Source: Kutzneria kofuensis
GTDB taxonomy: Bacteria > Actinomycetota > Actinomycetes > Mycobacteriales > Pseudonocardiaceae
Reading direction: 5' to 3'
Assembly: GCF_014203355.1 (NCBI RefSeq)
Contig: NZ_JACHIR010000001.1
Span: forward strand, 4,156,038-4,220,037
Length of the DNA: 64,000 nt
Each line of letters begins with the position of its first letter. The stretch's first letter is position 1. This document shows positions 1 through 64,000 of the stretch, in pieces. The translations under genes were made by a program, and so were the position numbers. The notes beneath the pieces are model-generated. The model made no database searches and had not been told where the DNA came from. It worked only from the letters and a program-made list of their open reading frames with translations.

Positions 1-1236
1 CACGGTCGGCGTGCGCGAGTCGTTGAACGCGTAGAACACCCGCAGCTGGAGCAGGGTGACGGCGTAGGGCAGCAGCAGGAAGGCCGACGCCGTCACGCCT
101 AAGCCGAGCTCGAACGCGCCCGCCGACTCCGAGGACTTGATCGAGAACAGCGCGACGCCCATGGCCGGCCCGAGCACGGTCATCAGCGCGCTGATCGGCA
201 CCAGCATCACGGCGGTGAGCCGGCTGCCCTGGGACAGGTAGTCCAGCACGCCGGGCACGTCGCCCTCGGCTGCCGCCTGGCTCATCTTCGGCATGATCGC
301 CGTGAGCAAGGACACGCCGAGCACGCCGTAGGGCACCTGCAGCAGGTTCCACGACTGCAGGTAGATCGACAGCCCGCCGCCGGCCGCGCCGGTGGCGACC
401 CGGGTGGTCGCCCACACCGTCACCTGGCTGACCAGCACGTAGCCGAAGGCCCAGCCCATCAGCCCGCCGAACTGGCTGATCCGCTTGTCCCAACCCCACC
501 GCCAGCGCAGCTTGAAGCCGCTGCGCAGCAGCGCCGGCACCAGCACCAGGGCCTGCGCGGCCACGCCCAGCGAGCTGCCGATGCCCAGCACCAGGAACTT
601 GGCGTCGGTGAAGTGGAACGGGTTCAGGTCCCGGTCCCCCGGCACGATCATGTACGCGGCCAGCGTGCCGAACATGATCACGTTGTTGGCCACCGGCGCC
701 CAGGCCGGCGCCTTGAAGATGTTCTGGGCGTTGAGGATCGCGCTGAACAGGGCGCTGATGCCGTAGAACAGGATCTCCGGCAGCACCAGGTAGCCGAACG
801 CGGTGACCACCTCGGGCCGGGACTGGCCGGTCGAGCTGTCCACGAACACCCGGGTCAGCAGCGGCGCGCAGGCCACCGCCAGCAGCGTCACCACGAGGAG
901 CATGACGGTGCCCATGGTGACCAGGCGCTGGGTGTAGGCGACGCCCTTGTCCTCGTCGTCGTGCCGGGCCTTGATCAGCACCGGGATCATCACGCTGGTC
1001 AGCACGTTCCCGACGAACAGCTCGTAGATCATGTTCGGGAAGTTGTTGGCCGCGTTGTACGCGTCCTGGGTCGCCGTGATGCCCAGCAGCACGGTCAGCG
1101 CCAGCCGCCAGCCGAACCCCGTGACCCGGCTGATCAGGGTGGCGATGGCCATCGAACCGCTCGCCTTGGCCAGCGACGGGGTTTCCTCGGCCTGCAGGTC
1201 GGCCGCTCTGATGACGATCGTCGCCGGCTCGCTCAA
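1..1236 (-). CDS. murJ: Lipid II flippase MurJ (partial, 3' end outside window)
   Basis: Integral membrane protein of the MurJ/MviN family, which flips lipid-linked peptidoglycan precursor across the cytoplasmic membrane. The minus-strand translation shows a chain of hydrophobic helices and family stretches such as TGFGWRLALTVLLG near the N terminus, then NNFPNMIYELFVG and NLLQVPYGVLGVSLLTAIMP. About 410 residues are present; the C terminus lies beyond position 1. The likely start is a TTG at 1236 whose last two bases lie in the TGA of the upstream DUF6049 gene, giving tight translational coupling. An in-frame ATG at 1152 is the alternative. Gene order NUDIX-DUF6049-MurJ divergent from the CCA enzyme matches mycobacteria (Rv3908-Rv3910). 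Confidence 0.9.
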   Translation of the reverse strand, partial: MSEPATIVIRAADLQAEETPSLAKASGSMAIATLISRVTGFGWRLALTVLLGITATQDAYNAANNFPNMIYELFVGNVLTSVMIPVLIKARHDDEDKGVAYTQRLVTMGTVMLLVVTLLAVACAPLLTRVFVDSSTGQSRPEVVTAFGYLVLPEILFYGISALFSAILNAQNIFKAPAWAPVANNVIMFGTLAAYMIVPGDRDLNPFHFTDAKFLVLGIGSSLGVAAQALVLVPALLRSGFKLRWRWGWDKRISQFGGLMGWAFGYVLVSQVTVWATTRVATGAAGGGLSIYLQSWNLLQVPYGVLGVSLLTAIMPKMSQAAAEGDVPGVLDYLSQGSRLTAVMLVPISALMTVLGPAMGVALFSIKSSESAGAFELGLGVTASAFLLLPYAVTLLQLRVFYAFNDSRTPTV

Positions 1237-3425
1237 CTCTCGCTCGACCTCTCGTCGCCGGGCACGCCGGCGGTCAGCTTCTCGGGTACGGGCGCGTGCA
1301 CCGGCTCGGTGGCCTCGGCGGGGGCCTCCGGCGGCTGTGCCCTGCGCTTGCGGGACGCGGTGATCCGGCGGTAGATGCGCCGGCCGGACAGGCCGAACAG
1401 CGCGGCGGCGGCGACGCCGGTGATCACCAGGTTGACGGTGCCGAACGCGGTGGACGCCAGCTCGATACGGGCCGGTCCGCCCAGCGCGGTCCGGCCGGAG
1501 GTGGTGGTCAGCGAGACGGTCACGGTGAACCGGCCGCTGCGGGCCACGGTCGAATTGATCAGCACGTCGCGCGGCAGGCCGGCGGAGATCCACTGGTACG
1601 AGGGCTCGGCGTTGACCCCGCTCAGCGACTGCAGCCGCACCTCGACCTTCACCCGGACCGGCAGGTTGTTGAAGACGCGCACCGGCAACGGGCTGTCCTC
1701 GGACGCCAGCGTGATGGGGCTGTACGGCTGCTGGATGCCGACCTGGCCCTCCATCGCGCCCAACATCCCGGACGGCACCGACAGCGCGGCGGCGGCGCCG
1801 GCGTCGTTGCCGCGCCAGGCCCCGGACCCGGCGCGCAGCAGGGCGTCGAACGTGGGCGACATCACCTGCTCGGGGGTGACCTTCGAGGTCGTTTCCTGCT
1901 CCAGCGAGTCGTAGAGATCCCACGCATGGGTGGTCGCCTCGGCCACGTTCTGGGCGGCGACCGCGGACAGCTCGGCGCCCTGGGCGGAGTACCCGGGGGC
2001 GACCTTCGCGGTCGGCGTCGGGCCCGAGGCCAGCGTCGCCAGCCCGGCCGGGGCCAGGTACTGCTGGTCGGCCAGCGTCTGCACGCCGTTGAGCAGCGAG
2101 ACGGCGTCCGCCTCGGACGCGGCCCACTGGTGCGGCGGGGCGATCACGATCGGCGCCGTCGAGCCGGCGTGCATCACCAGCGCGGACAGCGCCGCCGCCG
2201 GGCCGGTGGGCAGCGCGGCCGTCACCAGGTCATCGATGCGGATCACGCGGGGGCCCTTGTCGCCGAGCTGCGTCGGGTCCGAGCCGGGAACGGTCGCCGC
2301 GGACAGCAGCACGCTGCTCACCTTGGCGCCCTTGAGCAGGTCGCTGTCCAGCGTCTTCTGCGAGTTGTCGGTGAAGGCGGCCAGCGTCTTCGGGTCCAGC
2401 TGGCCGTCGATCGGCCAGGCCATGCCGGTCAGCGGGGCGACGCCCAGCACGTCGTGCAGCTCGTTGCCGGCCAGCGCGTACTGCACCAGCGACGTCGCAC
2501 CGGCGCGGGCCAGCGCGTTCAGGTCGGTGTCGGCCCCGGGCAGCGCGAACACGCAGCGGCCGGGAACGTCCTGCTTGAGCCGGTCCAGCCAGGCGTGCGC
2601 GGCGGCCTGGCCCTTGCCGGCCACGGTGCCGCCCGGGACCTGCACGTGGTAGCCGGCCGACATCGCCTGCACGGTCGCGACCAGGTCGGGGTCGATGGCC
2701 AGGCAGATGGCCTGGGTCAGACCGACCGGGGCCGTCTCGTACGCACCGAGCAGACCGTCCAGGCGACCGCCCGCGGCCAGCTCACCGGCCAGGTCGTCGT
2801 CGGTCAGCACGGCATTGCCGTTGGTGTCGGCGTTGATCAGGCGTGGCCGGTCGGACAGCGGCCACAGCACGGTGGCCTTGGCCGGCGTCGGCGGCTTGGC
2901 CAGCGTGTCGCCGCCGGGCAGTGCCAGCACCGGCAGCACGGTGGTGGCCTGGCCGACCTTGGCCAGCCCGCCGAAGTCCGGCACGCCGTTGACGTTGACC
3001 ATCAGCGGGTACACGCCGGGCGCGTCGACCTCCAGGCTGTTCGCGCTCACAGCGTGCAGGGTGACGGCGATGGTGAAGTTCACCGACTGACCAGGCGCGA
3101 TGGACGGCGCCGCCGGCTGGAAGTCGCTGAACTTCACGCCGTTCTGCGGCTTGGACAGCGCAGTGCGCAGCCCGTTCTCGTCCAGCTTGGCGCCGCGCTC
3201 CAGGCGGATCTGCGCCTGCGACACCCGCCGGTCGCCGACGTTGGTCAGCCGGCCGCTGACCGTGACCAGGTCCGGCGTGCCCGCGGTGACGGGCTCCGGT
3301 GTCACCTGGCTGATGTCGATCCTGATGCGGTTCTGCTGGTCGGACTCCTGTGCGGTGGCGCTCGACGGGGCCAGCGTCAGCGTCGCGATACCCGCAGCCG
3401 CCACGGCGGCCAGCAGCTTCCTCAC
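1233..3425 (-). CDS. DUF6049 secreted/membrane-anchored protein upstream of MurJ (Rv3909-like)
   Basis: A protein of 730 residues with an N-terminal signal peptide (charged MRKLL, hydrophobic stretch, cleavage near SSATAQ). It has a large extracellular region that begins like a beta-sandwich domain ([24 protein letters not shown]). One C-terminal transmembrane helix (about residues 660-680) is followed by a basic, Pro/Glu-rich cytoplasmic tail. The start is a GTG at 3425 that overlaps the TGA of the NUDIX gene (GTGA); the longer open frame upstream of it is only the NUDIX gene out of frame. The function is not established. Placement between NUDIX and MurJ suggests a role in envelope assembly, which is inference from synteny. 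Confidence 0.85.
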
Positions 3426-3952
3426 GCCGTCTCCGCCCCGGAACGCTCGCTGGAGGCTGACCCGTCGGAGAGCAGGTCGAGCGCCAGCCGCACCAGGCGG
3501 CGCTCGTCGGCGTAGGCGAGCAAGTCGTCCAGCTCGCCCAGCGGCACCCATGCCACCTCGGTGACCTCCACGTCCTCGTCTGACAGTTCTCCGCCCACCG
3601 CTTCGAGCAGGAAGTGGTGGACCGTCTTGTGCACCCGGCGGTCCTCGGCCACGAACCAGTAGTCGATCGTGCCGAGGGTGCGCAGGACCTTGCTCTCGAT
3701 GCCGGTCTCCTCGCTGACCTCCCGGATGGCGGTCTGCTCGGATGTCTCCCCGGCCTCGATGTGTCCCTTGGGCAGCGACCACAGCAGCCGGCCCCGTCGG
3801 TCGAGCCGGCCAATGATCGCAGCGGCCGCGTGCGCCTCGTCGAGGACCAGCCCGCCCGCGGAGGTCTCGTCGACGGTCCGCAGCCGACGGCCCCGGCGCC
3901 GGTTGCGGCGCCCCGGCTTGGTTCCGCCGGAACGACCGGTCGACGGGGACAT
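3422..3952 (-). CDS. NUDIX hydrolase (MutT4-like)
   Basis: A 176-residue protein with a complete Nudix box at about residues 63-85, of the form G-x5-E-x7-R-E-V-x-E-E-x-G-I; the Glu residues coordinate Mg2+ for cleavage of nucleoside-diphosphate-linked substrates. The N terminus is a basic Arg/Lys-rich extension, then the fold begins at [10 protein letters not shown]. It corresponds in position to mycobacterial mutT4 (Rv3908), divergent from the CCA enzyme. The true substrate cannot be read from sequence. Its stop overlaps the start of the DUF6049 gene, so it heads a coupled NUDIX-DUF6049-MurJ operon. Confidence 0.9.
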
Positions 3953-4044
3953 GCACGCGATGGTAGTGGTCAGCCCCGTGTGCTGGCCGTTGCAGGGCGA
4001 TCGCGCTCCGACACCGAGTGTCGATACCGATACGCTGCCTTGCC

Positions 4045-5496
4045 GTGCCCGGTTCGAAATCCCCCGTCCTGTCCGACTCCGTGCGTGAGAATGCCGTGGT
4101 GGAACTGCTGCGTGTCGCCCCAGTGGCCGAGGAGCTCGCCGCCCGCTTCGCCGCCGCCGGCCACCAGCTCTACCTGGTCGGAGGACCCGTACGGGACGCG
4201 ATGCTCGGGCGGATGGGCAACGACCTGGACTTCACCACCGACGCCCGGCCGCAGCAGGTGCTGTCCCTGGTCCGGTCCTGGGCGGACGCGGTCTGGGAGA
4301 CCGGCATCGCCTACGGCACGGTCGGCCTGACCAAGCACGGCCACCAGCTGGAGATCACCACCTTCCGGGCGGACGCCTACGACCGGGTCAGCCGCAACCC
4401 CGAGGTGACCTTCGGCGACTCCATCGACGCGGACCTGCTGCGCCGCGACTTCACCGTCAACGCGATGGCCGTCGAGGTGAGCGAGCGTCGATTCGTCGAC
4501 CCGTACGGCGGCGTGCAGGCGCTGGCGGACAAGGTGCTGGACACGCCGGCCACCCCGCAGGAGTCCTTCGCCGACGACCCGCTGCGCATGCTGCGGGCCG
4601 CCCGCTTCGTCAGCCAGCTCGGCTTCACACCCGCGCCACGTGTGGTCGAGGCCATGACGTCGATGGCCGACCAGATCACCCGCATCACCGCGGAGCGGGT
4701 GCAGACGGAGCTGTCCAAGCTGCTCTGCGGCGCGCACCCGAAGCTGGGCATCGAGCTGCTGGTGTCGACCGGGCTGGCCGCGCACGTGCTGCCGGAGCTG
4801 CCGGCGATGCGGCTGGAGATCGACGAGCACCACCAGCACAAGGACGTCTACCAGCACTCGCTAGTGGTGCTGGAGCAGGCGATCGCCCAGGAGGAGGACG
4901 GCCCGGACCTGATCCTGCGGCTGGCCGCGCTGCTGCACGACATCGGCAAGCCGGCGACCCGCCGGTTCGAGGACGGCGGCGGCGTCAGCTTCCACCACCA
5001 CGAAGTGGTCGGAGCGAAGATGGTGCGCAAGCGCCTGCGCGAGCTGAAGTACAGCAAGGAGATCGTCACCGACGTCGCCCAGCTGGTGTTCCTGCACCTG
5101 CGCTTCCACGGCTACGGCAAGGGCGAGTGGACCGACTCCGCGGTGCGCCGCTACGTCACCGACGCCGGCCCGCTGCTCAGCCGGCTGCACAAGCTGGTCC
5201 GCGCCGACTGCACCACCCGCAACAAGCGCAAGGCCCAGCACCTGCAGCGGACCTACGACGAGCTCGAGGAGCGGATCGCCCGGATCGCCGCCGAGGAGGA
5301 CCTGGCCCGGGTCCGGCCGGACCTGGACGGCAACGAGATCATGCGACTGCTGAACGTGCCGCCCGGTCCGATCGTCGGCAAGGCCTGGAAGTTCCTCAAG
5401 GATCTCCGGCTGGACCGCGGGCCGCTGGAGCACGACGAGGCGGTGGCCGAGCTGCTCGCGTGGGCCCGGGAGCAGGGCGTCGACGTCCCGGAGTGA
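4045..5496 (+). CDS. pcnA: CCA tRNA nucleotidyltransferase
   Basis: Adds or repairs the 3' CCA of tRNA. The class II nucleotidyltransferase head carries [13 protein letters not shown] and the metal-binding DLDFTTD pair of Asp residues (about residues 47-70), followed by the RNA-binding neck ([17 protein letters not shown]). A C-terminal HD domain has LLHDIGKP near residue 300. I place the start at GTG 4045 (483 aa) because TACGCT at 4031-4036 makes a good -10 box for a leaderless transcript beginning there. A GTG at 4018 in frame is the alternative (492 aa). It is divergent from NUDIX, as in mycobacteria (Rv3907c). The stop codon directly abuts a parS-like site. Confidence 0.93.
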
Positions 5497-5512
5497 TGTT
5501 TCATGTGAAACG
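5497..5512. other. parS-like ParB binding site
   Basis: TGTTTCATGTGAAACG lies immediately after the pcnA stop. The bacterial parS consensus is TGTTTCACGTGAAACA, so 14 of 16 positions match and the 14-bp core differs at one base (T for C). The location, in an origin-proximal gene block that in mycobacteria lies near parAB, is where parS sites are expected. ParB binding is inferred. Confidence 0.65.
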
Positions 5513-6796
5513 TCAACGGGGGCTGTTGGGGTGCGCCCGCAGCACGAGCACGTAGCCGGCCAGGCCGACCAGGTAGACGGCGGCGGTGCCGATCACCACG
5601 CCCGGAGACCGGCCGTCCATCGGCACGATGGTGGCCACCACCGCCACGCCGATGACCATCGCCGCGTTGAACACCGTGTCGGAGACGGCGAACACCCGGC
5701 CCCGCGACTGGTCGGCCACGTCGCGCTGGATCGCCGCGTCCACGTTCAGCTTCACCGTCTGCCCGCACAACGTGACCACGAACGCCGCGGCGAGCAGCGT
5801 CGGCACGGTCATCGGCAGGCCGAAGGCGATCAGGCCGACGCAGGCCACGACCAGGCCGCTGCTCACCACCGTCGGCCGGCCGAAGCGGCGGACCAGCCCC
5901 GGTGTGAGGAAGCCGGCGACGACCAGGCCGGCGGCGCCGGCGGCCACGGCCTCGGTCAGGCCGCCCGCGCCGGCGCGCATCACGCCGTTGCTGTGCAGCG
6001 TGTACTTCATCAGCAGCACGATGACCAGCAGGGACGCGCCGTACGCGATGCGGTGCGCGGTCAGCGCGATGAAGCCCGCCGCCACGCTCGGCACGCGCAG
6101 CGCCGCCCGCCCGCCGTCGACCATGCCCTTGGCCACCGCGACGAACGCCTCGCTCGGCTCGTCCACCTCGTCCGGACCGAGCACACCCGGGGCGAACTGG
6201 GCGGCGAACAGCGCCGACACCAGCGCGCCGACGATCGCCACCGACGTCACCTGCGCGGAGCCGACATTGCCCGCGCCGAGCACGTTGCGCAGCCCGAACG
6301 CCGTCGCACCGCCGATCGCCGCCGCCGCCGACGCCAGCGTGGCCACCATCGAGTTGCCGGTGACGAGATCCCTCGGTTCCACCAGGTGCGGCAACGCCGC
6401 CGACAGGCCCGCGCCGATGAACCGGCTCGCGCCCATCACCAGCAGGGCGGCGGCGTACAGCGGGCCGTTGCTCAGCCCGAAGCCGTCCGCCGCGGCGGCC
6501 AGCAGCACCAGCAGCACCCGCAGGACGTTGGCGACGATCAGCAGCCGGCGGCGGTCCCAGCGGTCCAGCAGCGCGCCGGCGAACGGGCCGACCACCGAGT
6601 ACGGGACGAGGATCACGGCGAAGCCGCCGGCGATGGCCAGCGGGTCGGCCTGTCGTTCGGGGTTGAACAGCACGGCGCCGGCCAATCCCGCCTGGAACAG
6701 GCCGTCCGCCCATTGCGATGCGAGCCGGCAGAACAGCAGCCGCCGGAATCCCGGATCACCCAGCATCCTGCGCACGGCGTGTCCGTCTGCGACCAC
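5513..6796 (-). CDS. MFS transporter
   Basis: A 427-residue, highly hydrophobic protein with about 12 predicted transmembrane segments. A cytoplasmic GALLDRWDRRRLL loop between helices 2 and 3 matches the MFS loop pattern of drug-efflux-type transporters. The conserved position between the CCA enzyme and YqgE resembles mycobacterial Rv0037c. The substrate is unknown. The stop lies one base past the parS-like site and the gene converges on pcnA. Confidence 0.85.
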   Translation of the reverse strand: MVADGHAVRRMLGDPGFRRLLFCRLASQWADGLFQAGLAGAVLFNPERQADPLAIAGGFAVILVPYSVVGPFAGALLDRWDRRRLLIVANVLRVLLVLLAAAADGFGLSNGPLYAAALLVMGASRFIGAGLSAALPHLVEPRDLVTGNSMVATLASAAAAIGGATAFGLRNVLGAGNVGSAQVTSVAIVGALVSALFAAQFAPGVLGPDEVDEPSEAFVAVAKGMVDGGRAALRVPSVAAGFIALTAHRIAYGASLLVIVLLMKYTLHSNGVMRAGAGGLTEAVAAGAAGLVVAGFLTPGLVRRFGRPTVVSSGLVVACVGLIAFGLPMTVPTLLAAAFVVTLCGQTVKLNVDAAIQRDVADQSRGRVFAVSDTVFNAAMVIGVAVVATIVPMDGRSPGVVIGTAAVYLVGLAGYVLVLRAHPNSPR

Positions 6797-6868
6797 GGCA
6801 GCAGACTACGTCCCGGAGATCGGCGCGGTCCCCGATATCGCGCCCTCGCTTAGTGGGATCATGGCGGC

Positions 6869-7441
6869 GTGCGCCCCGACCGCGACGTCGAGCCCGGTTC
6901 ACTGCTGGTGGCCTCGCCGAAACTGCTCGACTCCAACTTCCGCCGCACCGTGGTCTACGTGATCGACCATCGGGGCGCCGGCACGCTCGGTGTGGTGCTG
7001 AACCGGCCGAGCGAGGTCGCGGTGCACGACGTGCTGCCGGCCTGGGGCCCGTACGTCAGCCGGCCGCAGGCGGTGTTCGTCGGCGGCCCCGTGGACCAGA
7101 AGACGGCGCTGTGCCTGGCCGCGCTGAACACCGGGGAGGACGTCGGCAGCACCGACGGCGTGATCGCGGTCCGCGGCCCGGTGGCGATGGTGGACCTGGA
7201 CTCCGACCCGGAGTCCCTGGTGCCGAAGGTGCGTGGTTTACGGGTGTTCGCCGGCTACGCCGGCTGGGACGTCGACCAGCTCGCCGGCGAGATCGAGCGC
7301 GGCGACTGGTACGTGGTGGCCGGGCTGCCCGGCGACGTGCTCACACCACCGGGCGTCGACCTGTGGGGTCGGGTGCTGCGCCGCCAGGGCATGCCGCTGG
7401 CGCTGCAGGCCAGCCATCCCGGGGACGTGCTGCGGAACTGA
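6869..7441 (+). CDS. YqgE/AlgH family protein (UPF0301)
   Basis: A 190-residue soluble protein with the family signature PGSLLVASPKLLDSNFRRTVV at the N terminus, then LGVVLNRPSE and the FVGGPVDQ segment. It starts at GTG 6869, divergent from the MFS gene with a 72-bp shared intergenic region. The family is widespread and structurally known, but its biochemical role is unresolved. The position matches mycobacterial Rv0038, upstream of leuS. Confidence 0.92.
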   Translation: MRPDRDVEPGSLLVASPKLLDSNFRRTVVYVIDHRGAGTLGVVLNRPSEVAVHDVLPAWGPYVSRPQAVFVGGPVDQKTALCLAALNTGEDVGSTDGVIAVRGPVAMVDLDSDPESLVPKVRGLRVFAGYAGWDVDQLAGEIERGDWYVVAGLPGDVLTPPGVDLWGRVLRRQGMPLALQASHPGDVLRN

Positions 7442-7461
7442 CTGTTCGTGCAGGCTCGTGG

Positions 7462-7869
7462 TCAGCGCTTGACCAGGCTGCAGCCGCCGCAGGCGCAGCC
7501 GGCGCAGCCCGCCGGTAGCGTCGGCTCCGGTTCAGGCAGGGCGTCGGCGGCCTTGGTGCCGGTGGCCGCGCCGGCGACCACGATCGCCAGCATGCCGACG
7601 ACGCCGACGGCCAGCGGGATGATCGAGTCGTGCAGCGCCAGGGAGGTGGCCGCGCCGATCACGCCGACCAGGCCGGCGACCACGGTCGGCAGCCCGGCGA
7701 CCCGGTTGGCGAGGGTGAACGCCTCCTCGCTGCGCATCGCCGCCTCCGTGCGCACGCCGAAGAACCGGTTGCGGCGGAGCGTGCCGCGCAGGCCTAGCCC
7801 GCCGATCACGCCGAAGGACACGCCGACGAGCAGGACAACCACCGATACCGTCGTGACTGCGAGGTTCAC
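7462..7869 (-). CDS. SdpI family membrane protein with Cys-rich tail
   Basis: A 135-residue protein with three hydrophobic helices (about residues 4-27, 58-78 and 83-103). Between helices 1 and 2 is the segment LRRNRFFGVRTEAAMRSEEA, typical of the SdpI/YhfL family, in which SdpI protects Bacillus against a toxin. The family also has many members of unknown role. Unusual here is a C-terminal soluble tail ending CAGCACGGCSLVKR, with four cysteines within nine residues, which could bind metal or be modified. It converges on YqgE and diverges from the phytase-like gene, sharing a very short promoter region. Confidence 0.8.
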   Translation of the reverse strand: MNLAVTTVSVVVLLVGVSFGVIGGLGLRGTLRRNRFFGVRTEAAMRSEEAFTLANRVAGLPTVVAGLVGVIGAATSLALHDSIIPLAVGVVGMLAIVVAGAATGTKAADALPEPEPTLPAGCAGCACGGCSLVKR

Positions 7870-7935
7870 ACCGTGGAGGGTAGGCGTTATCCGATGTCCA
7901 CCAGGACTTCACCCCGGTCGTATGTGCTGCACGCC

Positions 7936-9090
7936 ATGTTCAGACGCAGCCTCACCATCGCGGCCGCAGCCCTGCTGGCGACCGGCCTGACCGCGGGCGC
8001 CGCCGTCGCGGGCCCGGCCGAGGTCCGCCTGCTCGGCGAGCAGATCGTGCCGTTCAACCTCCCGTTCCAGGGCACGACCGTGGGTGGCCTGTCGGCCATC
8101 GACCGCGACCCCCGCACCGGCCAGTACGTGCTCATCAGCGACGACCGCTCCGCGATCAACCCGGCCAGGTTCTACACCGCCAGGATCGACGTGGACGCCG
8201 CCGGCATTCACGGCGTCGAGTTCACCGGCACCCACCCGTTCCAGCGCCCGGACGGCAAGACCTACCCGACGATCAAGGACTGGACCGCCACGCCGTGCAC
8301 CGCCTCGCGTGAGGTGTGCGACCGGGACGGCACCGTCGACCCGGAGGAGCTGCGGGTCGACCCGTGGACCGGGAACATCACCTGGAGCCAGGAGGGCGAG
8401 CGGATCCTGCCCAGCACCCTGCTGGACCCGTCGATCCGGCAGGCCCGGCCGGACGGCAGCTACGCCGGCCAGTACCCGCTGCCGGCCAACGAGCGGATGA
8501 GCGCGGACGCCGTCGGCCCCCGCCAGAACCAGACGCTGGAGGGCATCACCTACGCCGGCGCCGGCACGCTGCTGGTCAGCGAACTGGAGGACCCGCTGCA
8601 GCAGGACGGCCCCGACCCGACCGCCACCTCGGGGGCGCTGACCCGGATCACCGTGCAGAGCCGGTTCGGCCCGGTGCTGGCCCAGTACGCGTACCCGATC
8701 GACCCGCTGTTCGCGCCGTCGCCGAGCGCCGCCGACACCAACGGCGTGTCCAGCATGGTCGCCTACGACCCGATCGACCCGACCCGCTACCTGATGGTGG
8801 AGCGGGCCTTCGTCACCGGCGTCGGCAACAAGGTCCGCGTGTACGAGATCGACACCAAGGGCGCCACCAACATCAGGGACGTGGCCTCCATCGCCGGCAA
8901 GAAGATCAAGCCGGTGGCCAAGAAGCTGCTGGTCGACCTGGACACCCTCGGCCTGCCCAAGGTGGACAACATCGAGGGCATCACCTGGGGCCCGACGCTG
9001 CCCGACGGCGAGCGGACGCTGCTGCTGGTCAGCGACAACAACTTCAACTCCGGCCAGATCACCCAGGTGATCGCCCTCGCGGTCCGCTAG
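7936..9090 (+). CDS. Secreted esterase-like/phytase-like beta-propeller protein
   Basis: A 384-residue secreted protein. ATG 7936 begins a classic signal peptide (MFRRSLTIAAAALLATG, cleavage near AVAG); an in-frame ATG at 7873 would put about 20 polar residues ahead of it and is less likely. The mature part reads like the esterase-like domain of the phytase family (PF13449 type): GGLSAIDRDPRTGQYVLISDD, a middle LEGITYAGAGTLLVSEL and a final NIEGITWGPTLPDGERTLLLVSDNNF. These domains form a propeller with unproven phosphoesterase function. Its stop overlaps the stop of the convergent PQQ-propeller gene. Confidence 0.82.
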   Translation: MFRRSLTIAAAALLATGLTAGAAVAGPAEVRLLGEQIVPFNLPFQGTTVGGLSAIDRDPRTGQYVLISDDRSAINPARFYTARIDVDAAGIHGVEFTGTHPFQRPDGKTYPTIKDWTATPCTASREVCDRDGTVDPEELRVDPWTGNITWSQEGERILPSTLLDPSIRQARPDGSYAGQYPLPANERMSADAVGPRQNQTLEGITYAGAGTLLVSELEDPLQQDGPDPTATSGALTRITVQSRFGPVLAQYAYPIDPLFAPSPSAADTNGVSSMVAYDPIDPTRYLMVERAFVTGVGNKVRVYEIDTKGATNIRDVASIAGKKIKPVAKKLLVDLDTLGLPKVDNIEGITWGPTLPDGERTLLLVSDNNFNSGQITQVIALAVR

Positions 9091-10418
9091 GCGCCGGCCA
9101 CCGACACCACGCCGTCCATCGTGCCCACGTACGCGTGGTCGGTGGACAGCGTCGGCGAGGCGAAGCGCGGTGTGGGGCCGATCTGGACCTGGCCCCGCAC
9201 CGTCCCCTTGCTCACGTCCAGGGCGTACAGCACTCCCCCGGCGGGATCGACCACCCAGACCGCGCCGTTGCCGACCGTCGGCGAACCGGCGGCGGCGACC
9301 GGGGAGGTCCACAGCGGGGTCAGCTGCCCGTGGCTGTCGTAGTCCATCGCCTTCGGACCGTTGGCACACGGGATGACCACGAGGTTGGCCGACACCGCCG
9401 GCGCGCCCTGCGACGGGCAGGTCTCCAGCTGCGAGACCACGTGCGACAGGTCGGTCTCGTCCAGCACGTAGGAGATGCCGCGGTTGCCGGTCACCAGCAC
9501 GTGCGAACCGATCATCGCCGGGCTGGTCGCACCGAGATCCAGGCCGTTGGCGTTGTCGTCGCCCCAGTTCGGCGGCGTGAAGATGTCGACCCGGTTCAGC
9601 TTGCCGGCGGCCAGCACCAGCACCGAGTCGCTGTCGTCGTACTCGCCGCCGGTCGACGCACCGGCGCCGGCGACGTAGAGCAGTCTGGAGTTGTCGACCA
9701 CGCCGCCCGCCGGTCCCGAGAAGCCGGCTTTGCGTCTGGTCGGCACCGTGTAGCTGTGCGCGTCGGTGCCGTCGGTGCGCATGGACATCACCGTGCCGAC
9801 GTAGTTGCCGCAGTCGCCGGGCAGGCCGCCGTAGCTGAAGAAGACGCGGTCATCGTTCACAGTGAGTCCGCCGCTCTGCAGGTAGGCGACGGTGTCCCCC
9901 TTCGGCGGGTCCGCCATCGCCCGCACCACGACAGTGCCGGTCGCCACGTCCAGGCCGACCAGCGTGTGACTGCCGCCCGCGGTCTCGGCCACCGCGAACA
10001 CCCGGCCGGTGACCCGGTCGTAGGCCATGGTGCCGGTGATGCCGACCGTGTCCATGTCGCCGCAGGGCACGCCCTTCTTCGGCATCGGCGTGCCTAAGTG
10101 CGTGTGCCACTGCACCTGGCCGGTCGCGGGGGCGAGCGCGTAGACGGTGTCGTTCTGGGTGGCGGCCAGGATGCGACTGCCGACGACCAGCGGCTCGCCG
10201 TAGACGGCGCCGTCGAGCTTGGTGTGCCAGGCCAGTGAGAGCGTGCCCGGCGGCGCGAGGCTGTACTGCTCCCCGCCGCGCTGGTTGTCCCGGTGGTAGG
10301 TGAGCCAGTCGCCGGCCGCGACGGGCTGCAGGACCGTGGTGGTCGGGACAGGGAGTGGCGGGGGTGTCGCGGTGCAGGCCGCCACCGACAGAACCAGGCC
10401 GATCCAAACCCAGCGCAT
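9087..10418 (-). CDS. PQQ-binding-like beta-propeller lipoprotein
   Basis: A 443-residue lipoprotein. The N terminus MRWVWIGLVLSVAAC contains a lipobox, with Cys15 as the lipidation site. The mature protein has repeated PQQ-like propeller blades with signatures such as DTVYALAPATGQVQWH and GGVLYALDVSKGTVRG. Such proteins either bind PQQ as dehydrogenases or act as scaffolds; the dehydrogenase active-site residues are not evident, so a scaffold or sensor is likelier. The gene is divergent from leuS, whose leader begins 30 bp from its start codon, and it converges with an overlap of a few bases on the phytase-like gene. Confidence 0.8.
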   Translation of the reverse strand: MRWVWIGLVLSVAACTATPPPLPVPTTTVLQPVAAGDWLTYHRDNQRGGEQYSLAPPGTLSLAWHTKLDGAVYGEPLVVGSRILAATQNDTVYALAPATGQVQWHTHLGTPMPKKGVPCGDMDTVGITGTMAYDRVTGRVFAVAETAGGSHTLVGLDVATGTVVVRAMADPPKGDTVAYLQSGGLTVNDDRVFFSYGGLPGDCGNYVGTVMSMRTDGTDAHSYTVPTRRKAGFSGPAGGVVDNSRLLYVAGAGASTGGEYDDSDSVLVLAAGKLNRVDIFTPPNWGDDNANGLDLGATSPAMIGSHVLVTGNRGISYVLDETDLSHVVSQLETCPSQGAPAVSANLVVIPCANGPKAMDYDSHGQLTPLWTSPVAAAGSPTVGNGAVWVVDPAGGVLYALDVSKGTVRGQVQIGPTPRFASPTLSTDHAYVGTMDGVVSVAGA

Positions 10419-10436
10419 GAGCTAAAGAGTGTGCGC

Positions 10437-10442
10437 TAAACT
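10437..10442 (+). promoter_or_regulatory. Probable -10 box of the leuS leader transcript
   Basis: TAAACT lies six bases before the ATG of the leader peptide, the spacing of a leaderless transcript starting at or near that ATG. No convincing -35 is visible. Confidence 0.5.
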
Positions 10443-10448
10443 CGCCCC

Positions 10449-10478
10449 ATGAGCACGGTCCGCCTGCTCCTTATCTAG
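10449..10478 (+). CDS. Leucine-rich leader peptide of leuS
   Basis: A nine-codon ORF encoding MSTVRLLLI, with three consecutive leucine codons (CTG CTC CTT) and an Ile codon before TAG. It lies directly upstream of a hairpin (10479-10512) and an intrinsic terminator (10516-10546), and 104 bp ahead of leuS. This is the layout of ribosome-mediated attenuation, in which a shortage of charged tRNA-Leu stalls translation and lets transcription continue. The expected control of leuS by Leu-tRNA supply is inference. I could not identify a clear antiterminator pairing. Confidence 0.72.
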   Translation: MSTVRLLLI

Positions 10479-10512
10479 CCGCGTTGGCCTTCTGACGAAG
10501 CGGCCGACGCGG
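10479..10512 (+). promoter_or_regulatory. Leader hairpin immediately after the leader-peptide stop
   Basis: CCGCG-TT-GGCC pairs with GGCC-GA-CGCGG around a 12-nt loop. It starts one base after the TAG, so a ribosome on the stop codon or on the Leu codons would affect whether it folds. It probably communicates ribosome position to the terminator that follows. Confidence 0.55.
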
Positions 10513-10515
10513 CAG

Positions 10516-10546
10516 CCCTCCATGCCCATCCGGGCTGGAGGGTTTT
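10516..10546 (+). terminator. Attenuator terminator upstream of leuS
   Basis: CCCTCCA (10516-10522) pairs with TGGAGGG (10536-10542) and the inner GCCC pairs with GGGC, followed by TTTTGTGTT. It is a Rho-independent terminator placed between a Leu-rich leader peptide and the leuS ribosome-binding site. Confidence 0.8.
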
Positions 10547-10582
10547 GTGTTGTCAGGGGCAGGTACGACGAGAGGGACTTCG

Positions 10583-13384
10583 ATGACCGAGACCGCCGAG
10601 GCGGCGCCGGCCCACCGTTACACCGCTGAGCTGGCCGGCGAGTTCGAGCGGCGCTGGCAGCGGTACTGGGACGAGCACGGCACCTTCCACGCGCCGAACC
10701 CGGTCGGCAAGCTGAGCACGGACGCGCCGCTGCCCGCCGACAAGATGTTCGTGCAGGACATGTTCCCGTACCCGTCGGGCGCGGGCCTGCACGTCGGCCA
10801 CCCCCTGGGCTTCATCGGCACCGACGTGTTCGCCCGGTTCCACCGGATGAACGGCCGCAACGTGCTGCACACCATGGGCTTCGACGCGTTCGGCCTGCCG
10901 GCCGAGCAGTACGCCGTGCAGACCGGGCAGCACCCGCGCAAGACCACCGAGGACAACATCGCCACCTACCTGCGGCAGATCCGCCGGGTGGGGCTGGGCC
11001 ACGACGAGCGCCGCCGGATCTCCACCATCGACCCGGAGTACTACCGCTGGACGCAGTGGATCTTCCTGCGCATCTACAACTCCTGGTACGACACGAAGGC
11101 GGGTCGGGCCCGGCCGATCGCCGAGCTGGAGGCGGAGTACGCCAAGGACCCGTCCTGGGCGACGCTGTCCGCCGACGAGCGCCGTCAGAAGATCGACTCG
11201 CAGCGGCTGGCCTACCTGTCCGAGGCGCCGGTGAACTGGTGCCCGGGCCTGGGCACCGTGCTGTCCAATGAGGAGGTCACCGCGGACGGCCGCAGCGAGC
11301 GCGGCAACTTCCCGGTGTTCCGGCGCAACCTGCGCCAGTGGATGATGCGCATCACCGCGTACGCCGACCGCCTGGTGGACGACCTGGACCGGCTGGACTG
11401 GCCGGAGAAGGTCAAGTCCATGCAGCGCAACTGGATCGGCCGCTCCTACGGCGCCCGGGTGCGGTTCGCCGCCGGCTCGGAGTCGATCGAGGTCTTCACC
11501 ACCCGGCCGGACACCCTGTTCGGCGCGACCTATCTGGTGCTGGCCCCGGAGCACCCGCTGGTGGACACGCTGACCACCGCCGCATGGCCGTCCGATGTGG
11601 ACGCTCGGTGGACCGGCGGCGCGGCGACGCCGGCGGAAGCCGTTGCGGCGTACCGGCTGGCGGCCTCCCGCAAGTCCGATCTGGACCGCCAGGAGAACAA
11701 GGAGAAGACCGGTGTCTTCACCGGCGCGTACGCGGTCAACCCGGTCAACGGCGCCAGCATCCCGGTGTTCGTCGCCGACTACGTGCTGATGGGCTACGGC
11801 ACCGGCGCGATCATGGCGGTGCCCGGCCAGGACACCCGCGACTGGGACTTCGCCGAGGTGTTCGGGCTGCCGATCATCCGCACCGTCAAGCCGACGGAAG
11901 GCTTCGAGGGCAAGGCGTTCACCGGTGACGGCCCGGCGATCAACTCCGGGTTCCTGGACGGCATGGACGTCGTCGAGGCCAAGAAGACGATCATCGAGTG
12001 GCTGACCGAGCAGGGCGCCGGCGAGGGCACCGTGCAGTACAAGCTGCGCGACTGGCTGTTCTCCCGGCAGCGCTACTGGGGCGAGCCGTTCCCGATCGTC
12101 TACGACGAGCACGGCGTCGCCCACGCCATCCCCGAGGACCAGCTGCCGGTCGAGCTGCCCGAGGTGGACGACTACTCGCCGCGCACCTTCGACCCGGACG
12201 ACCCGAACACCGAGCCGTCGCCGCCGCTGTCCCGCGCCACCGAGTGGATCAACGTCGAGCTGGACCTGGGCGACGGTCCGAAGATGTACCGCCGGGACGC
12301 CAACACGATGCCGAACTGGGCCGGCTCCTGCTGGTACCAGCTGCGCTACGTGGACCCCGAGAACAGCGAGCGCTTCGTCGACGCGGTCAACGAGAAGTAC
12401 TGGCTGGGCCCGCGCCCCGAGATCCACGGCGCAGGCGATCCGGGCGGCGTCGACCTGTACATCGGCGGCGTCGAGCACGCGGTGCTGCACCTGCTGTACT
12501 CCCGGTTCTGGCAGAAGGTGCTGTTCGACCTGGGCGAGGTCAGCTCGGACGAGCCGTACCGCCGGCTGTTCAACCAGGGCTACATCCAGGCGTACGCCTA
12601 CACCGACGAGCGCGGCGTGTACGTGCCGGCGGCCGAGGTGGAGGAGCGGGACGGCAAGTTCTTCTGGCAGGACCAGGAGGTCAACCGCGAGTACGGCAAG
12701 ATGGGCAAGAGCCTGAAGAACGTCGTCACCCCCGACGAGATGTGCGAGACGTACGGGGCCGACACCTTCCGGCTGTACGAGATGTCCATGGGGCCGATGG
12801 ACGTGTCCCGGCCGTGGGCCACCAAGGACGTCGTCGGCGCGCAGCGCTTCCTGCAACGGCTGTGGCGCAACCTGGTCGACGAAGAGACCGGGCAGCTGCG
12901 GGTCACCGACGCCGAGCCCGACGAGGACACGCTGCGGGCGCTGCACAAGGCCATCGCCGGGGTCCGCGAGGACTACGCGGAGATGCGCTACAACACCGCC
13001 GGCGCGAAGCTGATCGAGCTGAACAACTTCCTGACCAAGGCCGGGTCCACGCCGCGGTCGGTGGCCGAGTCCCTGGTGCTGATGCTGGCGCCGCTGTGCC
13101 CGCACATCGCCGAGGAGCTGTGGCAGCGGCTGGGCCACACCGAGTCGCTGGCGCACGGGCCGTTTCCCGTCGCCGACGAGCGCTACCTGGTCGCCGACAC
13201 CGTGGAGTACCCGATCCAGGTCAACGGCAAGGTGAAGGCCCGCGTGACCGTGCCGGCCGACTCCGACCAGGAGCAGGTCAAGGCGGTCGCGCTGGCCGAC
13301 GCCAAGGTGGCCGAGCTGCTGGCCGGCAAGGAGCCGCGGAAGGTCATCGTGGTGCCGGGCCGTCTGGTCAACATCGTGGCGTGA
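10583..13384 (+). CDS. leuS: Leucyl-tRNA synthetase
   Basis: A 933-residue class I aminoacyl-tRNA synthetase that charges tRNA-Leu. The HIGH-type motif appears as HVGH within [16 protein letters not shown]. The KMSKS loop is KMGKS, followed by [13 protein letters not shown]1 editing domain lies between them ([20 protein letters not shown] and the [17 protein letters not shown] segment), and the C-terminal domain ends [14 protein letters not shown]. The start is ATG 10583, preceded by AGAGGGA. The upstream frame extending to 10547 runs into the terminator and is not used. Expression is probably controlled by the Leu leader peptide and terminator just upstream. Confidence 0.96.
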
Positions 13385-13390
13385 CGTCTG

Positions 13391-13420
13391 CCTGAGGGGT
13401 CTCGGTCGAGACCCCTCAGG
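13391..13420. terminator. Bidirectional terminator hairpin between leuS and tetR
   Basis: A perfect 13-bp inverted repeat, CCTGAGGGGTCTC and GAGACCCCTCAGG around a short loop, sits between two convergent genes and includes the TetR stop codon. No long T-run follows on either strand. Confidence 0.7.
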
Positions 13421-14171
13421 AGGCGTTGGCCAGGCCGATGTCGTCGAAGAGCTCCGTGAGCATGGACTCGAACAGCGGCTCCGGGTTGGACACCGCGAAC
13501 GGGAAGCGGCCGAAGACCTCCAGCGCCACCTGGCCGTACAGGCGGACCCAGAACTGCAGCATCAGGTAGACCACGGAGAGGTTGAGCGCCTCCTCGGGCA
13601 GCTCGATGCCCTCCTGCTTGATCTGCGCCAGCAGGTGGCCGCGGAACGCCGCGAGGTCGGTGCGCAGCTCGTCGGGAACCCGCTCCTCCTCCGGCACCAG
13701 CAGCTTGTGCGTGGCCAGCAGCCGGCCGGCCATGTTCAGGAAGATCCGGCCGAACTGGTCCTTGGCCGGGCGCATCATGACGCCCGTCGACTCGTCGATC
13801 TCGCAGGTGGCGGAGTCGTCCGGCGAGGCGAACACGAGGGTGAACTCCTGCGGGTGGGCCAGCGCCCAGCGGCGGAAGCCGCGGCAGACCGCCAGCACGC
13901 CGCCGATCGCGTCGTGCTCGTCGATCCGGGTGAGGTCGGCGGTCAGGTCCGCGCCCAGGTCGACGCAGATGTCGTCGATCACGCGGCGCAGCAGGTCCTC
14001 GCGCGAGTCGTAGTACCGGTACAACGCCGGGGCGGTGATGCCCAGCTCACGGGCGATCGCGCGCAGCGTGACGGCCTCGCGGCCCTGCTCCACCAGTAGC
14101 CTGCGTGCCTGCTGGCGGATTTCCCGCTCGGTGTCGGCGCGGGGCCGATCACGTCGCGTGGTCTCCGTCAT
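13416..14171 (-). CDS. TetR/AcrR family regulator (WHG-domain type)
   Basis: A 251-residue one-component repressor. The N-terminal helix-turn-helix (about residues 15-62) shows VTLRAIARELGITAPALYRYYDSREDLL. The ligand-binding C-terminal part, with FRRWALAHPQEFTLVF, resembles the WHG-domain TetR subgroup. It is transcribed divergently from an MMPL exporter. The 110-bp shared region contains a perfect inverted repeat (14190-14204 and 14225-14239), so it probably represses itself and the exporter until a lipid-like or drug ligand binds. Confidence 0.88.
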   Translation of the reverse strand: MTETTRRDRPRADTEREIRQQARRLLVEQGREAVTLRAIARELGITAPALYRYYDSREDLLRRVIDDICVDLGADLTADLTRIDEHDAIGGVLAVCRGFRRWALAHPQEFTLVFASPDDSATCEIDESTGVMMRPAKDQFGRIFLNMAGRLLATHKLLVPEEERVPDELRTDLAAFRGHLLAQIKQEGIELPEEALNLSVVYLMLQFWVRLYGQVALEVFGRFPFAVSNPEPLFESMLTELFDDIGLANAS

Positions 14172-14189
14172 AGTTCACCCCATCGTGTT

Positions 14190-14239
14190 GTAAACACCGT
14201 TAACTGTCCCGTACCGTCGACCGGGTTAACGGTGTTTAC
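14190..14239. promoter_or_regulatory. Inverted-repeat operator for the TetR regulator
   Basis: GTAAACACCGTTAAC (14190-14204) and its exact reverse complement GTTAACGGTGTTTAC (14225-14239) are separated by 20 bp, so their centres are 35 bp apart. Each arm is itself nearly palindromic (GTAAAC-ACC-GTTAAC), so this may be two full TetR-dimer sites rather than one. It lies between divergent tetR and MMPL genes. Confidence 0.75.
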
Positions 14240-14281
14240 GGGTGCCTGTCCTAGGGGAACGGTACAACGACGGAGGGGTTG

Positions 14282-16435
14282 ATGTTCGCGTCCTGGGGAA
14301 CGGTGGCGTATCGACGCCGCTGGATCGTGATCATCGCGGTGCTGTTGCTGACCGTGATCGGTGGGGCCTGGGGGTCCGGCGTGAGCGACCGGCTCACCCA
14401 GGGCGGCTACGACGACCCCGGCAGCCAGGCCGCACAGGTCGACAAGATCATCGAGGACTCCATCGGCAAGCAGGGCGGCGACGTCGTCGTGCTGTACACC
14501 GCGCCGGCCGGCACCACGGTCGACGACCCGGCGCTGGCCAAGAAGATCACCGACAAGCTGGCGGACCTTCCGAAGGACGACGTCAGCAAGGTGGTGTCGT
14601 ACTGGAACACCCACCTGCCGGCGCTGGCCGACGCGAGCAGGACCCACGGCCTGGCCACCATCACGCTGGCCTCCACCGACCAGACCAAGCAGAGCGAGCA
14701 GTACGCGGCGATCGCCGACAAGCTCGCGGTCGACGGCGTGCAGACGCAGATCGGCGGGCAGGCGCCGCTGCAGAAGACGATCACCGACAAGTCCATGACC
14801 GACGTCGAGTTCGCCGAGCTGGTGTCGCTGCCGCTGGTGCTCGCACTGCTCGTGGTGATCTTCGGCAGCGTGGTCGCCGCGTTGATGCCGGTGCTGGTCG
14901 GCGGCCTGTCCATCCTCGGCGCGCTCGGCGTCCTGCGGCTGATCTCCCTCGGCCTGGACGTGAACACCTTCGCCGTCAACGTGGCGTCGCTGCTGGGACT
15001 CGGATTGGCCATCGACTACGGCCTGTTCACCGTCGGCCGGTTCCGTGAGGAACTCGCCGCCGGCCGGGACACTGCCGAGGCCGTGCGCCGCACCGTCGCC
15101 ACCGCCGGGCGGACCGTCGCCTTCTCCGCGACGCTGCTGGTGATCGCGCTGGCCGGGCTGATGGTGTTCCCCCTCGACTTCCTCAAGGCCGTCGCCTACG
15201 GCGGCATGTCCGCGGTGGCCATCGCCGCCATCGTGTCGCTGACCCTGCTGCCGGCTCTGCTGAGCGTGCTCGGTCCCCGTATCGACAAGCTGGCCGTGCC
15301 GTGGCGGCGGGGCAAGACCGCCAACCCCGAGCCGCGCTGGCTCAACCGGGTCGCCGGCACCGTGATGAAGCGGCCCGCCCTGTTCGTCGTGCCGATCGTC
15401 GCCGTCCTGCTGGTGCTCGGAGCGCCGTTCCTCAACGTCAAGTTCGGCGCCGCCGACGAGAAGCAGCTCCCGCCGAGCGACCCCGGCCGGCAGGCCATCG
15501 AGTCCATCACCAAGGCGTTCCCGTCCACCGGCAACTCCGTCGCCTCCATCGTGGTTCGGGGCAAGACCCTCAGCCAGGCCGATGTGGGCCAGTTCGTGTC
15601 CGACGCCGGCAAGATCGCCCCCGACGTGCACCCCGTCGGCGCCAAGGGCGATGTGTACGTGTTCAACGGCAACCTGCCCGGTGATCCCCTCGGCGACCAG
15701 GCCAAGGACGCCGTCACCGCCCTTCGGGCGCTGCCCCACCCCGCCGGCACCGAGGTTCTGGTCGGCGGCTTCACCGCCAAGCTGGCCGACAGCACCCAGT
15801 CGATCTTCGACCGGTTGCCATGGATGGTGGCCATCCTGGTCGGCGCCACCCTGCTGCTGATGTTCCTGGCGTTCGGTTCCGTGCTGCTGCCGGTCAAGGC
15901 CGTGCTGATGAGCGCCCTGAGCCTGTCCGCCACCTTCGGCGTGCTGACGTTCGTCTTCCAGGAGGGGCATGGCGCCGGCTGGCTCGACGTCACGCCGCAG
16001 CCGATGCAGGTCGGCGTCATGGTGCTCATCGGCGCCCTGGTGTTCGGGCTGTCCACCGACTACGAGACGTTCCTGCTGTCCCGGATGGTCGAGGCCCGGA
16101 ACAAGGGCCTGTCCACCCCCGAGGCCGTGCGCACCGGCCTCGTCCGCACCGGCCGCATGATCAGCGCCGCCGCCCTGCTGCTCATCGTCGTCACCGGCGC
16201 CTTCGGCCTGTCCAGCATCGTCATCATGCGCTTCATCGGCGTCGGCATGATCGTCGCCTTGGTGCTGGACGCCACCGTCGTCCGTTTGATGCTCGTGCCG
16301 GCCGTCCTCCGTCTGCTCGGCAACGCCGCTTGGTGGGCCCCGGGACCGCTGCGGCGGCTCCAGGAACGCGTCGGCATCCAGGAGTCCGACGAGCTGGACG
16401 AGGAGCCCGTGCGCGAGCCCGAACTGGTGCACTGA
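14282..16435 (+). CDS. MMPL family RND transporter
   Basis: A 717-residue membrane protein with two MMPL repeats. Each has an N-terminal transmembrane helix, a periplasmic-type domain and a cluster of helices; the key segments are GLGLAIDYGLFTVGRFREEL in the first half and FGLSTDYETFLLSRMVEARN in the second, carrying the Asp-Tyr pairs of the proton relay. Members export lipids or amphipathic drugs. The start is ATG 14282, six bases after GGAGGGG; a TTG at 14279 is directly in front. The acidic C terminus ends EPVREPELVH. It is probably repressed by the divergent TetR. Confidence 0.9.
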   Translation: MFASWGTVAYRRRWIVIIAVLLLTVIGGAWGSGVSDRLTQGGYDDPGSQAAQVDKIIEDSIGKQGGDVVVLYTAPAGTTVDDPALAKKITDKLADLPKDDVSKVVSYWNTHLPALADASRTHGLATITLASTDQTKQSEQYAAIADKLAVDGVQTQIGGQAPLQKTITDKSMTDVEFAELVSLPLVLALLVVIFGSVVAALMPVLVGGLSILGALGVLRLISLGLDVNTFAVNVASLLGLGLAIDYGLFTVGRFREELAAGRDTAEAVRRTVATAGRTVAFSATLLVIALAGLMVFPLDFLKAVAYGGMSAVAIAAIVSLTLLPALLSVLGPRIDKLAVPWRRGKTANPEPRWLNRVAGTVMKRPALFVVPIVAVLLVLGAPFLNVKFGAADEKQLPPSDPGRQAIESITKAFPSTGNSVASIVVRGKTLSQADVGQFVSDAGKIAPDVHPVGAKGDVYVFNGNLPGDPLGDQAKDAVTALRALPHPAGTEVLVGGFTAKLADSTQSIFDRLPWMVAILVGATLLLMFLAFGSVLLPVKAVLMSALSLSATFGVLTFVFQEGHGAGWLDVTPQPMQVGVMVLIGALVFGLSTDYETFLLSRMVEARNKGLSTPEAVRTGLVRTGRMISAAALLLIVVTGAFGLSSIVIMRFIGVGMIVALVLDATVVRLMLVPAVLRLLGNAAWWAPGPLRRLQERVGIQESDELDEEPVREPELVH

Positions 16436-16451
16436 CCTGGGAATTCTCCGG

Positions 16452-16494
16452 TTGTCCACAGGGGCGGAGTTATCCACATCTGGATCTCCGCCCC
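16452..16494. other. Two DnaA boxes, one in the loop of an inverted repeat
   Basis: TTGTCCACA (16452-16460) and TTATCCACA (16470-16478) are two perfect DnaA 9-mers in the same orientation, 18 bp apart. The second lies in the loop of the inverted repeat GGGGCGGAG (16461-16469) / CTCCGCCCC (16486-16494). The hairpin could also end MMPL transcription. No oriC-like AT-rich region or dense box cluster is present here. Confidence 0.6.
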
Positions 16495-16671
16495 ACCCGG
16501 CGAAGGCCCCTGCTCGGTAGAATGGAGTCGGGCTGCCTCCCCAGGGAGAGGTGGGGGCTGTGTGTGCCGCCGGGTCGCATCGGCCGTCTGCGGGGTGGGG
16601 CGTTTGCGGTATGGCAACGGTGAGAACGCTGGGGACGGAATAGCGGGATTGTGGGAGAGGTTGGCTTTCAA

Positions 16672-16938
16672 GTGACCACTGAAGTGCTTGTGCACGTGCG
16701 GCCCGGCTGCCCGTTCTGCGACATGCTGCGCTCCAACCTCAAGCGCAGCGGCCTGCCCTACCGGGAGCTGGACATCTGGCAGGACCCGGCTGCTGCGGCG
16801 GCGGTCAGGGCCGCGGCGAACGGGAACGAGACGGTGCCGACGGTGAACGTCGGCAGCACGTGGATGGTCAACCCCTCGATCCAGCAGGTGCTGGCGGCGG
16901 TGAAGGCCGAGGCGCCGGAGCTGTTGCCGCAGAAGTGA
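16672..16938 (+). CDS. Glutaredoxin-like protein (mycoredoxin-type)
   Basis: An 88-residue thioredoxin-fold protein. It has a CPFC redox motif at about residues 12-15 (VRPGCPFCDML), the cis-proline segment ETVPTVNVGS near residue 60, and helix Ala-rich spacing as in glutaredoxins. Actinomycetes that make mycothiol use such proteins to reduce mycothiolated or sulfenylated targets. The start is GTG 16672, preceded by GAGAGG; a GTG at 16651 in frame is possible. It converges on the YVTN propeller gene one base beyond its stop. Confidence 0.87.
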   Translation: MTTEVLVHVRPGCPFCDMLRSNLKRSGLPYRELDIWQDPAAAAAVRAAANGNETVPTVNVGSTWMVNPSIQQVLAAVKAEAPELLPQK

Positions 16939-16939
16939 C

Positions 16940-17980
16940 TCAGCCGGCGACGGCGATGACGGTCGCGGGATTGCGGCTGTTGGCCAGGTCGATGGTGGAC
17001 GTGGTCTGGCCGGTGCCGCCGTCGAGGACGGTGATGGCAGGGCCGGTGGCCAGGTAGACGCTGTGGTCCCGAGGTGAGACGGCGATGCCCCGCGCGGTCA
17101 GGACGAGGGTCTGGACCGGGCGCCGGGTGGTGGTGTCCACAACGGACACGGTGCCATCCTGCAGGTTGGTGACATAGAGACGGTCGCCGCCGACGGCCAG
17201 CTCGCACGCGCCGACGCCGACGGGGATGTGGCCGACGACCTGGTTGGTGCGGTTGTCGATGACGCTGACGGAACCGTTGGTGTCAGCCAGCCGGCTGGTG
17301 TGCGACACGTAGGTGGTGGCCCCGTCGGGACTGACGGCGACGTACTGCGGCAGCACGTCGAGGGGCACGGTCCGGGTGGCGGTGGCGATCCGGGTGTCGA
17401 TCACGGTCAGGCTGGCGCCCTGGTTGTTGACCACGTACAGGTGCGAGCCGTCGGGGCTGATGGCGATGCCGGTGGGCGAGGCGCCGACCTGGATGACGGC
17501 GGCCAGCGAATCCGAGGCGGTGTCGAAACCGAGCACCACTCCCTGCCCGTTGGCGGTGCCGGTGATGTAGAGCCGCTTGCCGTCGGGCCGGACCACGGCC
17601 GAGTCGAGCTCGGCTTTCACCCGGATCCGCTTGACCACCGTGGCGTCGGCGACGTCGACCACGGCGACGGTGCCGGACCAGCCGTTGACGACGAACGCGG
17701 TCCGGCCGTCCGGGCTCAGCGTCAGGCCGGTGACCATGGCGCCGGTGTCGACCACGGCGCTGACCTGGCCGGCGGCGACGTCGACGATCCGCAGCTCGCC
17801 GTTGTCCCCGGCGACGAGCGCGTGCACGGCGGCGGCGCTGACGGCGGGTCGGATCTCCACCGGTTGCTCGGCCACCACCCCGACGGCCAGCATCGCGGTC
17901 GCGATCCCGGCCGCGACCAAGGCCCGCATTCGCCGAGCGCCGAACCGACGCTGGCAGCGCGTGGTGGTCACAAGCCGCAT
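16940..17980 (-). CDS. Secreted YVTN-type beta-propeller protein
   Basis: A 346-residue protein with an Arg-rich N terminus and a hydrophobic signal or anchor segment (about residues 19-37, LVAAGIATAMLAVGVV). About seven propeller blades of the YVTN type follow, each with patterns such as SPDGRTAFVVNGWSGTVAVV, SPDGSHLYVVNNQGASLTVI and RLYVTNLQDGTVSVVD. These are non-catalytic interaction surfaces on the cell envelope. The start is ATG 17980; the longer upstream frame is Pro/Arg-rich without a ribosome-binding site. Its partner is unknown. Confidence 0.82.
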   Translation of the reverse strand: MRLVTTTRCQRRFGARRMRALVAAGIATAMLAVGVVAEQPVEIRPAVSAAAVHALVAGDNGELRIVDVAAGQVSAVVDTGAMVTGLTLSPDGRTAFVVNGWSGTVAVVDVADATVVKRIRVKAELDSAVVRPDGKRLYITGTANGQGVVLGFDTASDSLAAVIQVGASPTGIAISPDGSHLYVVNNQGASLTVIDTRIATATRTVPLDVLPQYVAVSPDGATTYVSHTSRLADTNGSVSVIDNRTNQVVGHIPVGVGACELAVGGDRLYVTNLQDGTVSVVDTTTRRPVQTLVLTARGIAVSPRDHSVYLATGPAITVLDGGTGQTTSTIDLANSRNPATVIAVAG

Positions 17981-18060
17981 GGGAGCATTTTGACCATGCT
18001 CCCGGCCACTCGCGCACCCGGGACGGGTGAACGTTTCCGTCCGGCCGGGAAAACGTAGAT

Positions 18061-18107
18061 GCCCTGGTGCCGAGTCGCTCGGGGGGCTACGCGACCGGCG
18101 CCAGGGC
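18061..18107 (-). terminator. Candidate terminator hairpin downstream of the DUF2339 gene
   Basis: GCCCTGG (18061-18067) pairs with CCAGGGC (18101-18107), with an inner GTCGC/GCGAC pairing. There is no T-run. It lies between two minus-strand genes and could end DUF2339 transcription. Confidence 0.4.
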
Positions 18108-18147
18108 ACCTCACCGGCGGACGAATCGACCGGTACACCTCTGTGTA

Positions 18148-20082
18148 TCAGTCCGGCACCTGATTTGTTACGTCTCGCGACTCATCCGTTATGACTCCTC
18201 CATGTACGACCAGACGGGCGTATCGGGTACCGGCCAGGAGCAGTAGCAGGCCGGCGACGAGGAACGCGATCACCCGGGCCAGCCCGTCCAGCGCCGCCAG
18301 GTCGAACAGGATCAGCTTGACCACGGACGCCCCGACCAGCACCAACCCGACCGCACGCAGCGCCGCGGAGCGGATCCCGCGCAGCAGCAGGGCGATGGCG
18401 GCGACGGTCCACGACACCGTGATCACGGTGTGGCCGAACAGGAATCCGGAGCGGTCGGGCGAGACCAGCAGCGCGGTGGCCAGCACAGCGCCGGTCGCGC
18501 CGTAGAGCATCACGAGGCCGGCGACGATCCACGGCCCGGCGTTGCGGGTGGGCGGGCCGATGACGTCCATCCGGTACGCGACCAGCGGGATCGCGATGGC
18601 CACGAGGGTCATCAGCAGCCCGGTCAGCGCGGTGCTGACGGTCATCTCCGCGCCCGGCCGGTAGAGCACCAGCGTCACCGGCGTCACCACGGTCAGACCC
18701 CACAGCAGGCCGCAGATCGCGGTCAGCAACGAGGCGAGCAGCGCGGCCCGGTGCCGGACCAGGTCGGCGGCCAGCACGAGCACCAAAGCTTCACCCAGAA
18801 GTGTGATCGCCTGGGTGGGGCCGGTCAGCGCGTGCATGGTCGCGTCGACGACGGCGATCGAGCCGAGGATCGCGGCGGTGACCGTGACGGGGGTGCTGAG
18901 CCAGCGGTCGCACACCGCGACCCCGAGCATCAGGGCGGCCACGATCACGGCCAGCCACGCCGCCTCCGACCGCGTCAGCGCGAACCCGGCGACCAGGGCA
19001 GCGACGGGGGCGGTGGCCAGCAGGATCACGGGCGTCGCCATGTCCTGCTGGTTCCGCACGGTGACGATGACGGCGATGGCGACGCCGACCACCGTGGCGG
19101 CCAGCGCCGCGCCGGCGGTCTGCAGCGGATCGCCGGACCGGAGGGTGAACACCGTCGTCACGAGGCTGGCCAGCACCGGCGGGATGCCGGCGACCAGGGC
19201 CAGCGACGGCCAGCTCCGCACCAGCTGGACCGGCATCGCGCCGATCTGCAGCACGACCAGGAACGACACCAGCAGCGGCGTGAAGCCGTGCGTCAGGAAC
19301 GGGTCGCACAACGCGCAGCCGATGATCACCCAAACGGCGATGAACTGGGCGTTCCATCGGGCCGACAGCAGTAGCCCGCCACCCGCGACCAACAACGCCA
19401 CCAGCAGGCCGGCCCATTGCGGCATCAACTCGTACAGCGAGGTCGCGGCGGCGATGTCCAGGTAGAGCACGGCGATGCCGGTCGCGGCCAGCGCGTAGGC
19501 GCCGCTGCGGCCGGCGGGATTCCGGTGCACCCACAGGCCGCCGGCGATCAGCGCCAGGCCGAGGCCGCCGCCGACCAGGACCCGAGGCTCCGGTCCGAGC
19601 CAGCCGCGCTGCACGGCCAGCACCATCAGCAGCACGATGCCGAGCAGGGTGACGGAGCCGCCGATCCAGGCCACCACCTTGCTGCCGGCACCCTCGCGGC
19701 CGAGGCGTTCGGGCAGCGGAGGCGGGGGCACGTAGGTGGGCAGCCCGGACTGGGGCCAGGTCGGCCCGGCCGGCGGGGAGAGCGGCGGCGGTTGGGACGC
19801 GGGTTGCTGCGGCGGGCCCGGAATCGGCGCGCTCATCGCTGCCGCGATCGGCTGCATCGGCAGCTGCATCGGAGCCGGCATTGACGGCTGCATCGGTGAT
19901 TGCATGGCCGCGGGCATTGCCGCCTGCGTCGGTGGTTGCATCGGCTGTGCCGTCGGCGCCGGGGCGGGCGCGGGTGGCGTGGCGAGCTGGGCGTGCTGTA
20001 ACTCCTGGCTGACGACCTGGAGCCGCCGGCCGATGAAGTCCAGCTCGGCGGCCAGTCGCGCCAGTGGTTCCGAGGTGGTCAT
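18148..20082 (-). CDS. DUF2339 multi-spanning membrane protein with Met/Pro/Gln-rich linker
   Basis: A 644-residue protein. An N-terminal helix (residues 1-35, LARLAAELDFIGRRLQVVSQEL) is followed by a low-complexity stretch of about 100 residues rich in Pro, Met, Gln and Ala, with repeated PMQ/AMQ units. Then comes a long array of about 18-20 hydrophobic helices typical of DUF2339. The function is unknown. The first helix followed by a flexible linker suggests self-association before the membrane part, which is inference. The start is ATG 20082; the frame continues upstream to 20409 only as antisense of rbsK. Divergent from ribokinase. Confidence 0.78.
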   Translation of the reverse strand: MTTSEPLARLAAELDFIGRRLQVVSQELQHAQLATPPAPAPAPTAQPMQPPTQAAMPAAMQSPMQPSMPAPMQLPMQPIAAAMSAPIPGPPQQPASQPPPLSPPAGPTWPQSGLPTYVPPPPLPERLGREGAGSKVVAWIGGSVTLLGIVLLMVLAVQRGWLGPEPRVLVGGGLGLALIAGGLWVHRNPAGRSGAYALAATGIAVLYLDIAAATSLYELMPQWAGLLVALLVAGGGLLLSARWNAQFIAVWVIIGCALCDPFLTHGFTPLLVSFLVVLQIGAMPVQLVRSWPSLALVAGIPPVLASLVTTVFTLRSGDPLQTAGAALAATVVGVAIAVIVTVRNQQDMATPVILLATAPVAALVAGFALTRSEAAWLAVIVAALMLGVAVCDRWLSTPVTVTAAILGSIAVVDATMHALTGPTQAITLLGEALVLVLAADLVRHRAALLASLLTAICGLLWGLTVVTPVTLVLYRPGAEMTVSTALTGLLMTLVAIAIPLVAYRMDVIGPPTRNAGPWIVAGLVMLYGATGAVLATALLVSPDRSGFLFGHTVITVSWTVAAIALLLRGIRSAALRAVGLVLVGASVVKLILFDLAALDGLARVIAFLVAGLLLLLAGTRYARLVVHGGVITDESRDVTNQVPD

Positions 20083-20149
20083 GCCGAAAGGATGAGTCCT
20101 GACCTCGCCGAACGGATCCGTAGCACTACTCACGTGGCAGGGTTGTGAT

Positions 20150-21043
20150 GTGACTGTTGAGGTGGTGGTGGTCGGGTCGGCGAACGCCGACGTCGTGGTG
20201 CGGGTGGAGCGGCGGCCGGGGCCGGGCGAGACGGTGCTGGGCTCGGACACGGTGCTGGCGGCGGGCGGCAAGGGGGCGAACGCGGCGGTGGCGGCGGCAC
20301 TGCAGGAGGCCCGGGTCGCGCTGCTGGGGGCGGTGGGCGACGACCAGCACGGGGAGCTGCTGCGAGAGTCGATGAGCGGGGCGGGCGTGCAGCTGGACCT
20401 GGTCCGCACGACGGATCGGCCGACCGGAGCCGCCTACATCACGGTCACCCCGGACGGGGAGAACACGATCGTCGTCTCCCCCGGCGCGAACTCGGCGGTG
20501 GACGTCGACCAGGTGGAGGCGGCCAAGGATGTGATCGCCGGCGCGAAGGTGCTGCTGGCGTCGCTGGAGGTGCCGCTGCCGGCGATCGAGCGGGCGGTGG
20601 CGCTGGCGAACGAGGCGGGCACGAGGGCGGTGCTGAACCTGTCGCCGGTGGCGAAGCTGTCGCGGCAAACGCTTGCGGCGCTGGACCCGCTGGTCGTCAA
20701 CGAGCATGAGGCGCAGTGGCTGATGGACGGCGCGACCGACCTGACGAAGCTGCTGGACCTGGGCCCGAAGTCGGCTGTTGTCACGCTGGGCAGCCGGGGT
20801 GCGCTGGTCATCGAGAAACACGGCACGACCGAGGTGGAGTCGCCGCGGGTGACGGCGGTGGACACGACGGGTGCCGGCGACGCGTTCGTCGGTGCGTTGA
20901 TCACGCAGCTGGCGGCCGGGGACGACCTGGCCGCGGCGGCACGAAGGGCGGTACGGGTGGCGGCGGTGTCGGTGACGCGGCCGGGCGCGCAGGCGTCGTA
21001 CCCGACCCGTGGTGAAGTCGATTCAGCGAGGGGTATGGTCTAG
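20150..21043 (+). CDS. rbsK: Ribokinase (PfkB family)
   Basis: A 297-residue PfkB-family sugar kinase that phosphorylates ribose or a related sugar at C5. The N-terminal substrate motif is LAAGGKGANAAVAAALQEA and the C-terminal catalytic motif is DTTGAGDAFVGALI, with Asp as the base in TGAGD. It starts at GTG 20150 with GGCAGGG upstream. The next gene, PtsI, begins four bases after its stop, so the two are co-transcribed. That is an uncommon pairing and may mean the sugar enters by a PTS or that its metabolism is linked to PTS. Confidence 0.88.
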   Translation: MTVEVVVVGSANADVVVRVERRPGPGETVLGSDTVLAAGGKGANAAVAAALQEARVALLGAVGDDQHGELLRESMSGAGVQLDLVRTTDRPTGAAYITVTPDGENTIVVSPGANSAVDVDQVEAAKDVIAGAKVLLASLEVPLPAIERAVALANEAGTRAVLNLSPVAKLSRQTLAALDPLVVNEHEAQWLMDGATDLTKLLDLGPKSAVVTLGSRGALVIEKHGTTEVESPRVTAVDTTGAGDAFVGALITQLAAGDDLAAAARRAVRVAAVSVTRPGAQASYPTRGEVDSARGMV

Positions 21044-21046
21044 ACC

Positions 21047-22705
21047 ATGTCGAGCGCGCGACTCAAGGGTGTCGGAGTGAGTGCGGGCCGGGCCTCGGGC
21101 CCGGTCGTGCGGGTCGCGGACCCGCTGCCGGAGCCGGCGGCGACGCCGGAGCCCGCGGATCCGGCGGCCGAGGCGGCCCGGATCCGGCCCGCGGCCGAGG
21201 CGGTCGCCGCCCGGCTGACCGAGCGCGCCGACGCGGCCACCGGCGAGGCCAAGGCGGTGCTGGAGACCACCGCCGCGATGGCTGCCGACCCGTCGCTGGC
21301 CAGCCAGGCGGAGAAGCTCGTCACGGCGAAGTCGCTGCCGGCGGCCCGCGCCGTGTTCGACGCCGCCGAGACGTTCGCGGCCGCGCTGGCCGCGGCCGGC
21401 GGCTACATGGCCGAGCGGGTCCGGGACATCCGGGACGTGCGTGACCGCATCGTCGCCGAGCTGATGGGCGTCGAGCCGCCCGGCGTGCCGACGCTGACCG
21501 GGCCGTCCGTGCTGATCGCCCGCGACCTCGCGCCGGCCGACACCGCCGGGCTGGACCCGGCCAAGGTCCTCGCGCTCGTGACGGAGGAGGGCGGGCCGAC
21601 CAGCCACACCGCCATCCTGGCCCGGTCGCTGGGCATCCCGGCCGTCGTCGCCACCACCGGTCTGCTGTCGCTGGGCGAAATCGCCGGCCTGATCGTCGAC
21701 GGCGACACCGGCGTGGTCGAGGTGCCGGCCGGCCGCGTCGAGGTGCTGGCCGCCAGCTCGGCCAAGGAAGCGCACTGGAACGGCGTCGGCATCACCTTCG
21801 ACGGCAACCGGATCAAGGTTCTGGCCAACGTGGGCTCCGCCGCCGACGCGACGACCGCGGCGGCCAACGGCGCCGAGGGTGTCGGCCTGTTCCGCACCGA
21901 GTTCTGCTACCTGTCGGCGACCAGCGAGCCGACCGTCGCCGAGCAGACCGCCGCCTACAGCGCTGTACTCAAGCCCTTTGCCGGCAAGCCCGTCACCGTC
22001 CGGACGCTGGACGCCGGCGCGGACAAGCCGCTGGCGTTCCTCGCCCCTGACCCGGAGCCCAACCCGGCGCTGGGTGTGCGCGGTCTGCGCGTGGCGTTCA
22101 CCCGCACCGACGTGCTGGACCGGCAGTTGGAGGCGATCGCCGCGGCCGCCGCCGAGACCGGAGCGCAGGTGCAGGTGATGGCGCCGATGGTGGCCACCGC
22201 CGAGGAAGCCGGCTGGTTCGCCGAGCGCGCCCGCGCCGCCGGCATCCAGAAGGTCGGCGTGATGATCGAGGTGCCGGCGGCCGCGCTGACCGCCCGCGAG
22301 ATCTTCGACGCCGTCGACTTCGTCAGCCTCGGCACCAACGACCTGGCGCAGTACACCTTCGCCGCGGACCGGCAGGTGGGCGCGGTCGCCGCGCTCAACG
22401 ACCCGTGGCAGCCGGCCCTGCTGCGGCTGATCGCCCTGGTCGGCAAGGCCGCCGGCGAGGTAGACAAGCCGGCCGGCGTCTGCGGCGAGGCGGCGGCGGA
22501 CCCGCACCTGGCGGCGGTGCTCGTCGGCCTCGGCATGACCAGCCTGTCGATGAACGCCGGCGCCCTCAACCGGGTCGGCGCGGGCCTGGCCGAGGTGCAC
22601 TTCGACCAGTGCCAGCTCGCCGCCAAGGCGGCCCTGGCCACGCACGACCCCGAGCACGCGCGGCTCGCGGCCAGGGCGGCGCTCACCCCGCGCCGCCAGC
22701 ACTGA
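21047..22705 (+). CDS. ptsI: Phosphoenolpyruvate-protein phosphotransferase (PTS enzyme I)
   Basis: A 552-residue enzyme I, which autophosphorylates from PEP and passes the phosphate to HPr. The phosphohistidine is His187 in EEGGPTSHTAILAR. The PEP-binding barrel includes VGLFRTEFCYL, RTLDAGADKPLAFL and NPALGVRGLR, and the C-terminal GVCGEAAADP carries the conserved Cys. The N-terminal HPr-binding domain (about residues 20-140) is Ala-rich. No HPr or enzyme II gene is in the window. It is coupled to ribokinase and ends in a strong hairpin. Confidence 0.94.
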   Translation: MSSARLKGVGVSAGRASGPVVRVADPLPEPAATPEPADPAAEAARIRPAAEAVAARLTERADAATGEAKAVLETTAAMAADPSLASQAEKLVTAKSLPAARAVFDAAETFAAALAAAGGYMAERVRDIRDVRDRIVAELMGVEPPGVPTLTGPSVLIARDLAPADTAGLDPAKVLALVTEEGGPTSHTAILARSLGIPAVVATTGLLSLGEIAGLIVDGDTGVVEVPAGRVEVLAASSAKEAHWNGVGITFDGNRIKVLANVGSAADATTAAANGAEGVGLFRTEFCYLSATSEPTVAEQTAAYSAVLKPFAGKPVTVRTLDAGADKPLAFLAPDPEPNPALGVRGLRVAFTRTDVLDRQLEAIAAAAAETGAQVQVMAPMVATAEEAGWFAERARAAGIQKVGVMIEVPAAALTAREIFDAVDFVSLGTNDLAQYTFAADRQVGAVAALNDPWQPALLRLIALVGKAAGEVDKPAGVCGEAAADPHLAAVLVGLGMTSLSMNAGALNRVGAGLAEVHFDQCQLAAKAALATHDPEHARLAARAALTPRRQH

Positions 22706-22746
22706 CCGGACGCCCGTCGGCGCCGATCGCGCCGGCGGGCGTCCGG
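22706..22746. terminator. Bidirectional terminator between ptsI and the response regulator
   Basis: CCGGACGCCCG (22706-22716) pairs perfectly with CGGGCGTCCGG (22736-22746), with further pairing in the loop. It starts one base after the ptsI stop and ends three bases before the stop of the convergent regulator. Confidence 0.7.
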
Positions 22747-22749
22747 CGG

Positions 22750-23403
22750 TCAGTGCTGTTCCGCGTCCAGGCCGTGCTCGATGGCGTAGCGGGCGAGCTC
22801 GACCCGGTTGTGCAGCTGGAGCTTGCGCAGCGTGGACTGGACGTGGTTCTCCACGGTCCGGTGCGATATGCCCAGCCGGGTGGCGATCTGCCGTGACGTC
22901 ATGCCCTTGGCCACCAGGCGCAGGACCTCGGTCTCGCGGTCGGTGAGCTCCGGCGTGGGCTCGGCCCCGGCCGGCTGCGCGGCCATCCGCCGGTACTCGC
23001 CGAGCACCAGGCCGGCCAGCCCGGCGGTGAACACCGCCGCGCCCTCGGCGGTGCGGTTGACGGCGTCGACCAGCTCCTCGACGGACGCGGACTTCAGCAG
23101 GTAACCGGAGGCGCCGGCCTTCACGGCCTCCAGCACGTCCTCGTGCTCGCCGCTGGCGGACAGCACCAGCACCCGCGTCTCGGGCCGGGTGGCGACGATC
23201 TGCTGGGTCGCCTCCACGCCGGTCTGCGCGCCGAGGTTGAGGTCCATCAGCACGACGTCCGGCCGGACGGTGCCGGCGATCCGCACCGCGGCCGCCGCGT
23301 CGCTGGCGGTCGCGACCACCTCGAAGCCCCGCTCCTGCAGGTCGCGGGCCACGCCGGCCCGCCACATCGGATGGTCGTCGACGACCATCACCGACACGCT
23401 CAC
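22750..23403 (-). CDS. NarL/FixJ-type response regulator (MacR-like)
   Basis: A 217-residue response regulator. The receiver domain has Asp9/Asp10 and the phospho-acceptor Asp54 in VLMDLNLG, with Lys in LLKSAS. The C-terminal LuxR-type helix-turn-helix (about residues 150-212) reads LTDRETEVLRLVAKGMTSRQIA. The start is GTG 23403, overlapping the stop of the sensor kinase gene (GTGA), so the pair is translationally coupled. The kinase resembles the MacS family, whose S. coelicolor system affects morphology and antibiotic production; equivalence here is inference. Confidence 0.9.
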   Translation of the reverse strand: MSVSVMVVDDHPMWRAGVARDLQERGFEVVATASDAAAAVRIAGTVRPDVVLMDLNLGAQTGVEATQQIVATRPETRVLVLSASGEHEDVLEAVKAGASGYLLKSASVEELVDAVNRTAEGAAVFTAGLAGLVLGEYRRMAAQPAGAEPTPELTDRETEVLRLVAKGMTSRQIATRLGISHRTVENHVQSTLRKLQLHNRVELARYAIEHGLDAEQH

Positions 23404-24557
23404 GCTTGTCCCCCCGTCGGCACGTGCAGTTCCCACTCGGTGCCCTCGCCGGGCCCCGTCGTCAGCTCAACGGTGCCACCCAGGTCGGCGATCCGTCCTC
23501 GAATCGACTGCGAGACGCCCAGGTGGCCCTCCGCCTCGGCGATGGCCAGCCGCCCGTCGGGAATGCCCACGCCGTCGTCACGGACGCTCAGCACCACCTC
23601 GTCGCCGAGGTCCTCCAGCAGCACCCACGCCCGCGCGCCGGGACCGGCATGGCGGTCCACATTGGACAGCGCCTCCCGTACGGCGGCGCTCAGCTCGCCC
23701 GCGGTCACCTGCGGCACCAGCACCGGAGTTGCCGGTGCGGCCACGGAGATCGTCGACGTGGCCATCAGCTGTATCCACTGCCGCAGATCCGTGTCGCCAT
23801 CCACAGTGGACTCCAACGGCCCGGAGGCGATCAGCGACCGCAGCGCGATCTCCTGCTCGCCGGCCAGCTCCGCGATCTCGGCGGCCTCGCCGCCGACCTC
23901 CAGCCCGCGCTTGCGCACCCGGGCCAGCACCTGCAGCACGCTGTCGTGAATGGACCGGGCCAGCCGCTCCCGCTCGGCGGTCGCGGCCTCGGTGCGCAGC
24001 GCCTGCCGCACCCGGGCCGCGGAGTTGCGGGTCGCCTCCGACGCGACGCCGACCACGAAGCTGACGCCGATCAGCAGCACGGTGTCCTCGGCGAGGTAGA
24101 TGTTGAAGTAGCCGCGCGGCAGTACGTTGGCCACGGCGGTGACGCCGCCGAACAGCAGCCCCCAGTACCGGCCGCCGTAGATCGCGCCGCCGACCGGCGC
24201 GCCGCTGGACCACAGGGTGGTGATCGTCTGCGCCCCGGACTGCATCTGGGCCGGGCCGACGATCGGCGCGGAGCTCAGCATCAGCACGGTGTTCAGCACC
24301 AGGTCGGCGATCACCAGCTGCGGTCGCCGACCGGCCGGCGTCAGGTAGAAGTACGTGAGCACCCCGGTCCACACGGTCATCACGGCCGCGACAACCCACG
24401 CGGCCCACTCGAGCCGGAAGGTGTGCAGGTTGAACCAGATGCTGGCCAATGCGAACACCCAGGTCACGATGCGTAGCACGATCACACCCCGCCAGAACGG
24501 CGTGGCCGGATCGTCGTCGGGCCTGATCCCCGGAATGGCTGGTCTGCGGTTCACCAC
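23400..24557 (-). CDS. Sensor histidine kinase, MacS-like (DUF5931 N-terminal domain)
   Basis: A 385-residue kinase of the HisKA_3 type. The N-terminal half has five to six membrane helices (DUF5931-like), beginning FWRGVIVLRIVTWVFALASI. The phospho-acceptor histidine is in RSIHDSVLQVLARV, and the HATPase part shows the N box LSNVDRHAG and G box VRDDGVGIP. I prefer the GTG at 24557, preceded by GGGAGGGAG, over the ATG at 24578, which has no proper spacing to a ribosome-binding site. It forms an operon with the response regulator and is divergent from a diguanylate cyclase. Confidence 0.87.
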   Translation of the reverse strand: MVNRRPAIPGIRPDDDPATPFWRGVIVLRIVTWVFALASIWFNLHTFRLEWAAWVVAAVMTVWTGVLTYFYLTPAGRRPQLVIADLVLNTVLMLSSAPIVGPAQMQSGAQTITTLWSSGAPVGGAIYGGRYWGLLFGGVTAVANVLPRGYFNIYLAEDTVLLIGVSFVVGVASEATRNSAARVRQALRTEAATAERERLARSIHDSVLQVLARVRKRGLEVGGEAAEIAELAGEQEIALRSLIASGPLESTVDGDTDLRQWIQLMATSTISVAAPATPVLVPQVTAGELSAAVREALSNVDRHAGPGARAWVLLEDLGDEVVLSVRDDGVGIPDGRLAIAEAEGHLGVSQSIRGRIADLGGTVELTTGPGEGTEWELHVPTGGQA

Positions 24558-24641
24558 CTGCTCCCTCCCCGCCGACATCCTGCCGTGACCGGGTGGTTGT
24601 CGGTATCCCTGACCGGTGGACTTCTGCTCGCCTGACGGTGT

Positions 24642-25877
24642 GTGCGACGCTCAAGACATCGGGTGACGATCGGATTGGCATTGCGCGACTGGTCGATGTG
24701 GACCCTGCCGAGGCCCGCGTTGGTCTACTGGATGTCGGTGGACCTCGCCGCACTGGCCGTCGGCGGCTACGTCATGGCCGCGACCGCCCCGCCCACGCTG
24801 GAGGACCTCGGGCGGTTCGGCGCGATCGCCTGCACCGGGCTGGTGGTCATCGTCATCACGGCGATCGCGACGCAGCTGTCCAACGAGACCCGGCGTAACC
24901 CGTGGGCGCTGCACATCTGCTACCTCTCGGCCGGCCTGCTGGTGCTGCCGCCGAACCTGGTGCTGCTGCTCCTGCTCGGCCCCGCCCTCTACGGCGTGCT
25001 GGGCCCCGGCCCGGACGCGCACCGCTGGCTGTTCACGCTGGCCGCGACCACGCTGTCGGTGTTCGCCGCCCGCGCCACCATCGGCTGGCAGCACCCGAAC
25101 TGGGACTTCGGCATGCTGGTGCTCGGCGGCATCGTGCTGCTGATGACCAGGGCCGTGCTGGTCGCCGTCGGCCTGCGGCTGCGCGCCCCGTCGGCCGGCG
25201 CGGACGAGGTGTTCGGCGAGCCGATCGACGTGGTGCTGGGCATCGTCGCGGCGAGCACCGGCGCGCTGATGGCGCTGGCGGTGCTGTCCGACCCGATCCG
25301 GGCGCTGCTCGCCGGGCCGCCGATGTTCCTGCTGGAACGGGCCGCGCAGCTGCCGCAGTGGCGCCGCTCCGCGCAGCGGGACGCCAAGACCGGGCTGTCC
25401 AACGCCGTGCACTGGGACCTGCGGGCCCGCGACGAGCTGGCCAAGGCCAGCGCGCGCCGGCGGCCGGTCGCGATGATGCTGCTGGACCTCGACCACTTCA
25501 AGCGGGTCAACGACCGGGTCGGCCACCTCGCCGGGGACGCGGCGCTGGCCGCCGTCGCCCGCGAGCTGCGCGGCAGCGTCCGCAGCGGCGACGTGGTCGG
25601 CCGGTTCGGCGGCGAGGAGTTCGTGGTGCTGCTGCCGGACACCGGCCCCGGCGTCGCCGAGTCGGTGGCCGAGCGGGTCCGGCACGCCATCTCGCTGCTG
25701 CGGGTGGCGACCACCGCCGCCGACGGCCAGGCGCACGTGCTGTCCGGCCTGACCGTCAGCATCGGAGTGTCTACTTCGGACCGTTACGGCTACGACGTGT
25801 CCGCGCTGCTGGTCGCGGCCGACTCGGCCCTGTTGTCGGCCAAGGGCTACGGTCGCAACCTGGTGGCGATGGCCTAG
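24642..25877 (+). CDS. Membrane diguanylate cyclase (GGDEF)
   Basis: A 411-residue protein with an N-terminal membrane region of about six helices and a C-terminal GGDEF domain (about residues 250-410). The active site is GGEEF in VVGRFGGEEFVVLLPD. The metal-binding DLDHFKRVND is intact. An inhibitory I-site RxxD (RSGD) lies exactly five residues before GGEEF, so it should make c-di-GMP under product control. The start may be GTG 24642 or GTG 24663; neither has a strong ribosome-binding site. c-di-GMP controls development in filamentous actinomycetes. Confidence 0.88.
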   Translation: MRRSRHRVTIGLALRDWSMWTLPRPALVYWMSVDLAALAVGGYVMAATAPPTLEDLGRFGAIACTGLVVIVITAIATQLSNETRRNPWALHICYLSAGLLVLPPNLVLLLLLGPALYGVLGPGPDAHRWLFTLAATTLSVFAARATIGWQHPNWDFGMLVLGGIVLLMTRAVLVAVGLRLRAPSAGADEVFGEPIDVVLGIVAASTGALMALAVLSDPIRALLAGPPMFLLERAAQLPQWRRSAQRDAKTGLSNAVHWDLRARDELAKASARRRPVAMMLLDLDHFKRVNDRVGHLAGDAALAAVARELRGSVRSGDVVGRFGGEEFVVLLPDTGPGVAESVAERVRHAISLLRVATTAADGQAHVLSGLTVSIGVSTSDRYGYDVSALLVAADSALLSAKGYGRNLVAMA

Positions 25878-27014
25878 CTACTTGCCATGTCCCGGTTCCA
25901 CCTTGGGCGGCCGGGTCGGGTCCACTTCGGACGGATCGATGCCCTGGTCGTGCAGCAGCGACCGGATGCCCGAGTTCAGCACGGCCAGGATCGGCACGGA
26001 CATCAGCGCGCCGGCGATGCCGCCGAAGGTGAAGCCGGCGGCGATCACCAGCACCACCGCCAGCGGGTGCAGCTGCACCGCCCGGCCCAGCAGCAGCGGC
26101 TGCAGGATGTGGCTCTCCAGCTGCATCACCGCGATCACGATGGCCAGCACGATCAGCGCCGACACGAAACCCTTGGCCACCAGGGCCACCAGCACCGCGA
26201 CGGTGCCGGCGATCACCGCGCCGACGATCGGGATGAACGCGCCGAGGAACACCAGCGCGGCCAGCGGCACCGCCAGTGGCACGCCGACGATGGCGATGCC
26301 GACTCCGATGCCGACAGCGTCGACCACCGCCACGGCGGCGGTGGCCCGCACGTAGCGCACCAGGGAGGCGAAGCCGCGACGGCCGGCCAGGTCCACCCGC
26401 GGCCGCACGTCGGCCGGGATGATCCGGATCAGGAACGACCAGATGCCGCCGCCGTCGTGCAGGAAGAAGATCGTGGTGAACAGCACCAGCAACACGCCGG
26501 TGAGCAACTCGCCGAGGGTGGCGGCGGTGCTGAGCGCGCTGGTGGTGATGGTGAGCTGGTTGTCCTGGATCAGCTTGACGAGCTGGTTGGGCAGGTCGGT
26601 CAGCTGGGCCTCGGACAGGCGCAGCGGGGGGCCCTCCAGCCAGTCGGTGATCGCCTTGACCGACTGGGCCACCTGCTTCTGCAGGTCCGGCAGGCCACCG
26701 ACGAACGCGCTGATCACGCCGTACAGCACGCCGCCGACCACGGCGATGCCGCCGACGACGACGATCGCCGTCGCCACCCCGCTCGGCACCCGCCAGCGCA
26801 CCAGCTGGGCGACCGCCGGCGCCAGCAGCGCGGCCAGCAGCAGCGCCACGGCCACCGGGATGATCACCACCGCCAGGTAGCCGACGATCCACGAGATGAG
26901 CCAGACCGCGCCGGCCACGGCCAGCAGCCGCCAGCTCAGCGCGGCGCTGACCCGCAGCACCTTGGGCACGGACTGGCTGACGTCCTCGGGGCGGCCGGGC
27001 CGGGGCGAAGTCAC
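25878..27014 (-). CDS. AI-2E family transporter (PerM/TqsA-like permease)
   Basis: A 378-residue membrane protein with about eight helices. It has the family signatures LLAALLAPAVAQLVRWRVP in the N-terminal half and GIGVGIAIVGVPLAVPLAALVFLGAFIPIVGAVIAGTVAVLVAL in the C-terminal half (two stretches). The members export small molecules such as AI-2, or ions. The start is GTG 27014 (VTSPRPGRPEDV); the ORF continues upstream without a plausible start. It converges on the diguanylate cyclase, with the stop codons directly adjacent. Confidence 0.88.
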   Translation of the reverse strand: MTSPRPGRPEDVSQSVPKVLRVSAALSWRLLAVAGAVWLISWIVGYLAVVIIPVAVALLLAALLAPAVAQLVRWRVPSGVATAIVVVGGIAVVGGVLYGVISAFVGGLPDLQKQVAQSVKAITDWLEGPPLRLSEAQLTDLPNQLVKLIQDNQLTITTSALSTAATLGELLTGVLLVLFTTIFFLHDGGGIWSFLIRIIPADVRPRVDLAGRRGFASLVRYVRATAAVAVVDAVGIGVGIAIVGVPLAVPLAALVFLGAFIPIVGAVIAGTVAVLVALVAKGFVSALIVLAIVIAVMQLESHILQPLLLGRAVQLHPLAVVLVIAAGFTFGGIAGALMSVPILAVLNSGIRSLLHDQGIDPSEVDPTRPPKVEPGHGK

Positions 27015-27195
27015 ACGATCACCGTAGCCGCCGCGCCCACCCGCGGCACTGTTCACACCTTCAGGGGATCTTGCGGTGTCAAAGGTGCGGCGGCCGTTCG
27101 GAACTGACAATCTCTCGGCGTCGACATCACGGACGCCTCTCGCGCCCCTTCACCGATGTCGGTGTTTCCCCAGGCGAGCGGAAGAGGATCTTCAT

Positions 27196-28095
27196 TTGTC
27201 GACGGACGGGCACGTGATCACGGGGGGCGGCCGGCTGCGCCGCGCGCTCTCCCGTGCGCTGCTGACCGTCGGCGGCGCGGCCGGCCTGACGGCCGCCGCG
27301 TGGTGCCTCTCCACCGCCTGCGCGTCCGCGGGAACCCTCGGTGACCACCTCCCGGTGGCCAACCCGGTCAACCACGCGGTCGTGACGCAGGGCCACTCGC
27401 CGGAAACCGCATCAGCGGACAACGGGGTGCACGAGATGGCCCGCGCGGTCGCGACCGCCAGCAAGCCGGCCGTGAGCTCCCTCGACGAGCACCAGACCCT
27501 GGCGAGTGGGGCGAGCCTGCCCTCCTCCGCCGATTTCGACCGGTTCGCCCACCAGGTCCAGGACGACTTCGTCCGGGTGGGGCGGCACGTGGCCACGCCG
27601 GCCCCGTCCGCTCTGGTGGGAGACTCGGTGACCCTGGTGCGCCACGTGGTCCAGTTCCCGCTGGCCACGCTCCCGGTGCGGCTGCCGATCCCGGTGATCG
27701 GCGATCTCTCCGGCGCGTCCACGTCGACCGACGGCAGGCAGCAGCCCGTCTCCCCGACCGGGTCCGACCCGGCCGGCGCGACCGGCTCCGCCACGTCCGC
27801 GGCCTTCGTCGGCGCGTCCGCCGCCGCGTCCACCGTGCGGCACCCGCTGCCGCCGTACCGGAGCTCGGACCTGTCCGGCCCGAGGAACTCCACGCCGCTG
27901 CCGGCCGTGCCCGCCCAGGCGCCGTCGGCCCCCTGCTGCTTCGGACACGGTGGCCCCGGCACGCCCGGCGCCCCGACCTCCGGGCAGCTTCCTTTCGGCT
28001 CCACCCTCGGCGCCGCTGCGTACAGGTCCGTCGTGGCCACCTCGCAGTCGGTGTCCGTGTTGACCGGCAAGCAAGCCGGCATCACGCCTGACTGA
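27196..28095 (+). CDS. Secreted low-complexity protein of unknown function
   Basis: A 299-residue protein I do not recognise. TTG 27196 is preceded by GAAGAGGATC; GTG 27211 is an alternative. A signal peptide follows (RRALSRALLTVGGAAGLTAAA, cleavage near ACASA). The rest is Ala/Ser/Thr/Pro-rich, with two amphipathic stretches (about residues 95-170) and a central LPVRLPIPVIGDL. There is a CC pair near residue 255 and no membrane anchor or sorting signal. It lies 199 bp upstream of the giant repeat protein in the same orientation. Joint surface expression is possible but unproven. Confidence 0.6.
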   Translation: MSTDGHVITGGGRLRRALSRALLTVGGAAGLTAAAWCLSTACASAGTLGDHLPVANPVNHAVVTQGHSPETASADNGVHEMARAVATASKPAVSSLDEHQTLASGASLPSSADFDRFAHQVQDDFVRVGRHVATPAPSALVGDSVTLVRHVVQFPLATLPVRLPIPVIGDLSGASTSTDGRQQPVSPTGSDPAGATGSATSAAFVGASAAASTVRHPLPPYRSSDLSGPRNSTPLPAVPAQAPSAPCCFGHGGPGTPGAPTSGQLPFGSTLGAAAYRSVVATSQSVSVLTGKQAGITPD

Positions 28096-28191
28096 TTTCC
28101 GCGCGCGGCTGGCGGTCGCAGGGCAGTTCGCCCGCACCGTTTCCGGTCCGTGCGCGTTCTTCTGCGCCCGTCCAGCCGCGCTAACGACCCG

Positions 28192-28260
28192 GGATGCACC
28201 CACCCCCCTCAGCTAGGTGCATCCCACTTCCCCGGGTGGCCGTTGCCCCCGGTCACCCGT
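28192..28260 (+). promoter_or_regulatory. Two consecutive hairpins in the leader of the repeat-protein gene
   Basis: GGGATGCACC (28192-28201) is the exact reverse complement of GGTGCATCCC (28217-28226). CGGGTG (28234-28239) pairs with CACCCG (28255-28260). Both lie 35-100 bp before the ATG of the repeat protein. They may be a regulator site or leader-RNA structure. They do not match the c-di-AMP (ydaO) riboswitch consensus as I know it. Confidence 0.45.
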
Positions 28261-28294
28261 TAGCCCCGCAAGGGACATACCCGAAGGAGAAGTA

Positions 28295-31200
28295 ATGCAG
28301 ACGTGGGCGAAGCGCGGACTTCAGGCCGCGCTCCTCACCGGTGGCTTGATCGCCGTCGGCACCGGCGTCGCCAACGCCTCCGAGTCCGGGTCGGCTCACC
28401 CGCTGGGTGTCCCCGCCGCCGACCTGGTCGACGTCAACGTCAAGGTGCCGATCCACGAGACCAACAACCAGTTGGGCACCGTGCTGGGCCAGACCACCCT
28501 GCCGGGCATCAGCCAGACCGTGGGCACCCGCGAGCTCACCGGCAAGCTGGCTCCGCACCCGCTGGCGACGCAGGCGAAGAACATCCCCGTCGCCGTGCCG
28601 CAGAACATCAGCCGCGGCAACACCATCCCGATCGACCTGTGCGTGCCGGTCGACGTCTCCGGCAACGCCATCGGCGCCACCGGCGACGCCGCCACGTACA
28701 ACCGGTCGAAGGTCGGCTGCGAGGCCCAGTCGGTCACCGAGACCGACGGCAAGCACGGCTCGATCGCCGGCAACATCATCGCCGTCGACTACGGCCTGCC
28801 GATCCAGCTCGACAACAACGCGATCGCCGCCCTCGGCAACGCGGCCGCCGCCGGCACCGCCGACGCGTACACCGCCACCGGCACCACGCCGTACGTCAGC
28901 AACGGCGACAAGGGCACGCTGGCCGGCAACATCGTCGACGCCGCCCTGGGCACCCCGGTCCAGCTGACCGGCAACGCCATCGGCGTCGGCGGCAACTCGG
29001 AGACCGCCTCCAAGGCGGGCACCGACGTCGCCACCGGTGGGTCGCTGCAGAGCAGCGGCAACGGCGGCACCCTGTCCGGCAACCTGGGCGGCGTGCCGCT
29101 GGGCCTGCCGATCGAGGCCAACGGCAACGCGATCTCCTGGGTCGGCAACGCCGACGCCAAGAACGCCAGCCACGGCGCCGTGCAGGCCGGCGACACCAGC
29201 GACGGCTTCTACGCGCTGACCTCGGGCGACCCGAGCACGCTGTCCGGCAACATCGCGCAGGCGCCGATCGTCAGCAAGGTCCTGCTGGCCGGCAACGCGG
29301 TGTCCTGGATCGGCAACACCACCGCGCTCGGCGTCACCGAGAACGACCTGGTGTCCGGCGGCAAGGCCGGCACCACGGGAGTGAAGTCCACCGGCTCGGG
29401 CAACATCGTCGACCCCGAGGTCGCGCTGCCGGTCGAGGTCTTCGGCGACGGCGTCACCTGGATCGGCACCGCCGAGGCCGCCAACCTGAACAAGGTCACG
29501 GCCCTGGCCGGCGGCAACACCTACACCGACGGCGACAAGTCGACGCTGGGCGGCAACGACGCGGTCGCGCCGATCGCCGGCGCGGTCGACGTGTTCGGCT
29601 CGGGCGGCTCGCTGATCGGCAACGCCACCGGCACCGCGGGCAACCAGTCCTCGGTCGTCGACGGCGGCTACAACGGCACGCTGGGCAACAGCGCGGTCGG
29701 CGGCGGCAACATCGCCTCCGTCCCGGTGGCGCTGCCCGCCGAGATCTTCGGCGCGGGCGCCTCGCTGGCCGGCAACGCCGACGGCCTGGCCAAGGAGGTC
29801 AAGGACGTCGAGGCCGGCGACAAGACCAACACCAACGACGACCGCGGCACGGTCAGCAGCAACATCGCCTCGGTGCCGGTCACGGTCCCGGCGCAGGTCT
29901 TCGGCGACGCGGCCGGCCTGGTCGCCAACGTCAGCGGCGCCTCGCAGTCGCAGACCACCACCACCGCCGGCCACGACGTGGAGACCGACGGCGACAAGGG
30001 CAGCGCGTCCGGCAACGCCGCGCAGGTCCCGGTCTCGCTGCCGGCGCAGCTGTTCGGCGACACCGCCACCCTGGTCGGCAACGGCGACGCCATCGCCAAG
30101 GGCGTCACCAGCTCCACCGCGGGCGGCGACGTCGACGCGTCCGGCAAGGGCGGCTCCATCACCGGCAACATTGCCGACGTGCCGGTGGCCGGTGCGGTGC
30201 AGGGCTTCGGCGCTGCCATCGCCGGCGCGGGCGTGGACAACGCCACCGCCGCCAACCTGACCAGCTCGAACGCCGGTGGCACCGACACCACCAGCGGCCA
30301 GGGCGGCTCGGTGGCCGGCAACGTCGCACAGGCGCCGATGGCGCCGGTCGTCGGCGTGCTGGGTGACACCGTCACCGCCGCGGGCGTCGGCAACTCCGTC
30401 GCCGACAACAAGGTGTTCGACACCGCCGGCAAGGACGTCCTGACCAACGGGACCGAGTCCGCGATCTCCGGCAACGTGGCCAAGACGCCCGCTGCCGCGA
30501 CCGCGCAGGTGCTGGGCGACGCGGTGACCCTGGGCGGCATCTCCAACGCCCTGGCCCACAGCTACACCGACCCGTCGGCCGGTGGCGACACCACCACCTC
30601 CGGCAAGCTGGGCTCGGTGGCCGGCAACGTCGCGCAGGTGCCCGCCGCGGCCAACGCGCAGGTGATCAGCGACTCGGTGGGCGCGCTCGGCAACGCCGCG
30701 GACGACACCACCGCGTGGACCGGCAACTTCGCCGGCGGCAACACCCACACCACCGGCATGTTCGGCGCCATCTCGGGCAACCTGGCCCAGGTCCCGGCCG
30801 TCGCCAACGCCGAGGTGCTGGACGACGCCGTGGGCGCGGGTGGCCTGGCGTTCGACAGGAGCTCGACCTCGGCCATCAACACCGCCGGTGGCGAGGCCAC
30901 CACCTCGGGCGTGCTGGGCTCGGTCGCCGGCAACCTGGCCTCGGTGCCGGTCGTCGCCGACGCCCAGGTGACGCAGGACGCGGTGTCCGCCGCGGGCCAG
31001 GCGTTCCACGCCGGCGCGAACAAGGTCGTCGACCTGGCCGGTGGCGACGTCGCCACCAACGGCACGGGCGGCTCCATCTCGGGTGACCTGCTGCAGGCCC
31101 CGATCGCTGGGATCGCCGGTGTGTTCACCGACGCCGTGACGGTCGGGGGCATCTCGGCCACCAAGGGCATCAACGTCACCGACGTGGCGTCCGGCGGCCA

Positions 31201-31735
31201 CCAGACCACGGCCGGCCTGCACAAGACGCTGTCCGGGCTGAACGGCCACGCGCCGGTCGGCGCCCTGGTGCAGATCTTCAACGTGCCGCTGAAGGTGTTC
31301 GGGACCGCGCTCGCGCACGGCGTGAACGACACCTCCGCGGTCGTCGGCGAGGAGAAGCCCGCGCTCGACCTGCCGATCACCAGCCGTCACCTGCTCGGCG
31401 CGACCGAGCTGCCGACGATGCGCGACCTGCCCACCGAGGCCGGCCTGCCGCTGACCGGCATGGGCGTGGACAGCGTCATGGGCCTGTTCAACCTGCTGCC
31501 GATGGGCGGCCTGTCGCACGCGGTGCCGGGCCTGCCGGCGCAGGAGCGCGACCTGCCGTCGCTGACGGGCACGCTGCCCACGGACAACCTGATCCCGGGT
31601 GCGCACCTGGTGCAGGTGCCCGGCCTGGACGGCCTGCAGGTGCGGCCGAACGTGGCCGGCGGCGCCCGTGAGCTGCCGGGTCAGCAGCTGGTGACCGACC
31701 TGGGTGCGGTGACCAACGGGCTGCACATCGCCTGA
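28295..31735 (+). CDS. Giant secreted protein with about 18 chaplin-like tandem repeats
   Basis: A 1146-residue secreted protein with signal peptide (MQTWAKRGLQAALLTGGLIA, cleavage near ANASES). ATG 28295 has a good GAAGGAGA site. From about residue 105 to 1030 it consists of about 18 tandem repeats of roughly 52 residues, of form G(S/T)-x-(S/A)GN-x6-P-x-G/A-x-P-V-x3-GNA-x4-GNA, with Gly/Thr/Asp-rich spacers. The pattern SGN...P...PV...GN...GN is close to the chaplin consensus of Streptomyces, whose secreted peptides form amyloid on aerial hyphae. Only the first repeat has two cysteines, as in classic chaplins. The C-terminal 110 residues are Leu/Pro-rich and contain an internal LPLTG that is not followed by a membrane helix. 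Assignment to the chaplin family is by eye. Confidence 0.72.
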   Translation: MQTWAKRGLQAALLTGGLIAVGTGVANASESGSAHPLGVPAADLVDVNVKVPIHETNNQLGTVLGQTTLPGISQTVGTRELTGKLAPHPLATQAKNIPVAVPQNISRGNTIPIDLCVPVDVSGNAIGATGDAATYNRSKVGCEAQSVTETDGKHGSIAGNIIAVDYGLPIQLDNNAIAALGNAAAAGTADAYTATGTTPYVSNGDKGTLAGNIVDAALGTPVQLTGNAIGVGGNSETASKAGTDVATGGSLQSSGNGGTLSGNLGGVPLGLPIEANGNAISWVGNADAKNASHGAVQAGDTSDGFYALTSGDPSTLSGNIAQAPIVSKVLLAGNAVSWIGNTTALGVTENDLVSGGKAGTTGVKSTGSGNIVDPEVALPVEVFGDGVTWIGTAEAANLNKVTALAGGNTYTDGDKSTLGGNDAVAPIAGAVDVFGSGGSLIGNATGTAGNQSSVVDGGYNGTLGNSAVGGGNIASVPVALPAEIFGAGASLAGNADGLAKEVKDVEAGDKTNTNDDRGTVSSNIASVPVTVPAQVFGDAAGLVANVSGASQSQTTTTAGHDVETDGDKGSASGNAAQVPVSLPAQLFGDTATLVGNGDAIAKGVTSSTAGGDVDASGKGGSITGNIADVPVAGAVQGFGAAIAGAGVDNATAANLTSSNAGGTDTTSGQGGSVAGNVAQAPMAPVVGVLGDTVTAAGVGNSVADNKVFDTAGKDVLTNGTESAISGNVAKTPAAATAQVLGDAVTLGGISNALAHSYTDPSAGGDTTTSGKLGSVAGNVAQVPAAANAQVISDSVGALGNAADDTTAWTGNFAGGNTHTTGMFGAISGNLAQVPAVANAEVLDDAVGAGGLAFDRSSTSAINTAGGEATTSGVLGSVAGNLASVPVVADAQVTQDAVSAAGQAFHAGANKVVDLAGGDVATNGTGGSISGDLLQAPIAGIAGVFTDAVTVGGISATKGINVTDVASGGHQTTAGLHKTLSGLNGHAPVGALVQIFNVPLKVFGTALAHGVNDTSAVVGEEKPALDLPITSRHLLGATELPTMRDLPTEAGLPLTGMGVDSVMGLFNLLPMGGLSHAVPGLPAQERDLPSLTGTLPTDNLIPGAHLVQVPGLDGLQVRPNVAGGARELPGQQLVTDLGAVTNGLHIA
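28607..31355 (+). repeat. Tandem array of about 18 repeats of about 156 bp encoding chaplin-like units
   Basis: Each unit opens with codons for G(S/T)(I/L/V)(S/A)GN and recurs every 150-165 bp. The first five units are closest to a chaplin domain, with GN-A-(I/V)-x4-GN. Units 8-16 form a second group with VPVxxPAQVFGD or VPxxANAQV, which suggests at least two rounds of duplication. Confidence 0.8.
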
Positions 31736-31752
31736 GCCAGTTGACTGAGGGG

Positions 31753-31786
31753 ACCCCCGGGACAGCCACTCCCGGGGGTTCTTTCT
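31753..31786 (+). terminator. Intrinsic terminator after the repeat-protein gene
   Basis: ACCCCCGGGA pairs with TCCCGGGGGT around a 7-nt loop, followed by TTCTTTCT. It begins 18 bp after the stop. The T-run overlaps the stop codon of the convergent GGDEF gene. Confidence 0.85.
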
Positions 31787-32639
31787 ATGTGACGCGAAGT
31801 CTCTTCTCGACGTGCCCGACGACGGTGTGCGCGGGCGCGGAGCCGTCGCTGGTCGCCCAGCACACCCGCACCTTCGGGTGCAGCCGAACCTTGCCGACGA
31901 GCACCGCCCGCTCGGTCAGCTCCCGCACCCGGGCCGCGATCGGCTCGCCGGTGCCGCACGGGTGCTCCGCGACCACCGCGAACTCGTCGCCGCCGTAACG
32001 GGCCACGGTGTGGTCGTCGCGCAGCCCCTGGCGCAGCCGCCCGGCCAGCACGGTCAGCAGCCCGTCGCCGACATCGAAGCCGTGCTCGGCGTTGACCTCG
32101 GCCAGCCGGCGCACGTCCACCAGCACGAAGGTGCTCAGCGAGCCGTTGGTGCGGGACCTGGTCAGCGACTGTTCCAGCCGGTCCAGCAGCAGCGCCCGGC
32201 TGGGCAGTCCGGTCAGCGGGTCGATCAGCCCCCGGCTGTGCGGCACGTCGGTGTGCACCGGCTGCAGCACGGTGAGCACGCTCGGCCGGCCCCGGTGGCT
32301 GACGGCGTGGAAGTCGGCCCACAGCCGCGAACCGGCGATCCCGTCGCGCACCACCACCATCGGCACGGCGAGCCGGCCGTTGCCCCGCAACACCTGCGCG
32401 GCCAGCTCGGCGCCCTGCGGCAGCGGCGCGCCGGAGTCGTCGCAGGCCTGCCAGCCCGCGGGCCGCCGGTTGCCGAGCAGATCGGCCCTGCTGAGCCCGA
32501 GCAGATGCCCGGCCAGGCTGTTCGCCGCCAGCACCGCCCCATGTTCGTCCTGCAGCAGCACCCCAACGGGAAGCTCGGACACCAGCTCGTCCCAGACCGT
32601 CCCGGTGGTCGTCGGTGCCGCCGTGTCCACGGCACTCAT
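31785..32639 (-). CDS. PAS-GGDEF protein
   Basis: A 284-residue cytoplasmic protein. A PAS-like sensor is at about residues 18-125 (LPVGVLLQDEHGAVLAANSL), then a GGDEF domain from about 137 with LTGLPSRALLLDRL and the catalytic RYGGDEFAVVAE. The metal-site segment is VLVDVRRLAEVNAEHG, which keeps Asp and Asn but lacks the usual Phe-Lys. The RxxD inhibitory site is absent (RDDH at that place). It is likely a diguanylate cyclase or a degenerate c-di-GMP sensor. The ATG at 32639 has GAGGAAGG upstream. Confidence 0.83.
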   Translation of the reverse strand: MSAVDTAAPTTTGTVWDELVSELPVGVLLQDEHGAVLAANSLAGHLLGLSRADLLGNRRPAGWQACDDSGAPLPQGAELAAQVLRGNGRLAVPMVVVRDGIAGSRLWADFHAVSHRGRPSVLTVLQPVHTDVPHSRGLIDPLTGLPSRALLLDRLEQSLTRSRTNGSLSTFVLVDVRRLAEVNAEHGFDVGDGLLTVLAGRLRQGLRDDHTVARYGGDEFAVVAEHPCGTGEPIAARVRELTERAVLVGKVRLHPKVRVCWATSDGSAPAHTVVGHVEKRLRVT

Positions 32640-32746
32640 CCGGTTCGCACCTTCCTCAGCAGGGAGGTTTCCACAGTGAGCCTGCCCCCGAGGTGGCTCG
32701 TTAACAAGGGGCCCGATCCACCCGTACCGGTGATCTTTGGTGATAT

Positions 32747-33622
32747 TCAGGTGATCAGTGTCGCGAACAGGTCCGCCGAGACGATGGGGACGCCGTACCG
32801 GCGGGCCGTTCGTGCCTTGGTGGACATGGTTTCCGGGTCGGCGGCGACCAGCAGCGCGGTCTGCCGTGTGACATAGCCCGCATTGACCCGCAGTCCCGCC
32901 GCGAGTGCCCGTTCTACCAGCTCATGGCGGGGTTGTTCGGCCTGCCCGGTGAACACCACGAGGTCGCCGATGCGGAGTGAGGGAACCTCACCTGTGGGCA
33001 CCGGCGGCACGTAGCTGCCGCGCCGGTACTCGGCGACCTCGTCCGGCGGCAGCGTCGGCCAGCGCCAGGTTGACGCCGCGGCAAGCAGATCCGTCCACGG
33101 CTCGGGTCGGCCGGCCCGGCTCAGGTAGTGCGCGAGCAGACCGGCGGCGGCGTGGGCGTCGTCGAGCGCCGAGTGGGCGTCGCGCAGTTCGACGCCGGCC
33201 GCGTCGCAACTGGCCTTCAGCGACCGGCCACTGCGGTGCGGCAGATAGGCCGCGCCGAGCGCCATCGTGCACAGGCCCAGCTCCGACGACAGCGGCACCG
33301 GCAAGCCGAGTCGGTCGAACTCCGCGGCCAGGAACCGTGCGTCGAAGGCCAGGTTGTGCGCCACGACGACCCGGCGGGCCAACCGCGCCGCCAACGCGCC
33401 CGCCACCTGCGCGAACGACGGCGCGCGCCGGGCGTCGCCCGCGTTGATCCGGTGGATGTGCTGCGGCCCGAGATCACGGCCGGGATTGACCACCGTGCAC
33501 CACTCGTCGGTGATCACGCCGGTCCGGTCGACCGCCACCACGGCGACCTCGACCACCCGATCACGGCCGGTGGCCGCGAATCCCGTCGTCTCGACGTCAA
33601 CGACCGCATAGCCATCCGACAC
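32747..33622 (-). CDS. DEDDh 3'-5' exonuclease with C-terminal BRCT domain
   Basis: A 291-residue protein. The exonuclease fold (residues 1-170) has VVDVETTGF as Exo I, HNLAFDARFLAAEF as Exo II and HSALDDAHAAAGLL as Exo III, with the active-site His of the DEDDh type, as in the DNA polymerase III epsilon subunit. The C-terminal 80 residues form a BRCT-like domain (GDLVVFTGQAEQPRHELVE and TRQTALLVAADPETMSTKA). This domain pair is seen in actinobacterial DnaQ-like proteins and suggests DNA repair, not the replicative proofreader. Confidence 0.88.
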   Translation of the reverse strand: MSDGYAVVDVETTGFAATGRDRVVEVAVVAVDRTGVITDEWCTVVNPGRDLGPQHIHRINAGDARRAPSFAQVAGALAARLARRVVVAHNLAFDARFLAAEFDRLGLPVPLSSELGLCTMALGAAYLPHRSGRSLKASCDAAGVELRDAHSALDDAHAAAGLLAHYLSRAGRPEPWTDLLAAASTWRWPTLPPDEVAEYRRGSYVPPVPTGEVPSLRIGDLVVFTGQAEQPRHELVERALAAGLRVNAGYVTRQTALLVAADPETMSTKARTARRYGVPIVSADLFATLIT

Positions 33623-33648
33623 GCCTGAAAGCTACAAGCTGTGCCACG

Positions 33649-33951
33649 ATGGCCCGCGTGAGGTGGCTCGAAGCGTCCACGCCGTGGCTGATCGCGGTGA
33701 TCGTGGCCTGGGTGGCGGCCGGGCTGTTCGAGTTCCTGCTGATCCGCCCGCGGGAGAAGGCCGCGCTGGAGGGCCGGGGCTGTCCCTACTGCGGCACGCA
33801 GTGGAACGGGCTCAAGGCGTGCGCCAACTGCGGCCGCGACCTTGTCCGCGAACAGAACCACATCGTGACCCGGGTGCTGTTCACCCTCGGGGCGCTGGCC
33901 ACCGGGCCGGTGATCGGCATCGTGGTCGTGCACCTGCTCACCGGGAAGTGA
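33649..33951 (+). CDS. Small membrane protein with a zinc-ribbon between two helices
   Basis: A 100-residue protein. Helix 1 is at about residues 11-31 (WLIAVIVAWVAAGLFEFLLI). A CPYC/CANC zinc ribbon spans about residues 45-61, and helix 2 is at about 75-97. The family and function were not recognised. The ATG at 33649 lies 26 bp from the divergent exonuclease start; a GTG at 33658 is also possible. The last 14 bp overlap the convergent DUF3224 gene. Confidence 0.7.
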   Translation: MARVRWLEASTPWLIAVIVAWVAAGLFEFLLIRPREKAALEGRGCPYCGTQWNGLKACANCGRDLVREQNHIVTRVLFTLGALATGPVIGIVVVHLLTGK

Positions 33952-34297
33952 TGGTGTAGGGCACCTCCTGGCTCGGGCCGGACCTGTAGGTCCCGGTCGC
34001 CTTGATCTCGTTGCCGACACGGACCTCGAAGCTGGACTCGATGCCGCTGGCGTCGAAGGTTCCGTTGTGCGCCAACACGTAGCTGCCCGGCTCGTCGTCG
34101 AACGAGCCGGTGAGCAGCTCGTAGCCGACGAACGTGCCGGTCCCGTCCGGCCGGTAGTGCAGCAGCAGCTGCGCCCGGCTCTCGCCCTTCAGCGGTCCCT
34201 CGTAGACGAAGTCCACGTCGGCGTGCGCGACCTTCGGGCCGCCCTTGGCCTCGGCGACGAGCTTCTCATCCCACCTGGTGTATCGGAACGTGCTCAT
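33938..34297 (-). CDS. DUF3224 domain protein
   Basis: A 119-residue soluble protein spanning one DUF3224 barrel. It contains the family pattern FVYEGPLKGESRAQLLLHYRPDG then TFVGYELLTGSF and SYVLAHNGTFDA. No catalytic residues are known for the family, which is structurally related to allene oxide cyclase-like barrels. It follows the same orientation as the GlxA-type regulator but is separated from it by the regulator's own stop, 31 bp away. Confidence 0.8.
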   Translation of the reverse strand: MSTFRYTRWDEKLVAEAKGGPKVAHADVDFVYEGPLKGESRAQLLLHYRPDGTGTFVGYELLTGSFDDEPGSYVLAHNGTFDASGIESSFEVRVGNEIKATGTYRSGPSQEVPYTITSR

Positions 34298-34328
34298 GGC
34301 CGTAACCCTGACAGCTATACCTGACAGA

Positions 34329-35276
34329 TCATGTCAGGTTCCGATAGCGGGACGGAGGAATTCCGTACTGGCCGACGAACGCCTGTCGCAGCGTCTCCGC
34401 CGAGCCGAAGCCGCAGCGGCGGGCGATCGCCGCCAGCGGCAGCGGGGTCGAGGTCAACAGCCGGGCGGCGGCCTCGGTTCTGGTCTCCCGCACGTACTTG
34501 GCCGGCGGGCGGCCGGTGTGGTCGAGGAACAGCCGGGTCAGGTGCCGCTCGCTGACGCCGGCCCGATCCGCCAGCGCGGTCGTGCCGAGGTCGTCGTCGA
34601 GATTGGCGGCGATGTGCGTGACCAGCTTGCGCACCACCGAGTTCTCCGGCGTCGGGGCCTGCACGTACATGCTCACCTGGGCCTGGTTCCCCGGCCGCTG
34701 CAGGTACGTCACCAGCGCACGGGCGACCGCCCGGGCCAGCTCCGCGCCGTTGTCCTCCTCCACGAACGCCAGCGACAGGTCCAGCCCGCTCGTCACGCCC
34801 GCGGCCGTGTAGACGTTGCCGTCCTTGATGTACAAGGGTTTCGGGTCCACCTGGATGCGCGGATACCGCTCGGCCAGGCGCTGCGCGACGACCCAGTGCG
34901 TGGTGCAGCGCCGGCCGTCGAGCAGGCCGGCCGACGCCAGCACACTCGTGCCCGAGCACACCGAGGACACGCGCCGGCTTTCCCTGGCCAGCCTGCGGAC
35001 GTGCGCCACCAGCACCGGATCGTCGGCGGCCTTCTCGTGTCCGAGGCCGCCCGACACGACCAGCGTGTCCAGCGGGCCCGTGATCCGTTCCAACGCATGC
35101 TGCCCGGCCAGCACCAGACCCGAGCCGCTGCTCGCCGGCTGCGCGCCGAGTGTGGCGAACTCGATCGAGTACTGCGGGTCCGCGCCGAGCCGGTTGGCCG
35201 CGTCGAAGGTGTCCGACACGCAGGCCACGTCGAGCAGTTCGACGTCCGGGTAACCGACGATCACCACCCTGCGCAT
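34329..35276 (-). CDS. GlxA family AraC-type transcriptional regulator
   Basis: A 315-residue protein. An N-terminal DJ-1/PfpI-like domain (about residues 1-175) contains SSVCSGTSVLASAGLLDG at the nucleophile-elbow position. It is joined to a C-terminal AraC helix-turn-helix pair (about 215-312) with LADRAGVSERHLTRLFLDH and AAIARRCGFGSAETLRQAF. The regulator domain likely senses a small molecule. It is divergent from a catalytic DJ-1/PfpI protein of the same fold, the usual arrangement for isonitrile-hydratase-like enzymes and their regulators. The ATG at 35276 is chosen over the upstream frame. Confidence 0.88.
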   Translation of the reverse strand: MRRVVIVGYPDVELLDVACVSDTFDAANRLGADPQYSIEFATLGAQPASSGSGLVLAGQHALERITGPLDTLVVSGGLGHEKAADDPVLVAHVRRLARESRRVSSVCSGTSVLASAGLLDGRRCTTHWVVAQRLAERYPRIQVDPKPLYIKDGNVYTAAGVTSGLDLSLAFVEEDNGAELARAVARALVTYLQRPGNQAQVSMYVQAPTPENSVVRKLVTHIAANLDDDLGTTALADRAGVSERHLTRLFLDHTGRPPAKYVRETRTEAAARLLTSTPLPLAAIARRCGFGSAETLRQAFVGQYGIPPSRYRNLT

Positions 35277-35377
35277 GCGGCGACGATACCCGTCCGAAAG
35301 ACAGGGATACCAGGATTCAGGACATCGGCTCCCGACCTGATTGCCGAGCGCCGGCCGGCGGGAAGATCGTCGACGGC

Positions 35378-36067
35378 ATGAAGGACATCGCATTCGTGCT
35401 GTACCCGGGCTTCACGGTGCTGGACCTGGTCGGCCCGCTCCAGGTCCTCAGCGCGCTGAGCGCGTTCGACCCCGAGTACCGGACCGTGGTGCTCGGCGAG
35501 GACAAGGCGCCGGTGCCCACCGACACGCCGCTCGGCGTCACCGCCAGCCACACCTTCGACGAGGTGCCCGCCCCGCACGCCGTGTTCCTCCCGGGCGGCG
35601 GCGTGCCGACCATGACCGCGCTCGCCGACGAGAAGCTGCTCGGCCGGGTCCGGTCGACGGCCGAGCACGCGGAGATCGTCGGCTCGGTCTGCACCGGCTC
35701 GCTCATCCTCGGCGCCGCCGGCCTGCTCCACGGCCGTCGCGCCACCACGCACTGGATGTGCCGGGACCTGCTGGCCAAGTTCGGCGCCACGCCGGTGGCC
35801 GAGCGGTGGGTGCGCGACGGCAAGTTCCTCACCGGCGCCGGCGTCTCCGCCGGCATCGACCTGGCGCTGCACCTGGTGCAGGAGCTGGCCGGCGAGGACG
35901 TCGCCCGCCAGGTGCAGCTGATCATCGAGTACGACCCGCAGCCGCCGCTGGGCGGCATCGAGTGGGCCGGTGTGGACATCGCCGCCCGCCGCCCGCTCGT
36001 CGACAACTGGCTGCGCACCGGACTCGCCGGTCATCCGAAGCTGCTGGCCGAGCTGATCGGCTCGTAG
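35378..36067 (+). CDS. DJ-1/PfpI family protein, isonitrile hydratase-like
   Basis: A 229-residue single-domain DJ-1/PfpI protein. Asp16 in TVLDLVGPLQVL, Cys105 and Thr106 in GSVCTGSLILGAAGLL match the three residues important in Pseudomonas isonitrile hydratase (Asp17, Cys101, Thr102). It could therefore hydrate isonitriles to N-formamides. The true substrate is not shown by the sequence. The ATG at 35378 is used, divergent from the GlxA-type regulator across 101 bp. The SDR gene begins nine bases after its stop and may be co-transcribed. Confidence 0.83.
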   Translation: MKDIAFVLYPGFTVLDLVGPLQVLSALSAFDPEYRTVVLGEDKAPVPTDTPLGVTASHTFDEVPAPHAVFLPGGGVPTMTALADEKLLGRVRSTAEHAEIVGSVCTGSLILGAAGLLHGRRATTHWMCRDLLAKFGATPVAERWVRDGKFLTGAGVSAGIDLALHLVQELAGEDVARQVQLIIEYDPQPPLGGIEWAGVDIAARRPLVDNWLRTGLAGHPKLLAELIGS

Positions 36068-36076
36068 TGTTGGGGA

Positions 36077-36985
36077 ATGACCAGGTGGACCACGGCCGAC
36101 ATACCCGACCAGACCGGGCGCGTCGCCGTGGTCACCGGGGCGAACACCGGGGTCGGCCTGGCCACCGCCCGCGCGCTGGCCAGGGCGGGCGCCACTGTCG
36201 TGCTCGCCTGCCGTGACCAGGCCCGGGCCGACGCCGCGGCCGCCGAGACCGGCGGCGAGCCCGTGTTGCTCGACCTCGGCTCGCTGGCCTCGGTGCGGGC
36301 CGGCGCGGAGCGGATCATCGCCGCCCATCCCCGCGTCGACCTGCTGATCAACAACGCCGGCGTGATGATGACGCCGCGCGGCCGCACCCAGGACGGGTTC
36401 GAGCTGCAGATCGGCATCAACCACCTCGGCCACTTCGCGCTCACCGGCCTGCTGCTGCCGGCGATGCTCGCGGTGCCCGGCGCGCGGATCGTCACCGTGT
36501 CCAGCAACGCCCACCGCGCCGGCGAGATCAACTTCGACGACCTGAACTCCCGCGACCGCTACCGCCCGATCGCCGCCTACGCCCAGTCGAAGCTGGCCAA
36601 CCTGCTGTTCGCGTACGAACTGCAGCGCCGGCTGGCCGCCGCGAAGGCGCTGCCCGTCTCCGTCGCCGTGCATCCCGGTTCGGCCCGCACCGACCTCGCG
36701 CGGGAGAGCCCCCGCGTGGTGCGGTGGCTACTGGGCTCGCCGCTGATGTCGTGGATGGTGCAGGACAGCGACCAGGCGGCGCTGCCGTCGTTGCGGGCCG
36801 CGACCGACCCCGCCGTCCGCGGCGGCGACTTCTACGGGCCCGACGGGTGGAACGGGTTCAAGGGACACCCCGTTCGCACCGCGTCGGCGCCGCGCTCCCA
36901 CGACGCCGCCGCGGCGCGCCGGCTGTGGGAGAAGTCGGAGCGCCTGACCGGCGTGGCCTACCGGTTCACAGATACGGCCGGGTGA
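36077..36985 (+). CDS. Short-chain dehydrogenase/reductase, retinol dehydrogenase-like
   Basis: A 302-residue Rossmann-fold oxidoreductase. It has the cofactor motif TGANTGVG near residue 20, NNAG near 91 and the catalytic YAQSK near 173, with the Ser in VSSNAHRAG. The overall pattern (ARTDLARESPRVV and C-terminal FYGPDGWNGFKGHP) is that of actinobacterial proteins annotated as retinol or protochlorophyllide reductase-like. The N-terminal MTRWTTADIPDQTGRV is typical of the subfamily. The substrate is unknown. It follows the DJ-1 gene and overlaps the end of the convergent VOC gene by 20 bp. Confidence 0.88.
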   Translation: MTRWTTADIPDQTGRVAVVTGANTGVGLATARALARAGATVVLACRDQARADAAAAETGGEPVLLDLGSLASVRAGAERIIAAHPRVDLLINNAGVMMTPRGRTQDGFELQIGINHLGHFALTGLLLPAMLAVPGARIVTVSSNAHRAGEINFDDLNSRDRYRPIAAYAQSKLANLLFAYELQRRLAAAKALPVSVAVHPGSARTDLARESPRVVRWLLGSPLMSWMVQDSDQAALPSLRAATDPAVRGGDFYGPDGWNGFKGHPVRTASAPRSHDAAAARRLWEKSERLTGVAYRFTDTAG

Positions 36986-37340
36986 TCATCTCCAGGCCGT
37001 GCCCGGCCGGGTCGAAGAAGTACACGCCCCGGCCGCCGTGGTCGGTGTTGATCTCACCCGGCTGTTTCTGGAACGGGTCCGCCCAGTGCTCGATGCCCCG
37101 CTCGACCAGCCGCCGGTAGGCGCGGTCGAACAGCTCGTCGTCGACGAGGAAGGCGTAGTGGTGCATCTGGATGTCCACCGGCGGCTCGGCGAACTGCAGC
37201 AGCACGCCGTCGCTCAGCTGGATGTTGGTGAACACGCCCCAGGACGGCGCCTCGGGCACCTCGAACAGCTCCCGGTAGAAGCGCGCGGATTCCTCGCGGT
37301 CCCTGGCCGGAATGATGGTGTGGTTGAACGACACTGGCAT
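36966..37340 (-). CDS. VOC family (glyoxalase-like) protein
   Basis: A 124-residue protein with two beta-alpha-beta-beta-beta halves of the vicinal oxygen chelate fold. It begins VSFNHTIIPARDREESARFYRELF, has MHHYAFLVDDELFDRAYRRL in the second half, and ends GVYFFDPAGHGLEMITRPYL. His and Glu residues at the usual metal positions (HTII, HHYAF, LEMIT) are present. The enzyme class cannot be determined. The ATG at 37340 is preferred over an upstream in-frame start. Confidence 0.82.
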   Translation of the reverse strand: MPVSFNHTIIPARDREESARFYRELFEVPEAPSWGVFTNIQLSDGVLLQFAEPPVDIQMHHYAFLVDDELFDRAYRRLVERGIEHWADPFQKQPGEINTDHGGRGVYFFDPAGHGLEMITRPYL

Positions 37341-37494
37341 CGGGTTGCTCGCTTTCTCTTGTGGTCTCACGGGTCGGGGTTGTCGGTCCCGATCCGGAGG
37401 GCCACGCGAGCGCCCGGTCAGCGGTCCACCGGATCGCCTTCCCGTGAGTGGCGCAAGGCCGTTCCGGTGATCACACCATCACCCTAGCCGGTTC

Positions 37495-38319
37495 TCAGGT
37501 GCTGGCAACCAGAAAATCCTCACCCGTCGACGGCGTGAAGCCGTCGGGCCGTCCCGCGAAGTACCGCTCCGCGATGGTTCGGCCGGACACGTGCTCCACG
37601 TGCGCGAAGCCGGCTTCCCGGGCCATGGCCAGCATTTCCTCGGGACGGTAGAAGCTGACGAACGGCGTGTTCGACCGGGCCGCGCCCTGCGCCGACATCT
37701 CCCGGCCGGGGCGGTCCCGCTCGTCGACGAGATCGAGCTCCAGCAGGTACGTCATCACCAGCGTCGAGCCCGGCGCGAGGGTGGCGACCTTGGCCAGGGT
37801 CGCCACCGTCGCCTCCTTCGTCAGGTACATCGACACGCCGGTCGACGCCATCACCGCCGGCTTGGTCGGGTCGAAACCGTTGTCCACCAACCGTTGCAGC
37901 CAGTCGTCGCCCGCCTCGAAGTCGACCGGGACCAGATGCAGCCACTCCGGCACGCCGTAACCGGTGTCCTGCAGGCGTTTCCGTTTCCACGCTTGTGTTT
38001 CCGGCTGGTCGATCTCGAACACCTGCCGTTCGCCCGGGTGGCGCTGGGCGAACGTGTCCAGGCCCGCGCCGAGGATGACGTACTGCTCGGCCGCGTGCCC
38101 CGCGACCAGGTCCTCGACGAACCGCGCCCGCCCGATCACCGAGCCCCGGAATCCCGCTGTGGCCTTGGGATCCATGTCCGCCCGCCGGCGCCAGTCGTCG
38201 TCCGGGTCGGCCAGTTCCAGGCCGATCTTGTCCACGAACACGTGCGGCGGCTGGTCGAAGTCAACGTGGATCGCCCGCCACAGCGCCACCCGCACCGCCG
38301 TGTTGTCCGGCCCGGTCAT
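37495..38319 (-). CDS. SAM-dependent methyltransferase, LCMT/PPM1-like family
   Basis: A 274-residue class I methyltransferase of the leucine carboxyl methyltransferase-like family. SAM-binding motif I is QYVILGAGLDTFAQR near residue 80, followed by VFEIDQPETQAWKR and the post-motif STGVSMYLTKEA. The family includes enzymes that methylate carboxylates in polyketide and other natural products. It is the last gene of a coupled RHH-VOC-methyltransferase operon: its ATG overlaps the stop of the VOC gene by four bases. Confidence 0.88.
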   Translation of the reverse strand: MTGPDNTAVRVALWRAIHVDFDQPPHVFVDKIGLELADPDDDWRRRADMDPKATAGFRGSVIGRARFVEDLVAGHAAEQYVILGAGLDTFAQRHPGERQVFEIDQPETQAWKRKRLQDTGYGVPEWLHLVPVDFEAGDDWLQRLVDNGFDPTKPAVMASTGVSMYLTKEATVATLAKVATLAPGSTLVMTYLLELDLVDERDRPGREMSAQGAARSNTPFVSFYRPEEMLAMAREAGFAHVEHVSGRTIAERYFAGRPDGFTPSTGEDFLVAST

Positions 38320-38654
38320 TTCGCCGGCGCCTGCAGCGTCCAGGTCCGGCCGTCCGGGTCGCGGACGACCATTTCCCGGGTGCCGTAATGGGTGTCTTCG
38401 AACGGCGTGACCACCTCGACCGTCGGGTCGAGCTGCACCTTCGTCTCGTCGGCCACCTTCAGCACCAGCTGCATGCTCGGGTCCTGGTTCGGCACCTCCG
38501 CGACGAACACGTGCGGGCCGTCACCGTTGCGCAGCTGGCCCGAGTTGTGGTCGGTCTCGAAGTCGAGCCGGAAACCCAGCGCCTGGAAGAACTTCGCGGT
38601 CCTGCCCCAGTTGTGGGTGGTCAGGTACACCGCATCGATGCCGTCCGTGGTCAT
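38316..38654 (-). CDS. VOC family protein in the RHH operon
   Basis: A 112-residue protein with one VOC unit pair. It has [29 protein letters not shown] in the first half and [19 protein letters not shown] at the end (two quoted stretches). Metal ligand positions are uncertain because the first His is replaced by Tyr/Leu, so it may be a binding protein rather than an enzyme. Both ends overlap neighbours by four bases (ATGA), which argues that it works with the methyltransferase and is controlled by the RHH protein. Confidence 0.8.
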
Positions 38655-38821
38655 GCCGGTCCCTCCCCTTCGGATTGCTGGCCGTGGGCGTCGAGGTAGG
38701 CGCGCAGCGCGTCGGCCACCAGCGCCGACAGCGAGAGGCCCTCCTCGACGGCGTGGTGCTTGACCTGCTTGATCAGGCCGATCGGCAGGTACACGTTGAA
38801 CTGCTTGACGTCCTCACCCAC
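38651..38821 (-). CDS. CopG-like ribbon-helix-helix regulator
   Basis: A 56-residue protein with the RHH pattern: a beta strand [15 protein letters not shown], then two helices [24 protein letters not shown] dimers bind DNA through the strand. I prefer GTG 38821 (VGEDVKQFN) because the palindrome ATGCTAGCAT lies only eight bases upstream. The ATG at 38848 would put the palindrome inside the coding sequence. It starts the operon RHH-VOC-methyltransferase with ATGA coupling and probably represses it. Confidence 0.75.
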
Positions 38822-38828
38822 GGCTAGA

Positions 38829-38838
38829 ATGCTAGCAT
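38829..38838. promoter_or_regulatory. Palindromic operator ahead of the RHH regulator
   Basis: ATGCTAGCAT is a perfect 10-bp palindrome flanked by a second partial CTAGAAT copy (GGCTAGAAT, 38822-38830). RHH repressors bind such short tandem or inverted sites at their own promoter. TAGCAT on the minus strand could also be the -10 box of a leaderless transcript. Confidence 0.55.
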
Positions 38839-38860
38839 GGTAGCCCATTGAAGGTCATCG

Positions 38861-39964
38861 TCACATCCCGTACGCCGCCATGATCAACCCCAGGGCTCGG
38901 TCGTCGCCGGTGGTGGTCCCGCTCATCTTGTTCATGGCGTAGGCGAACGTCATCCGGGCGTCCATGTCGATGAGGGCCACCGAACCGCCGTAGCCGCCCC
39001 AGTAGACGGTGTTGGGATTGGGCATCAAGCCGTTGTTGACGGCGAAGCCGAGACCCCAGCGCATCCGGATGGGGAGGATCAGGTCCGGCCCCTCGATCTG
39101 GATCTCCAGCGCCCGCCGGCACCCCGCCTCCGACAGCAGCCGCTTGCCCTTGGCGACGCCGCCGTTGGCCAGCAGGGCGTGGATCTCCGCCACCGACCGG
39201 GCGTTCCCGTGGCCGTTGCCCGCCGGGATCTCCGCGCCCCGCCAGGCCCTCGTGCCGGTGACCGCCACGTCCAGCTCGGGATTCAGCGCCGCGTTGAGCT
39301 GGAGCTCGGTGCTGCCGGCGTCGAAGGGCGGGCCGTCCGGCGGCGCAATCAGGTCCGCCACCCGGGCGTCCTCCGACGCCGGCAGTCCGATGTGGAAATC
39401 CGCCCCCAGCGGCTCGGCGATCTCCTGCCGGAACACCGTGCCCAGCGATCGCCCGGTGATCCGGCGGACCACCTCGCCGACCAGGTACCCCTGGGTGCTC
39501 GCGTGGTACCCCGACGCCGTTCCCGGCTTCCAGAACGGCTCCTGCGCGGCCAGCAGCGCGGTCGCCTTCTCCCAGTCGTAGAGGACGTCCGCGGTGATCG
39601 GCTCCCGCCAGCCGGACAGCCCCGACGAATGGCTCATCAGGTGGCTGACCTTCACGGATTCCTTGCCGCCGGCCGCGAACTCCGGCCAGTACCTGGCCAC
39701 CGGGGCGTCGAAGTCCAGCTCGCCGCGGTCGGCCAGCAGCAACGCCGTCAACGACGTCATGGTTTTCGTCACCGAATAGACGTTGACGATGGTGTCCCGG
39801 CTCCAGGGCCGGGTCCGGGTCTCGTCGGCGAACCCGCCCCACAGGTCGACGACCGTTTCACCCTCGACGGTGACGCAGACGGACGCGCCAACCTCGTCGT
39901 TTCGCTCGAACGCCTCGCGTACCGCCGCATAGCGGTCGTGGGCAAATCCCTCGCTCGTGAGCAC
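38861..39964 (-). CDS. Serine hydrolase, beta-lactamase/EstB-like (class C fold)
   Basis: A 367-residue cytoplasmic serine hydrolase of the beta-lactamase/transpeptidase fold. The nucleophile motif is Ser64-V-T-Lys67 in NVYSVTKTMTSL. The second motif is a Tyr in the YHAST segment, and the C-terminal half includes GWREP, PAGNGHGNAR and VYWGGYGG. There is no signal peptide, as in EstB-type esterases, which suggests an esterase acting on small acyl substrates. I use GTG 39964; no strong ribosome-binding site is visible. It is the last gene of the operon with the P450. Confidence 0.85.
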   Translation of the reverse strand: MLTSEGFAHDRYAAVREAFERNDEVGASVCVTVEGETVVDLWGGFADETRTRPWSRDTIVNVYSVTKTMTSLTALLLADRGELDFDAPVARYWPEFAAGGKESVKVSHLMSHSSGLSGWREPITADVLYDWEKATALLAAQEPFWKPGTASGYHASTQGYLVGEVVRRITGRSLGTVFRQEIAEPLGADFHIGLPASEDARVADLIAPPDGPPFDAGSTELQLNAALNPELDVAVTGTRAWRGAEIPAGNGHGNARSVAEIHALLANGGVAKGKRLLSEAGCRRALEIQIEGPDLILPIRMRWGLGFAVNNGLMPNPNTVYWGGYGGSVALIDMDARMTFAYAMNKMSGTTTGDDRALGLIMAAYGM

Positions 39965-40008
39965 GAGGCGGAGTGTCCGGCCCTCCGGATGGCCGGATCC
40001 ACCGAATT

Positions 40009-41196
40009 TCAGTCGTCCCAGGTGACCGGGAGGCTCCGCACGCCGTAGATGTTCTGGTGGTCGGGACGCAGCGGCACGTCCGCCGGCGCGACGGCCAGCC
40101 GCAGCGTGGGGAACTTCTCGAACAGGGCGGGGAAGGCGACGCGCATCTCCACCCGGGCCAGCTGCTGCCCGAGGCACTGGTGGATACCGTGCCCGAAGGT
40201 GAGGTGGCCGATCGCACTTCGGTGCAGATCGAGCGTGTCCGGGTCGGCGAACCGCGCCGGATCCCGGTTGGCGGCCTGCAGCGAGAGCGTGACCGACTCG
40301 CCCGCCCTGATCACCTGGCCGCCCACCTCGACGTCCTCCAGCGCCGACCGCACCCCGGTGTGGGTGATGGTCAGGTAGCGCAGCAGTTCCTCGACGGCCT
40401 TGTCGGGATCGGCCAGCAGGGCCGGAATCTGCTCGGGCTGCCGCAGCAGCGCGAACGTGCCGAGCGCGAGCTGGTTGGCGGTGGTGTCGAGACCGGCGGC
40501 CAGCAGGAAAGTGCCGATGCCGCCCAGCTCCTCGTCGGTGAGGTCGCTGGAAGTCAGGTCGCTGAACAGGTCGTCGGTGGGCTCGGCCCGCTTGGCGACG
40601 ACCAGTTGGCCCACGTACTCCTGCAGCTTCCCGTACGCGGTGAACTTCTCCTCGGCGGGCGCGTCCGGGTCGAACACCGACGTCACGTAGCCCTGGAACG
40701 TCTCGCGGTCCGCGTAGGGCACGCCGAGCAGCTCGCAGATCATCACCGCCGGCACAGGGTAGGCGAAGGCCGACACCAGATCCACCTGCGGACCCTGCCG
40801 CTCCATGGCGTCCAGATGCTCGGCGGTCACCTCCGCCACGCGCTCGCTGAGCTGGCGCATCCGGCGAACGGTGAACTTGCCGGCCAACAGCTTCCGGTAG
40901 CGAGTGTGCTCCGGCGCGTCGAGCCCGGTGATGTCACCGACCGGCGCCGGCGGGATCTCACCCATCTCCTCCAGACCGGGCAGCGGGAAGTGCATCAGCT
41001 CGTACCGTGAGCTGAAGCGCTGGTCGGCCAGCACCGCGCGGGCCTCGGCGTAGCCGGTGACCAGCCAGCCCTCGTGCCCGTCGGGATAGGTCATCCGCAC
41101 CACCGGCTCCTGGGCGCGGATCTCGCCGAGCTCGGCGGGCGGGTCGAACGGGCAGCCCGTGGGACGGGCCAGCGGAAGGTTCGTGAGGTGCGACAT
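40009..41196 (-). CDS. Cytochrome P450
   Basis: A 395-residue bacterial P450, complete from [20 protein letters not shown]. The I-helix oxygen-activation motif is AGLDTTAN; the ExxR pair is in EELLRYL; the heme Cys is in [18 protein letters not shown]. The type is that of soluble class I CYPs such as CYP105 or CYP107 relatives, which act on secondary metabolites or xenobiotics. The family number cannot be assigned by eye. It follows the ABC permease by 12 bp and precedes the serine hydrolase, so it is likely part of a modification and efflux operon. Confidence 0.93.
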
Positions 41197-41208
41197 CGTC
41201 GGCTCCCG

Positions 41209-42009
41209 TCAGTGGGCGTATTCGCGGTTGAACAGGCGCTTCGACCAGAGGTAGCCGCCGAGCGCGATGACGACGCACCACCCCAGCGCGAGCCAGCCGT
41301 TGTCGCCGAGCGGCCGGTCCATCAGCAGGCCGCGCAAGGTCTCGATGATCGGCGTGAACGGCTGGTACTCCGCGAACCAGCGCAGCCCGGCCGGCATGGA
41401 GTCGGTGGGCACGAAGCCGCTGCCGAGGAAGGGCAGCAACAGCAGCGGCATCGGCAGGTTGCTCGCGGTCTCCACACTCTTGCTCACCTGGCCGAGCGCG
41501 ACGGCGAACCAGACCAGCGCGAACGTCACCGCGATCAGGAAGCCGGCCGTGGCCAGCCACCCCCCGAAGCTCGCCGCCGGGTGGAAACCGACCAGCAGCG
41601 CCACCCCGATCACGACCGCCAGGCAGAGCACCGCCTGGATCAGGCTGCCGAGCACGTGCCCGGTCAGCACCGAGACGCGGGCGATGTGCATGGTGCGGAA
41701 GCGGGCGATCACACCCTCGGTCATGTCCATCGCGATGGAGATCGCGGTCCCCTGCACCACCGAGGTGATGGTCATGAAGATGATCGCCGGCGCGACGTAG
41801 TCGACGTACGCCGACCGGTCCCCGCCGAGGCCCGCGCCCAGCGTGCCACCGAAGACGTAGACGAACAGCAGCAGGAAGACGACCGGCATCCCGATCAGCA
41901 TCACCGTCAGCGACGGGTACCGGATCATGTGCTTGAGGTTGCGGCGCAACATCGTCAGCGAATCGCGCAGTGGATGGAACCGCTGGGCGGGTGGGGCGAG
42001 CGTGCTCAT
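41209..42009 (-). CDS. ABC-2 type permease (DrrB-like)
   Basis: A 266-residue membrane protein with six helices. It has the ABC-2 permease pattern: amphipathic N terminus HPLRDSLTMLRRNLKHMIRYPSL, a membrane core with VVFLLLFVYVFGG, and the typical loop EGVIARFRTMHIARVSVLTGHVLG. It forms the membrane half of a drug or metabolite exporter with the ATPase encoded just upstream, whose stop overlaps its ATG (ATGA). The arrangement resembles the drrAB anthracycline efflux pair. Confidence 0.9.
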   Translation of the reverse strand: MSTLAPPAQRFHPLRDSLTMLRRNLKHMIRYPSLTVMLIGMPVVFLLLFVYVFGGTLGAGLGGDRSAYVDYVAPAIIFMTITSVVQGTAISIAMDMTEGVIARFRTMHIARVSVLTGHVLGSLIQAVLCLAVVIGVALLVGFHPAASFGGWLATAGFLIAVTFALVWFAVALGQVSKSVETASNLPMPLLLLPFLGSGFVPTDSMPAGLRWFAEYQPFTPIIETLRGLLMDRPLGDNGWLALGWCVVIALGGYLWSKRLFNREYAH

Positions 42010-42947
42010 CGGATGGCCACCTTCTCGTTCTTGGCGTTGCCGGTCAGGGCCAGGAAGACGTCATCGAGATCGGTCGTGTGCACGGACAGCTCCTCGACCT
42101 CCACGGCCCGGTCGTCCAGCCGATCGATGAGCGTCTTGAGCGAGCGGAGACTGCCGTCGCTCGGCACCCGCAGCGCCAACGCGTCGCCGTCACGGGTGGC
42201 ATCGCCCAGCAGGCCCATGGCCGAGTCGAGGCCGCCCGGGTCGGCGAACCGCAGCCGGATGTGCCCGCCGGGAATGCGGCGCTTCAACTCGTCCGCGGTT
42301 CCCTCGGCGACGAGTTTTCCGTTGTCCAGCACGGCGATCCGGTCGGCCAGCTCGTCGGCCTCCTCCAGGTACTGCGTGGTCAGGAAGATCGTGACGCCGC
42401 CGGCGACCAGGTCCCGCACGATCTGCCACATGGTGCGACGGCTGCGCGGGTCCAGGCCGGTGGTCGGCTCGTCGAGGAAGATCACCCGCGGGCTGCCGAC
42501 CAGCGTCATCGCCAGGTCGAGCCGGCGGCGCATGCCACCGGAGTAGGTCGACGCCGGCTTGCGGGCCGCGTCCACCAGGTCGAACTGCTCCAGCAGTTCG
42601 GCGGCGCGCCGCTTGCCGTCGCGGCGGGCCAGGTGGTGCAGGTCCGCCATCAGCAGCAGGTTCTCCTCGCCGGTCAGCAGGCTGTCCACCGCCGAGAACT
42701 GGCCGGTGACGCCGATCGCGGCGCGTACCGCGTCCGCCTCGCGGGTCAGGTCGTGGCCGTCGATCCGGGCCTCGCCGGCGTCCGCGTTGATCAACGTGGA
42801 CAGAATCCGGACGGTGGTGGTCTTGCCGGCGCCGTTCGCGCCGAGCAGGGAGAAGACAGTGCCGCGCGGCACGGTCAGGTCCAGGCCGTCCAGCACGACA
42901 TGGTCGCCGTAGGACTTCCGTAAACCGGTGACGGAGATTGCCGACAT
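42006..42947 (-). CDS. ABC transporter ATP-binding protein (DrrA-like)
   Basis: A 313-residue ATPase. The Walker A is GANGAGKTTT (about residues 35-44), the signature is YSGGMRRRLDLAMTL, Walker B is VIFLDEPTTGLDP, and the switch His is replaced by Gln in LTTQYLEEADELAD, a feature of DrrA-type proteins. The C-terminal 90 residues are the usual DrrA extension (LPNGHIRLRF-like segment then DLDDVFLALTG). It partners with the coupled permease. The upstream DUF4097 gene is 34 bp away, so all are likely one transcript. Confidence 0.93.
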   Translation of the reverse strand: MSAISVTGLRKSYGDHVVLDGLDLTVPRGTVFSLLGANGAGKTTTVRILSTLINADAGEARIDGHDLTREADAVRAAIGVTGQFSAVDSLLTGEENLLLMADLHHLARRDGKRRAAELLEQFDLVDAARKPASTYSGGMRRRLDLAMTLVGSPRVIFLDEPTTGLDPRSRRTMWQIVRDLVAGGVTIFLTTQYLEEADELADRIAVLDNGKLVAEGTADELKRRIPGGHIRLRFADPGGLDSAMGLLGDATRDGDALALRVPSDGSLRSLKTLIDRLDDRAVEVEELSVHTTDLDDVFLALTGNAKNEKVAIR

Positions 42948-42981
42948 GAGTCCCCCTCAGGATCTCTGGGTTCGGTGGATC

Positions 42982-43827
42982 TCAGGCGCGGTGGATGGTG
43001 ATGGCGCCGAAGGAGGTGTTGGCCCGCACCTCGACGGTCTCGTCCGAGTCCTCGGGCCGGACGGCGTCGTCGAGCTCGTTGCGCACCTGGCCGAAGGACG
43101 TGTTCACGTCCAGCCACGCGGCGGTGCCGGCGGCGATGCCGACCTCCACGTCGCCCATGGCCGTGCTGAGCGAGATGGAACCGCGAGCGACCTCGCCGAG
43201 GCGGATACTGCCGTTGGAGGTCTTCGCGTCGACGCTGCCGCCGGCCCGCTCGATGGTGATGGCGCCGTTGGACGCGCGCACCCGGACATCGCCGTCGGCC
43301 GCGCCGATCTCGGTGTCGCCGTTGGAGTTCTTGACCTCCAGCGACCCCTCGACCGCGCCGATCCGGACCCTGCCTGAGCTGGTGTGGACCTCGGCGTTGC
43401 CCGCGACGTCGCCGGCGGTAATGTGCCCGGTCGAGGTGCGCAGGACCAGCGCGCCGGTGCGCTCCAGCCGAACATTGCCGGCCGAGGTCTTGAACTCGCA
43501 GCGGCCGAGCCGACCCGTGCCGTGCAGGTCGCCCACCGAGACCTCGCCGTGCACGCTGGAGCCGGCCGGCAGCTCGATGGTCACGTCGACGGACCGGGTC
43601 TTGTTGGAGAAGTCGAACATCCGGCCCTTCGGCCCGATCACCTGGAGCGCGCCGTTGGCGTAGTCGACCCGGACGCGCTGCGCGGCCTCCACATCCGACT
43701 TGTCCGACGGCGTGCTCGGCCGCACGTCGACGACGGTGTCGGTGCGGTCGCCGGCGACGACCTGGACGTTGCCGACGCTGAGTTCGACGGTGACGGAGAT
43801 GGGCTCGGGCGTGGCGAAAGTAGGCAT
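42982..43827 (-). CDS. DUF4097 beta-strand repeat protein
   Basis: A 281-residue protein made of short beta-strand repeats that would stack into a solenoid. Patterns such as TSAGNVRLERTGALVLRTST, TSSGRVRIGAVEG and SNGDTEIGAADGDVRV recur about every 20 residues. There is no signal peptide or membrane helix, so it is cytoplasmic. DUF4097 genes often accompany DrrA/DrrB-type transporters in actinomycetes; their function is unknown. It precedes the ABC genes in the same operon and follows the RHH gene by 73 bp. Confidence 0.85.
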   Translation of the reverse strand: MPTFATPEPISVTVELSVGNVQVVAGDRTDTVVDVRPSTPSDKSDVEAAQRVRVDYANGALQVIGPKGRMFDFSNKTRSVDVTIELPAGSSVHGEVSVGDLHGTGRLGRCEFKTSAGNVRLERTGALVLRTSTGHITAGDVAGNAEVHTSSGRVRIGAVEGSLEVKNSNGDTEIGAADGDVRVRASNGAITIERAGGSVDAKTSNGSIRLGEVARGSISLSTAMGDVEVGIAAGTAAWLDVNTSFGQVRNELDDAVRPEDSDETVEVRANTSFGAITIHRA

Positions 43828-43900
43828 GGCTGTCCCCTCGAAGGGTGTAGATGAACCGTCTCCGCAGGTCAGAGACGTGTGGGTGAAATGCGGTGCGGTG

Positions 43901-44431
43901 TCAGCGAACCCAGCCGGTAAGCCGGTTCGTGCTCCGGCTGGCGGTGGCCCGCGGCTCCGGCCGACGCTCGCGGTCGGCCCGCTGCAGGCCCGCCGCCGCG
44001 GCCCGGACCAGCCAGGCGTTGACCGAGCGGCCCTCCTTGGCGGCGGCCTCCTCGATCGCCGCCTTGAGCGCCTCCGGCAGCCGGACGTTGATCCGTGAGC
44101 TGGGACCGTCCTCGGAGATCGGCACGCTCCCCTCGGGCGCGCCGATCTCCGCGGGCTCCTGCCCGGCGGTGTCCGCGGGCCGCTCCGTGGGCGGCAGGGA
44201 CACGACGAACTGCGGGTCCCGCCCGCGCAGGCGCAGCTCGACCGAGCCGGGCGCCAGGTCGCTGGTGATCTCGTCGCTGGCGGCCGACAGCGCCTCCAGC
44301 AGGGTCATCCGGATCGCCGATTCGAGCGACCCGGTCAGGCGCTCCACCAACGCACGAGCCTCCTCGCCGTTGGCCTCGGCCAGGGTCGCGAACTCGCGTC
44401 CGAGGTTGCTGACGTACGTGGTGAGATCCAT
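43901..44431 (-). CDS. RHH (HicB-antitoxin-like) transcriptional regulator
   Basis: A 176-residue protein. The N-terminal part (residues 1-60) is helical (MDLTTYVSNLGREFATL). A variable Pro/Glu-rich linker follows, then a C-terminal ribbon-helix-helix domain: strand SSRINVRLPEALKAAIEEAA and helix GRSVNAWLVRAAAAGL (about residues 112-150), then a basic tail. Such proteins are often labelled HicB-family antitoxins, but no HicA partner is present. A series of TGGCACC sites starts right at its ATG (44431), so autoregulation is likely, with the downstream DUF4097-ABC-P450 genes as the controlled operon. Confidence 0.82.
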   Translation of the reverse strand: MDLTTYVSNLGREFATLAEANGEEARALVERLTGSLESAIRMTLLEALSAASDEITSDLAPGSVELRLRGRDPQFVVSLPPTERPADTAGQEPAEIGAPEGSVPISEDGPSSRINVRLPEALKAAIEEAAAKEGRSVNAWLVRAAAAGLQRADRERRPEPRATASRSTNRLTGWVR

Positions 44432-44602
44432 GGCACCACTATGGCACACGCTTGGCACCACCGCAAGCCATCTTGGCTCAATTTGGCACCAGAGTGGCAC
44501 CGCTGATGGATGTGTTGTGGCGGTCTAGTCGCTTTTCGGCAGGTCAGGGCGCTGCCGGTGATGGCACCACCGTGTGCCATGGTGGTCGCCACGGTGGTGC
44601 CA
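44431..44602. promoter_or_regulatory. Helically phased TGGCAC operator array
   Basis: TGGCAC or close copies start at 44431, 44442, 44453, 44474 (TGGCTC), 44484 and 44495, that is at steps of 11, 11, 21, 10 and 11 bp, all in the same orientation. A second group near the dnaB stop has TGGCACC at 44562 and the inverted copies GTGCCA (44574-44579) and GGTGCCA (44596-44602). Spacing by one helical turn is typical of cooperative RHH repressor binding. It sits on the RHH gene promoter. Confidence 0.72.
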
Positions 44603-44609
44603 TCGTGGC

Positions 44610-45971
44610 TCAGCCCTGGGCCAGGTCGGCGAAGCGGCTGTAGTGCAGCTGGTGGGCCACCGTGATCGTCGCGGTCGGGCCGGCACGGTGCTTGGCCAGG
44701 ATCAGGTCCGCCTCGCCGGCCCGCGGGTCGTCCCGCTCCCAGGCGTCCGGCCGGTTGATCAGGATCACCGCGTCCGCGTCCTGCTCCAGCGAGCCGGACT
44801 CACGCAGGTCGGACAGCATTGGCCGCTTGTCGGTGCGCTGCTCGGGACCACGGTTCAGCTGACTGATGGCGATCACCGGCACCTCCAGCTCCTTGGCCAT
44901 CAGCTTCAGGTTTCGGGAGAACTCCGACACTTCCTGCTGCCGGGACTCGGTCCGCTTGCCCGAGGTCATCAGCTGGAGGTAGTCCACCACGATCAGCTTG
45001 AGGTCGTTGCGCTGCTTGAGCCGCCGGGCCTTGGCCCGGATCTCCATCATCGTCAGGTTCGGCGAGTCGTCCACGAACAGCGGCGCCTCGCTGATCTCGC
45101 TCATCCGCCGCGCCAGCCGCGTCCAGTCGTCGTCGGTCATCCGCCCACCGCGCATGTCCCCCAGCCGAATCTTCGCCTCGGCCGAGAGCATGCGCATGAC
45201 GATTTCCGTCTTGCTCATTTCCAGCGAGAAGATGCAGCTGGTCAACCCGTGCCGAATCGAGCACGACCGGGCGAAATCCAGTCCCAAGGTCGATTTGCCA
45301 ACACCCGGCCGAGCCGCGACGATGATCATCTGGCCGGGGTGCAGGCCGTTGGTGACGGCGTCCAGGTCGGTGAAGCCGGTGGGGATGCCCAGGGACTGGC
45401 CGCCGCGGGAGGCGATGGCGTCGATCTCGTCCATGGTCGGCTGGAGCATGTCCTCCAGCACCGAGTAGTCCTCGGACGTGCGGCGCTCGGTGACCTCGTA
45501 GATGGCGGCCTGGGCGCGGTCGACCACCTCGTCGACGTCGGCCCCGTCGGCGCCGTTGTAGCCGAGCTGCACGATGCGGGTGCCAGCCTCGACGAGCCGG
45601 CGCAGCACGGCCTTCTCCGCCACGATCTCGGCGTAGTAGCTGGCGTTGGCCGCGGTCGGCACGGTGGCGATCAGGGTGTGCAGGTACGGCGCGCCGCCGA
45701 CGCGCAGCAGCTCGCCGCGGCGCTCGAGCTCGGCGGAGACGGTGATGGGGTCGGCGGGCTCGCCCCGGCCGTAGAGGTCGAGCACGCAGTCGTACACGGC
45801 CTGGTGCGCGGGCCGGTAGAAGTCGTTGGGGCTGAGCACCTCGACGACGTCGGCGATGGCGTCCTTGCTCAGCAGCATGCCGCCGAGCACCGACTGCTCG
45901 GCGGCGAGGTCCTGTGGTGGTTGCCGTTCGAAGCCGGGCTCGCCCATGCCACGGTCGTCCACCAACGCCAC
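44610..45971 (-). CDS. dnaB: Replicative DNA helicase DnaB
   Basis: A 453-residue hexameric helicase that unwinds DNA at the fork. It has an N-terminal domain starting PPQDLAAEQSVLGGMLLS, a linker, and the RecA-like motor with Walker A ARPGVGKS, a DnaB/SF4 pattern IFSLEMSKTEIVMRML, the LIVVDYLQLM Walker B and the C-terminal AISQLNRG. The start is GTG 45971 (VALVDDRG), preceded by GGGGAG; the longer frame to 46223 covers a DnaA-box region and is not coding. No intein is present, unlike in M. tuberculosis dnaB. It is downstream of rplI on the same strand but separated by 404 bp. Confidence 0.95.
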   Translation of the reverse strand: MALVDDRGMGEPGFERQPPQDLAAEQSVLGGMLLSKDAIADVVEVLSPNDFYRPAHQAVYDCVLDLYGRGEPADPITVSAELERRGELLRVGGAPYLHTLIATVPTAANASYYAEIVAEKAVLRRLVEAGTRIVQLGYNGADGADVDEVVDRAQAAIYEVTERRTSEDYSVLEDMLQPTMDEIDAIASRGGQSLGIPTGFTDLDAVTNGLHPGQMIIVAARPGVGKSTLGLDFARSCSIRHGLTSCIFSLEMSKTEIVMRMLSAEAKIRLGDMRGGRMTDDDWTRLARRMSEISEAPLFVDDSPNLTMMEIRAKARRLKQRNDLKLIVVDYLQLMTSGKRTESRQQEVSEFSRNLKLMAKELEVPVIAISQLNRGPEQRTDKRPMLSDLRESGSLEQDADAVILINRPDAWERDDPRAGEADLILAKHRAGPTATITVAHQLHYSRFADLAQG

Positions 45972-46039
45972 CGCGAACTCCCCAAGTCGAAGGTTGTCGT
46001 GCTCGTTGTACCCGGCACCCCTGACAGTTCCGGGCCCGC

Positions 46040-46068
46040 ACGCTAGGTCCCCCGTCCGGAGCAGGCAA
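46040..46068 (-). promoter_or_regulatory. Candidate dnaB promoter
   Basis: On the minus strand TTGCCT (46068-46063) and TAGCGT (46045-46040) are separated by exactly 17 bp, about 70 bp upstream of the dnaB GTG. DnaA boxes begin 20 bp upstream of this -35 box. Confidence 0.45.
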
Positions 46069-46087
46069 ACCAGCCTGTGCACGCAGC

Positions 46088-46301
46088 TGTGGACAACTTG
46101 TGGACGGCCGCGCGGCATGGGGGCACAGGCCGGCGGACGGCTGGGGACAGGTTGTGGACAACCGCAGGGGGTACGCGCGGAACCGCAGGTCAGAGGCTGT
46201 GGGTAAGTTGTGGAAAAACTCACCCCGCGCCGACACGGCGTGTCGCGTTCGACCGGTTCTTCGGCGTGTCGCGCCCGGCGGGTGCGCCGGGGCTGTCCAC
46301 A
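46088..46301. other. DnaA-box cluster upstream of dnaB
   Basis: Within the 404-bp gap between dnaB (start 45971) and rplI (stop 46376) are perfect boxes TGTGGACAA at 46088-46096 and 46153-46161. Near matches are TGTGGGTAA (46198-46206), TGTGGAAAA (46209-46217), TGTGGACGG (46099-46107) and, reversed, CTGTCCACA (46293-46301). The actinomycete consensus is TTGTCCACA (reverse TGTGGACAA). No other gene-like sequence is seen in the gap apart from the dnaB promoter. This could be a DnaA-controlled promoter or a DnaA titration site. Confidence 0.68.
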
Positions 46302-46375
46302 GCCGTTCGAGTCGACGCTGCTGCAAACGAGCGAAAGCTCCGCCCGAGGCGACCCGGGCGGAGCTTCCGTGTGAA

Positions 46376-46831
46376 TCAGGCGGTGGGCACGACCGAAAGG
46401 GTCAGCGCCACCGTCACGTCCGGGTGCAGCCGGACGTTGACCGTGTGCTTGCCGGTGGTCTTGATGTGACCGGCGGTGTCCACGGTCCGCTTGTCGAGCA
46501 CCGGGCCGCCCGCGGACTTCACGGCGGCGACGATGTCGGCGGAGGTGACCGAGCCGAACAGCTTCTTCGCGTTGGCGGCGGCCTTCGCGGTCAGCGTGAT
46601 CGGGCCGAGGTTGTCGATCGCGGCCTTGATCTCCTTGGCGTGGTCCAGGTCGCGCACCCGGCGCGTCTCCTGGGCCCGGCGGATCGTGGCCACCTGCTTC
46701 TGCGCGCCGCGGGTCGCGAGGATCGCGAAGCCGCGGGGCAGCAGGTAGTTACGCCCGTAGCCGTCCTTGACCTCGACCAGGTCGCCGGGGCCGCCGAGAC
46801 CGCTGACATCGGTGGTGAGGATGAGCTTCAT
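46376..46831 (-). CDS. rplI: 50S ribosomal protein L9
   Basis: A 151-residue L9. The N-terminal rRNA-binding domain is [36 protein letters not shown] (given here as several short motifs: [20 protein letters not shown]). A long connecting helix (about 40-75) leads to the C-terminal domain with [11 protein letters not shown] and [17 protein letters not shown] precedes ATG 46831. It is the last of the rpsF-ssb-rpsR-rplI ribosomal operon. Confidence 0.96.
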
Positions 46832-46849
46832 CGGTGCACTCCCCTTTCG

Positions 46850-47092
46850 TCAGCGAGCGGTCGAGGTGTAGGGCAGCAGCGCCATCTCGCGCGAGTTCTT
46901 CACCGCGATGGCGATGTCCCGCTGGTGCTGCGAGCAGTTGCCGGTGACCCGACGCGCGCGGATCTTGCCGCGGTCGGAGATGTACTTGCGCAGCAGCGTG
47001 GTGTCCTTGTAGTCGATCAGGTTCGCGCTGCTGGAGTCCTTGCAGAAAACGCAAACCTTCTTCTTGGGCTTGCGCACAGGCGGCTTCGCCAT
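46850..47092 (-). CDS. rpsR: 30S ribosomal protein S18 (Cys-containing form)
   Basis: An 80-residue S18. The core [20 protein letters not shown] and the following [23 protein letters not shown] are standard. It carries CVFC at residues 14-17 and CSQH further on, the zinc-ribbon (C+) pattern of actinobacterial S18. This variant is often accompanied elsewhere by a zinc-independent copy used under zinc limitation. ATG 47092 is chosen; the longer frame is antisense to ssb. It lies in the rpsF-ssb-rpsR-rplI operon. Confidence 0.96.
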
Positions 47093-47144
47093 GGGGTCTT
47101 CTCCTGGAAACTTTTCTCCGTGAATGAGGTCTGTGGGCCGCGAT

Positions 47145-47633
47145 CTAGAACGGCGGCTCGTCGGCGAAACCGCCGGAGCTCGCCGGGGGCGCGGAACCCC
47201 ACGGGTCGTCGACCGGGGCGCTGCCGCCACCGCCGCCGAACCCACCGCCGCCGCCACCGCCACCTGCGCGCTGGACCTTGTTGACCTTGGCGTTGGCGTA
47301 CCGCAGCGACGGGCCGACCTCGTCGACCTCGAGCTCCACGACGGTGCGCTTCTCGCCTTCCTTGGTCTCGTAGGACCGCTGGCGCAGCCGGCCGGTCACG
47401 ATCACGCGCGCGCCCCTGGTCAGGGACTCGGCGACGTTCTCGGCGGCCTGGCGCCAGATGTTGCAGCGCATGAACAGCGCGTCGCCGTCCTTCCACTCGC
47501 CGGACTGCCGGTCGAGGGTGCGCGGCGTGGACGCGACCGTGAAGCTCGCGACGGCGGCGCCGGACGGGGTGAAGCGGAGCTCAGGATCGGCGGTCAGGTT
47601 CCCGACCACGGTGATCGTCGTCTCGCCCGCCAT
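47145..47633 (-). CDS. ssb: Single-stranded DNA-binding protein
   Basis: A 162-residue SSB. The OB fold (residues 1-120) begins [21 protein letters not shown] and includes [24 protein letters not shown] Gly-rich linker (about 125-140) leads to the acidic tip GGFADEPPF, which binds partner proteins such as helicases and polymerase subunits. It is encoded four bases after rpsF in the conserved S6-SSB-S18-L9 operon. Confidence 0.97.
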
Positions 47634-47637
47634 GGGA

Positions 47638-47934
47638 TCAGCCCCTGGCGGCGTCGCGGCGCAGGACCTTGGTGCGCAGCACCGTGTCCTGGAGGGACAG
47701 CTGGCGGTCCAGCTCCTTGACCGCGGCCGGCTCGGCGTTCACGTCGAGCAGGGCGTAGATGCCCTCGGGCTGCTTCTTGATCTCGTACGAGAGCCGGCGA
47801 CGGCCCCAGACGTCGACCTTCTCCACGTTGCCGCCGGACGTGCGGATCACGTTGAGAAAGGTGTCCAGGGTCGGAGCGACGGTGCGCTCGTCGAGACTGG
47901 GGTCCAGGATGACCATCACTTCGTAATGACGCAT
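47638..47934 (-). CDS. rpsF: 30S ribosomal protein S6
   Basis: A 98-residue S6 beginning [17 protein letters not shown]; it binds S18 as a heterodimer on 16S rRNA. It has the middle [20 protein letters not shown] segment. I use ATG 47934, 12 nt after AGGAGG; the GTG at 47943 is too close to the Shine-Dalgarno. Expression is probably autoregulated by S6:S18 acting on the leader at 47947-47990, which sequesters that ribosome-binding site. Confidence 0.96.
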
Positions 47935-47946
47935 GAAGACCACTCA

Positions 47947-47990
47947 CCTCCTGTGGACTGGCGCGGCCACGGTCGTTCCGTGGCAGGAGG
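47947..47990 (-). promoter_or_regulatory. rpsF leader: ribosome-binding-site-sequestering structure (S6:S18 type)
   Basis: In transcript order, CCTCCTG (47990-47984) pairs with CAGGAGG (47953-47947), which contains the rpsF Shine-Dalgarno. Inside, CCACGG (47983-47978) pairs with CCGTGG (47972-47967), followed by a 13-nt single-stranded stretch starting CCG. The known S6:S18 leaders contain such a stem with a CCG-containing internal loop bound by the protein pair. TACCCT at 48020-48015 could be the -10 box, and GTTGC/GCAAC forms a further 5' hairpin. Confidence 0.62.
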
Positions 47991-48050
47991 GCCTGTTGCG
48001 TCAGCAACCCGAAGAGGGTAACAGCCGGGGTCCGGTCGGCCGAAATCGCG

Positions 48051-49067
48051 TCAGATCGCGGCCACTCGGCGCAGCACCCAGGTGCGCACCAGCGCCGCCG
48101 TCACGCCGGCCAGCGCGAGCACGGCGATCAGCACCGGCGCGGCCACGCCGGTGCCCGAGCCGCTGCCGGGCAGCGCCTGCGCGCGGCCGGCGGTCTGCAC
48201 GCCGTCGGCCGACGAGCTGATGCCGCTGAGGGTGCCGACCTGCGGGGCGTAGCCGGAGACGTTGCCGCCGTAGAGCACGCCGGGCGACGGGGCGAAGTCG
48301 CCGGGCACCGCGAACGGCAGGTTGGTGTACGAGAACAGCGGCACCCGGCCGTAGTCGTAGCTGCCGCTGCCGTTGAACTGGTAGAGCTGCACGCCGCCGT
48401 TGGTCACGCCGCCAGACGTGGGGAAGTTCACGCTGCCGCCACCGCCGGAGCCTCCGGTGGTGGTGCCTCCGCCGGTCGAACCGCCGCCGGTGCCACCCGT
48501 GCCACCGGTCGAGCCGCCACCCGTGGTCCCGCCGCCGCCACCGGTGCCCCCGGTGGAGCCGCCGCCGTTGCCGGGGAGCTGCGAGGTGCCGGTCTGGATC
48601 GGTGCGACGGCCGTGTTCACGCCCTGCACGGCCACGCCGCAGCCGGCGGTCAGCGCCTGCTGCACGCCGCCGACGAGCAGCCCGATGACCGGGCCGAGCA
48701 GCGGGATGTTCTTGAGCTGGGCGACGACCTGGCTGGCGATGGTGCCGCCGCTGATGTAGCCGCTGCCGGTGGGCAGCGCGCCGATCGGGATCGGCGGCAG
48801 TGCGGTGAACGCCTTCTGGAACGGCTGCGCCAGCGGCGGGCCGAGCAGCGGGATGGCGTTGAGCACGTTGGTGATGGGCTGCACGACCGCGCCGGGGCTG
48901 AGCGACACGGGCTGGCCGGGCTCACCCTGCACGGACGTCGCGCAGCTGCCGATGACGATGGGGGTCGCGGCGGCGTCGGCGGTGCCGGCCGTCGCGGCGA
49001 GACCGAGCGAACTGGTGGCGAGCACGAGCGTCGCTGCCGTCGCCAGCGTGCCGATTCGCCCTCGCAT
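48051..49067 (-). CDS. Secreted Gly/Thr-rich protein with LPGSG-type C-terminal anchor
   Basis: A 338-residue surface protein of unknown family. The signal peptide covers residues 1-34 (MRGRIGTLATAATLVLATSS, cleavage near ADAA). There are two hydrophobic stretches (around 55-80 and 112-140) with repeated IPLLGP motifs. A Gly/Thr/Ser spacer of about 70 residues is followed by a C-terminal domain. The end reads ALPGSGSGTG, a 20-residue hydrophobic helix, then RTWVLRR. LPGSG plus helix plus Arg resembles a sortase substrate signal, but the site differs from LPxTG. Four or fewer cysteines are present. Confidence 0.7.
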   Translation of the reverse strand: MRGRIGTLATAATLVLATSSLGLAATAGTADAAATPIVIGSCATSVQGEPGQPVSLSPGAVVQPITNVLNAIPLLGPPLAQPFQKAFTALPPIPIGALPTGSGYISGGTIASQVVAQLKNIPLLGPVIGLLVGGVQQALTAGCGVAVQGVNTAVAPIQTGTSQLPGNGGGSTGGTGGGGGTTGGGSTGGTGGTGGGSTGGGTTTGGSGGGGSVNFPTSGGVTNGGVQLYQFNGSGSYDYGRVPLFSYTNLPFAVPGDFAPSPGVLYGGNVSGYAPQVGTLSGISSSADGVQTAGRAQALPGSGSGTGVAAPVLIAVLALAGVTAALVRTWVLRRVAAI

Positions 49068-49187
49068 GCCCACCCCGTCCAGCCAGTGACCCGTCGGTAA
49101 CTTTCAAATAGAAGAACGACGGTACGTCCAATCGGTGACGCGATGCCATACCCAATTCGTGTTCGATCTTGGACTACCCTGCTGGTC

Positions 49188-49958
49188 ATGCGCATCGGAG
49201 CCCATGTCCGCGACGACGACCCGATCGGCGCCGCGCAGGAGCGCGGCGCCGAGGTCGTGCAGTTCTTCCTGGCCGACCCGCAGGGCTGGAAGGCGCCGAA
49301 GCCGCATCCGCAGACCGACGAGCTGCTGGCCTCGGACCTGACGGTGTTCGTGCACTCGCCGTACATCATCAATGTGGCGTCGACCAACAACCGGATCCGG
49401 ATCCCGTCCCGCAAGCTGGTCCAGCAGCACGCCACGGCGGCCAAGAAGGTCGGCGCCAAGGGCCTGGTCGTGCACGGCGGCCACGTGACCAAGGGCGAGG
49501 AGGCCGACGCCGGCTTCGAGAACTGGCGCAAGCTGTTCGAGCGGCAGGCCGAGGCGGGCGGCTTCGACGTGCCGATCCTGATCGAGAACACCGCCGGCGG
49601 CGACAACGCCATGGCCCGCCGCTTCGACACGCTGGCCCGGCTGTGGGACGCGGTCGGCGACTTCGGCGCGGGTTTCTGCCTGGACACCTGCCACGCCTTC
49701 GCGGCGGGCGAGGACCTGGTCGGCATCGTGGAGCGGGTCAAGGCCATCACCGGTCGCATCGACCTCGTGCACCTGAACAGCTCGCGCGACGAGTTCAACT
49801 CGGCCCGGGACCGGCACGCCAACATCGCCGACGGCACGATCGAGCCGGAGCAGCTGGTCGCGGTGCTGGCCGCCGCGCAGGCGCCGGCCGTGGTCGAGAC
49901 CCCGGACGAGGGCCAGGCCGCCGACATCGAGTTCCTGCGCGCCAAGCTCGGCGGGTGA
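49188..49958 (+). CDS. nfo: Endonuclease IV (AP endonuclease, Nfo family)
   Basis: A 256-residue TIM-barrel protein with all nine metal-ligand positions of endonuclease IV: His56 (VHSPY), His96 or His99 (VVHGGH), Glu133 (IENTAGG), Asp166 and His169 (LDTCHAF), His195 (VHLNSS), Asp208 and His210 (DRH), and Glu237 (VVETPD). It should cut DNA at abasic sites. Only the HGGH sequence differs from the usual HPG. TACCCT at 49175-49180 is a -10 box seven bases before ATG 49188, so the transcript is likely leaderless. It overlaps the next gene by four bases. Confidence 0.88.
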   Translation: MRIGAHVRDDDPIGAAQERGAEVVQFFLADPQGWKAPKPHPQTDELLASDLTVFVHSPYIINVASTNNRIRIPSRKLVQQHATAAKKVGAKGLVVHGGHVTKGEEADAGFENWRKLFERQAEAGGFDVPILIENTAGGDNAMARRFDTLARLWDAVGDFGAGFCLDTCHAFAAGEDLVGIVERVKAITGRIDLVHLNSSRDEFNSARDRHANIADGTIEPEQLVAVLAAAQAPAVVETPDEGQAADIEFLRAKLGG

Positions 49959-51229
49959 GAGCGGCCGGACTGGCGCTGCTGGTCCTGCTGTGCGGCTGCA
50001 CCCTGGTGCTCGGGTACGCGAACAAGGCCCGGTGCACCGGGCCGACCTACGACGCCCAGGGCCGGACCACACCGTCCTATCAGGTGCGCCGGTATCGGGA
50101 CGTCTGCTACTCCGACATCCAGCACCTGTGGCTGGGCCGGCAGGTCGACCGGCACGTCTTCCCGTACGTCGACGGCGGCATCGACTCGTACGGCGAGCTG
50201 ACCGGCGGCGCGGTCGAGTACCCGGTGCTGACCGGGCTGCTGATGTGGGCCGGCGCGTGGTTCGCCGACAACGACGGGCAGTACCTCTTCTTCTCGGCGC
50301 TGCTGCTGGCCCCGTTCGGCCTGCTCACCGGCTTCCTGTTGGGCAAGCTGGCGCGGTGGCGGGCGCTGGTGTGGGCCTTGGGCCCGCCGCTCGTGCTGTA
50401 CGCCTTTCACAACTGGGATCTGCCGGCGGTGGCCTGTTCGGTCGCCGCCTTCTACTGCGTGCTGCGCAAGGACCGGCCGCTGGTCGCCGCGGCGCTGCTG
50501 GGCCTGGGCTTCGCGTTCAAGTTCTATCCGGCGATCTTCGTGCTGCCGCTGGCGTTTCATGTGCTCCGCCGGCGCGGCTCGCTCGACGCGGTACGGGTGG
50601 TCCTGGTCTCGGCCGTGGTCGCCGTGCTGGTGAACCTGCCGTTTGTCCTTGTGGGGCCGCAGGGTTGGGCCGCGTCGCTCACGTTCCAGGTGATCAGGCC
50701 GGTCGACATCACCGCCAACTCGATCTGGTTCTGGTGGTTCCGGCCGCTGTCCGACCCGGCCAACACCGTGTTCCAGTCGGTGGTCGGTGTGCTGTCGCCG
50801 GTGTTGATCCTGGCGTCGTTCGCGGTCGCGCTGGCGGTCGGCTGGCGGCGTCGCTGCGACCTCGCTCCGCACGGAACGCGCGGCAACAGCACCGACTTCC
50901 CGCTGCTGCAGGTGTCCGGCGCGATGCTGTGCGGATTCCTGTTGCTGTACAAGGTTGATTCGCCGCAGTACACGCTGTGGCTGCTGCCGTTCCTGGTGCT
51001 GCTGCCGGTGCACTGGGGTTGGGTCGCGGGCTACTTCGCCGTCGACGTCGTGCTCTACCTGGGCGTGTTCCGGTGGTACTACGCGATCGAGAACCGGCTG
51101 CCCGACGACATCTACAACAATGTGGCCGCGCAGGCCGTCGTCGCCGGCGTGTGGGGGCGGGCCGCGCTGCTCGCCTCGCTGTTCGTGGTGTTCCTGAAGA
51201 CGGAGCGGACCAGTGTGGCTGTCACGTGA
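49955..51229 (+). CDS. GT87-family membrane glycosyltransferase
   Basis: A 424-residue membrane protein with about 10-12 helices of the GT87/mannosyltransferase type: CYSDIQHLWLGRQ then [16 protein letters not shown] (the polyprenyl-phosphate sugar pocket), AFKFYPAIFVLPL and SPQYTLWLLPFLVLL. Such enzymes add mannose or other sugars from polyprenyl donors outside the membrane. It starts at GTG 49955, overlapping the endonuclease IV stop. A short N-terminal sequence with CGC follows the start. Its last 17 bp overlap the following gene. Confidence 0.85.
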   Translation: MRAAGLALLVLLCGCTLVLGYANKARCTGPTYDAQGRTTPSYQVRRYRDVCYSDIQHLWLGRQVDRHVFPYVDGGIDSYGELTGGAVEYPVLTGLLMWAGAWFADNDGQYLFFSALLLAPFGLLTGFLLGKLARWRALVWALGPPLVLYAFHNWDLPAVACSVAAFYCVLRKDRPLVAAALLGLGFAFKFYPAIFVLPLAFHVLRRRGSLDAVRVVLVSAVVAVLVNLPFVLVGPQGWAASLTFQVIRPVDITANSIWFWWFRPLSDPANTVFQSVVGVLSPVLILASFAVALAVGWRRRCDLAPHGTRGNSTDFPLLQVSGAMLCGFLLLYKVDSPQYTLWLLPFLVLLPVHWGWVAGYFAVDVVLYLGVFRWYYAIENRLPDDIYNNVAAQAVVAGVWGRAALLASLFVVFLKTERTSVAVT

Positions 51230-52508
51230 GCGGGGCCCGGTCGTGCTGCTCGGCGCCGTGCTGGTGGCGTTCCTCGCCGTCACGCACCTGAGCTTCGACC
51301 TCAACGCCGTGCTGGCCCTGGCGGCGCTTGTCGTGGTGCTGCTGGCTTTCCTACCGGGCGGTGGCGTGCCGCGGTGGGCGATCAGTGTTGCTGGCGTGTT
51401 GTCGCTGGTGGCGCTGCTGCTGAAGCCACCGGTGGAGAACGTCGTCACGACGCCGTGGCTGAGCGTCGGCATCGCCGTCGGGGCCGTGACCGCTGTGGTG
51501 GTGGCCGTGCTGCCTTGGCTGCCGGCGCGGTGGTGGTGGGTCGGGCTGATCGTGCTCGCCGCCGGATACGCGCTGGTCATCCTGGGTGGACGGCCGCTGA
51601 TCGACGTGTGGGTCATCCTGCGGGACTCGGCCGGCGGGTTGCTGCGCGGGCTCAATCCGTACGAGATGCACTTCCCCGACGTGCCGGCCGGGCAGACCGA
51701 CAACTGCTTCAACTACCTGCCGGCGACCTTCCTGCTCACCGCCCCCGCGCAATGGCTGTTCGGCGACGTGCGGTGGCTTGAGACGGGGTATCTGCTCGGC
51801 GCGTGCGCCCTGCTCGGCTGGCACACCCGGCGCTGGCCGCTCGCGCTGCTGGTCGGCGTGCTGCCCGGGACCTTGTACGTGGTGCAGCAGTCGTGGACCG
51901 AGCCGTTGCTGCTGCTCGGGCTGGTCGCCGGCTACGTGCTGATCGAGCGGGGCCACGCGAACTGGGCGATCGTGCCCGTCGCCCTGGCGTTGGCGACCAA
52001 GCAGCACCTGGTCGTGCTGGTGCCGCTGCTGGCGTTCTGGCCCCGGTTCGGTTGGCGGCGGGTGCTGGCCACATTCGGCGCTGCCGCCGTCGTCTGCCTG
52101 CCCTGGGTGATCGTCGATCCCGGCCGGTTCCGGGCCTGCACCGCCGACTTCTACCTGCTCACGCCCCTGCAGGACCGGTCGGTGTCGGCGTACCAATTGA
52201 TTCCGGCGCCACTGGGCACCCTGGTCGTGGTGGCCGTGCTGATGCTGGCCTACTGGCTGGTCGTGCGGTCGCGAACGGGGTTCCTGCTCGGTGCCGGCGT
52301 CGTGTTGGCGGCGTTCGACCTGGTCAACAAGCAGACGTTCCTGAACCAGTGGGTGTTCGCCGCGGAACTGGTCGTCGCCGGGCTGGTTGTGATCAGCACC
52401 ACCCCAGTGGGCGATACCCGGGATCGGCGTCCCGGAGTGAAGGTGGAGATCCGCCGCCGCGGAGGGGAGAGCGTGCCATGCGAACCCGATTCGGACATAT
52501 CGCCCTAG
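51213..52508 (+). CDS. Multi-spanning membrane protein, GT87/DUF2029-like
   Basis: A 431-residue membrane protein with about 11-12 helices. LRDSAGGLLRGLNPYEMHFPDV in the first loop and CFNYLPATFLLTAP resemble the sugar-binding loop of GT87 enzymes. LATKQHLVVLVPLLAF and LVNKQTFLNQWVFAAEL mark the conserved C-terminal helices. It starts at GTG 51213, within the previous gene, and its own end overlaps the SGNH gene by 31 bp. It is probably a glycosyltransferase or lipid-linked sugar enzyme, with less certainty than its neighbour. Confidence 0.72.
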   Translation: MWLSRERGPVVLLGAVLVAFLAVTHLSFDLNAVLALAALVVVLLAFLPGGGVPRWAISVAGVLSLVALLLKPPVENVVTTPWLSVGIAVGAVTAVVVAVLPWLPARWWWVGLIVLAAGYALVILGGRPLIDVWVILRDSAGGLLRGLNPYEMHFPDVPAGQTDNCFNYLPATFLLTAPAQWLFGDVRWLETGYLLGACALLGWHTRRWPLALLVGVLPGTLYVVQQSWTEPLLLLGLVAGYVLIERGHANWAIVPVALALATKQHLVVLVPLLAFWPRFGWRRVLATFGAAAVVCLPWVIVDPGRFRACTADFYLLTPLQDRSVSAYQLIPAPLGTLVVVAVLMLAYWLVVRSRTGFLLGAGVVLAAFDLVNKQTFLNQWVFAAELVVAGLVVISTTPVGDTRDRRPGVKVEIRRRGGESVPCEPDSDISP

Positions 52509-53680
52509 TTGCCGTGCTCGCACTCGGGGTCACATCCGGCCTCGCCGCCGCGGGACCTTTAGACAATGCCGCCACCGCGACCTGGGTGGGGAGCTGGGAG
52601 GCCGCGCCGGCCAGCGGCGTCGACGGCACCACCAACGGCTATCCCAACTACTCGATCCGCAACGTCGTGCACACCAGCGTCGGCGGCAGCCAGGCCCGGA
52701 TCAGGCTCAGCAACCGCTACGGGACCTCGCCCGTCACGTTCGGGCACGTCACCGTCGGCGTGCAGGCCCGTGTCGGCACCGCCGACGCCGCGTCCCTGGT
52801 CACCGTGAAGTTCCACGGAGCCGTGTCCACCACCGTCGCCGCCGGCGCCGACATCGTCAGCGACCCCGTGCCGCTGCGGGTGCCGTCCAACTCCAACCTG
52901 CTGGTCACGACCTTCGTGCCGACCCCGTCCGGGCCCGTCACGTACCACCCGCTGGCCATGCAGACGTCGTTCTTCACTCGCAACGGCGATCACACTGCCG
53001 ACACGTGGGGCACCGCCTTCACCGAGACCACCTCCGTGTGGCACTACGTGACCGGCGTTGACGTGCTCAACTCGTCGTCGAAGGGCACCGTCGTCACGCT
53101 CGGCGACTCCATCACCGACGGCTACGGTTCCACGCCCAACGCCAACCATCGCTGGCCCAACTACCTGTCCGAGCGGCTCGGGCAGCGCTACGGCGTGGAC
53201 GACGCCGGCATCAGCGCCAACCGGCTGCTGCTCGACGGCGGCGCCGGCGGCGAGGCCGCGGTGAAGCGACTCGACGAGGACGTGCTGTCCCGCACCAACG
53301 TGCACAGCATGATCGTGCTGCTCGGCGTGAACGACATCCAGCAGGACCCGCACCAGCTCGACCCCACCAAGATCGAGGGCGCGCTGCAGGACATCGCCCA
53401 GCGGGCGCACGCCAAGGGCATCCGCACCATCGCTTCGACCATCCTGCCGTTCAAGGGCTGGAGTGTGTGGACCGAGCAGTTGGAGACCGTGCGGCAGGCC
53501 GTCAACCAGTGGATCCGCACCAGCCACGCCTACGACACCGTCGTCGACTTCGACCAGGTCACCCGCGATCCCGCCGACCCGCAGCGGATGCTGCCCGCCT
53601 ACGACTGCGGCGACCACCTGCACCCCGGCGATGCCGGCTACCAGGCCATGGCCAACGCCGTCGACCTCAACTCGCTCTGA
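52478..53680 (+). CDS. Secreted SGNH/GDSL lipase-esterase
   Basis: A 400-residue secreted hydrolase. ATG 52478 after GGAGGGGAGA begins a signal peptide (MRTRFGHIALVAVLALGVTSG, cleavage near AAAGPL). A beta-domain (about 30-190) precedes the SGNH catalytic domain with GDSITDGYGS (nucleophile Ser), GVND, and the final DCGDHLHPGDAGY carrying the Asp and His of the triad. The domain order is that of actinobacterial secreted SGNH lipases. It is the last gene of the nfo-GT87-GT87-SGNH operon and ends with a hairpin at 53692. Confidence 0.9.
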   Translation: MRTRFGHIALVAVLALGVTSGLAAAGPLDNAATATWVGSWEAAPASGVDGTTNGYPNYSIRNVVHTSVGGSQARIRLSNRYGTSPVTFGHVTVGVQARVGTADAASLVTVKFHGAVSTTVAAGADIVSDPVPLRVPSNSNLLVTTFVPTPSGPVTYHPLAMQTSFFTRNGDHTADTWGTAFTETTSVWHYVTGVDVLNSSSKGTVVTLGDSITDGYGSTPNANHRWPNYLSERLGQRYGVDDAGISANRLLLDGGAGGEAAVKRLDEDVLSRTNVHSMIVLLGVNDIQQDPHQLDPTKIEGALQDIAQRAHAKGIRTIASTILPFKGWSVWTEQLETVRQAVNQWIRTSHAYDTVVDFDQVTRDPADPQRMLPAYDCGDHLHPGDAGYQAMANAVDLNSL

Positions 53681-53691
53681 CTGCACCGCAT

Positions 53692-53717
53692 GCGGCGCTC
53701 GCTCAGCCGAGCGCCGC
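53692..53717. terminator. Hairpin terminator after the SGNH gene
   Basis: GCGGCGCTCG (53692-53701) pairs with CGAGCGCCGC (53708-53717), followed by GTTGGTG. It lies between convergent genes and may serve both. Confidence 0.6.
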
Positions 53718-53734
53718 GTTGGTGTCGGCGGTGG

Positions 53735-53932
53735 TCATGGTGTTCCGCCGACGTGACCGCAGGGCCGGACGACTCCATCGGCGATCAACTGATTCAGCGT
53801 CGTCGGCTGCTGGACCGGCATGATCAGAGCGATAGGCCTGCCGCGATCGGTGACGGTGAGCGTGTGTCCCCTGCGGACCTCAGCCAGGTATCGGCTCAGC
53901 CCGTCGCGTAGTTCTCGAATACCGACGTTCAT
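53735..53932 (-). CDS. Phd/YefM-type antitoxin (orphan)
   Basis: A 65-residue protein. The pattern NVGIRELRDGLSRYLAEV, then TLTVTDRGRPIALI, is the DNA-binding N-terminal part of Phd/YefM antitoxins. The C-terminal 20 residues, which normally grip the toxin, are short and unremarkable (RPCGHVGGTP). No RelE/Doc/VapC-like toxin is encoded in either direction, so it looks like an orphan or a remnant. ATG 53932 is used. Just upstream lies a perfect 27-bp palindrome that could be its operator. Confidence 0.75.
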   Translation of the reverse strand: MNVGIRELRDGLSRYLAEVRRGHTLTVTDRGRPIALIMPVQQPTTLNQLIADGVVRPCGHVGGTP

Positions 53933-53950
53933 GATGTTGATACTTACTGC

Positions 53951-53977
53951 GGCCACATTCGCCAGGCGAATGTGGCC
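53951..53977. promoter_or_regulatory. Perfect 27-bp palindrome upstream of the antitoxin
   Basis: GGCCACATTCGCC and GGCGAATGTGGCC flank a single central A (53951-53977). It lies 18 bp upstream of the antitoxin start and 49 bp upstream of the divergent membrane-protein gene. It could be an antitoxin operator, or a hairpin if transcribed. Confidence 0.65.
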
Positions 53978-54026
53978 ACAGCTGGGCGACCGCGTCCGTG
54001 GTGACGCCGGGTGCGAGGATCTCGGC

Positions 54027-54497
54027 ATGTTCCAACCGAGTACCTCGGCGTTCGGCGCGTTCCGGCGGCTGGCCCTGTCCGTGTTCTGGCCGTGCGTGCT
54101 GTTCGTCGTGGTCGGGCTGGTGATCGTGCTGCCGTCCGCGCCCGTGACGCTGACCCCGTACGCGCTGATCCCGCCCGTGATCGGCGCGCTCGGCGCGTAT
54201 GTGGTCGGCGTGCTCGACCAGCGCAAGGCGCCGGCGAAGCGGCCCGACCGCAAGGCGGTGGTCGAGCTGGCCCGGTCGATGTTCTTCGCCCGGCTGTTCA
54301 CCGGCGAGGTCGCGGTCCTGGTCGGCCTGGCCGTGGGCATGGCGGTCTGGGACCAGACGCCGCTGCTCGCAGGCCTGGTCACGACCGTGCTGCTGTACAC
54401 GTGGTGGCTGCGCACCGACAACTTCCTCGGCGCGTTGCACCGGGTACTCGACCCGGTCGGCGCCGGTCAGCTCACCGACGCCGTCATCAAGCGCTGA
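54027..54497 (+). CDS. Small four-helix membrane protein of unknown function
   Basis: A 156-residue protein with four hydrophobic segments (about residues 15-35, 40-58, 95-112 and 115-128) and a conserved-looking loop [20 protein letters not shown]. No family is recognised. ATG 54027 has GAGGAT upstream. The last 31 bp overlap the convergent GT87 gene. Confidence 0.65.
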
Positions 54498-56053
54498 CGC
54501 CGGCGGAACGTGAACCTGTCGGCGGCGCCGTCGAGGAAGCCGCCCATCGGGTCGTCGTCGCCGGTCCGTCGCACCAGGTCCAGCTCCGGCCGGTAGATCT
54601 CCCGGATCACCAGGATGCACAGGCCGATCACGGCCAGGTCCCGTGCCACGACGAAGGTGAGGAACGGCCCCGCCGGCAGGCCCTTCTTGTCCGTGCCCAG
54701 GTAGAAGAACATGCGCGGCACCCACACCAGGGCGTCGATCGTCATCCACGCCAGCAGCGGCTTCCAGCGCGGGATCGCCAGCACCGCCAGCGGCACCAGC
54801 CACAGCGAGTACTGCGGGCTCCACACCTTGTTCGTCAGCAGGAACGCCGCCACCACCAGCAGACACACCTGGGCCAGCCGGGGCCGCATCGGCGCCGACA
54901 TCGTCACCCACGCGATGCCCGCGCAGCACAGCAGGAACAGGACCGCGCTGACCGTGTTCAGGATCGTCGGCACCTGGTTCTGCGCCAGCGGGCCGTCGAA
55001 GCCGAGCCAGCCCGTGAAGTACTCGACGACGTTGTAGAGCGTGTCCGGGTCGACGCCGCGCTCGGTGTTCAGGCGGAAGAACTCCCACCAGCCCGGCCGG
55101 TACAGCAGATAGATCGGCGCGTTCACCGCCGCCCACATGGCCAGCGCCGACACCGTCGTCGTCAGGCCCTGCTTCATCCGGCCGCCGCGCCAACACAGCA
55201 GGAGCAGCGGTCCGAGCAGGAACAGCGGATACAGCTTCGCCGCCCCACCGAGGCCCAGCAGGATGCCCGCCAGGATCGGCTTCTTCCGCGCCCAGGCCAG
55301 CAGCGCCGCCGTGGCGAACGCGACCGCCAGCGTGTCGAAGTTGGTGAACGCCTGCACGATGACCAGCGGCGACACCGCCACCAGCGCCGCGTCCCACATC
55401 CGCCGGCGCGCTATTCGCATCACCGACCACACCACCACCAGCCAGGCCAGTGACAGGAAGAAGGCGATGAAGTCGAAGTAGGCGACCACCGTCATGGTGA
55501 ACGGCAGGATGCCGCTCGAGGCGATCGAGATGTAGCCCTGCGCCAGCTTCGCGTTGAACCACTGGAACAGGCCCGTCAGCACCGGGTACTCCATGTACCG
55601 GATGTGCGCCTGCGGCGTGCCCTCGCCGTCGATCCACGACGTGCGGTACGGGAACGTGCCCGGCTGGTCCAGCCGCTCCGCCGTGTACAGCGGCACCACG
55701 TCCGAGTAGCACATCGCCACGTACTGGCGGTTGCCGCTCCAGTCCAGCTGCAGCACGCCCTTGTCGTCCTTGACGGTCTGGATGCACGGCGACTTCTGCA
55801 GCCAGCCCAGCGCCAGCACCACCACCGCCAGCAGCAGGATCACCCGCGTCGCCGTCCAGAACCACTGCCGCCCCACCGACGCGTGCCGGCCGAGCGGCCC
55901 GCCGAACGGCCGGCTCAGCGACCTGACCAGCGACTCCGTCCAGGTGGGCGCGACACGCTCGTCCGGCCCCAGCGACTCGGTGTCCTCCAGCAGGGAGGTG
56001 CCGGTCGGCTGCACGGACTCGTTCCCATCCGGTTCACCTGACACTCGGGGCAT
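54467..56053 (-). CDS. GT87-family membrane glycosyltransferase (Rv0051-like)
   Basis: A 528-residue membrane protein with a cytoplasmic N-terminal tail of about 55 residues and 10-12 helices. The donor-side loop is [19 protein letters not shown] then [14 protein letters not shown]. The C-terminal conserved helices include [18 protein letters not shown] and [16 protein letters not shown]. Synteny between ponA1-like PBP and rpsF corresponds to Rv0051 of M. tuberculosis. ATG 56053 (MPRVSGEPD) is used; GTG 56068 is an alternative. It lies 39 bp after the PBP gene, in the same operon. Confidence 0.87.
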
Positions 56054-56092
56054 GCTACGGGCACCCACGTGTGCGCGTGGTCAGCGTCCTCA

Positions 56093-58030
56093 TCAGCGGG
56101 TCGTCGGTGTGTGCGGAAGGTCCGAAGCGCCCGGTGGGAAGGCCTCGGCCGGAGCGTTGGAAGCCTTGAGGTAGCCGTTCATGAACGCTTGCCAGATCTT
56201 GCCGGGCAGGCCGTTGCCGCTGATCGGATTGCCGTCCTTGTCGCGGATCGCCTCGTACCGGTCGGAGCCGACATAGACCGAGGCGGCGAGCGAGCGGGTG
56301 TAGCCGACGGTCCAGGCCTTGGCGTTGTCGGCGCCGTCGAACGGCTGGACACCGGTCTTCACCGCGGTCGGCCACGGTCCGTTCAGGCCGAGCCCGTTCT
56401 GCTGGGCGCCGCCGGCCAGGGCCGCGGTGACGGAGTCGGCGATCTGCTGGCTGTTCGGCCCGAACGCGGCGGCCGCGTCGTCGGGACGGTCGAAGCTGCG
56501 GCCGTCGCCGAAGGTGATCTTGCTGATGAAGTGCGGCGACCGGTGCTGGCCGTCGGCGGCGAGCGTGGCGTACGCGGCGGCCAGGTCGATCGGGCGCACC
56601 TGGGTGGAGCCGCCGCCGTTGGCGATGCTGATGTCCGGATTGCCGCCGTTCTCCCCGACCAGCAGCTTCGTGCCGTCCACCTGGTCGGGCACACCAGCCT
56701 GGTGGGCGGCATCGGCGACCGCCTTGGTGCTGACCCGGTTGTAGACGAGGTTCGCGAACTCCGTGCTGATCGAGTACTGGAGCGCCTGGGCCAGCGTGCA
56801 CGACCCCTTGCACGGGTAGTGGTCCTCGGCGTTGGCGATCTGCCGCGCGTCGAACGTCTGCGGGGAGGCGGAGTTGAACACCGAACTCGTGCCGATGCCC
56901 TGCTGCAGCGCGGCGACCAGGTCGAACGGCTGGAAGGCGGTGCCCGGCTGCTGCAGGGTCTGCGCGTTGTCGGTGGTGCCGGGTCCGGAGTTGCCCCAGT
57001 AGGCGGTGATGCCACCGGTCTTCGGGTTCACGGCCACCAGCGCCTGCCGCAGCGAACGCGGCTGCCCGTTCATCACCGAGTTGACCGCCTGCTCGGCCGC
57101 ATCCTGCGCCTTGGGATCGATGGTCGTGTAGATCTTCACGCCCTGGCGCTCGGCCTGGTCCTCGGTCAGCCCGAACGGTTGCTGGGCGAGCTCGTCGAGC
57201 ACCTGGTCCTGGATCGCCTGTCGCGGCCCGGACAGCGTCGTCGGCCGCGCCTTGTCGCGGTCGATCAGCGCGGGCGGAGCCGCGTAGCGGGCCCGGTCGC
57301 TCGCGGAGAGCCAGCCCTTGTCGACCATCTGCTTGATCACGTTGGTCCAGCGCCACGCCCGGTAGGTCGCGTCCTCGCTCTTGCTCGGCCCCTGGATCAT
57401 GCCGGCCAGCTGCGCGGCCTCGGAGGCGTCGAGCTGGTTGAGGTCCTTGCCGAAGTACGCCTGCGCGCCGGCCCTGATGCCGTACGCGCCCCGTCCGAAG
57501 TAGACGGTGTTCAGGTAGGCGGTGAGAATGTCCTCTTTGGACCGCTCGTTGTTCATCTTGAACGCCGACACCAGCTCCACCCACTTGCGCCCGAGGTTCG
57601 GGGCGTCGTCGCCGGTGGCCTGCTTGACGTACTGCTGGGTGATGCCGGAGCCGCCGCTGTGCCCGCCGGACAGTTGGATCCACACCGCCCGCACGATGGA
57701 CTTGATGTCGAAGCCGGCGTTCTCCTCGAAGGTGGCGTCCTCGGCCGCGAACACCGCGTGCTTGACCACATCCGGGATCTGGTCGTAGCTGATCTTCGAC
57801 CGGATGCCGCCGGGCGCGATGTCCACCATCTTCGAGCCGTCGGCGTAGTACAGCGAGACCGTCTGCGTCTCCTGCGCGGCGATGGCGTCCGGGTCGGGCA
57901 CGTCGACCACGAAATAGGTGATCACGAACGCGACCACGGGCACGAGAAAGGCGGCGGACACCAGCGCGTAGCACGTGCGCCGGATCCGCCGCCAATCCCA
58001 CTTCTTCTTGCTGTCCCCCTGCTCCGCCAC
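56093..58030 (-). CDS. Class A PBP with intact glycosyltransferase and degenerate transpeptidase
   Basis: A 645-residue membrane protein: one N-terminal transmembrane helix (about 20-42), a GT51 domain (about 80-230), then a transpeptidase-fold domain. The GT51 catalytic Glu97 is in AAEDATFEENAGFD, and GSGITQQYVKQ, RKWVELVSAFKM and AYLNTVYFGRGAYGI are intact, so it can likely polymerise lipid II. In the transpeptidase part the SxxK position reads Thr364-Ala-Phe-Gln367 (PGTAFQP) and the SxN position reads Ser420-Ile-Ser422; only the KTG box (Lys558-Thr-Gly) survives. The enzyme should not cross-link peptides. It sits between a catalytically complete PBP and GT87 in one operon. Confidence 0.9.
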   Translation of the reverse strand: MAEQGDSKKKWDWRRIRRTCYALVSAAFLVPVVAFVITYFVVDVPDPDAIAAQETQTVSLYYADGSKMVDIAPGGIRSKISYDQIPDVVKHAVFAAEDATFEENAGFDIKSIVRAVWIQLSGGHSGGSGITQQYVKQATGDDAPNLGRKWVELVSAFKMNNERSKEDILTAYLNTVYFGRGAYGIRAGAQAYFGKDLNQLDASEAAQLAGMIQGPSKSEDATYRAWRWTNVIKQMVDKGWLSASDRARYAAPPALIDRDKARPTTLSGPRQAIQDQVLDELAQQPFGLTEDQAERQGVKIYTTIDPKAQDAAEQAVNSVMNGQPRSLRQALVAVNPKTGGITAYWGNSGPGTTDNAQTLQQPGTAFQPFDLVAALQQGIGTSSVFNSASPQTFDARQIANAEDHYPCKGSCTLAQALQYSISTEFANLVYNRVSTKAVADAAHQAGVPDQVDGTKLLVGENGGNPDISIANGGGSTQVRPIDLAAAYATLAADGQHRSPHFISKITFGDGRSFDRPDDAAAAFGPNSQQIADSVTAALAGGAQQNGLGLNGPWPTAVKTGVQPFDGADNAKAWTVGYTRSLAASVYVGSDRYEAIRDKDGNPISGNGLPGKIWQAFMNGYLKASNAPAEAFPPGASDLPHTPTTR

Positions 58031-58065
58031 ATCAGGTCAGACGCCGACCGTGGCGGAGTAGTTGC

Positions 58066-60837
58066 TCAGCCGCCGCCAGGGAATCCCCCTCCGCCGCCTG
58101 GACCGACTCCGCCGCCGCCACCCTTTGTCGTGGTCGTGGTTTCGGTGGTCGGGCAGTTGAAGAAGTCACACGGATTCGTCGGCTTGGTGTGCTTGGTCGA
58201 CGTCGGCGACTCACCGTCCGTGTCCGTCGTGGTCGTCGTCGTGGTCGCGCCGGTCGTGGTCGTCACGGTCGGCTGGGTCGTCGTCGTGATGCCGCTGAAG
58301 TTGCCCTTGCCGCCCAGGTCCTTGAACGCCGGGAACTGCTCGACCGGCTTACCCTGCAGGTAGTCGGCCATGTACATCTTCCAGATGTACGCCGGCTCCT
58401 CACGGCCGTAGATGTCGTAGTTCTGCGACGGACCGATCTTGTTGTTGTAGAAGCCGTAGATCGGCGCGACACCGTTGTTGTTGCCGACCCACACCGCGGT
58501 CACGACCTGCGGCGTGTAGCCGACCATCCAGGCGTTCGCGTTGTGCTTGGTCTTCTCGTACTGCGCGGTGCCGGTCTTCGCGGCCAACGGCCGGGTCCCG
58601 ACGTTGGCACACGTCGTGTGGGCCGGGTCGGCGCAGGAGCTCTTGGCCACGTCCAGCATCGACTCCGTGACGTTGCGGGCGAGCTGGGCGTTCTTCACCG
58701 AGTCCGTCTTGTCGAACGCCTGCGTCGGTGTCAGCTTCGGGTTCGCCTTGGAGTCGTACGGCGTGCCACCGGTGCTGTCCTGGATGGACGTGATGAAGTG
58801 CGACGGGATGTACATGCCGCCGTTGGCCAGCGTGGCGTAGCCCTGGGCCATGTCCCGCGGCCGAACCTCGTACTGGCCCAGCGCGATACCGTCGGCCGGC
58901 TGGCTGCCGCCCGGCGGCAGCAGCGCGGGCTGCGTGTTGCCGGCGATCGTCTGCTTCGGCGCGATGCCGGCGTCCAGCGCCGCCTGCCGGACGGTCGTCG
59001 CGCCGATGTCATCGGCCATCTTGTAGAAGACCGTGTTGATCGACAGCGTCATCGCCTGCTTGACCGAGCAGGGGTTCTGCGGGCACTCCTCGCCGTCGGA
59101 GTTGTTGATGACCTGGCCGGCGATGGTCTGCGGGCTGTGCCCGTCGTAAAGCGAGTTGATGCCGATCTGGGAGTTGGCCCGCATGCCCGCCAGGAACACG
59201 TACGGCTTGAACGACGAACCCGGCTGGTTCGGCGTGTTCGCCATGTCGTAGGAGAACTTCTTCGGGTCAGGGCCGCCGTACCAGGCCACGATGCCGCCGG
59301 TCTTCGGATCGATCGACACCAGCGCCGAGGCGATGTTCGGGTTGTGCGGCGTGTCCTTGGCCATCACCGTCTCGTTGGCCTTGACCGCCTGGTCCATCGC
59401 CTTCTTGTCGATGGTGGTGTGGATCTGCGCGCCCATCTTCTGCAGCGTCGGCCGGTCCATGCCGATGCCGAAGTCCGGGTCGGCCGCCTCGGCCAGGATC
59501 TGGCGCACCACGAACACCGTCGGGCCGGGCAACGCGCCGCCGTCGTCACTGCTGTTCGGGATCGGCTTCGGCTGCTCGGGGTACTTGGCGCGGTCGGCCT
59601 GGCTGAGCCAGCCGTTGGCGACCATCCGGCCCATCGTGTAGGACCACCGGGTGTTGGTCCACTTCGGGTCCTCGTTGTAGGCCGGCACGTTGATGCAGCC
59701 GGCGAGGAACGCGGCCTGGGACGGGTTCACCTGGTCGATGTTCACGCCGAAGTACGCCTGGGCAGCGGCCTGGATGCCGTAGGCGCCGCGGCCGAAGTAG
59801 ACCGTGTTCATGTACGCGGCGAGGATCTGGTCCTTGCTCTGCTGCTGGCTCATCTTGATCGACTTGACCAGCTCGGTCCACTTACGGGTGTAGGTGTGGT
59901 CCTCGTTGCCGGTGGCCTTCTTCACGTACTGCTGCGTGATGCCGGAGCCGCCGCCGCCACCACCGGTCAGCTGGCCCAGCACGGCACGGCCGATGCCCTT
60001 GATGTCGAAGCCGCTGTTGGTCTCGAACGTCTCGTCCTCGGCCGCCTCGACCGCGTGCCGCACGACGGGAGGGATCTTGTCGATGGGCAGGATCGTGCGA
60101 TCGCCGCCGGTGGACGGGCCGAGCGTGGCCATCACGCTGCCGTCGGCGTAGTAGATCGTCATGGTCTGCTGCTGGTTCAGGACCGTCTGCGGGTCCGGCG
60201 GCTCGACCATGAAGTAGGTGATGATGAACGCGACGATCGGGCCGACGAAGCCGACCGCGGCCAGCACGTACGCGCCGCGGCGGACCCGGCGCCAGATGCG
60301 CTTCTTGCGCAGCAGGGCCTCGTCGTACTCGTTGTCCAGGTACTCGTCGGGCTCGATGTAGTCCCCGGCGCCCGGCGGCAGGTCGTGCTCGCGGTGCGTC
60401 ATCAGCTCCGGCTCGCGCTGGAACTCCTCGTGCACCGGCGGCAGCATGTCCGTCGGCTGGTTGAACGGGGTGCGCTGGGTCGGCGCGTTCGGGCCGCCGC
60501 GCTGGCCGGGGCCGGGCGGCCGGCCGGCCATGCCGTTCGGGCCGGGACCGCCAGGACCGGGACGTCCGCCCCGCCCCATCGGCGGCGGGGGACCGCCCTG
60601 GCCGCCGGGGCCCATCGGGCGGCGGGGCGGCTGCTGCCCCGGGTAGCCGCGCGGCGGGGTGTTCGGACCCCGCGCGGTCGGCTGCTGCGAGGGCGGCACC
60701 GGCGGTCGACCACCGGGCACCCGACTCGTCGGCGGCTGCTCACCGGGCCACGCCGGCTGGCCGCCGCCCCGGCGGCCGGGCTGCTCCGATTCGTCGAAGC
60801 TCGGCCACTGGGCCTCGTCACCACGCTCGTCACTCAC
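58066..60837 (-). CDS. ponA1: Bifunctional class A penicillin-binding protein (PonA1-like)
   Basis: A 923-residue bifunctional murein synthase. A cytoplasmic Pro/Gly/Arg-rich tail of about 180 residues precedes one transmembrane helix (about 190-215). The GT51 domain has AAEDETFETNSGFDIKGIGRA and GSGITQQYVKK, with the catalytic Glu in AAED. The transpeptidase has SSFK (nucleophile Ser), SIN (SxN) and KTGT, all complete. The C terminus is a Thr-rich and Gly-rich tail with TTTT runs. I use GTG 60837, preceded by GGAAGG, rather than GTG 60864. It matches ponA1 (Rv0050) in synteny with DUF5318 and inositol-phosphate synthase. Confidence 0.94.
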   Translation of the reverse strand: MSDERGDEAQWPSFDESEQPGRRGGGQPAWPGEQPPTSRVPGGRPPVPPSQQPTARGPNTPPRGYPGQQPPRRPMGPGGQGGPPPPMGRGGRPGPGGPGPNGMAGRPPGPGQRGGPNAPTQRTPFNQPTDMLPPVHEEFQREPELMTHREHDLPPGAGDYIEPDEYLDNEYDEALLRKKRIWRRVRRGAYVLAAVGFVGPIVAFIITYFMVEPPDPQTVLNQQQTMTIYYADGSVMATLGPSTGGDRTILPIDKIPPVVRHAVEAAEDETFETNSGFDIKGIGRAVLGQLTGGGGGGSGITQQYVKKATGNEDHTYTRKWTELVKSIKMSQQQSKDQILAAYMNTVYFGRGAYGIQAAAQAYFGVNIDQVNPSQAAFLAGCINVPAYNEDPKWTNTRWSYTMGRMVANGWLSQADRAKYPEQPKPIPNSSDDGGALPGPTVFVVRQILAEAADPDFGIGMDRPTLQKMGAQIHTTIDKKAMDQAVKANETVMAKDTPHNPNIASALVSIDPKTGGIVAWYGGPDPKKFSYDMANTPNQPGSSFKPYVFLAGMRANSQIGINSLYDGHSPQTIAGQVINNSDGEECPQNPCSVKQAMTLSINTVFYKMADDIGATTVRQAALDAGIAPKQTIAGNTQPALLPPGGSQPADGIALGQYEVRPRDMAQGYATLANGGMYIPSHFITSIQDSTGGTPYDSKANPKLTPTQAFDKTDSVKNAQLARNVTESMLDVAKSSCADPAHTTCANVGTRPLAAKTGTAQYEKTKHNANAWMVGYTPQVVTAVWVGNNNGVAPIYGFYNNKIGPSQNYDIYGREEPAYIWKMYMADYLQGKPVEQFPAFKDLGGKGNFSGITTTTQPTVTTTTGATTTTTTTDTDGESPTSTKHTKPTNPCDFFNCPTTETTTTTKGGGGGVGPGGGGGFPGGG

Positions 60838-60931
60838 CAAACGGCCTTCCAGATCGGTACCCACCAGGTAGGCAACCAGTCGTGCTCGTCCATCGTCTCT
60901 ACTGCTAGACGCCGCACCCGAGGGAGGGTGT

Positions 60932-61336
60932 TCACTCCGCCGCGGTGCGCCGGCGCGGCTTGCGTGCGCGCAAGCCGCCCGTTCCCAGGACGTATGACTG
61001 CACCAGGTGGTTCCAACTACATGTACGGCAAACTTCGACGACGTACACGGTGAACTCCTCGTACAGGGAGCTCATCCGGTCCAGTTCGTCCGGTGTGCGG
61101 GCCGAGCCGGCGACGTGCTTGAGCTCGTCGCCGTAGACCCACGAGACCAGGGTCAGCTGCTCCTTGCGGCACACGGGACAGCTCGTCTCCGTCGGCTGTC
61201 CGTGGAACTTCGCCGCCCGCACCAGGTAGGGGCTGGCGTCGCAGACCTCCATCGTGCCGACCCGGCCCGAGTAGACCTCCGCGAGCAGCGCACGGCGCTG
61301 CAACGCGTAGTCCACCACCTGTCTCTGGGTCCGCAC
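60932..61336 (-). CDS. DUF5318 zinc-ribbon protein
   Basis: A 134-residue protein starting at GTG 61336 ([18 protein letters not shown]). It has two Cys pairs, CPVC near residue 52 and CRTC near residue 101 with a following Trp-Asn-His, which probably form one zinc ribbon. The rest is helical. The Arg-rich C terminus ends KPRRRTAAE. It corresponds to Rv0049 (137 aa), divergent from the PBP operon in mycobacteria. No function is known. It lies 95 bp upstream of ponA1 in the same direction, so the two may share a transcript. Confidence 0.85.
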
Positions 61337-61500
61337 ATGCAACAGGGTACGTGTCCCCTGCCGGGCCCCAATGGGCCGTTCAGGGCAGCACCGGCCACGC
61401 TGTGTCACGCACGCCACAAGGACAGGCCGCCGACAGGCCGGCGTGAGAGGGTGAAAAGCCGGGCTGACCAGCGATGGAACAGCACGTGCGCAGCGCCGCG

Positions 61501-61519
61501 TTGGCACTGGTACTGCCAA
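61501..61519 (+). promoter_or_regulatory. Inverted repeat upstream of the inositol-phosphate synthase gene
   Basis: TTGGCACTGGTACTGCCAA has 6-bp arms TTGGCA/TGCCAA around a 7-nt centre, about 22 bp before the ATG. It may be a transcription-factor site. A LacI-type regulator of inositol synthesis exists in corynebacteria, but I have not matched its motif. Confidence 0.45.
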
Positions 61520-61540
61520 TCACACCGAGGAGGAGTCCGG

Positions 61541-62617
61541 ATGAGTGTGCGGGTAGCCATTGTGGGTGTCGGCAACTGCGCCGCATCCCTGGTACAGGGG
61601 GTGCACTACTACCGGGACGCCGAGCCGGGGACGCGGGTGCCCGGCCTGATGCACGTCCAGTTCGGCGACTACCACGTGCGGGACGTGGAGTTCGTCGCCG
61701 CGTTCGACGTGGACGCCAAGAAGGTCGGCCTCGACCTGTCCGAGGCGATCGTGACCAGCGAGAACAACACCATCAAGATCGCCGACGTGCCGCCGCTCGG
61801 CGTGCCCGTGCAGCGCGGTCACACCCTCGACGGGCTGGGCCGGTACTACCGGGAGACGATCGACGAGTCGGACGAGGAGCCGGTCGACGTCGTCAAGGCG
61901 CTGCGTGACGCCCGGGTCGACGTGCTGGTCTCCTACCTGCCGGTCGGCTCCGAGGAGGCCGACCGGTTCTACGCCCAGTGCGCCATCGACGCCCGGGTGG
62001 CCTTCGTCAACGCGCTGCCGGTGTTCATCGCCTCCGACCCGGCCTGGGCCGCCAAGTTCACCGAGGCCGGCGTGCCCATCGTCGGCGACGACATCAAGTC
62101 GCAGGTCGGGGCCACCATCACGCACCGGGTGCTGGCCAAGCTGTTCGAGGACCGCGGCGTGCTGCTCGATCGCACCATGCAGCTCAACGTCGGCGGCAAC
62201 ATGGACTTCAAGAACATGTTGGAGCGGGACCGGCTGGAGTCGAAGAAGATCTCCAAGACGCAGTCGGTGACCTCCCAGGTCGACCGCGACCTCGGCGCCC
62301 GCAACGTGCACATCGGCCCGTCCGACTACGTGCAGTGGCTGGACGACCGCAAGTGGGCCTATGTCCGGCTGGAGGGCCGCGCCTTCGGCGACGTGCCGCT
62401 GAACCTCGAGTACAAGCTCGAGGTCTGGGACTCGCCCAACTCCGCCGGCATCATCATCGACGCCGTCCGGGCCGCCAAGATCGCCCTCGACCGCGGCATC
62501 GGCGGGCCCATCCTGTCCGCCTCCTCCTATTTCATGAAGTCGCCACCGGAGCAGTACTCCGACTCCGAGGCGCGGGACGCCGTGGAGAAGTTCATCCGCG
62601 GCGAGCTGGAGCGCTAG
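61541..62617 (+). CDS. ino1: Inositol-3-phosphate synthase
   Basis: A 358-residue synthase that makes myo-inositol-1-phosphate (L-myo-inositol 3-phosphate) from glucose-6-phosphate using NAD+; the product feeds mycothiol and phosphatidylinositol. The Rossmann motif is [13 protein letters not shown]. Conserved middle segments are [13 protein letters not shown] and SQVGATITH, and the C-terminal part has [23 protein letters not shown] precedes ATG 61541; the frame upstream to 61007 is antisense to DUF5318. In mycobacteria (Rv0046c) it is next to DUF5318, as here, though a PadR-like gene seen there is missing. Confidence 0.95.
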
Positions 62618-62764
62618 CGGGCACGTCCGGCCGTCCGTCGACCGGGCGGCCGGACACAGTAACTGGTGTCGCCCATTCGGGTGCTGGCAGGATGCTCGGA
62701 GTGGGGATCCCGATGCGCCTGCCGGGCGCCTACCCGTTCGCGCGCCGGTTCGATCAGCCCGCAC

Positions 62765-63736
62765 GTGCGTGAGGTGTGGCTCGACCCGGACGACTCGCAG
62801 CTGAGCTGGGACGGACTGGTCGAACTTCGACGCACGGGCGACTGGTGGCAGCCGTGGCGCCTGCCGGCGGACCGGATCCCGACCCGGAAGCTGGCGGAGT
62901 TGGCCCGGATGCCGGCGGGTGTTCGGGTGGGCATGCGCACGGACGCCCGCCTGTTGTCGGTGCCGCTGTTCGGCGACCCGGACTACTCCGCGCCGGTGGA
63001 CGTGCTGGTCGACGGCCAGCTGGCGCACCGGATGGCGGTCAAGCCGGGCGAGCAGGTGCTGACGGTGGCGCTGCCGGGCCAGCCGGCGAACGTCGACGTC
63101 TGGTTGCCCAACTACGGGCGCACCAAGGTCGGCCGGTTGAGGCTGGCGGCGCACAGCATGGTCCGGGCGATGAGTCGCAGCGGCCCGCACTGGGTGGCGT
63201 ACGGCAGCGCGATCACGCAGTGCCGGCTGGTGGACGGCCCCAGCCAGACCTGGCCGGCGGAACTGGCCCGCCAGCACGGCTGGCGGCTGACCTGTCTCGG
63301 GTTCTCCGGCGAATGCCATCTCGATCCCGTTGTCGCGCGGACGATCCGTGAGCAGCGTCCGGATCTGGTGACGCTGTGCGTCGGCGTGGACATCCACCAC
63401 GCGGCGAGCTTCAGCCGGCGCACGCTCGGCCCGGCGCTGGAGGGGTTCCTGGAGGTGATCGCGGACCAGCCGGTCGTGGTGATCACGCCGCCGCTGGCGC
63501 CGGCCCGTGAGCACGAGGTCAACGCCGTCGGCCTGACCCTGGCGGACGTCCGCGACCTGGTCGCGGAGGCGGCTGGCGGCGTGAGCGTGATCGACGGGCG
63601 GGACCTGGTCTACGCGGACCTCGTGGTGGACGGCCTGCATCTCGGCCCGGACGGCTACCGGTCGCTGGCCGAGCGGATCTCGCCGCTGCTGGTGGCGGAG
63701 CTCGGTCAGAAGCCGGCGGCGGCGTATTCGGCGTAG
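62765..63736 (+). CDS. SGNH/GDSL-family hydrolase with N-terminal beta domain
   Basis: A 323-residue protein. The N-terminal third (residues 1-130) is a beta-sandwich-like domain (VDVLVDGQLAHRMAVKPGEQVLTVALPG). The catalytic domain has VAYGSAITQC in place of GDS and ends GLHLGPDGY, carrying the His of the triad. No signal peptide is present, so it is cytoplasmic. The layout resembles SsfX3-like acyltransferases. It starts at GTG 62765 after a non-coding stretch; the longer upstream frame is unlikely. It overlaps the convergent partial gene by 31 bp. Confidence 0.8.
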   Translation: MREVWLDPDDSQLSWDGLVELRRTGDWWQPWRLPADRIPTRKLAELARMPAGVRVGMRTDARLLSVPLFGDPDYSAPVDVLVDGQLAHRMAVKPGEQVLTVALPGQPANVDVWLPNYGRTKVGRLRLAAHSMVRAMSRSGPHWVAYGSAITQCRLVDGPSQTWPAELARQHGWRLTCLGFSGECHLDPVVARTIREQRPDLVTLCVGVDIHHAASFSRRTLGPALEGFLEVIADQPVVVITPPLAPAREHEVNAVGLTLADVRDLVAEAAGGVSVIDGRDLVYADLVVDGLHLGPDGYRSLAERISPLLVAELGQKPAAAYSA

Positions 63737-64000
63737 TCGGTCGGCGGGGCGACGTCGACCCGGGAGCACTCGTTGTTGCCGGCCCGCGTCTTCGGCCACT
63801 GCGTGAGGTAGTAGATCTGCCGACCGGTCGTGCGCGCGGCCTGGGCGAAGCCGGCGGCGGCCTCCTTGTCGTTGTAGTAGGACTCGCCGATGATCACCGG
63901 TTGGCTCGTGAAGCCCTGCTGTCGCAACTGGTTGTCGGTGTAGGCGAATTGTGAGGACTCGTCGCCGTAGATGTGGATGTCCATCATGGACGGTCGGGTG
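63706..64000 (-). CDS. Hydrolase-like protein, C-terminal part (partial, start outside window)
   Basis: Only the last 97 residues are visible: TRPSMMDIHIYGDE, then PVIIGESYYNDKEAAAGFAQ, TTGRQIYYLTQWP and CSRVDVAPP. The pattern suggests the C-terminal end of a TIM-barrel glycoside-hydrolase-like protein, with Glu in IIGES as a possible catalytic residue. This is tentative because the start and most of the gene lie beyond position 64000. Confidence 0.5.
   Translation of the reverse strand, partial: TRPSMMDIHIYGDESSQFAYTDNQLRQQGFTSQPVIIGESYYNDKEAAAGFAQAARTTGRQIYYLTQWPKTRAGNNECSRVDVAPPTDYAEYAAAGF

Follow-up and report, generated by a model that had tools for sequence, protein, structure and literature searches.

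The window analyzed here, a stretch of 64,000 nucleotides from Kutzneria kofuensis, encodes a protein of 1146 amino acids, here called poly-chaplin, that by its sequence belongs to a conserved Pseudonocardiaceae family and is not a lone oddity. Behind a signal-like N-terminus, it carries 17 clear and one degenerate tandem unit with homology to the domain of chaplins, a functional amyloid that is well known and has been investigated chiefly in Streptomyces. We give an even chance to the explanation that poly-chaplin is secreted and serves the hyphal surface as a structural rod of covalently concatenated chaplin-type units, a function that we infer, and its locus is probably a conserved, undescribed surface-building system. 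In the open-licence literature on chaplins or Kutzneria that we consulted, we found no description of chaplins exceeding two domains or of such a Pseudonocardiaceae family.

The poly-chaplin gene and its coding strand

The gene and the elements at its 5' side are as follows.

28295..31735, + strand: poly-chaplin gene (1146 aa; open reading frame plus PF03777 match, E = 2.8e-17)
28283..28289, + strand: ribosome-binding site GAAGGAG
28265..28274, + strand: CCC-GCAA-GGG mini-hairpin 5' of the ribosome-binding site; 40 of 67 leaders carry the exact form
28191..28225, no strand assigned: 10-bp perfect inverted repeat between the partner and poly-chaplin genes

The + frame from 28295 to 31735 is taken as the coding strand on the evidence of start site, composition, and substitutions. 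GAAGGAG at 28283 to 28289 precedes the ATG at 28295, and the GC content at the three codon positions, measured on the longer + frame from 28217, is 0.67/0.54/0.97. Substitutions at codon positions 1/2/3 number 120/84/167 in the comparison with Kutzneria sp. 744 and 220/187/245, a flatter distribution, in that with K. buriramensis. An antisense open reading frame (28253–31726, 1157 aa) was considered as the gene and rejected, since codon-position GC and the substitution pattern favor the + strand, the substitutions weakly so against K. buriramensis. With the + frame taken as coding, the antisense frame is the usual mirror in high-GC coding DNA, although in relatives, too, it is almost free of stops (0–1 in six Kutzneria). 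For Rfam elements, the region 26000–33000 gave a single match, whose 18.6 bits fall short of the cut-off (40).

Poly-chaplin is an array of old repeat units

The protein is divided as follows.

28295..28378, + strand: signal-like N-terminus MQTWAKRGLQAALLTGGLIAVGTGVANA, residues 1–28
28379..28609, + strand: spacer from signal to repeats, residues 29–105
28610..31363, + strand: repeat array, residues 106–1023, in which 17 clear chaplin-like units, each about 51 residues long, are joined by a degenerate 18th
28610..28756, + strand: unit 1, the sole cysteine-bearing unit (C116, C142)
30611..31222, + strand: units 14–17, a putative expansion specific to Kutzneria when compared with relatives of 14 units
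31364..31732, + strand: C-terminal tail rich in Leu and Pro, containing three RxLP motifs and no sortase-type hydrophobic tail

A preliminary description of this DNA had proposed a secreted protein of 1146 residues with about 18 tandem units of about 52 residues, the cysteines being confined to the first. The secreted-type architecture, the approximate unit number, and the cysteine placement all hold, while the unit length had to be corrected: the repeat periodicity is real, self-similarity being highest at a shift of 51 residues (z 23.6, compared with 3.6 at most in 200 shuffles), but the mean length of the 17 clear units is 51.2 and not 52. Fifteen of these 17 have 50–52 residues, and unit 4 has 56. 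An iterated unit profile, which is partly circular as it was built from poly-chaplin's own units, detected 17 units at E < 1e-15 and the 18th at E 0.015 (1.8 bits). Comparing the units with one another, as had been suggested, gave a mean identity of 31% (range 14–51%, 136 pairs), and the units are therefore, by this sequence measure, old and not recent copies. Residues 1 to 28, the likely signal peptide, are the best-conserved part of poly-chaplin, where the mean share of the commonest residue is 0.94, a value biased upward because MQTWAKRG was among the words used in the search.

With 76 D/E against 29 K/R, the repeat region as a whole is acidic. The hydropathy of whole window units, −0.32 to 0.51, is lower than that of chaplin domains (0.49), whereas the 30-residue core of the unit, at 0.62, is equally hydrophobic. 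A hydrophobic 19-residue window within the last 60 amino acids was found in 0 of 81 family proteins, and the LPLTG of poly-chaplin has no hydrophobic segment after it. Sortase anchoring of poly-chaplin was therefore rejected for want of the required tail, although the genome has five sortase matches.

Homology of the repeat units to the chaplin domain

The preliminary description had tied its claim of a chaplin relation beforehand to a significant chaplin HMM match, and such a match was obtained: PF03777 (ChpA-C) aligns to the whole protein with 62.7 bits (cut-off 21, E = 2.8e-17), with seven stretches at E ≤ 1. The same model matched 50 of 54 six-unit segments, that of the window protein included, and profile-profile comparison of the units with PF03777 gave a probability of 96.9%. 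With a profile of 42 chaplin domains (our own build, not the Pfam model, from source genomes that we presume to be Streptomyces), the 18 units sum to 258.5 bits over just 33 aligned columns, and shuffles reach 21.3 at most. For 14 of the 18 units, none of 200 shuffles of the unit scored as high as the unit itself; the scores of units 14, 16, and 17 were each reached once, and that of unit 18 was reached by 19 of 200. Poly-chaplin was the only protein above the cut-off in a genome-wide PF03777 search; a possible second chaplin at C1:5168207 scored 20.5 bits, below the cut-off, and was discarded when reading of the locus showed no chaplin-like frame.

Single units score weakly with PF03777, close to the cut-off; the highest value is 30.5 bits, whereas the top-scoring chaplins of the class reach about 100. 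This, together with the small number of alignable columns, is what could be expected of an unrelated β-solenoid surface protein whose GN-P-GN pattern had converged on the chaplin domain. We regard convergence as very improbable in view of the shuffle controls, of proteins with intermediate unit numbers (below), and of the cysteine positions. Across 81 family proteins, 217 of 219 cysteines lie inside units, with exactly two in 102 of 1160 units, and the alignment places 74 of the cysteines in column 18 and 22 in column 19. The former column, directly before the second GN, is the cysteine position in chaplins, and the cysteine pairs of relatives occur mainly in units 1, 4, 6, or 7, near that position. 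On these sequence criteria, the units are chaplin-related.

By the same kind of evidence, poly-chaplin is not a classical chaplin, as most cysteines and the third GN of the chaplin type are missing and it lacks a sortase tail. With the Streptomyces chaplins ChpA-H (PF03777), it shares a signal-like N-terminus, the SGN...P...P..[C]GN core, a GN1-GN2 spacing of 15, and a hydrophobic core. The SGN...GN...GN pattern described initially is preserved at its first position in 17 of 18 units (GN, or SN/GD) but is less complete further on, the second (GN/GD) being present in 9 and the third in 10 units. In classical chaplins, the third GN belongs to NPAFGN, 14 residues after the second, whereas in the 10 of 18 poly-chaplin units with a third GN it usually follows the second position after 7. 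The cysteine pair found in each chaplin domain is limited in poly-chaplin to unit 1, at shifted positions; its linkers are hydrophilic, unlike those of Streptomyces chaplins; and it has neither the C-terminal sortase signal nor the membrane segment that follows it in long chaplins. Streptomyces chaplins are described as having one or two domains per protein, with short single-domain forms that self-assemble into fibrils (PMC5618241), while members of the poly-chaplin family have 14–18 units. CwpA and CwpB of Actinoplanes missouriensis, surface proteins of a non-Streptomyces actinomycete that have been compared with long chaplins, differ from poly-chaplin in being sortase substrates and, as their authors conclude, are without chaplin domains (PMC13251363).

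Family members and shorter tandem proteins

The family was matched in 165 of 297 sampled Pseudonocardiaceae genomes; the other 132 gave no match, but few candidates were scored per genome and misses are possible. Most members studied have 14 units, and the extra four are found in Kutzneria only. The idea of an expanded poly-chaplin thus stands as far as the units are concerned, but not as that of a solitary giant. In 14 of 15 loci read from other actinobacteria (L157-L159, L161-L170, L105), there are 3–8 tandem units of the same type, and in several of them the two cysteines of a CGN...C pair lie about 15 apart, with some spaced as in the poly-chaplin family. Besides having fewer units, these proteins differ from poly-chaplin at the C-terminus, where 8 of the 14 have sortase-type tails (LAxTG/LPxTG). 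By their sequences, they link the poly-chaplin family with classical chaplins.

A partner gene and a MacS-type kinase accompany poly-chaplin

The neighboring genes are as follows.

22750..23436, − strand: LuxR-type response regulator adjoining MacS, MacR-like by position only
23400..24578, − strand: MacS-type sensor kinase (NF047322, 463.8 bits, cut-off 300, applied to the window kinase only)
24642..25877, + strand: GGDEF protein flanked by the kinase and the transporter, matched at 33 of 80 loci
25878..27110, − strand: AI-2E family transporter, matched at 79 of 80 loci
27076..28095, + strand: partner gene, encoding a small protein whose N-terminal stretch is signal-like and whose last residues are KQAGITPD; the start codon is uncertain and the true start is probably 3' of 27076
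31785..32639, − strand: GGDEF protein 3' of the poly-chaplin gene, match in 34 of 80 loci

A partner with a C-terminal Q(P/A)Gx(T/N)PD precedes the poly-chaplin gene in 80 of 81 copies, and the sole copy without the partner tail has just 52 bases of upstream sequence. At a second Kutzneria locus, the same partner type precedes a protein with ERxLP repeats and without chaplin units.

The MacS-type morphogenesis kinase is in synteny with the poly-chaplin gene, and MacRS targets are reported to include proteins seemingly active in aerial-mycelium development (PMC9739842). A tentative MacR box sequence had 0 matches with up to three mismatches in the 64 kb. A hydrophilic matrix or adhesin rod, in which the chaplin-derived fold serves attachment or biofilm formation and not hyphal hydrophobicity, seems unlikely to us: the synteny points to development, the core of the unit matches the chaplin domain in hydrophobicity, and the structural matches of the model (below) are generic β-solenoids.

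The units are predicted to form a continuous β-solenoid

Modeling of several units had also been proposed, and AF2 folds units 5 to 10 confidently into a β-solenoid (pLDDT 96.6). Every ten-residue block of this six-unit model lies at pLDDT 92–98, with no dip at the linkers, but AF2 is known to predict this fold too often. Foldseek searches with the whole model and with the six-unit segment gave no match at E ≤ 0.001, and assignment to a named β-solenoid family was rejected on these searches; the top VIA structural matches are, we take it, β-solenoids of a generic kind. The curli subunit CsgA (8c50) is a structural match, at a Z level that may mean a common arrangement only, and no sequence relation between it and poly-chaplin was found. 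NCBIfam gave no match for the window protein and only two sub-threshold matches, both in one protein, for three relatives, and a single chaplin domain used as a PDB query retrieved no chain.

Alternatively, each unit could fold as a small bead of its own, tethered to the next by a flexible Gly/Thr linker, with cross-β sheets arising only between molecules; the protein would then be a multivalent cross-linker of a surface layer and not a rod. The self-assembly ascribed to short single-domain chaplins (PMC5618241) would fit such beads, as would the 56 residues of unit 4, and AF2 is reported to over-predict solenoids for perfect repeats (PMC11795689). That case does not apply to poly-chaplin because its units are only 31% identical; the near-invariant spacing and the uniform pLDDT also argue against beads, which we consider rather unlikely.

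The rod explanation draws on the PF03777 scores, the cysteine positions, the intermediates with 3–8 units, the AF2 model, the MacS synteny, and the partner tail. Against a rod or chaplin coat stand the lack of an anchor, the weak single-unit scores, the missing NPAFGN part, the low whole-unit hydropathy, the acidic repeats, the 132 sampled genomes with no match, and the unmatched MacR box. According to the rod explanation, a Sec-type leader would export poly-chaplin, and 14 chaplin-derived units in most relatives, or 18 in Kutzneria, would form one long rigid β-solenoid rod. The Leu-Pro-rich tail, probably with the Q(P/A)Gx(T/N)PD partner, would hold or organize the rod at the hyphal surface, where it may act in hyphal morphogenesis. 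A single polypeptide would then provide in cis the β-stack for which Streptomyces assembles many chaplins of one or two units in trans.

We also put forward, as a tentative and rather doubtful extension, that the family is a one-chain chaplin fibril whose predicted solenoid shows in cis how chaplins stack in trans, an arrangement for which we found no solved structure. Its assembly would fall to a new two-gene extracellular system, with a client carrying an MxTWxxRG-type leader and an LP-rich tail and a partner whose Q(P/A)Gx(T/N)PD tag is read by a receptor; the second Kutzneria locus suggests that the client need not hold chaplin units.

The partner with its conserved C-terminal tag is a separate lead, open to experiment. 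If poly-chaplin folds as a single molecule, a natural concatemer of this length would offer a direct route to the stacking geometry of chaplins. It would extend the chaplin idea to Amycolatopsis, Lentzea, Saccharothrix, and Kutzneria, a large group of antibiotic producers.

Domain architecture of the poly-chaplin

Window features considered in this section and the sections on the partner and the neighborhood:
23400-24578, - strand: kinase of the MacS type (MacS, sensor kinase of MacRS)
27076-28095, + strand: partner, a small protein ending KQAGITPD
28295-31735, + strand: poly-chaplin gene, start preceded by GAAGGAG

The poly-chaplin frame encodes 1146 residues, with 17 units at residues 106-976 (15 of them 50-52 residues long), a degenerate 18th unit at residues 978-1023, and, C-terminal to the repeats, a tail rich in Leu and Pro that contains three RxLP motifs. 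Self-similarity has a period of 51 residues (z 23.6; top shuffled z 3.6 in 200 shuffles). Identity between window units averages 31% (136 pairs). Unit 1 holds both cysteines. The preliminary description of 1146 aa, about 18 tandem units, and cysteines in the first unit only was accurate. Judging from the sequence, secretion of the protein is nearly certain.

The chaplin likeness claimed there was borne out by PF03777, the Pfam chaplin domain, which matched significantly at 2.8e-17 (62.7 bits versus a cut-off of 21; seven stretches at E<=1). A profile of our own, made from 42 chaplin domains of a single genus, which we take to be Streptomyces, gave a positive score for all 18 units, with a summed score of 258.5 versus a shuffled maximum of 21.3. 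Fourteen units beat all 200 of their own shuffles; units 14, 16, and 17 were reached by one shuffle each of 200 and unit 18 by nineteen. Profile-profile comparison of unit and chaplin gave 96.9% probability over 33 columns, the common pattern being G-x-x-SGN-x(4)-P...P...GN...G. After this core, chaplins continue with NPAFGN-x-C, whereas the window units have a Gly/Thr/Asp stretch. We consider descent of the units from chaplins highly probable; since the best single unit reached only 30.5 bits with PF03777, versus about 100 for the top chaplins of the class, they form a distant branch of the domain.

In the available text of the sources, the classical chaplin is a protein of one or two domains, with a sortase signal in the long form and two cysteines in every member except ChpE (PMC5618241); each domain has three GN motifs (PMC13251363). 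The window protein shares the domain profile but departs from classical chaplins in domain number, sortase signal, cysteines, and the three GN motifs, and because of these four points we class it as a PF03777-domain protein rather than a classical chaplin. A 2013 review names, in its available text, chaplin-like genes in Stackebrandtia, Thermobifida, Streptosporangium, Nocardiopsis, and Arthrobacter, and no Pseudonocardiaceae among them (PMC4255298). No report of a many-unit chaplin was found in the open-licence PMC text searched, available in part, which is not proof of absence.

Mean hydropathy is 0.49 for chaplin domains; values for entire window units span -0.32 to 0.51. Inside the unit the distribution is two-sided (30-residue core 0.62, remainder -0.55), and a structural rod with hydrophobic cores and hydrophilic linkers would fit better than a purely water-repellent coat.

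Cysteine positions in the family

In the window protein and 80 relatives, 217 of 219 cysteines lie inside units; exactly two occur in 102 of the 1160 units, one in 13, and none in 1045, and 11 of the 81 proteins are cysteine-free. Alignment places 74 cysteines at column 18, 22 at column 19, and six at column 12 (matching in number the six Kutzneria proteins); a second group lies around columns 31-39. The cysteine position of chaplins, immediately N-terminal to the second GN, is column 18. The cysteines are an independent sign of chaplin likeness. Among the 102 pairs, 96 are spaced 13-17 and six, including the window pair, are spaced 26, versus 18 in chaplins. Pairs fall mostly in units 1, 4, 6, and 7, the favored unit varying with lineage, a placement consistent with a single fold that would bring both positions near each other.

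Distribution and unit number

The poly-chaplin gene is present in all seven Kutzneria genomes. A named-genome scan yielded 131 relatives; the 80 analyzed belong to genera that we take to be Pseudonocardiaceae, with the exception of a single record labeled Nocardia sp. Most of the 81 proteins (67) have 14 units. All six with 18 units are from Kutzneria; six others have 15, one has 13, and one, a short frame, has 11. Compared with nine relatives, units 6-8, 10, 11, and 13 usually found their best match at the same or a neighboring place, and correspondence was weaker elsewhere. Because Kutzneria units 14-16 are closest to each other and unit 18 is closest to the final unit of most relatives, we infer that four units were gained in Kutzneria.

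Of 297 genomes sampled across the family, 165 (28 of 46 genera) had a match at E<=1e-10 and 132 had none, with few candidates scored per genome. The N-terminus is the most conserved part (0.94 versus 0.58 for units 1-13), a figure biased by the inclusion of MQTWAKRG among the scan words. The WAKRG...TGG pattern occurred in 20/20 additional regions, namely L126 and 19 further regions chosen mainly for a match starting after residue 1, at least seven of them the same records as in the named-genome scan.

The Kutzneria genome G006 has two weak extra matches near each other (L016 and L017), one with an in-frame TAG, which suggests a decayed second copy. Neither gave a qualifying frame in the screen used for the 19 regions. 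At L149 (genome G300), a 14-unit poly-chaplin lies within a 2170-aa open frame, exceeding most family frames. In Tamaricihabitans halophyticus (L075), a 1009-aa frame that contains the family's N-terminus (MQTWTKRG) stands in tandem upstream of the poly-chaplin gene (about -5961 to -2932 relative to it).

Multi-unit chaplin-like proteins outside the family

PF03777 was found in 9/198 genomes of a phylum sample (E<=0.001) and 99/394 of a class sample (E<=0.003). The window's own family barely registers at the single-domain level (three genomes in the class list); the Pfam model therefore detects the poly-chaplin branch poorly. From 16 hand-picked class-sample genomes, 14 loci were read together with L105.

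L157-L159, L161-L170, L105: multi-unit chaplin-like proteins, 3-8 units, some with LAxTG/LPxTG tails, some cysteine-rich

Since 14 of these 15 loci carry three to eight chaplin-profile domains in one ORF, eight of the 14 with a sortase-type tail, joining of chaplin units is not exclusive to the poly-chaplin family, which differs in having 14-18 units in nearly all members and no anchor.

A conserved partner and a proposed second module

The partner is of low complexity and has a signal-like stretch; it is encoded upstream on the same strand, typically 145-250 bases from the poly-chaplin gene; the window copy had no match in Pfam or NCBIfam. Its C-terminus reads Q(P/A)Gx(T/N)PD in 67/68 called frames, and in the exception (L064) the tail is present in another frame. 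Where no partner frame was called (13 loci), the tail was found upstream in 12, giving 80/81 loci; the remaining one, L078, has just 52 bases upstream. Within 700 bases, the tail was found in 16 of the 19 further regions and not in L126.

The window's genome has a second such locus, L171 (C1, contig coordinates):
L171:6876-9416, C1 about 3.7589-3.7614 Mb, - strand: second partner (tail ARRQPGITPD) and a 540-aa protein

Here, the partner stands 144 bases ahead of the 540-aa protein (about C1:3.76 Mb), which starts with MRTWMRRG, has repeats with ERDLP/ERSLP, and lacks chaplin units. We read the locus as a paralogous two-gene module. A match to the second partner lies outside the first locus in six of seven Kutzneria genomes (five at >=70% identity, G006 at 38%); in G005, the sole match, a weak one, is the first-locus partner. 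Poly-chaplin tails of 80 proteins contain 95 RxLP motifs versus a shuffled mean of 12.6 (maximum 21, 200 shuffles), and the repeats contain none. With a median of one per tail (range 0-4) and two or more in 28/80, the enrichment is a tendency rather than a rule.

Gene neighborhood and leader

By tblastn best match in 80 loci, a LuxR-type regulator (72), its kinase (75), and an AI-2E transporter (79) lie on the strand opposite to the poly-chaplin gene, and a GGDEF protein matched in 34, mostly downstream, counts that are limited by flank length and may include paralogues. The window kinase is NCBIfam MacS (463.8 bits versus a cut-off of 300), and the putative link of the poly-chaplin gene to development is its position near this MacS-type kinase; a candidate MacR box had no match in the window at up to three mismatches.

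Elements ahead of the poly-chaplin gene:
28191-28225: perfect 10-bp inverted repeat between the two genes, 15-base loop, no T run after it
28265-28274: CCCGCAAGGG, three-pair stem with GCAA loop near the start codon

CCCGCAAGGG occurs in 40/67 leaders and 58 times in all 80 loci (1.47 Mb, both strands), and is a possible translation or mRNA-stability element.

Proposed role

We propose a two-gene secreted module in which a tagged partner would accompany an LP-rich client, one client carrying the chaplin array. Direct interaction of poly-chaplin and partner is a tentative proposal. It is fairly probable that the array folds as a continuous beta-rod, and there is about an even chance that the poly-chaplin acts at the hyphal surface in development.
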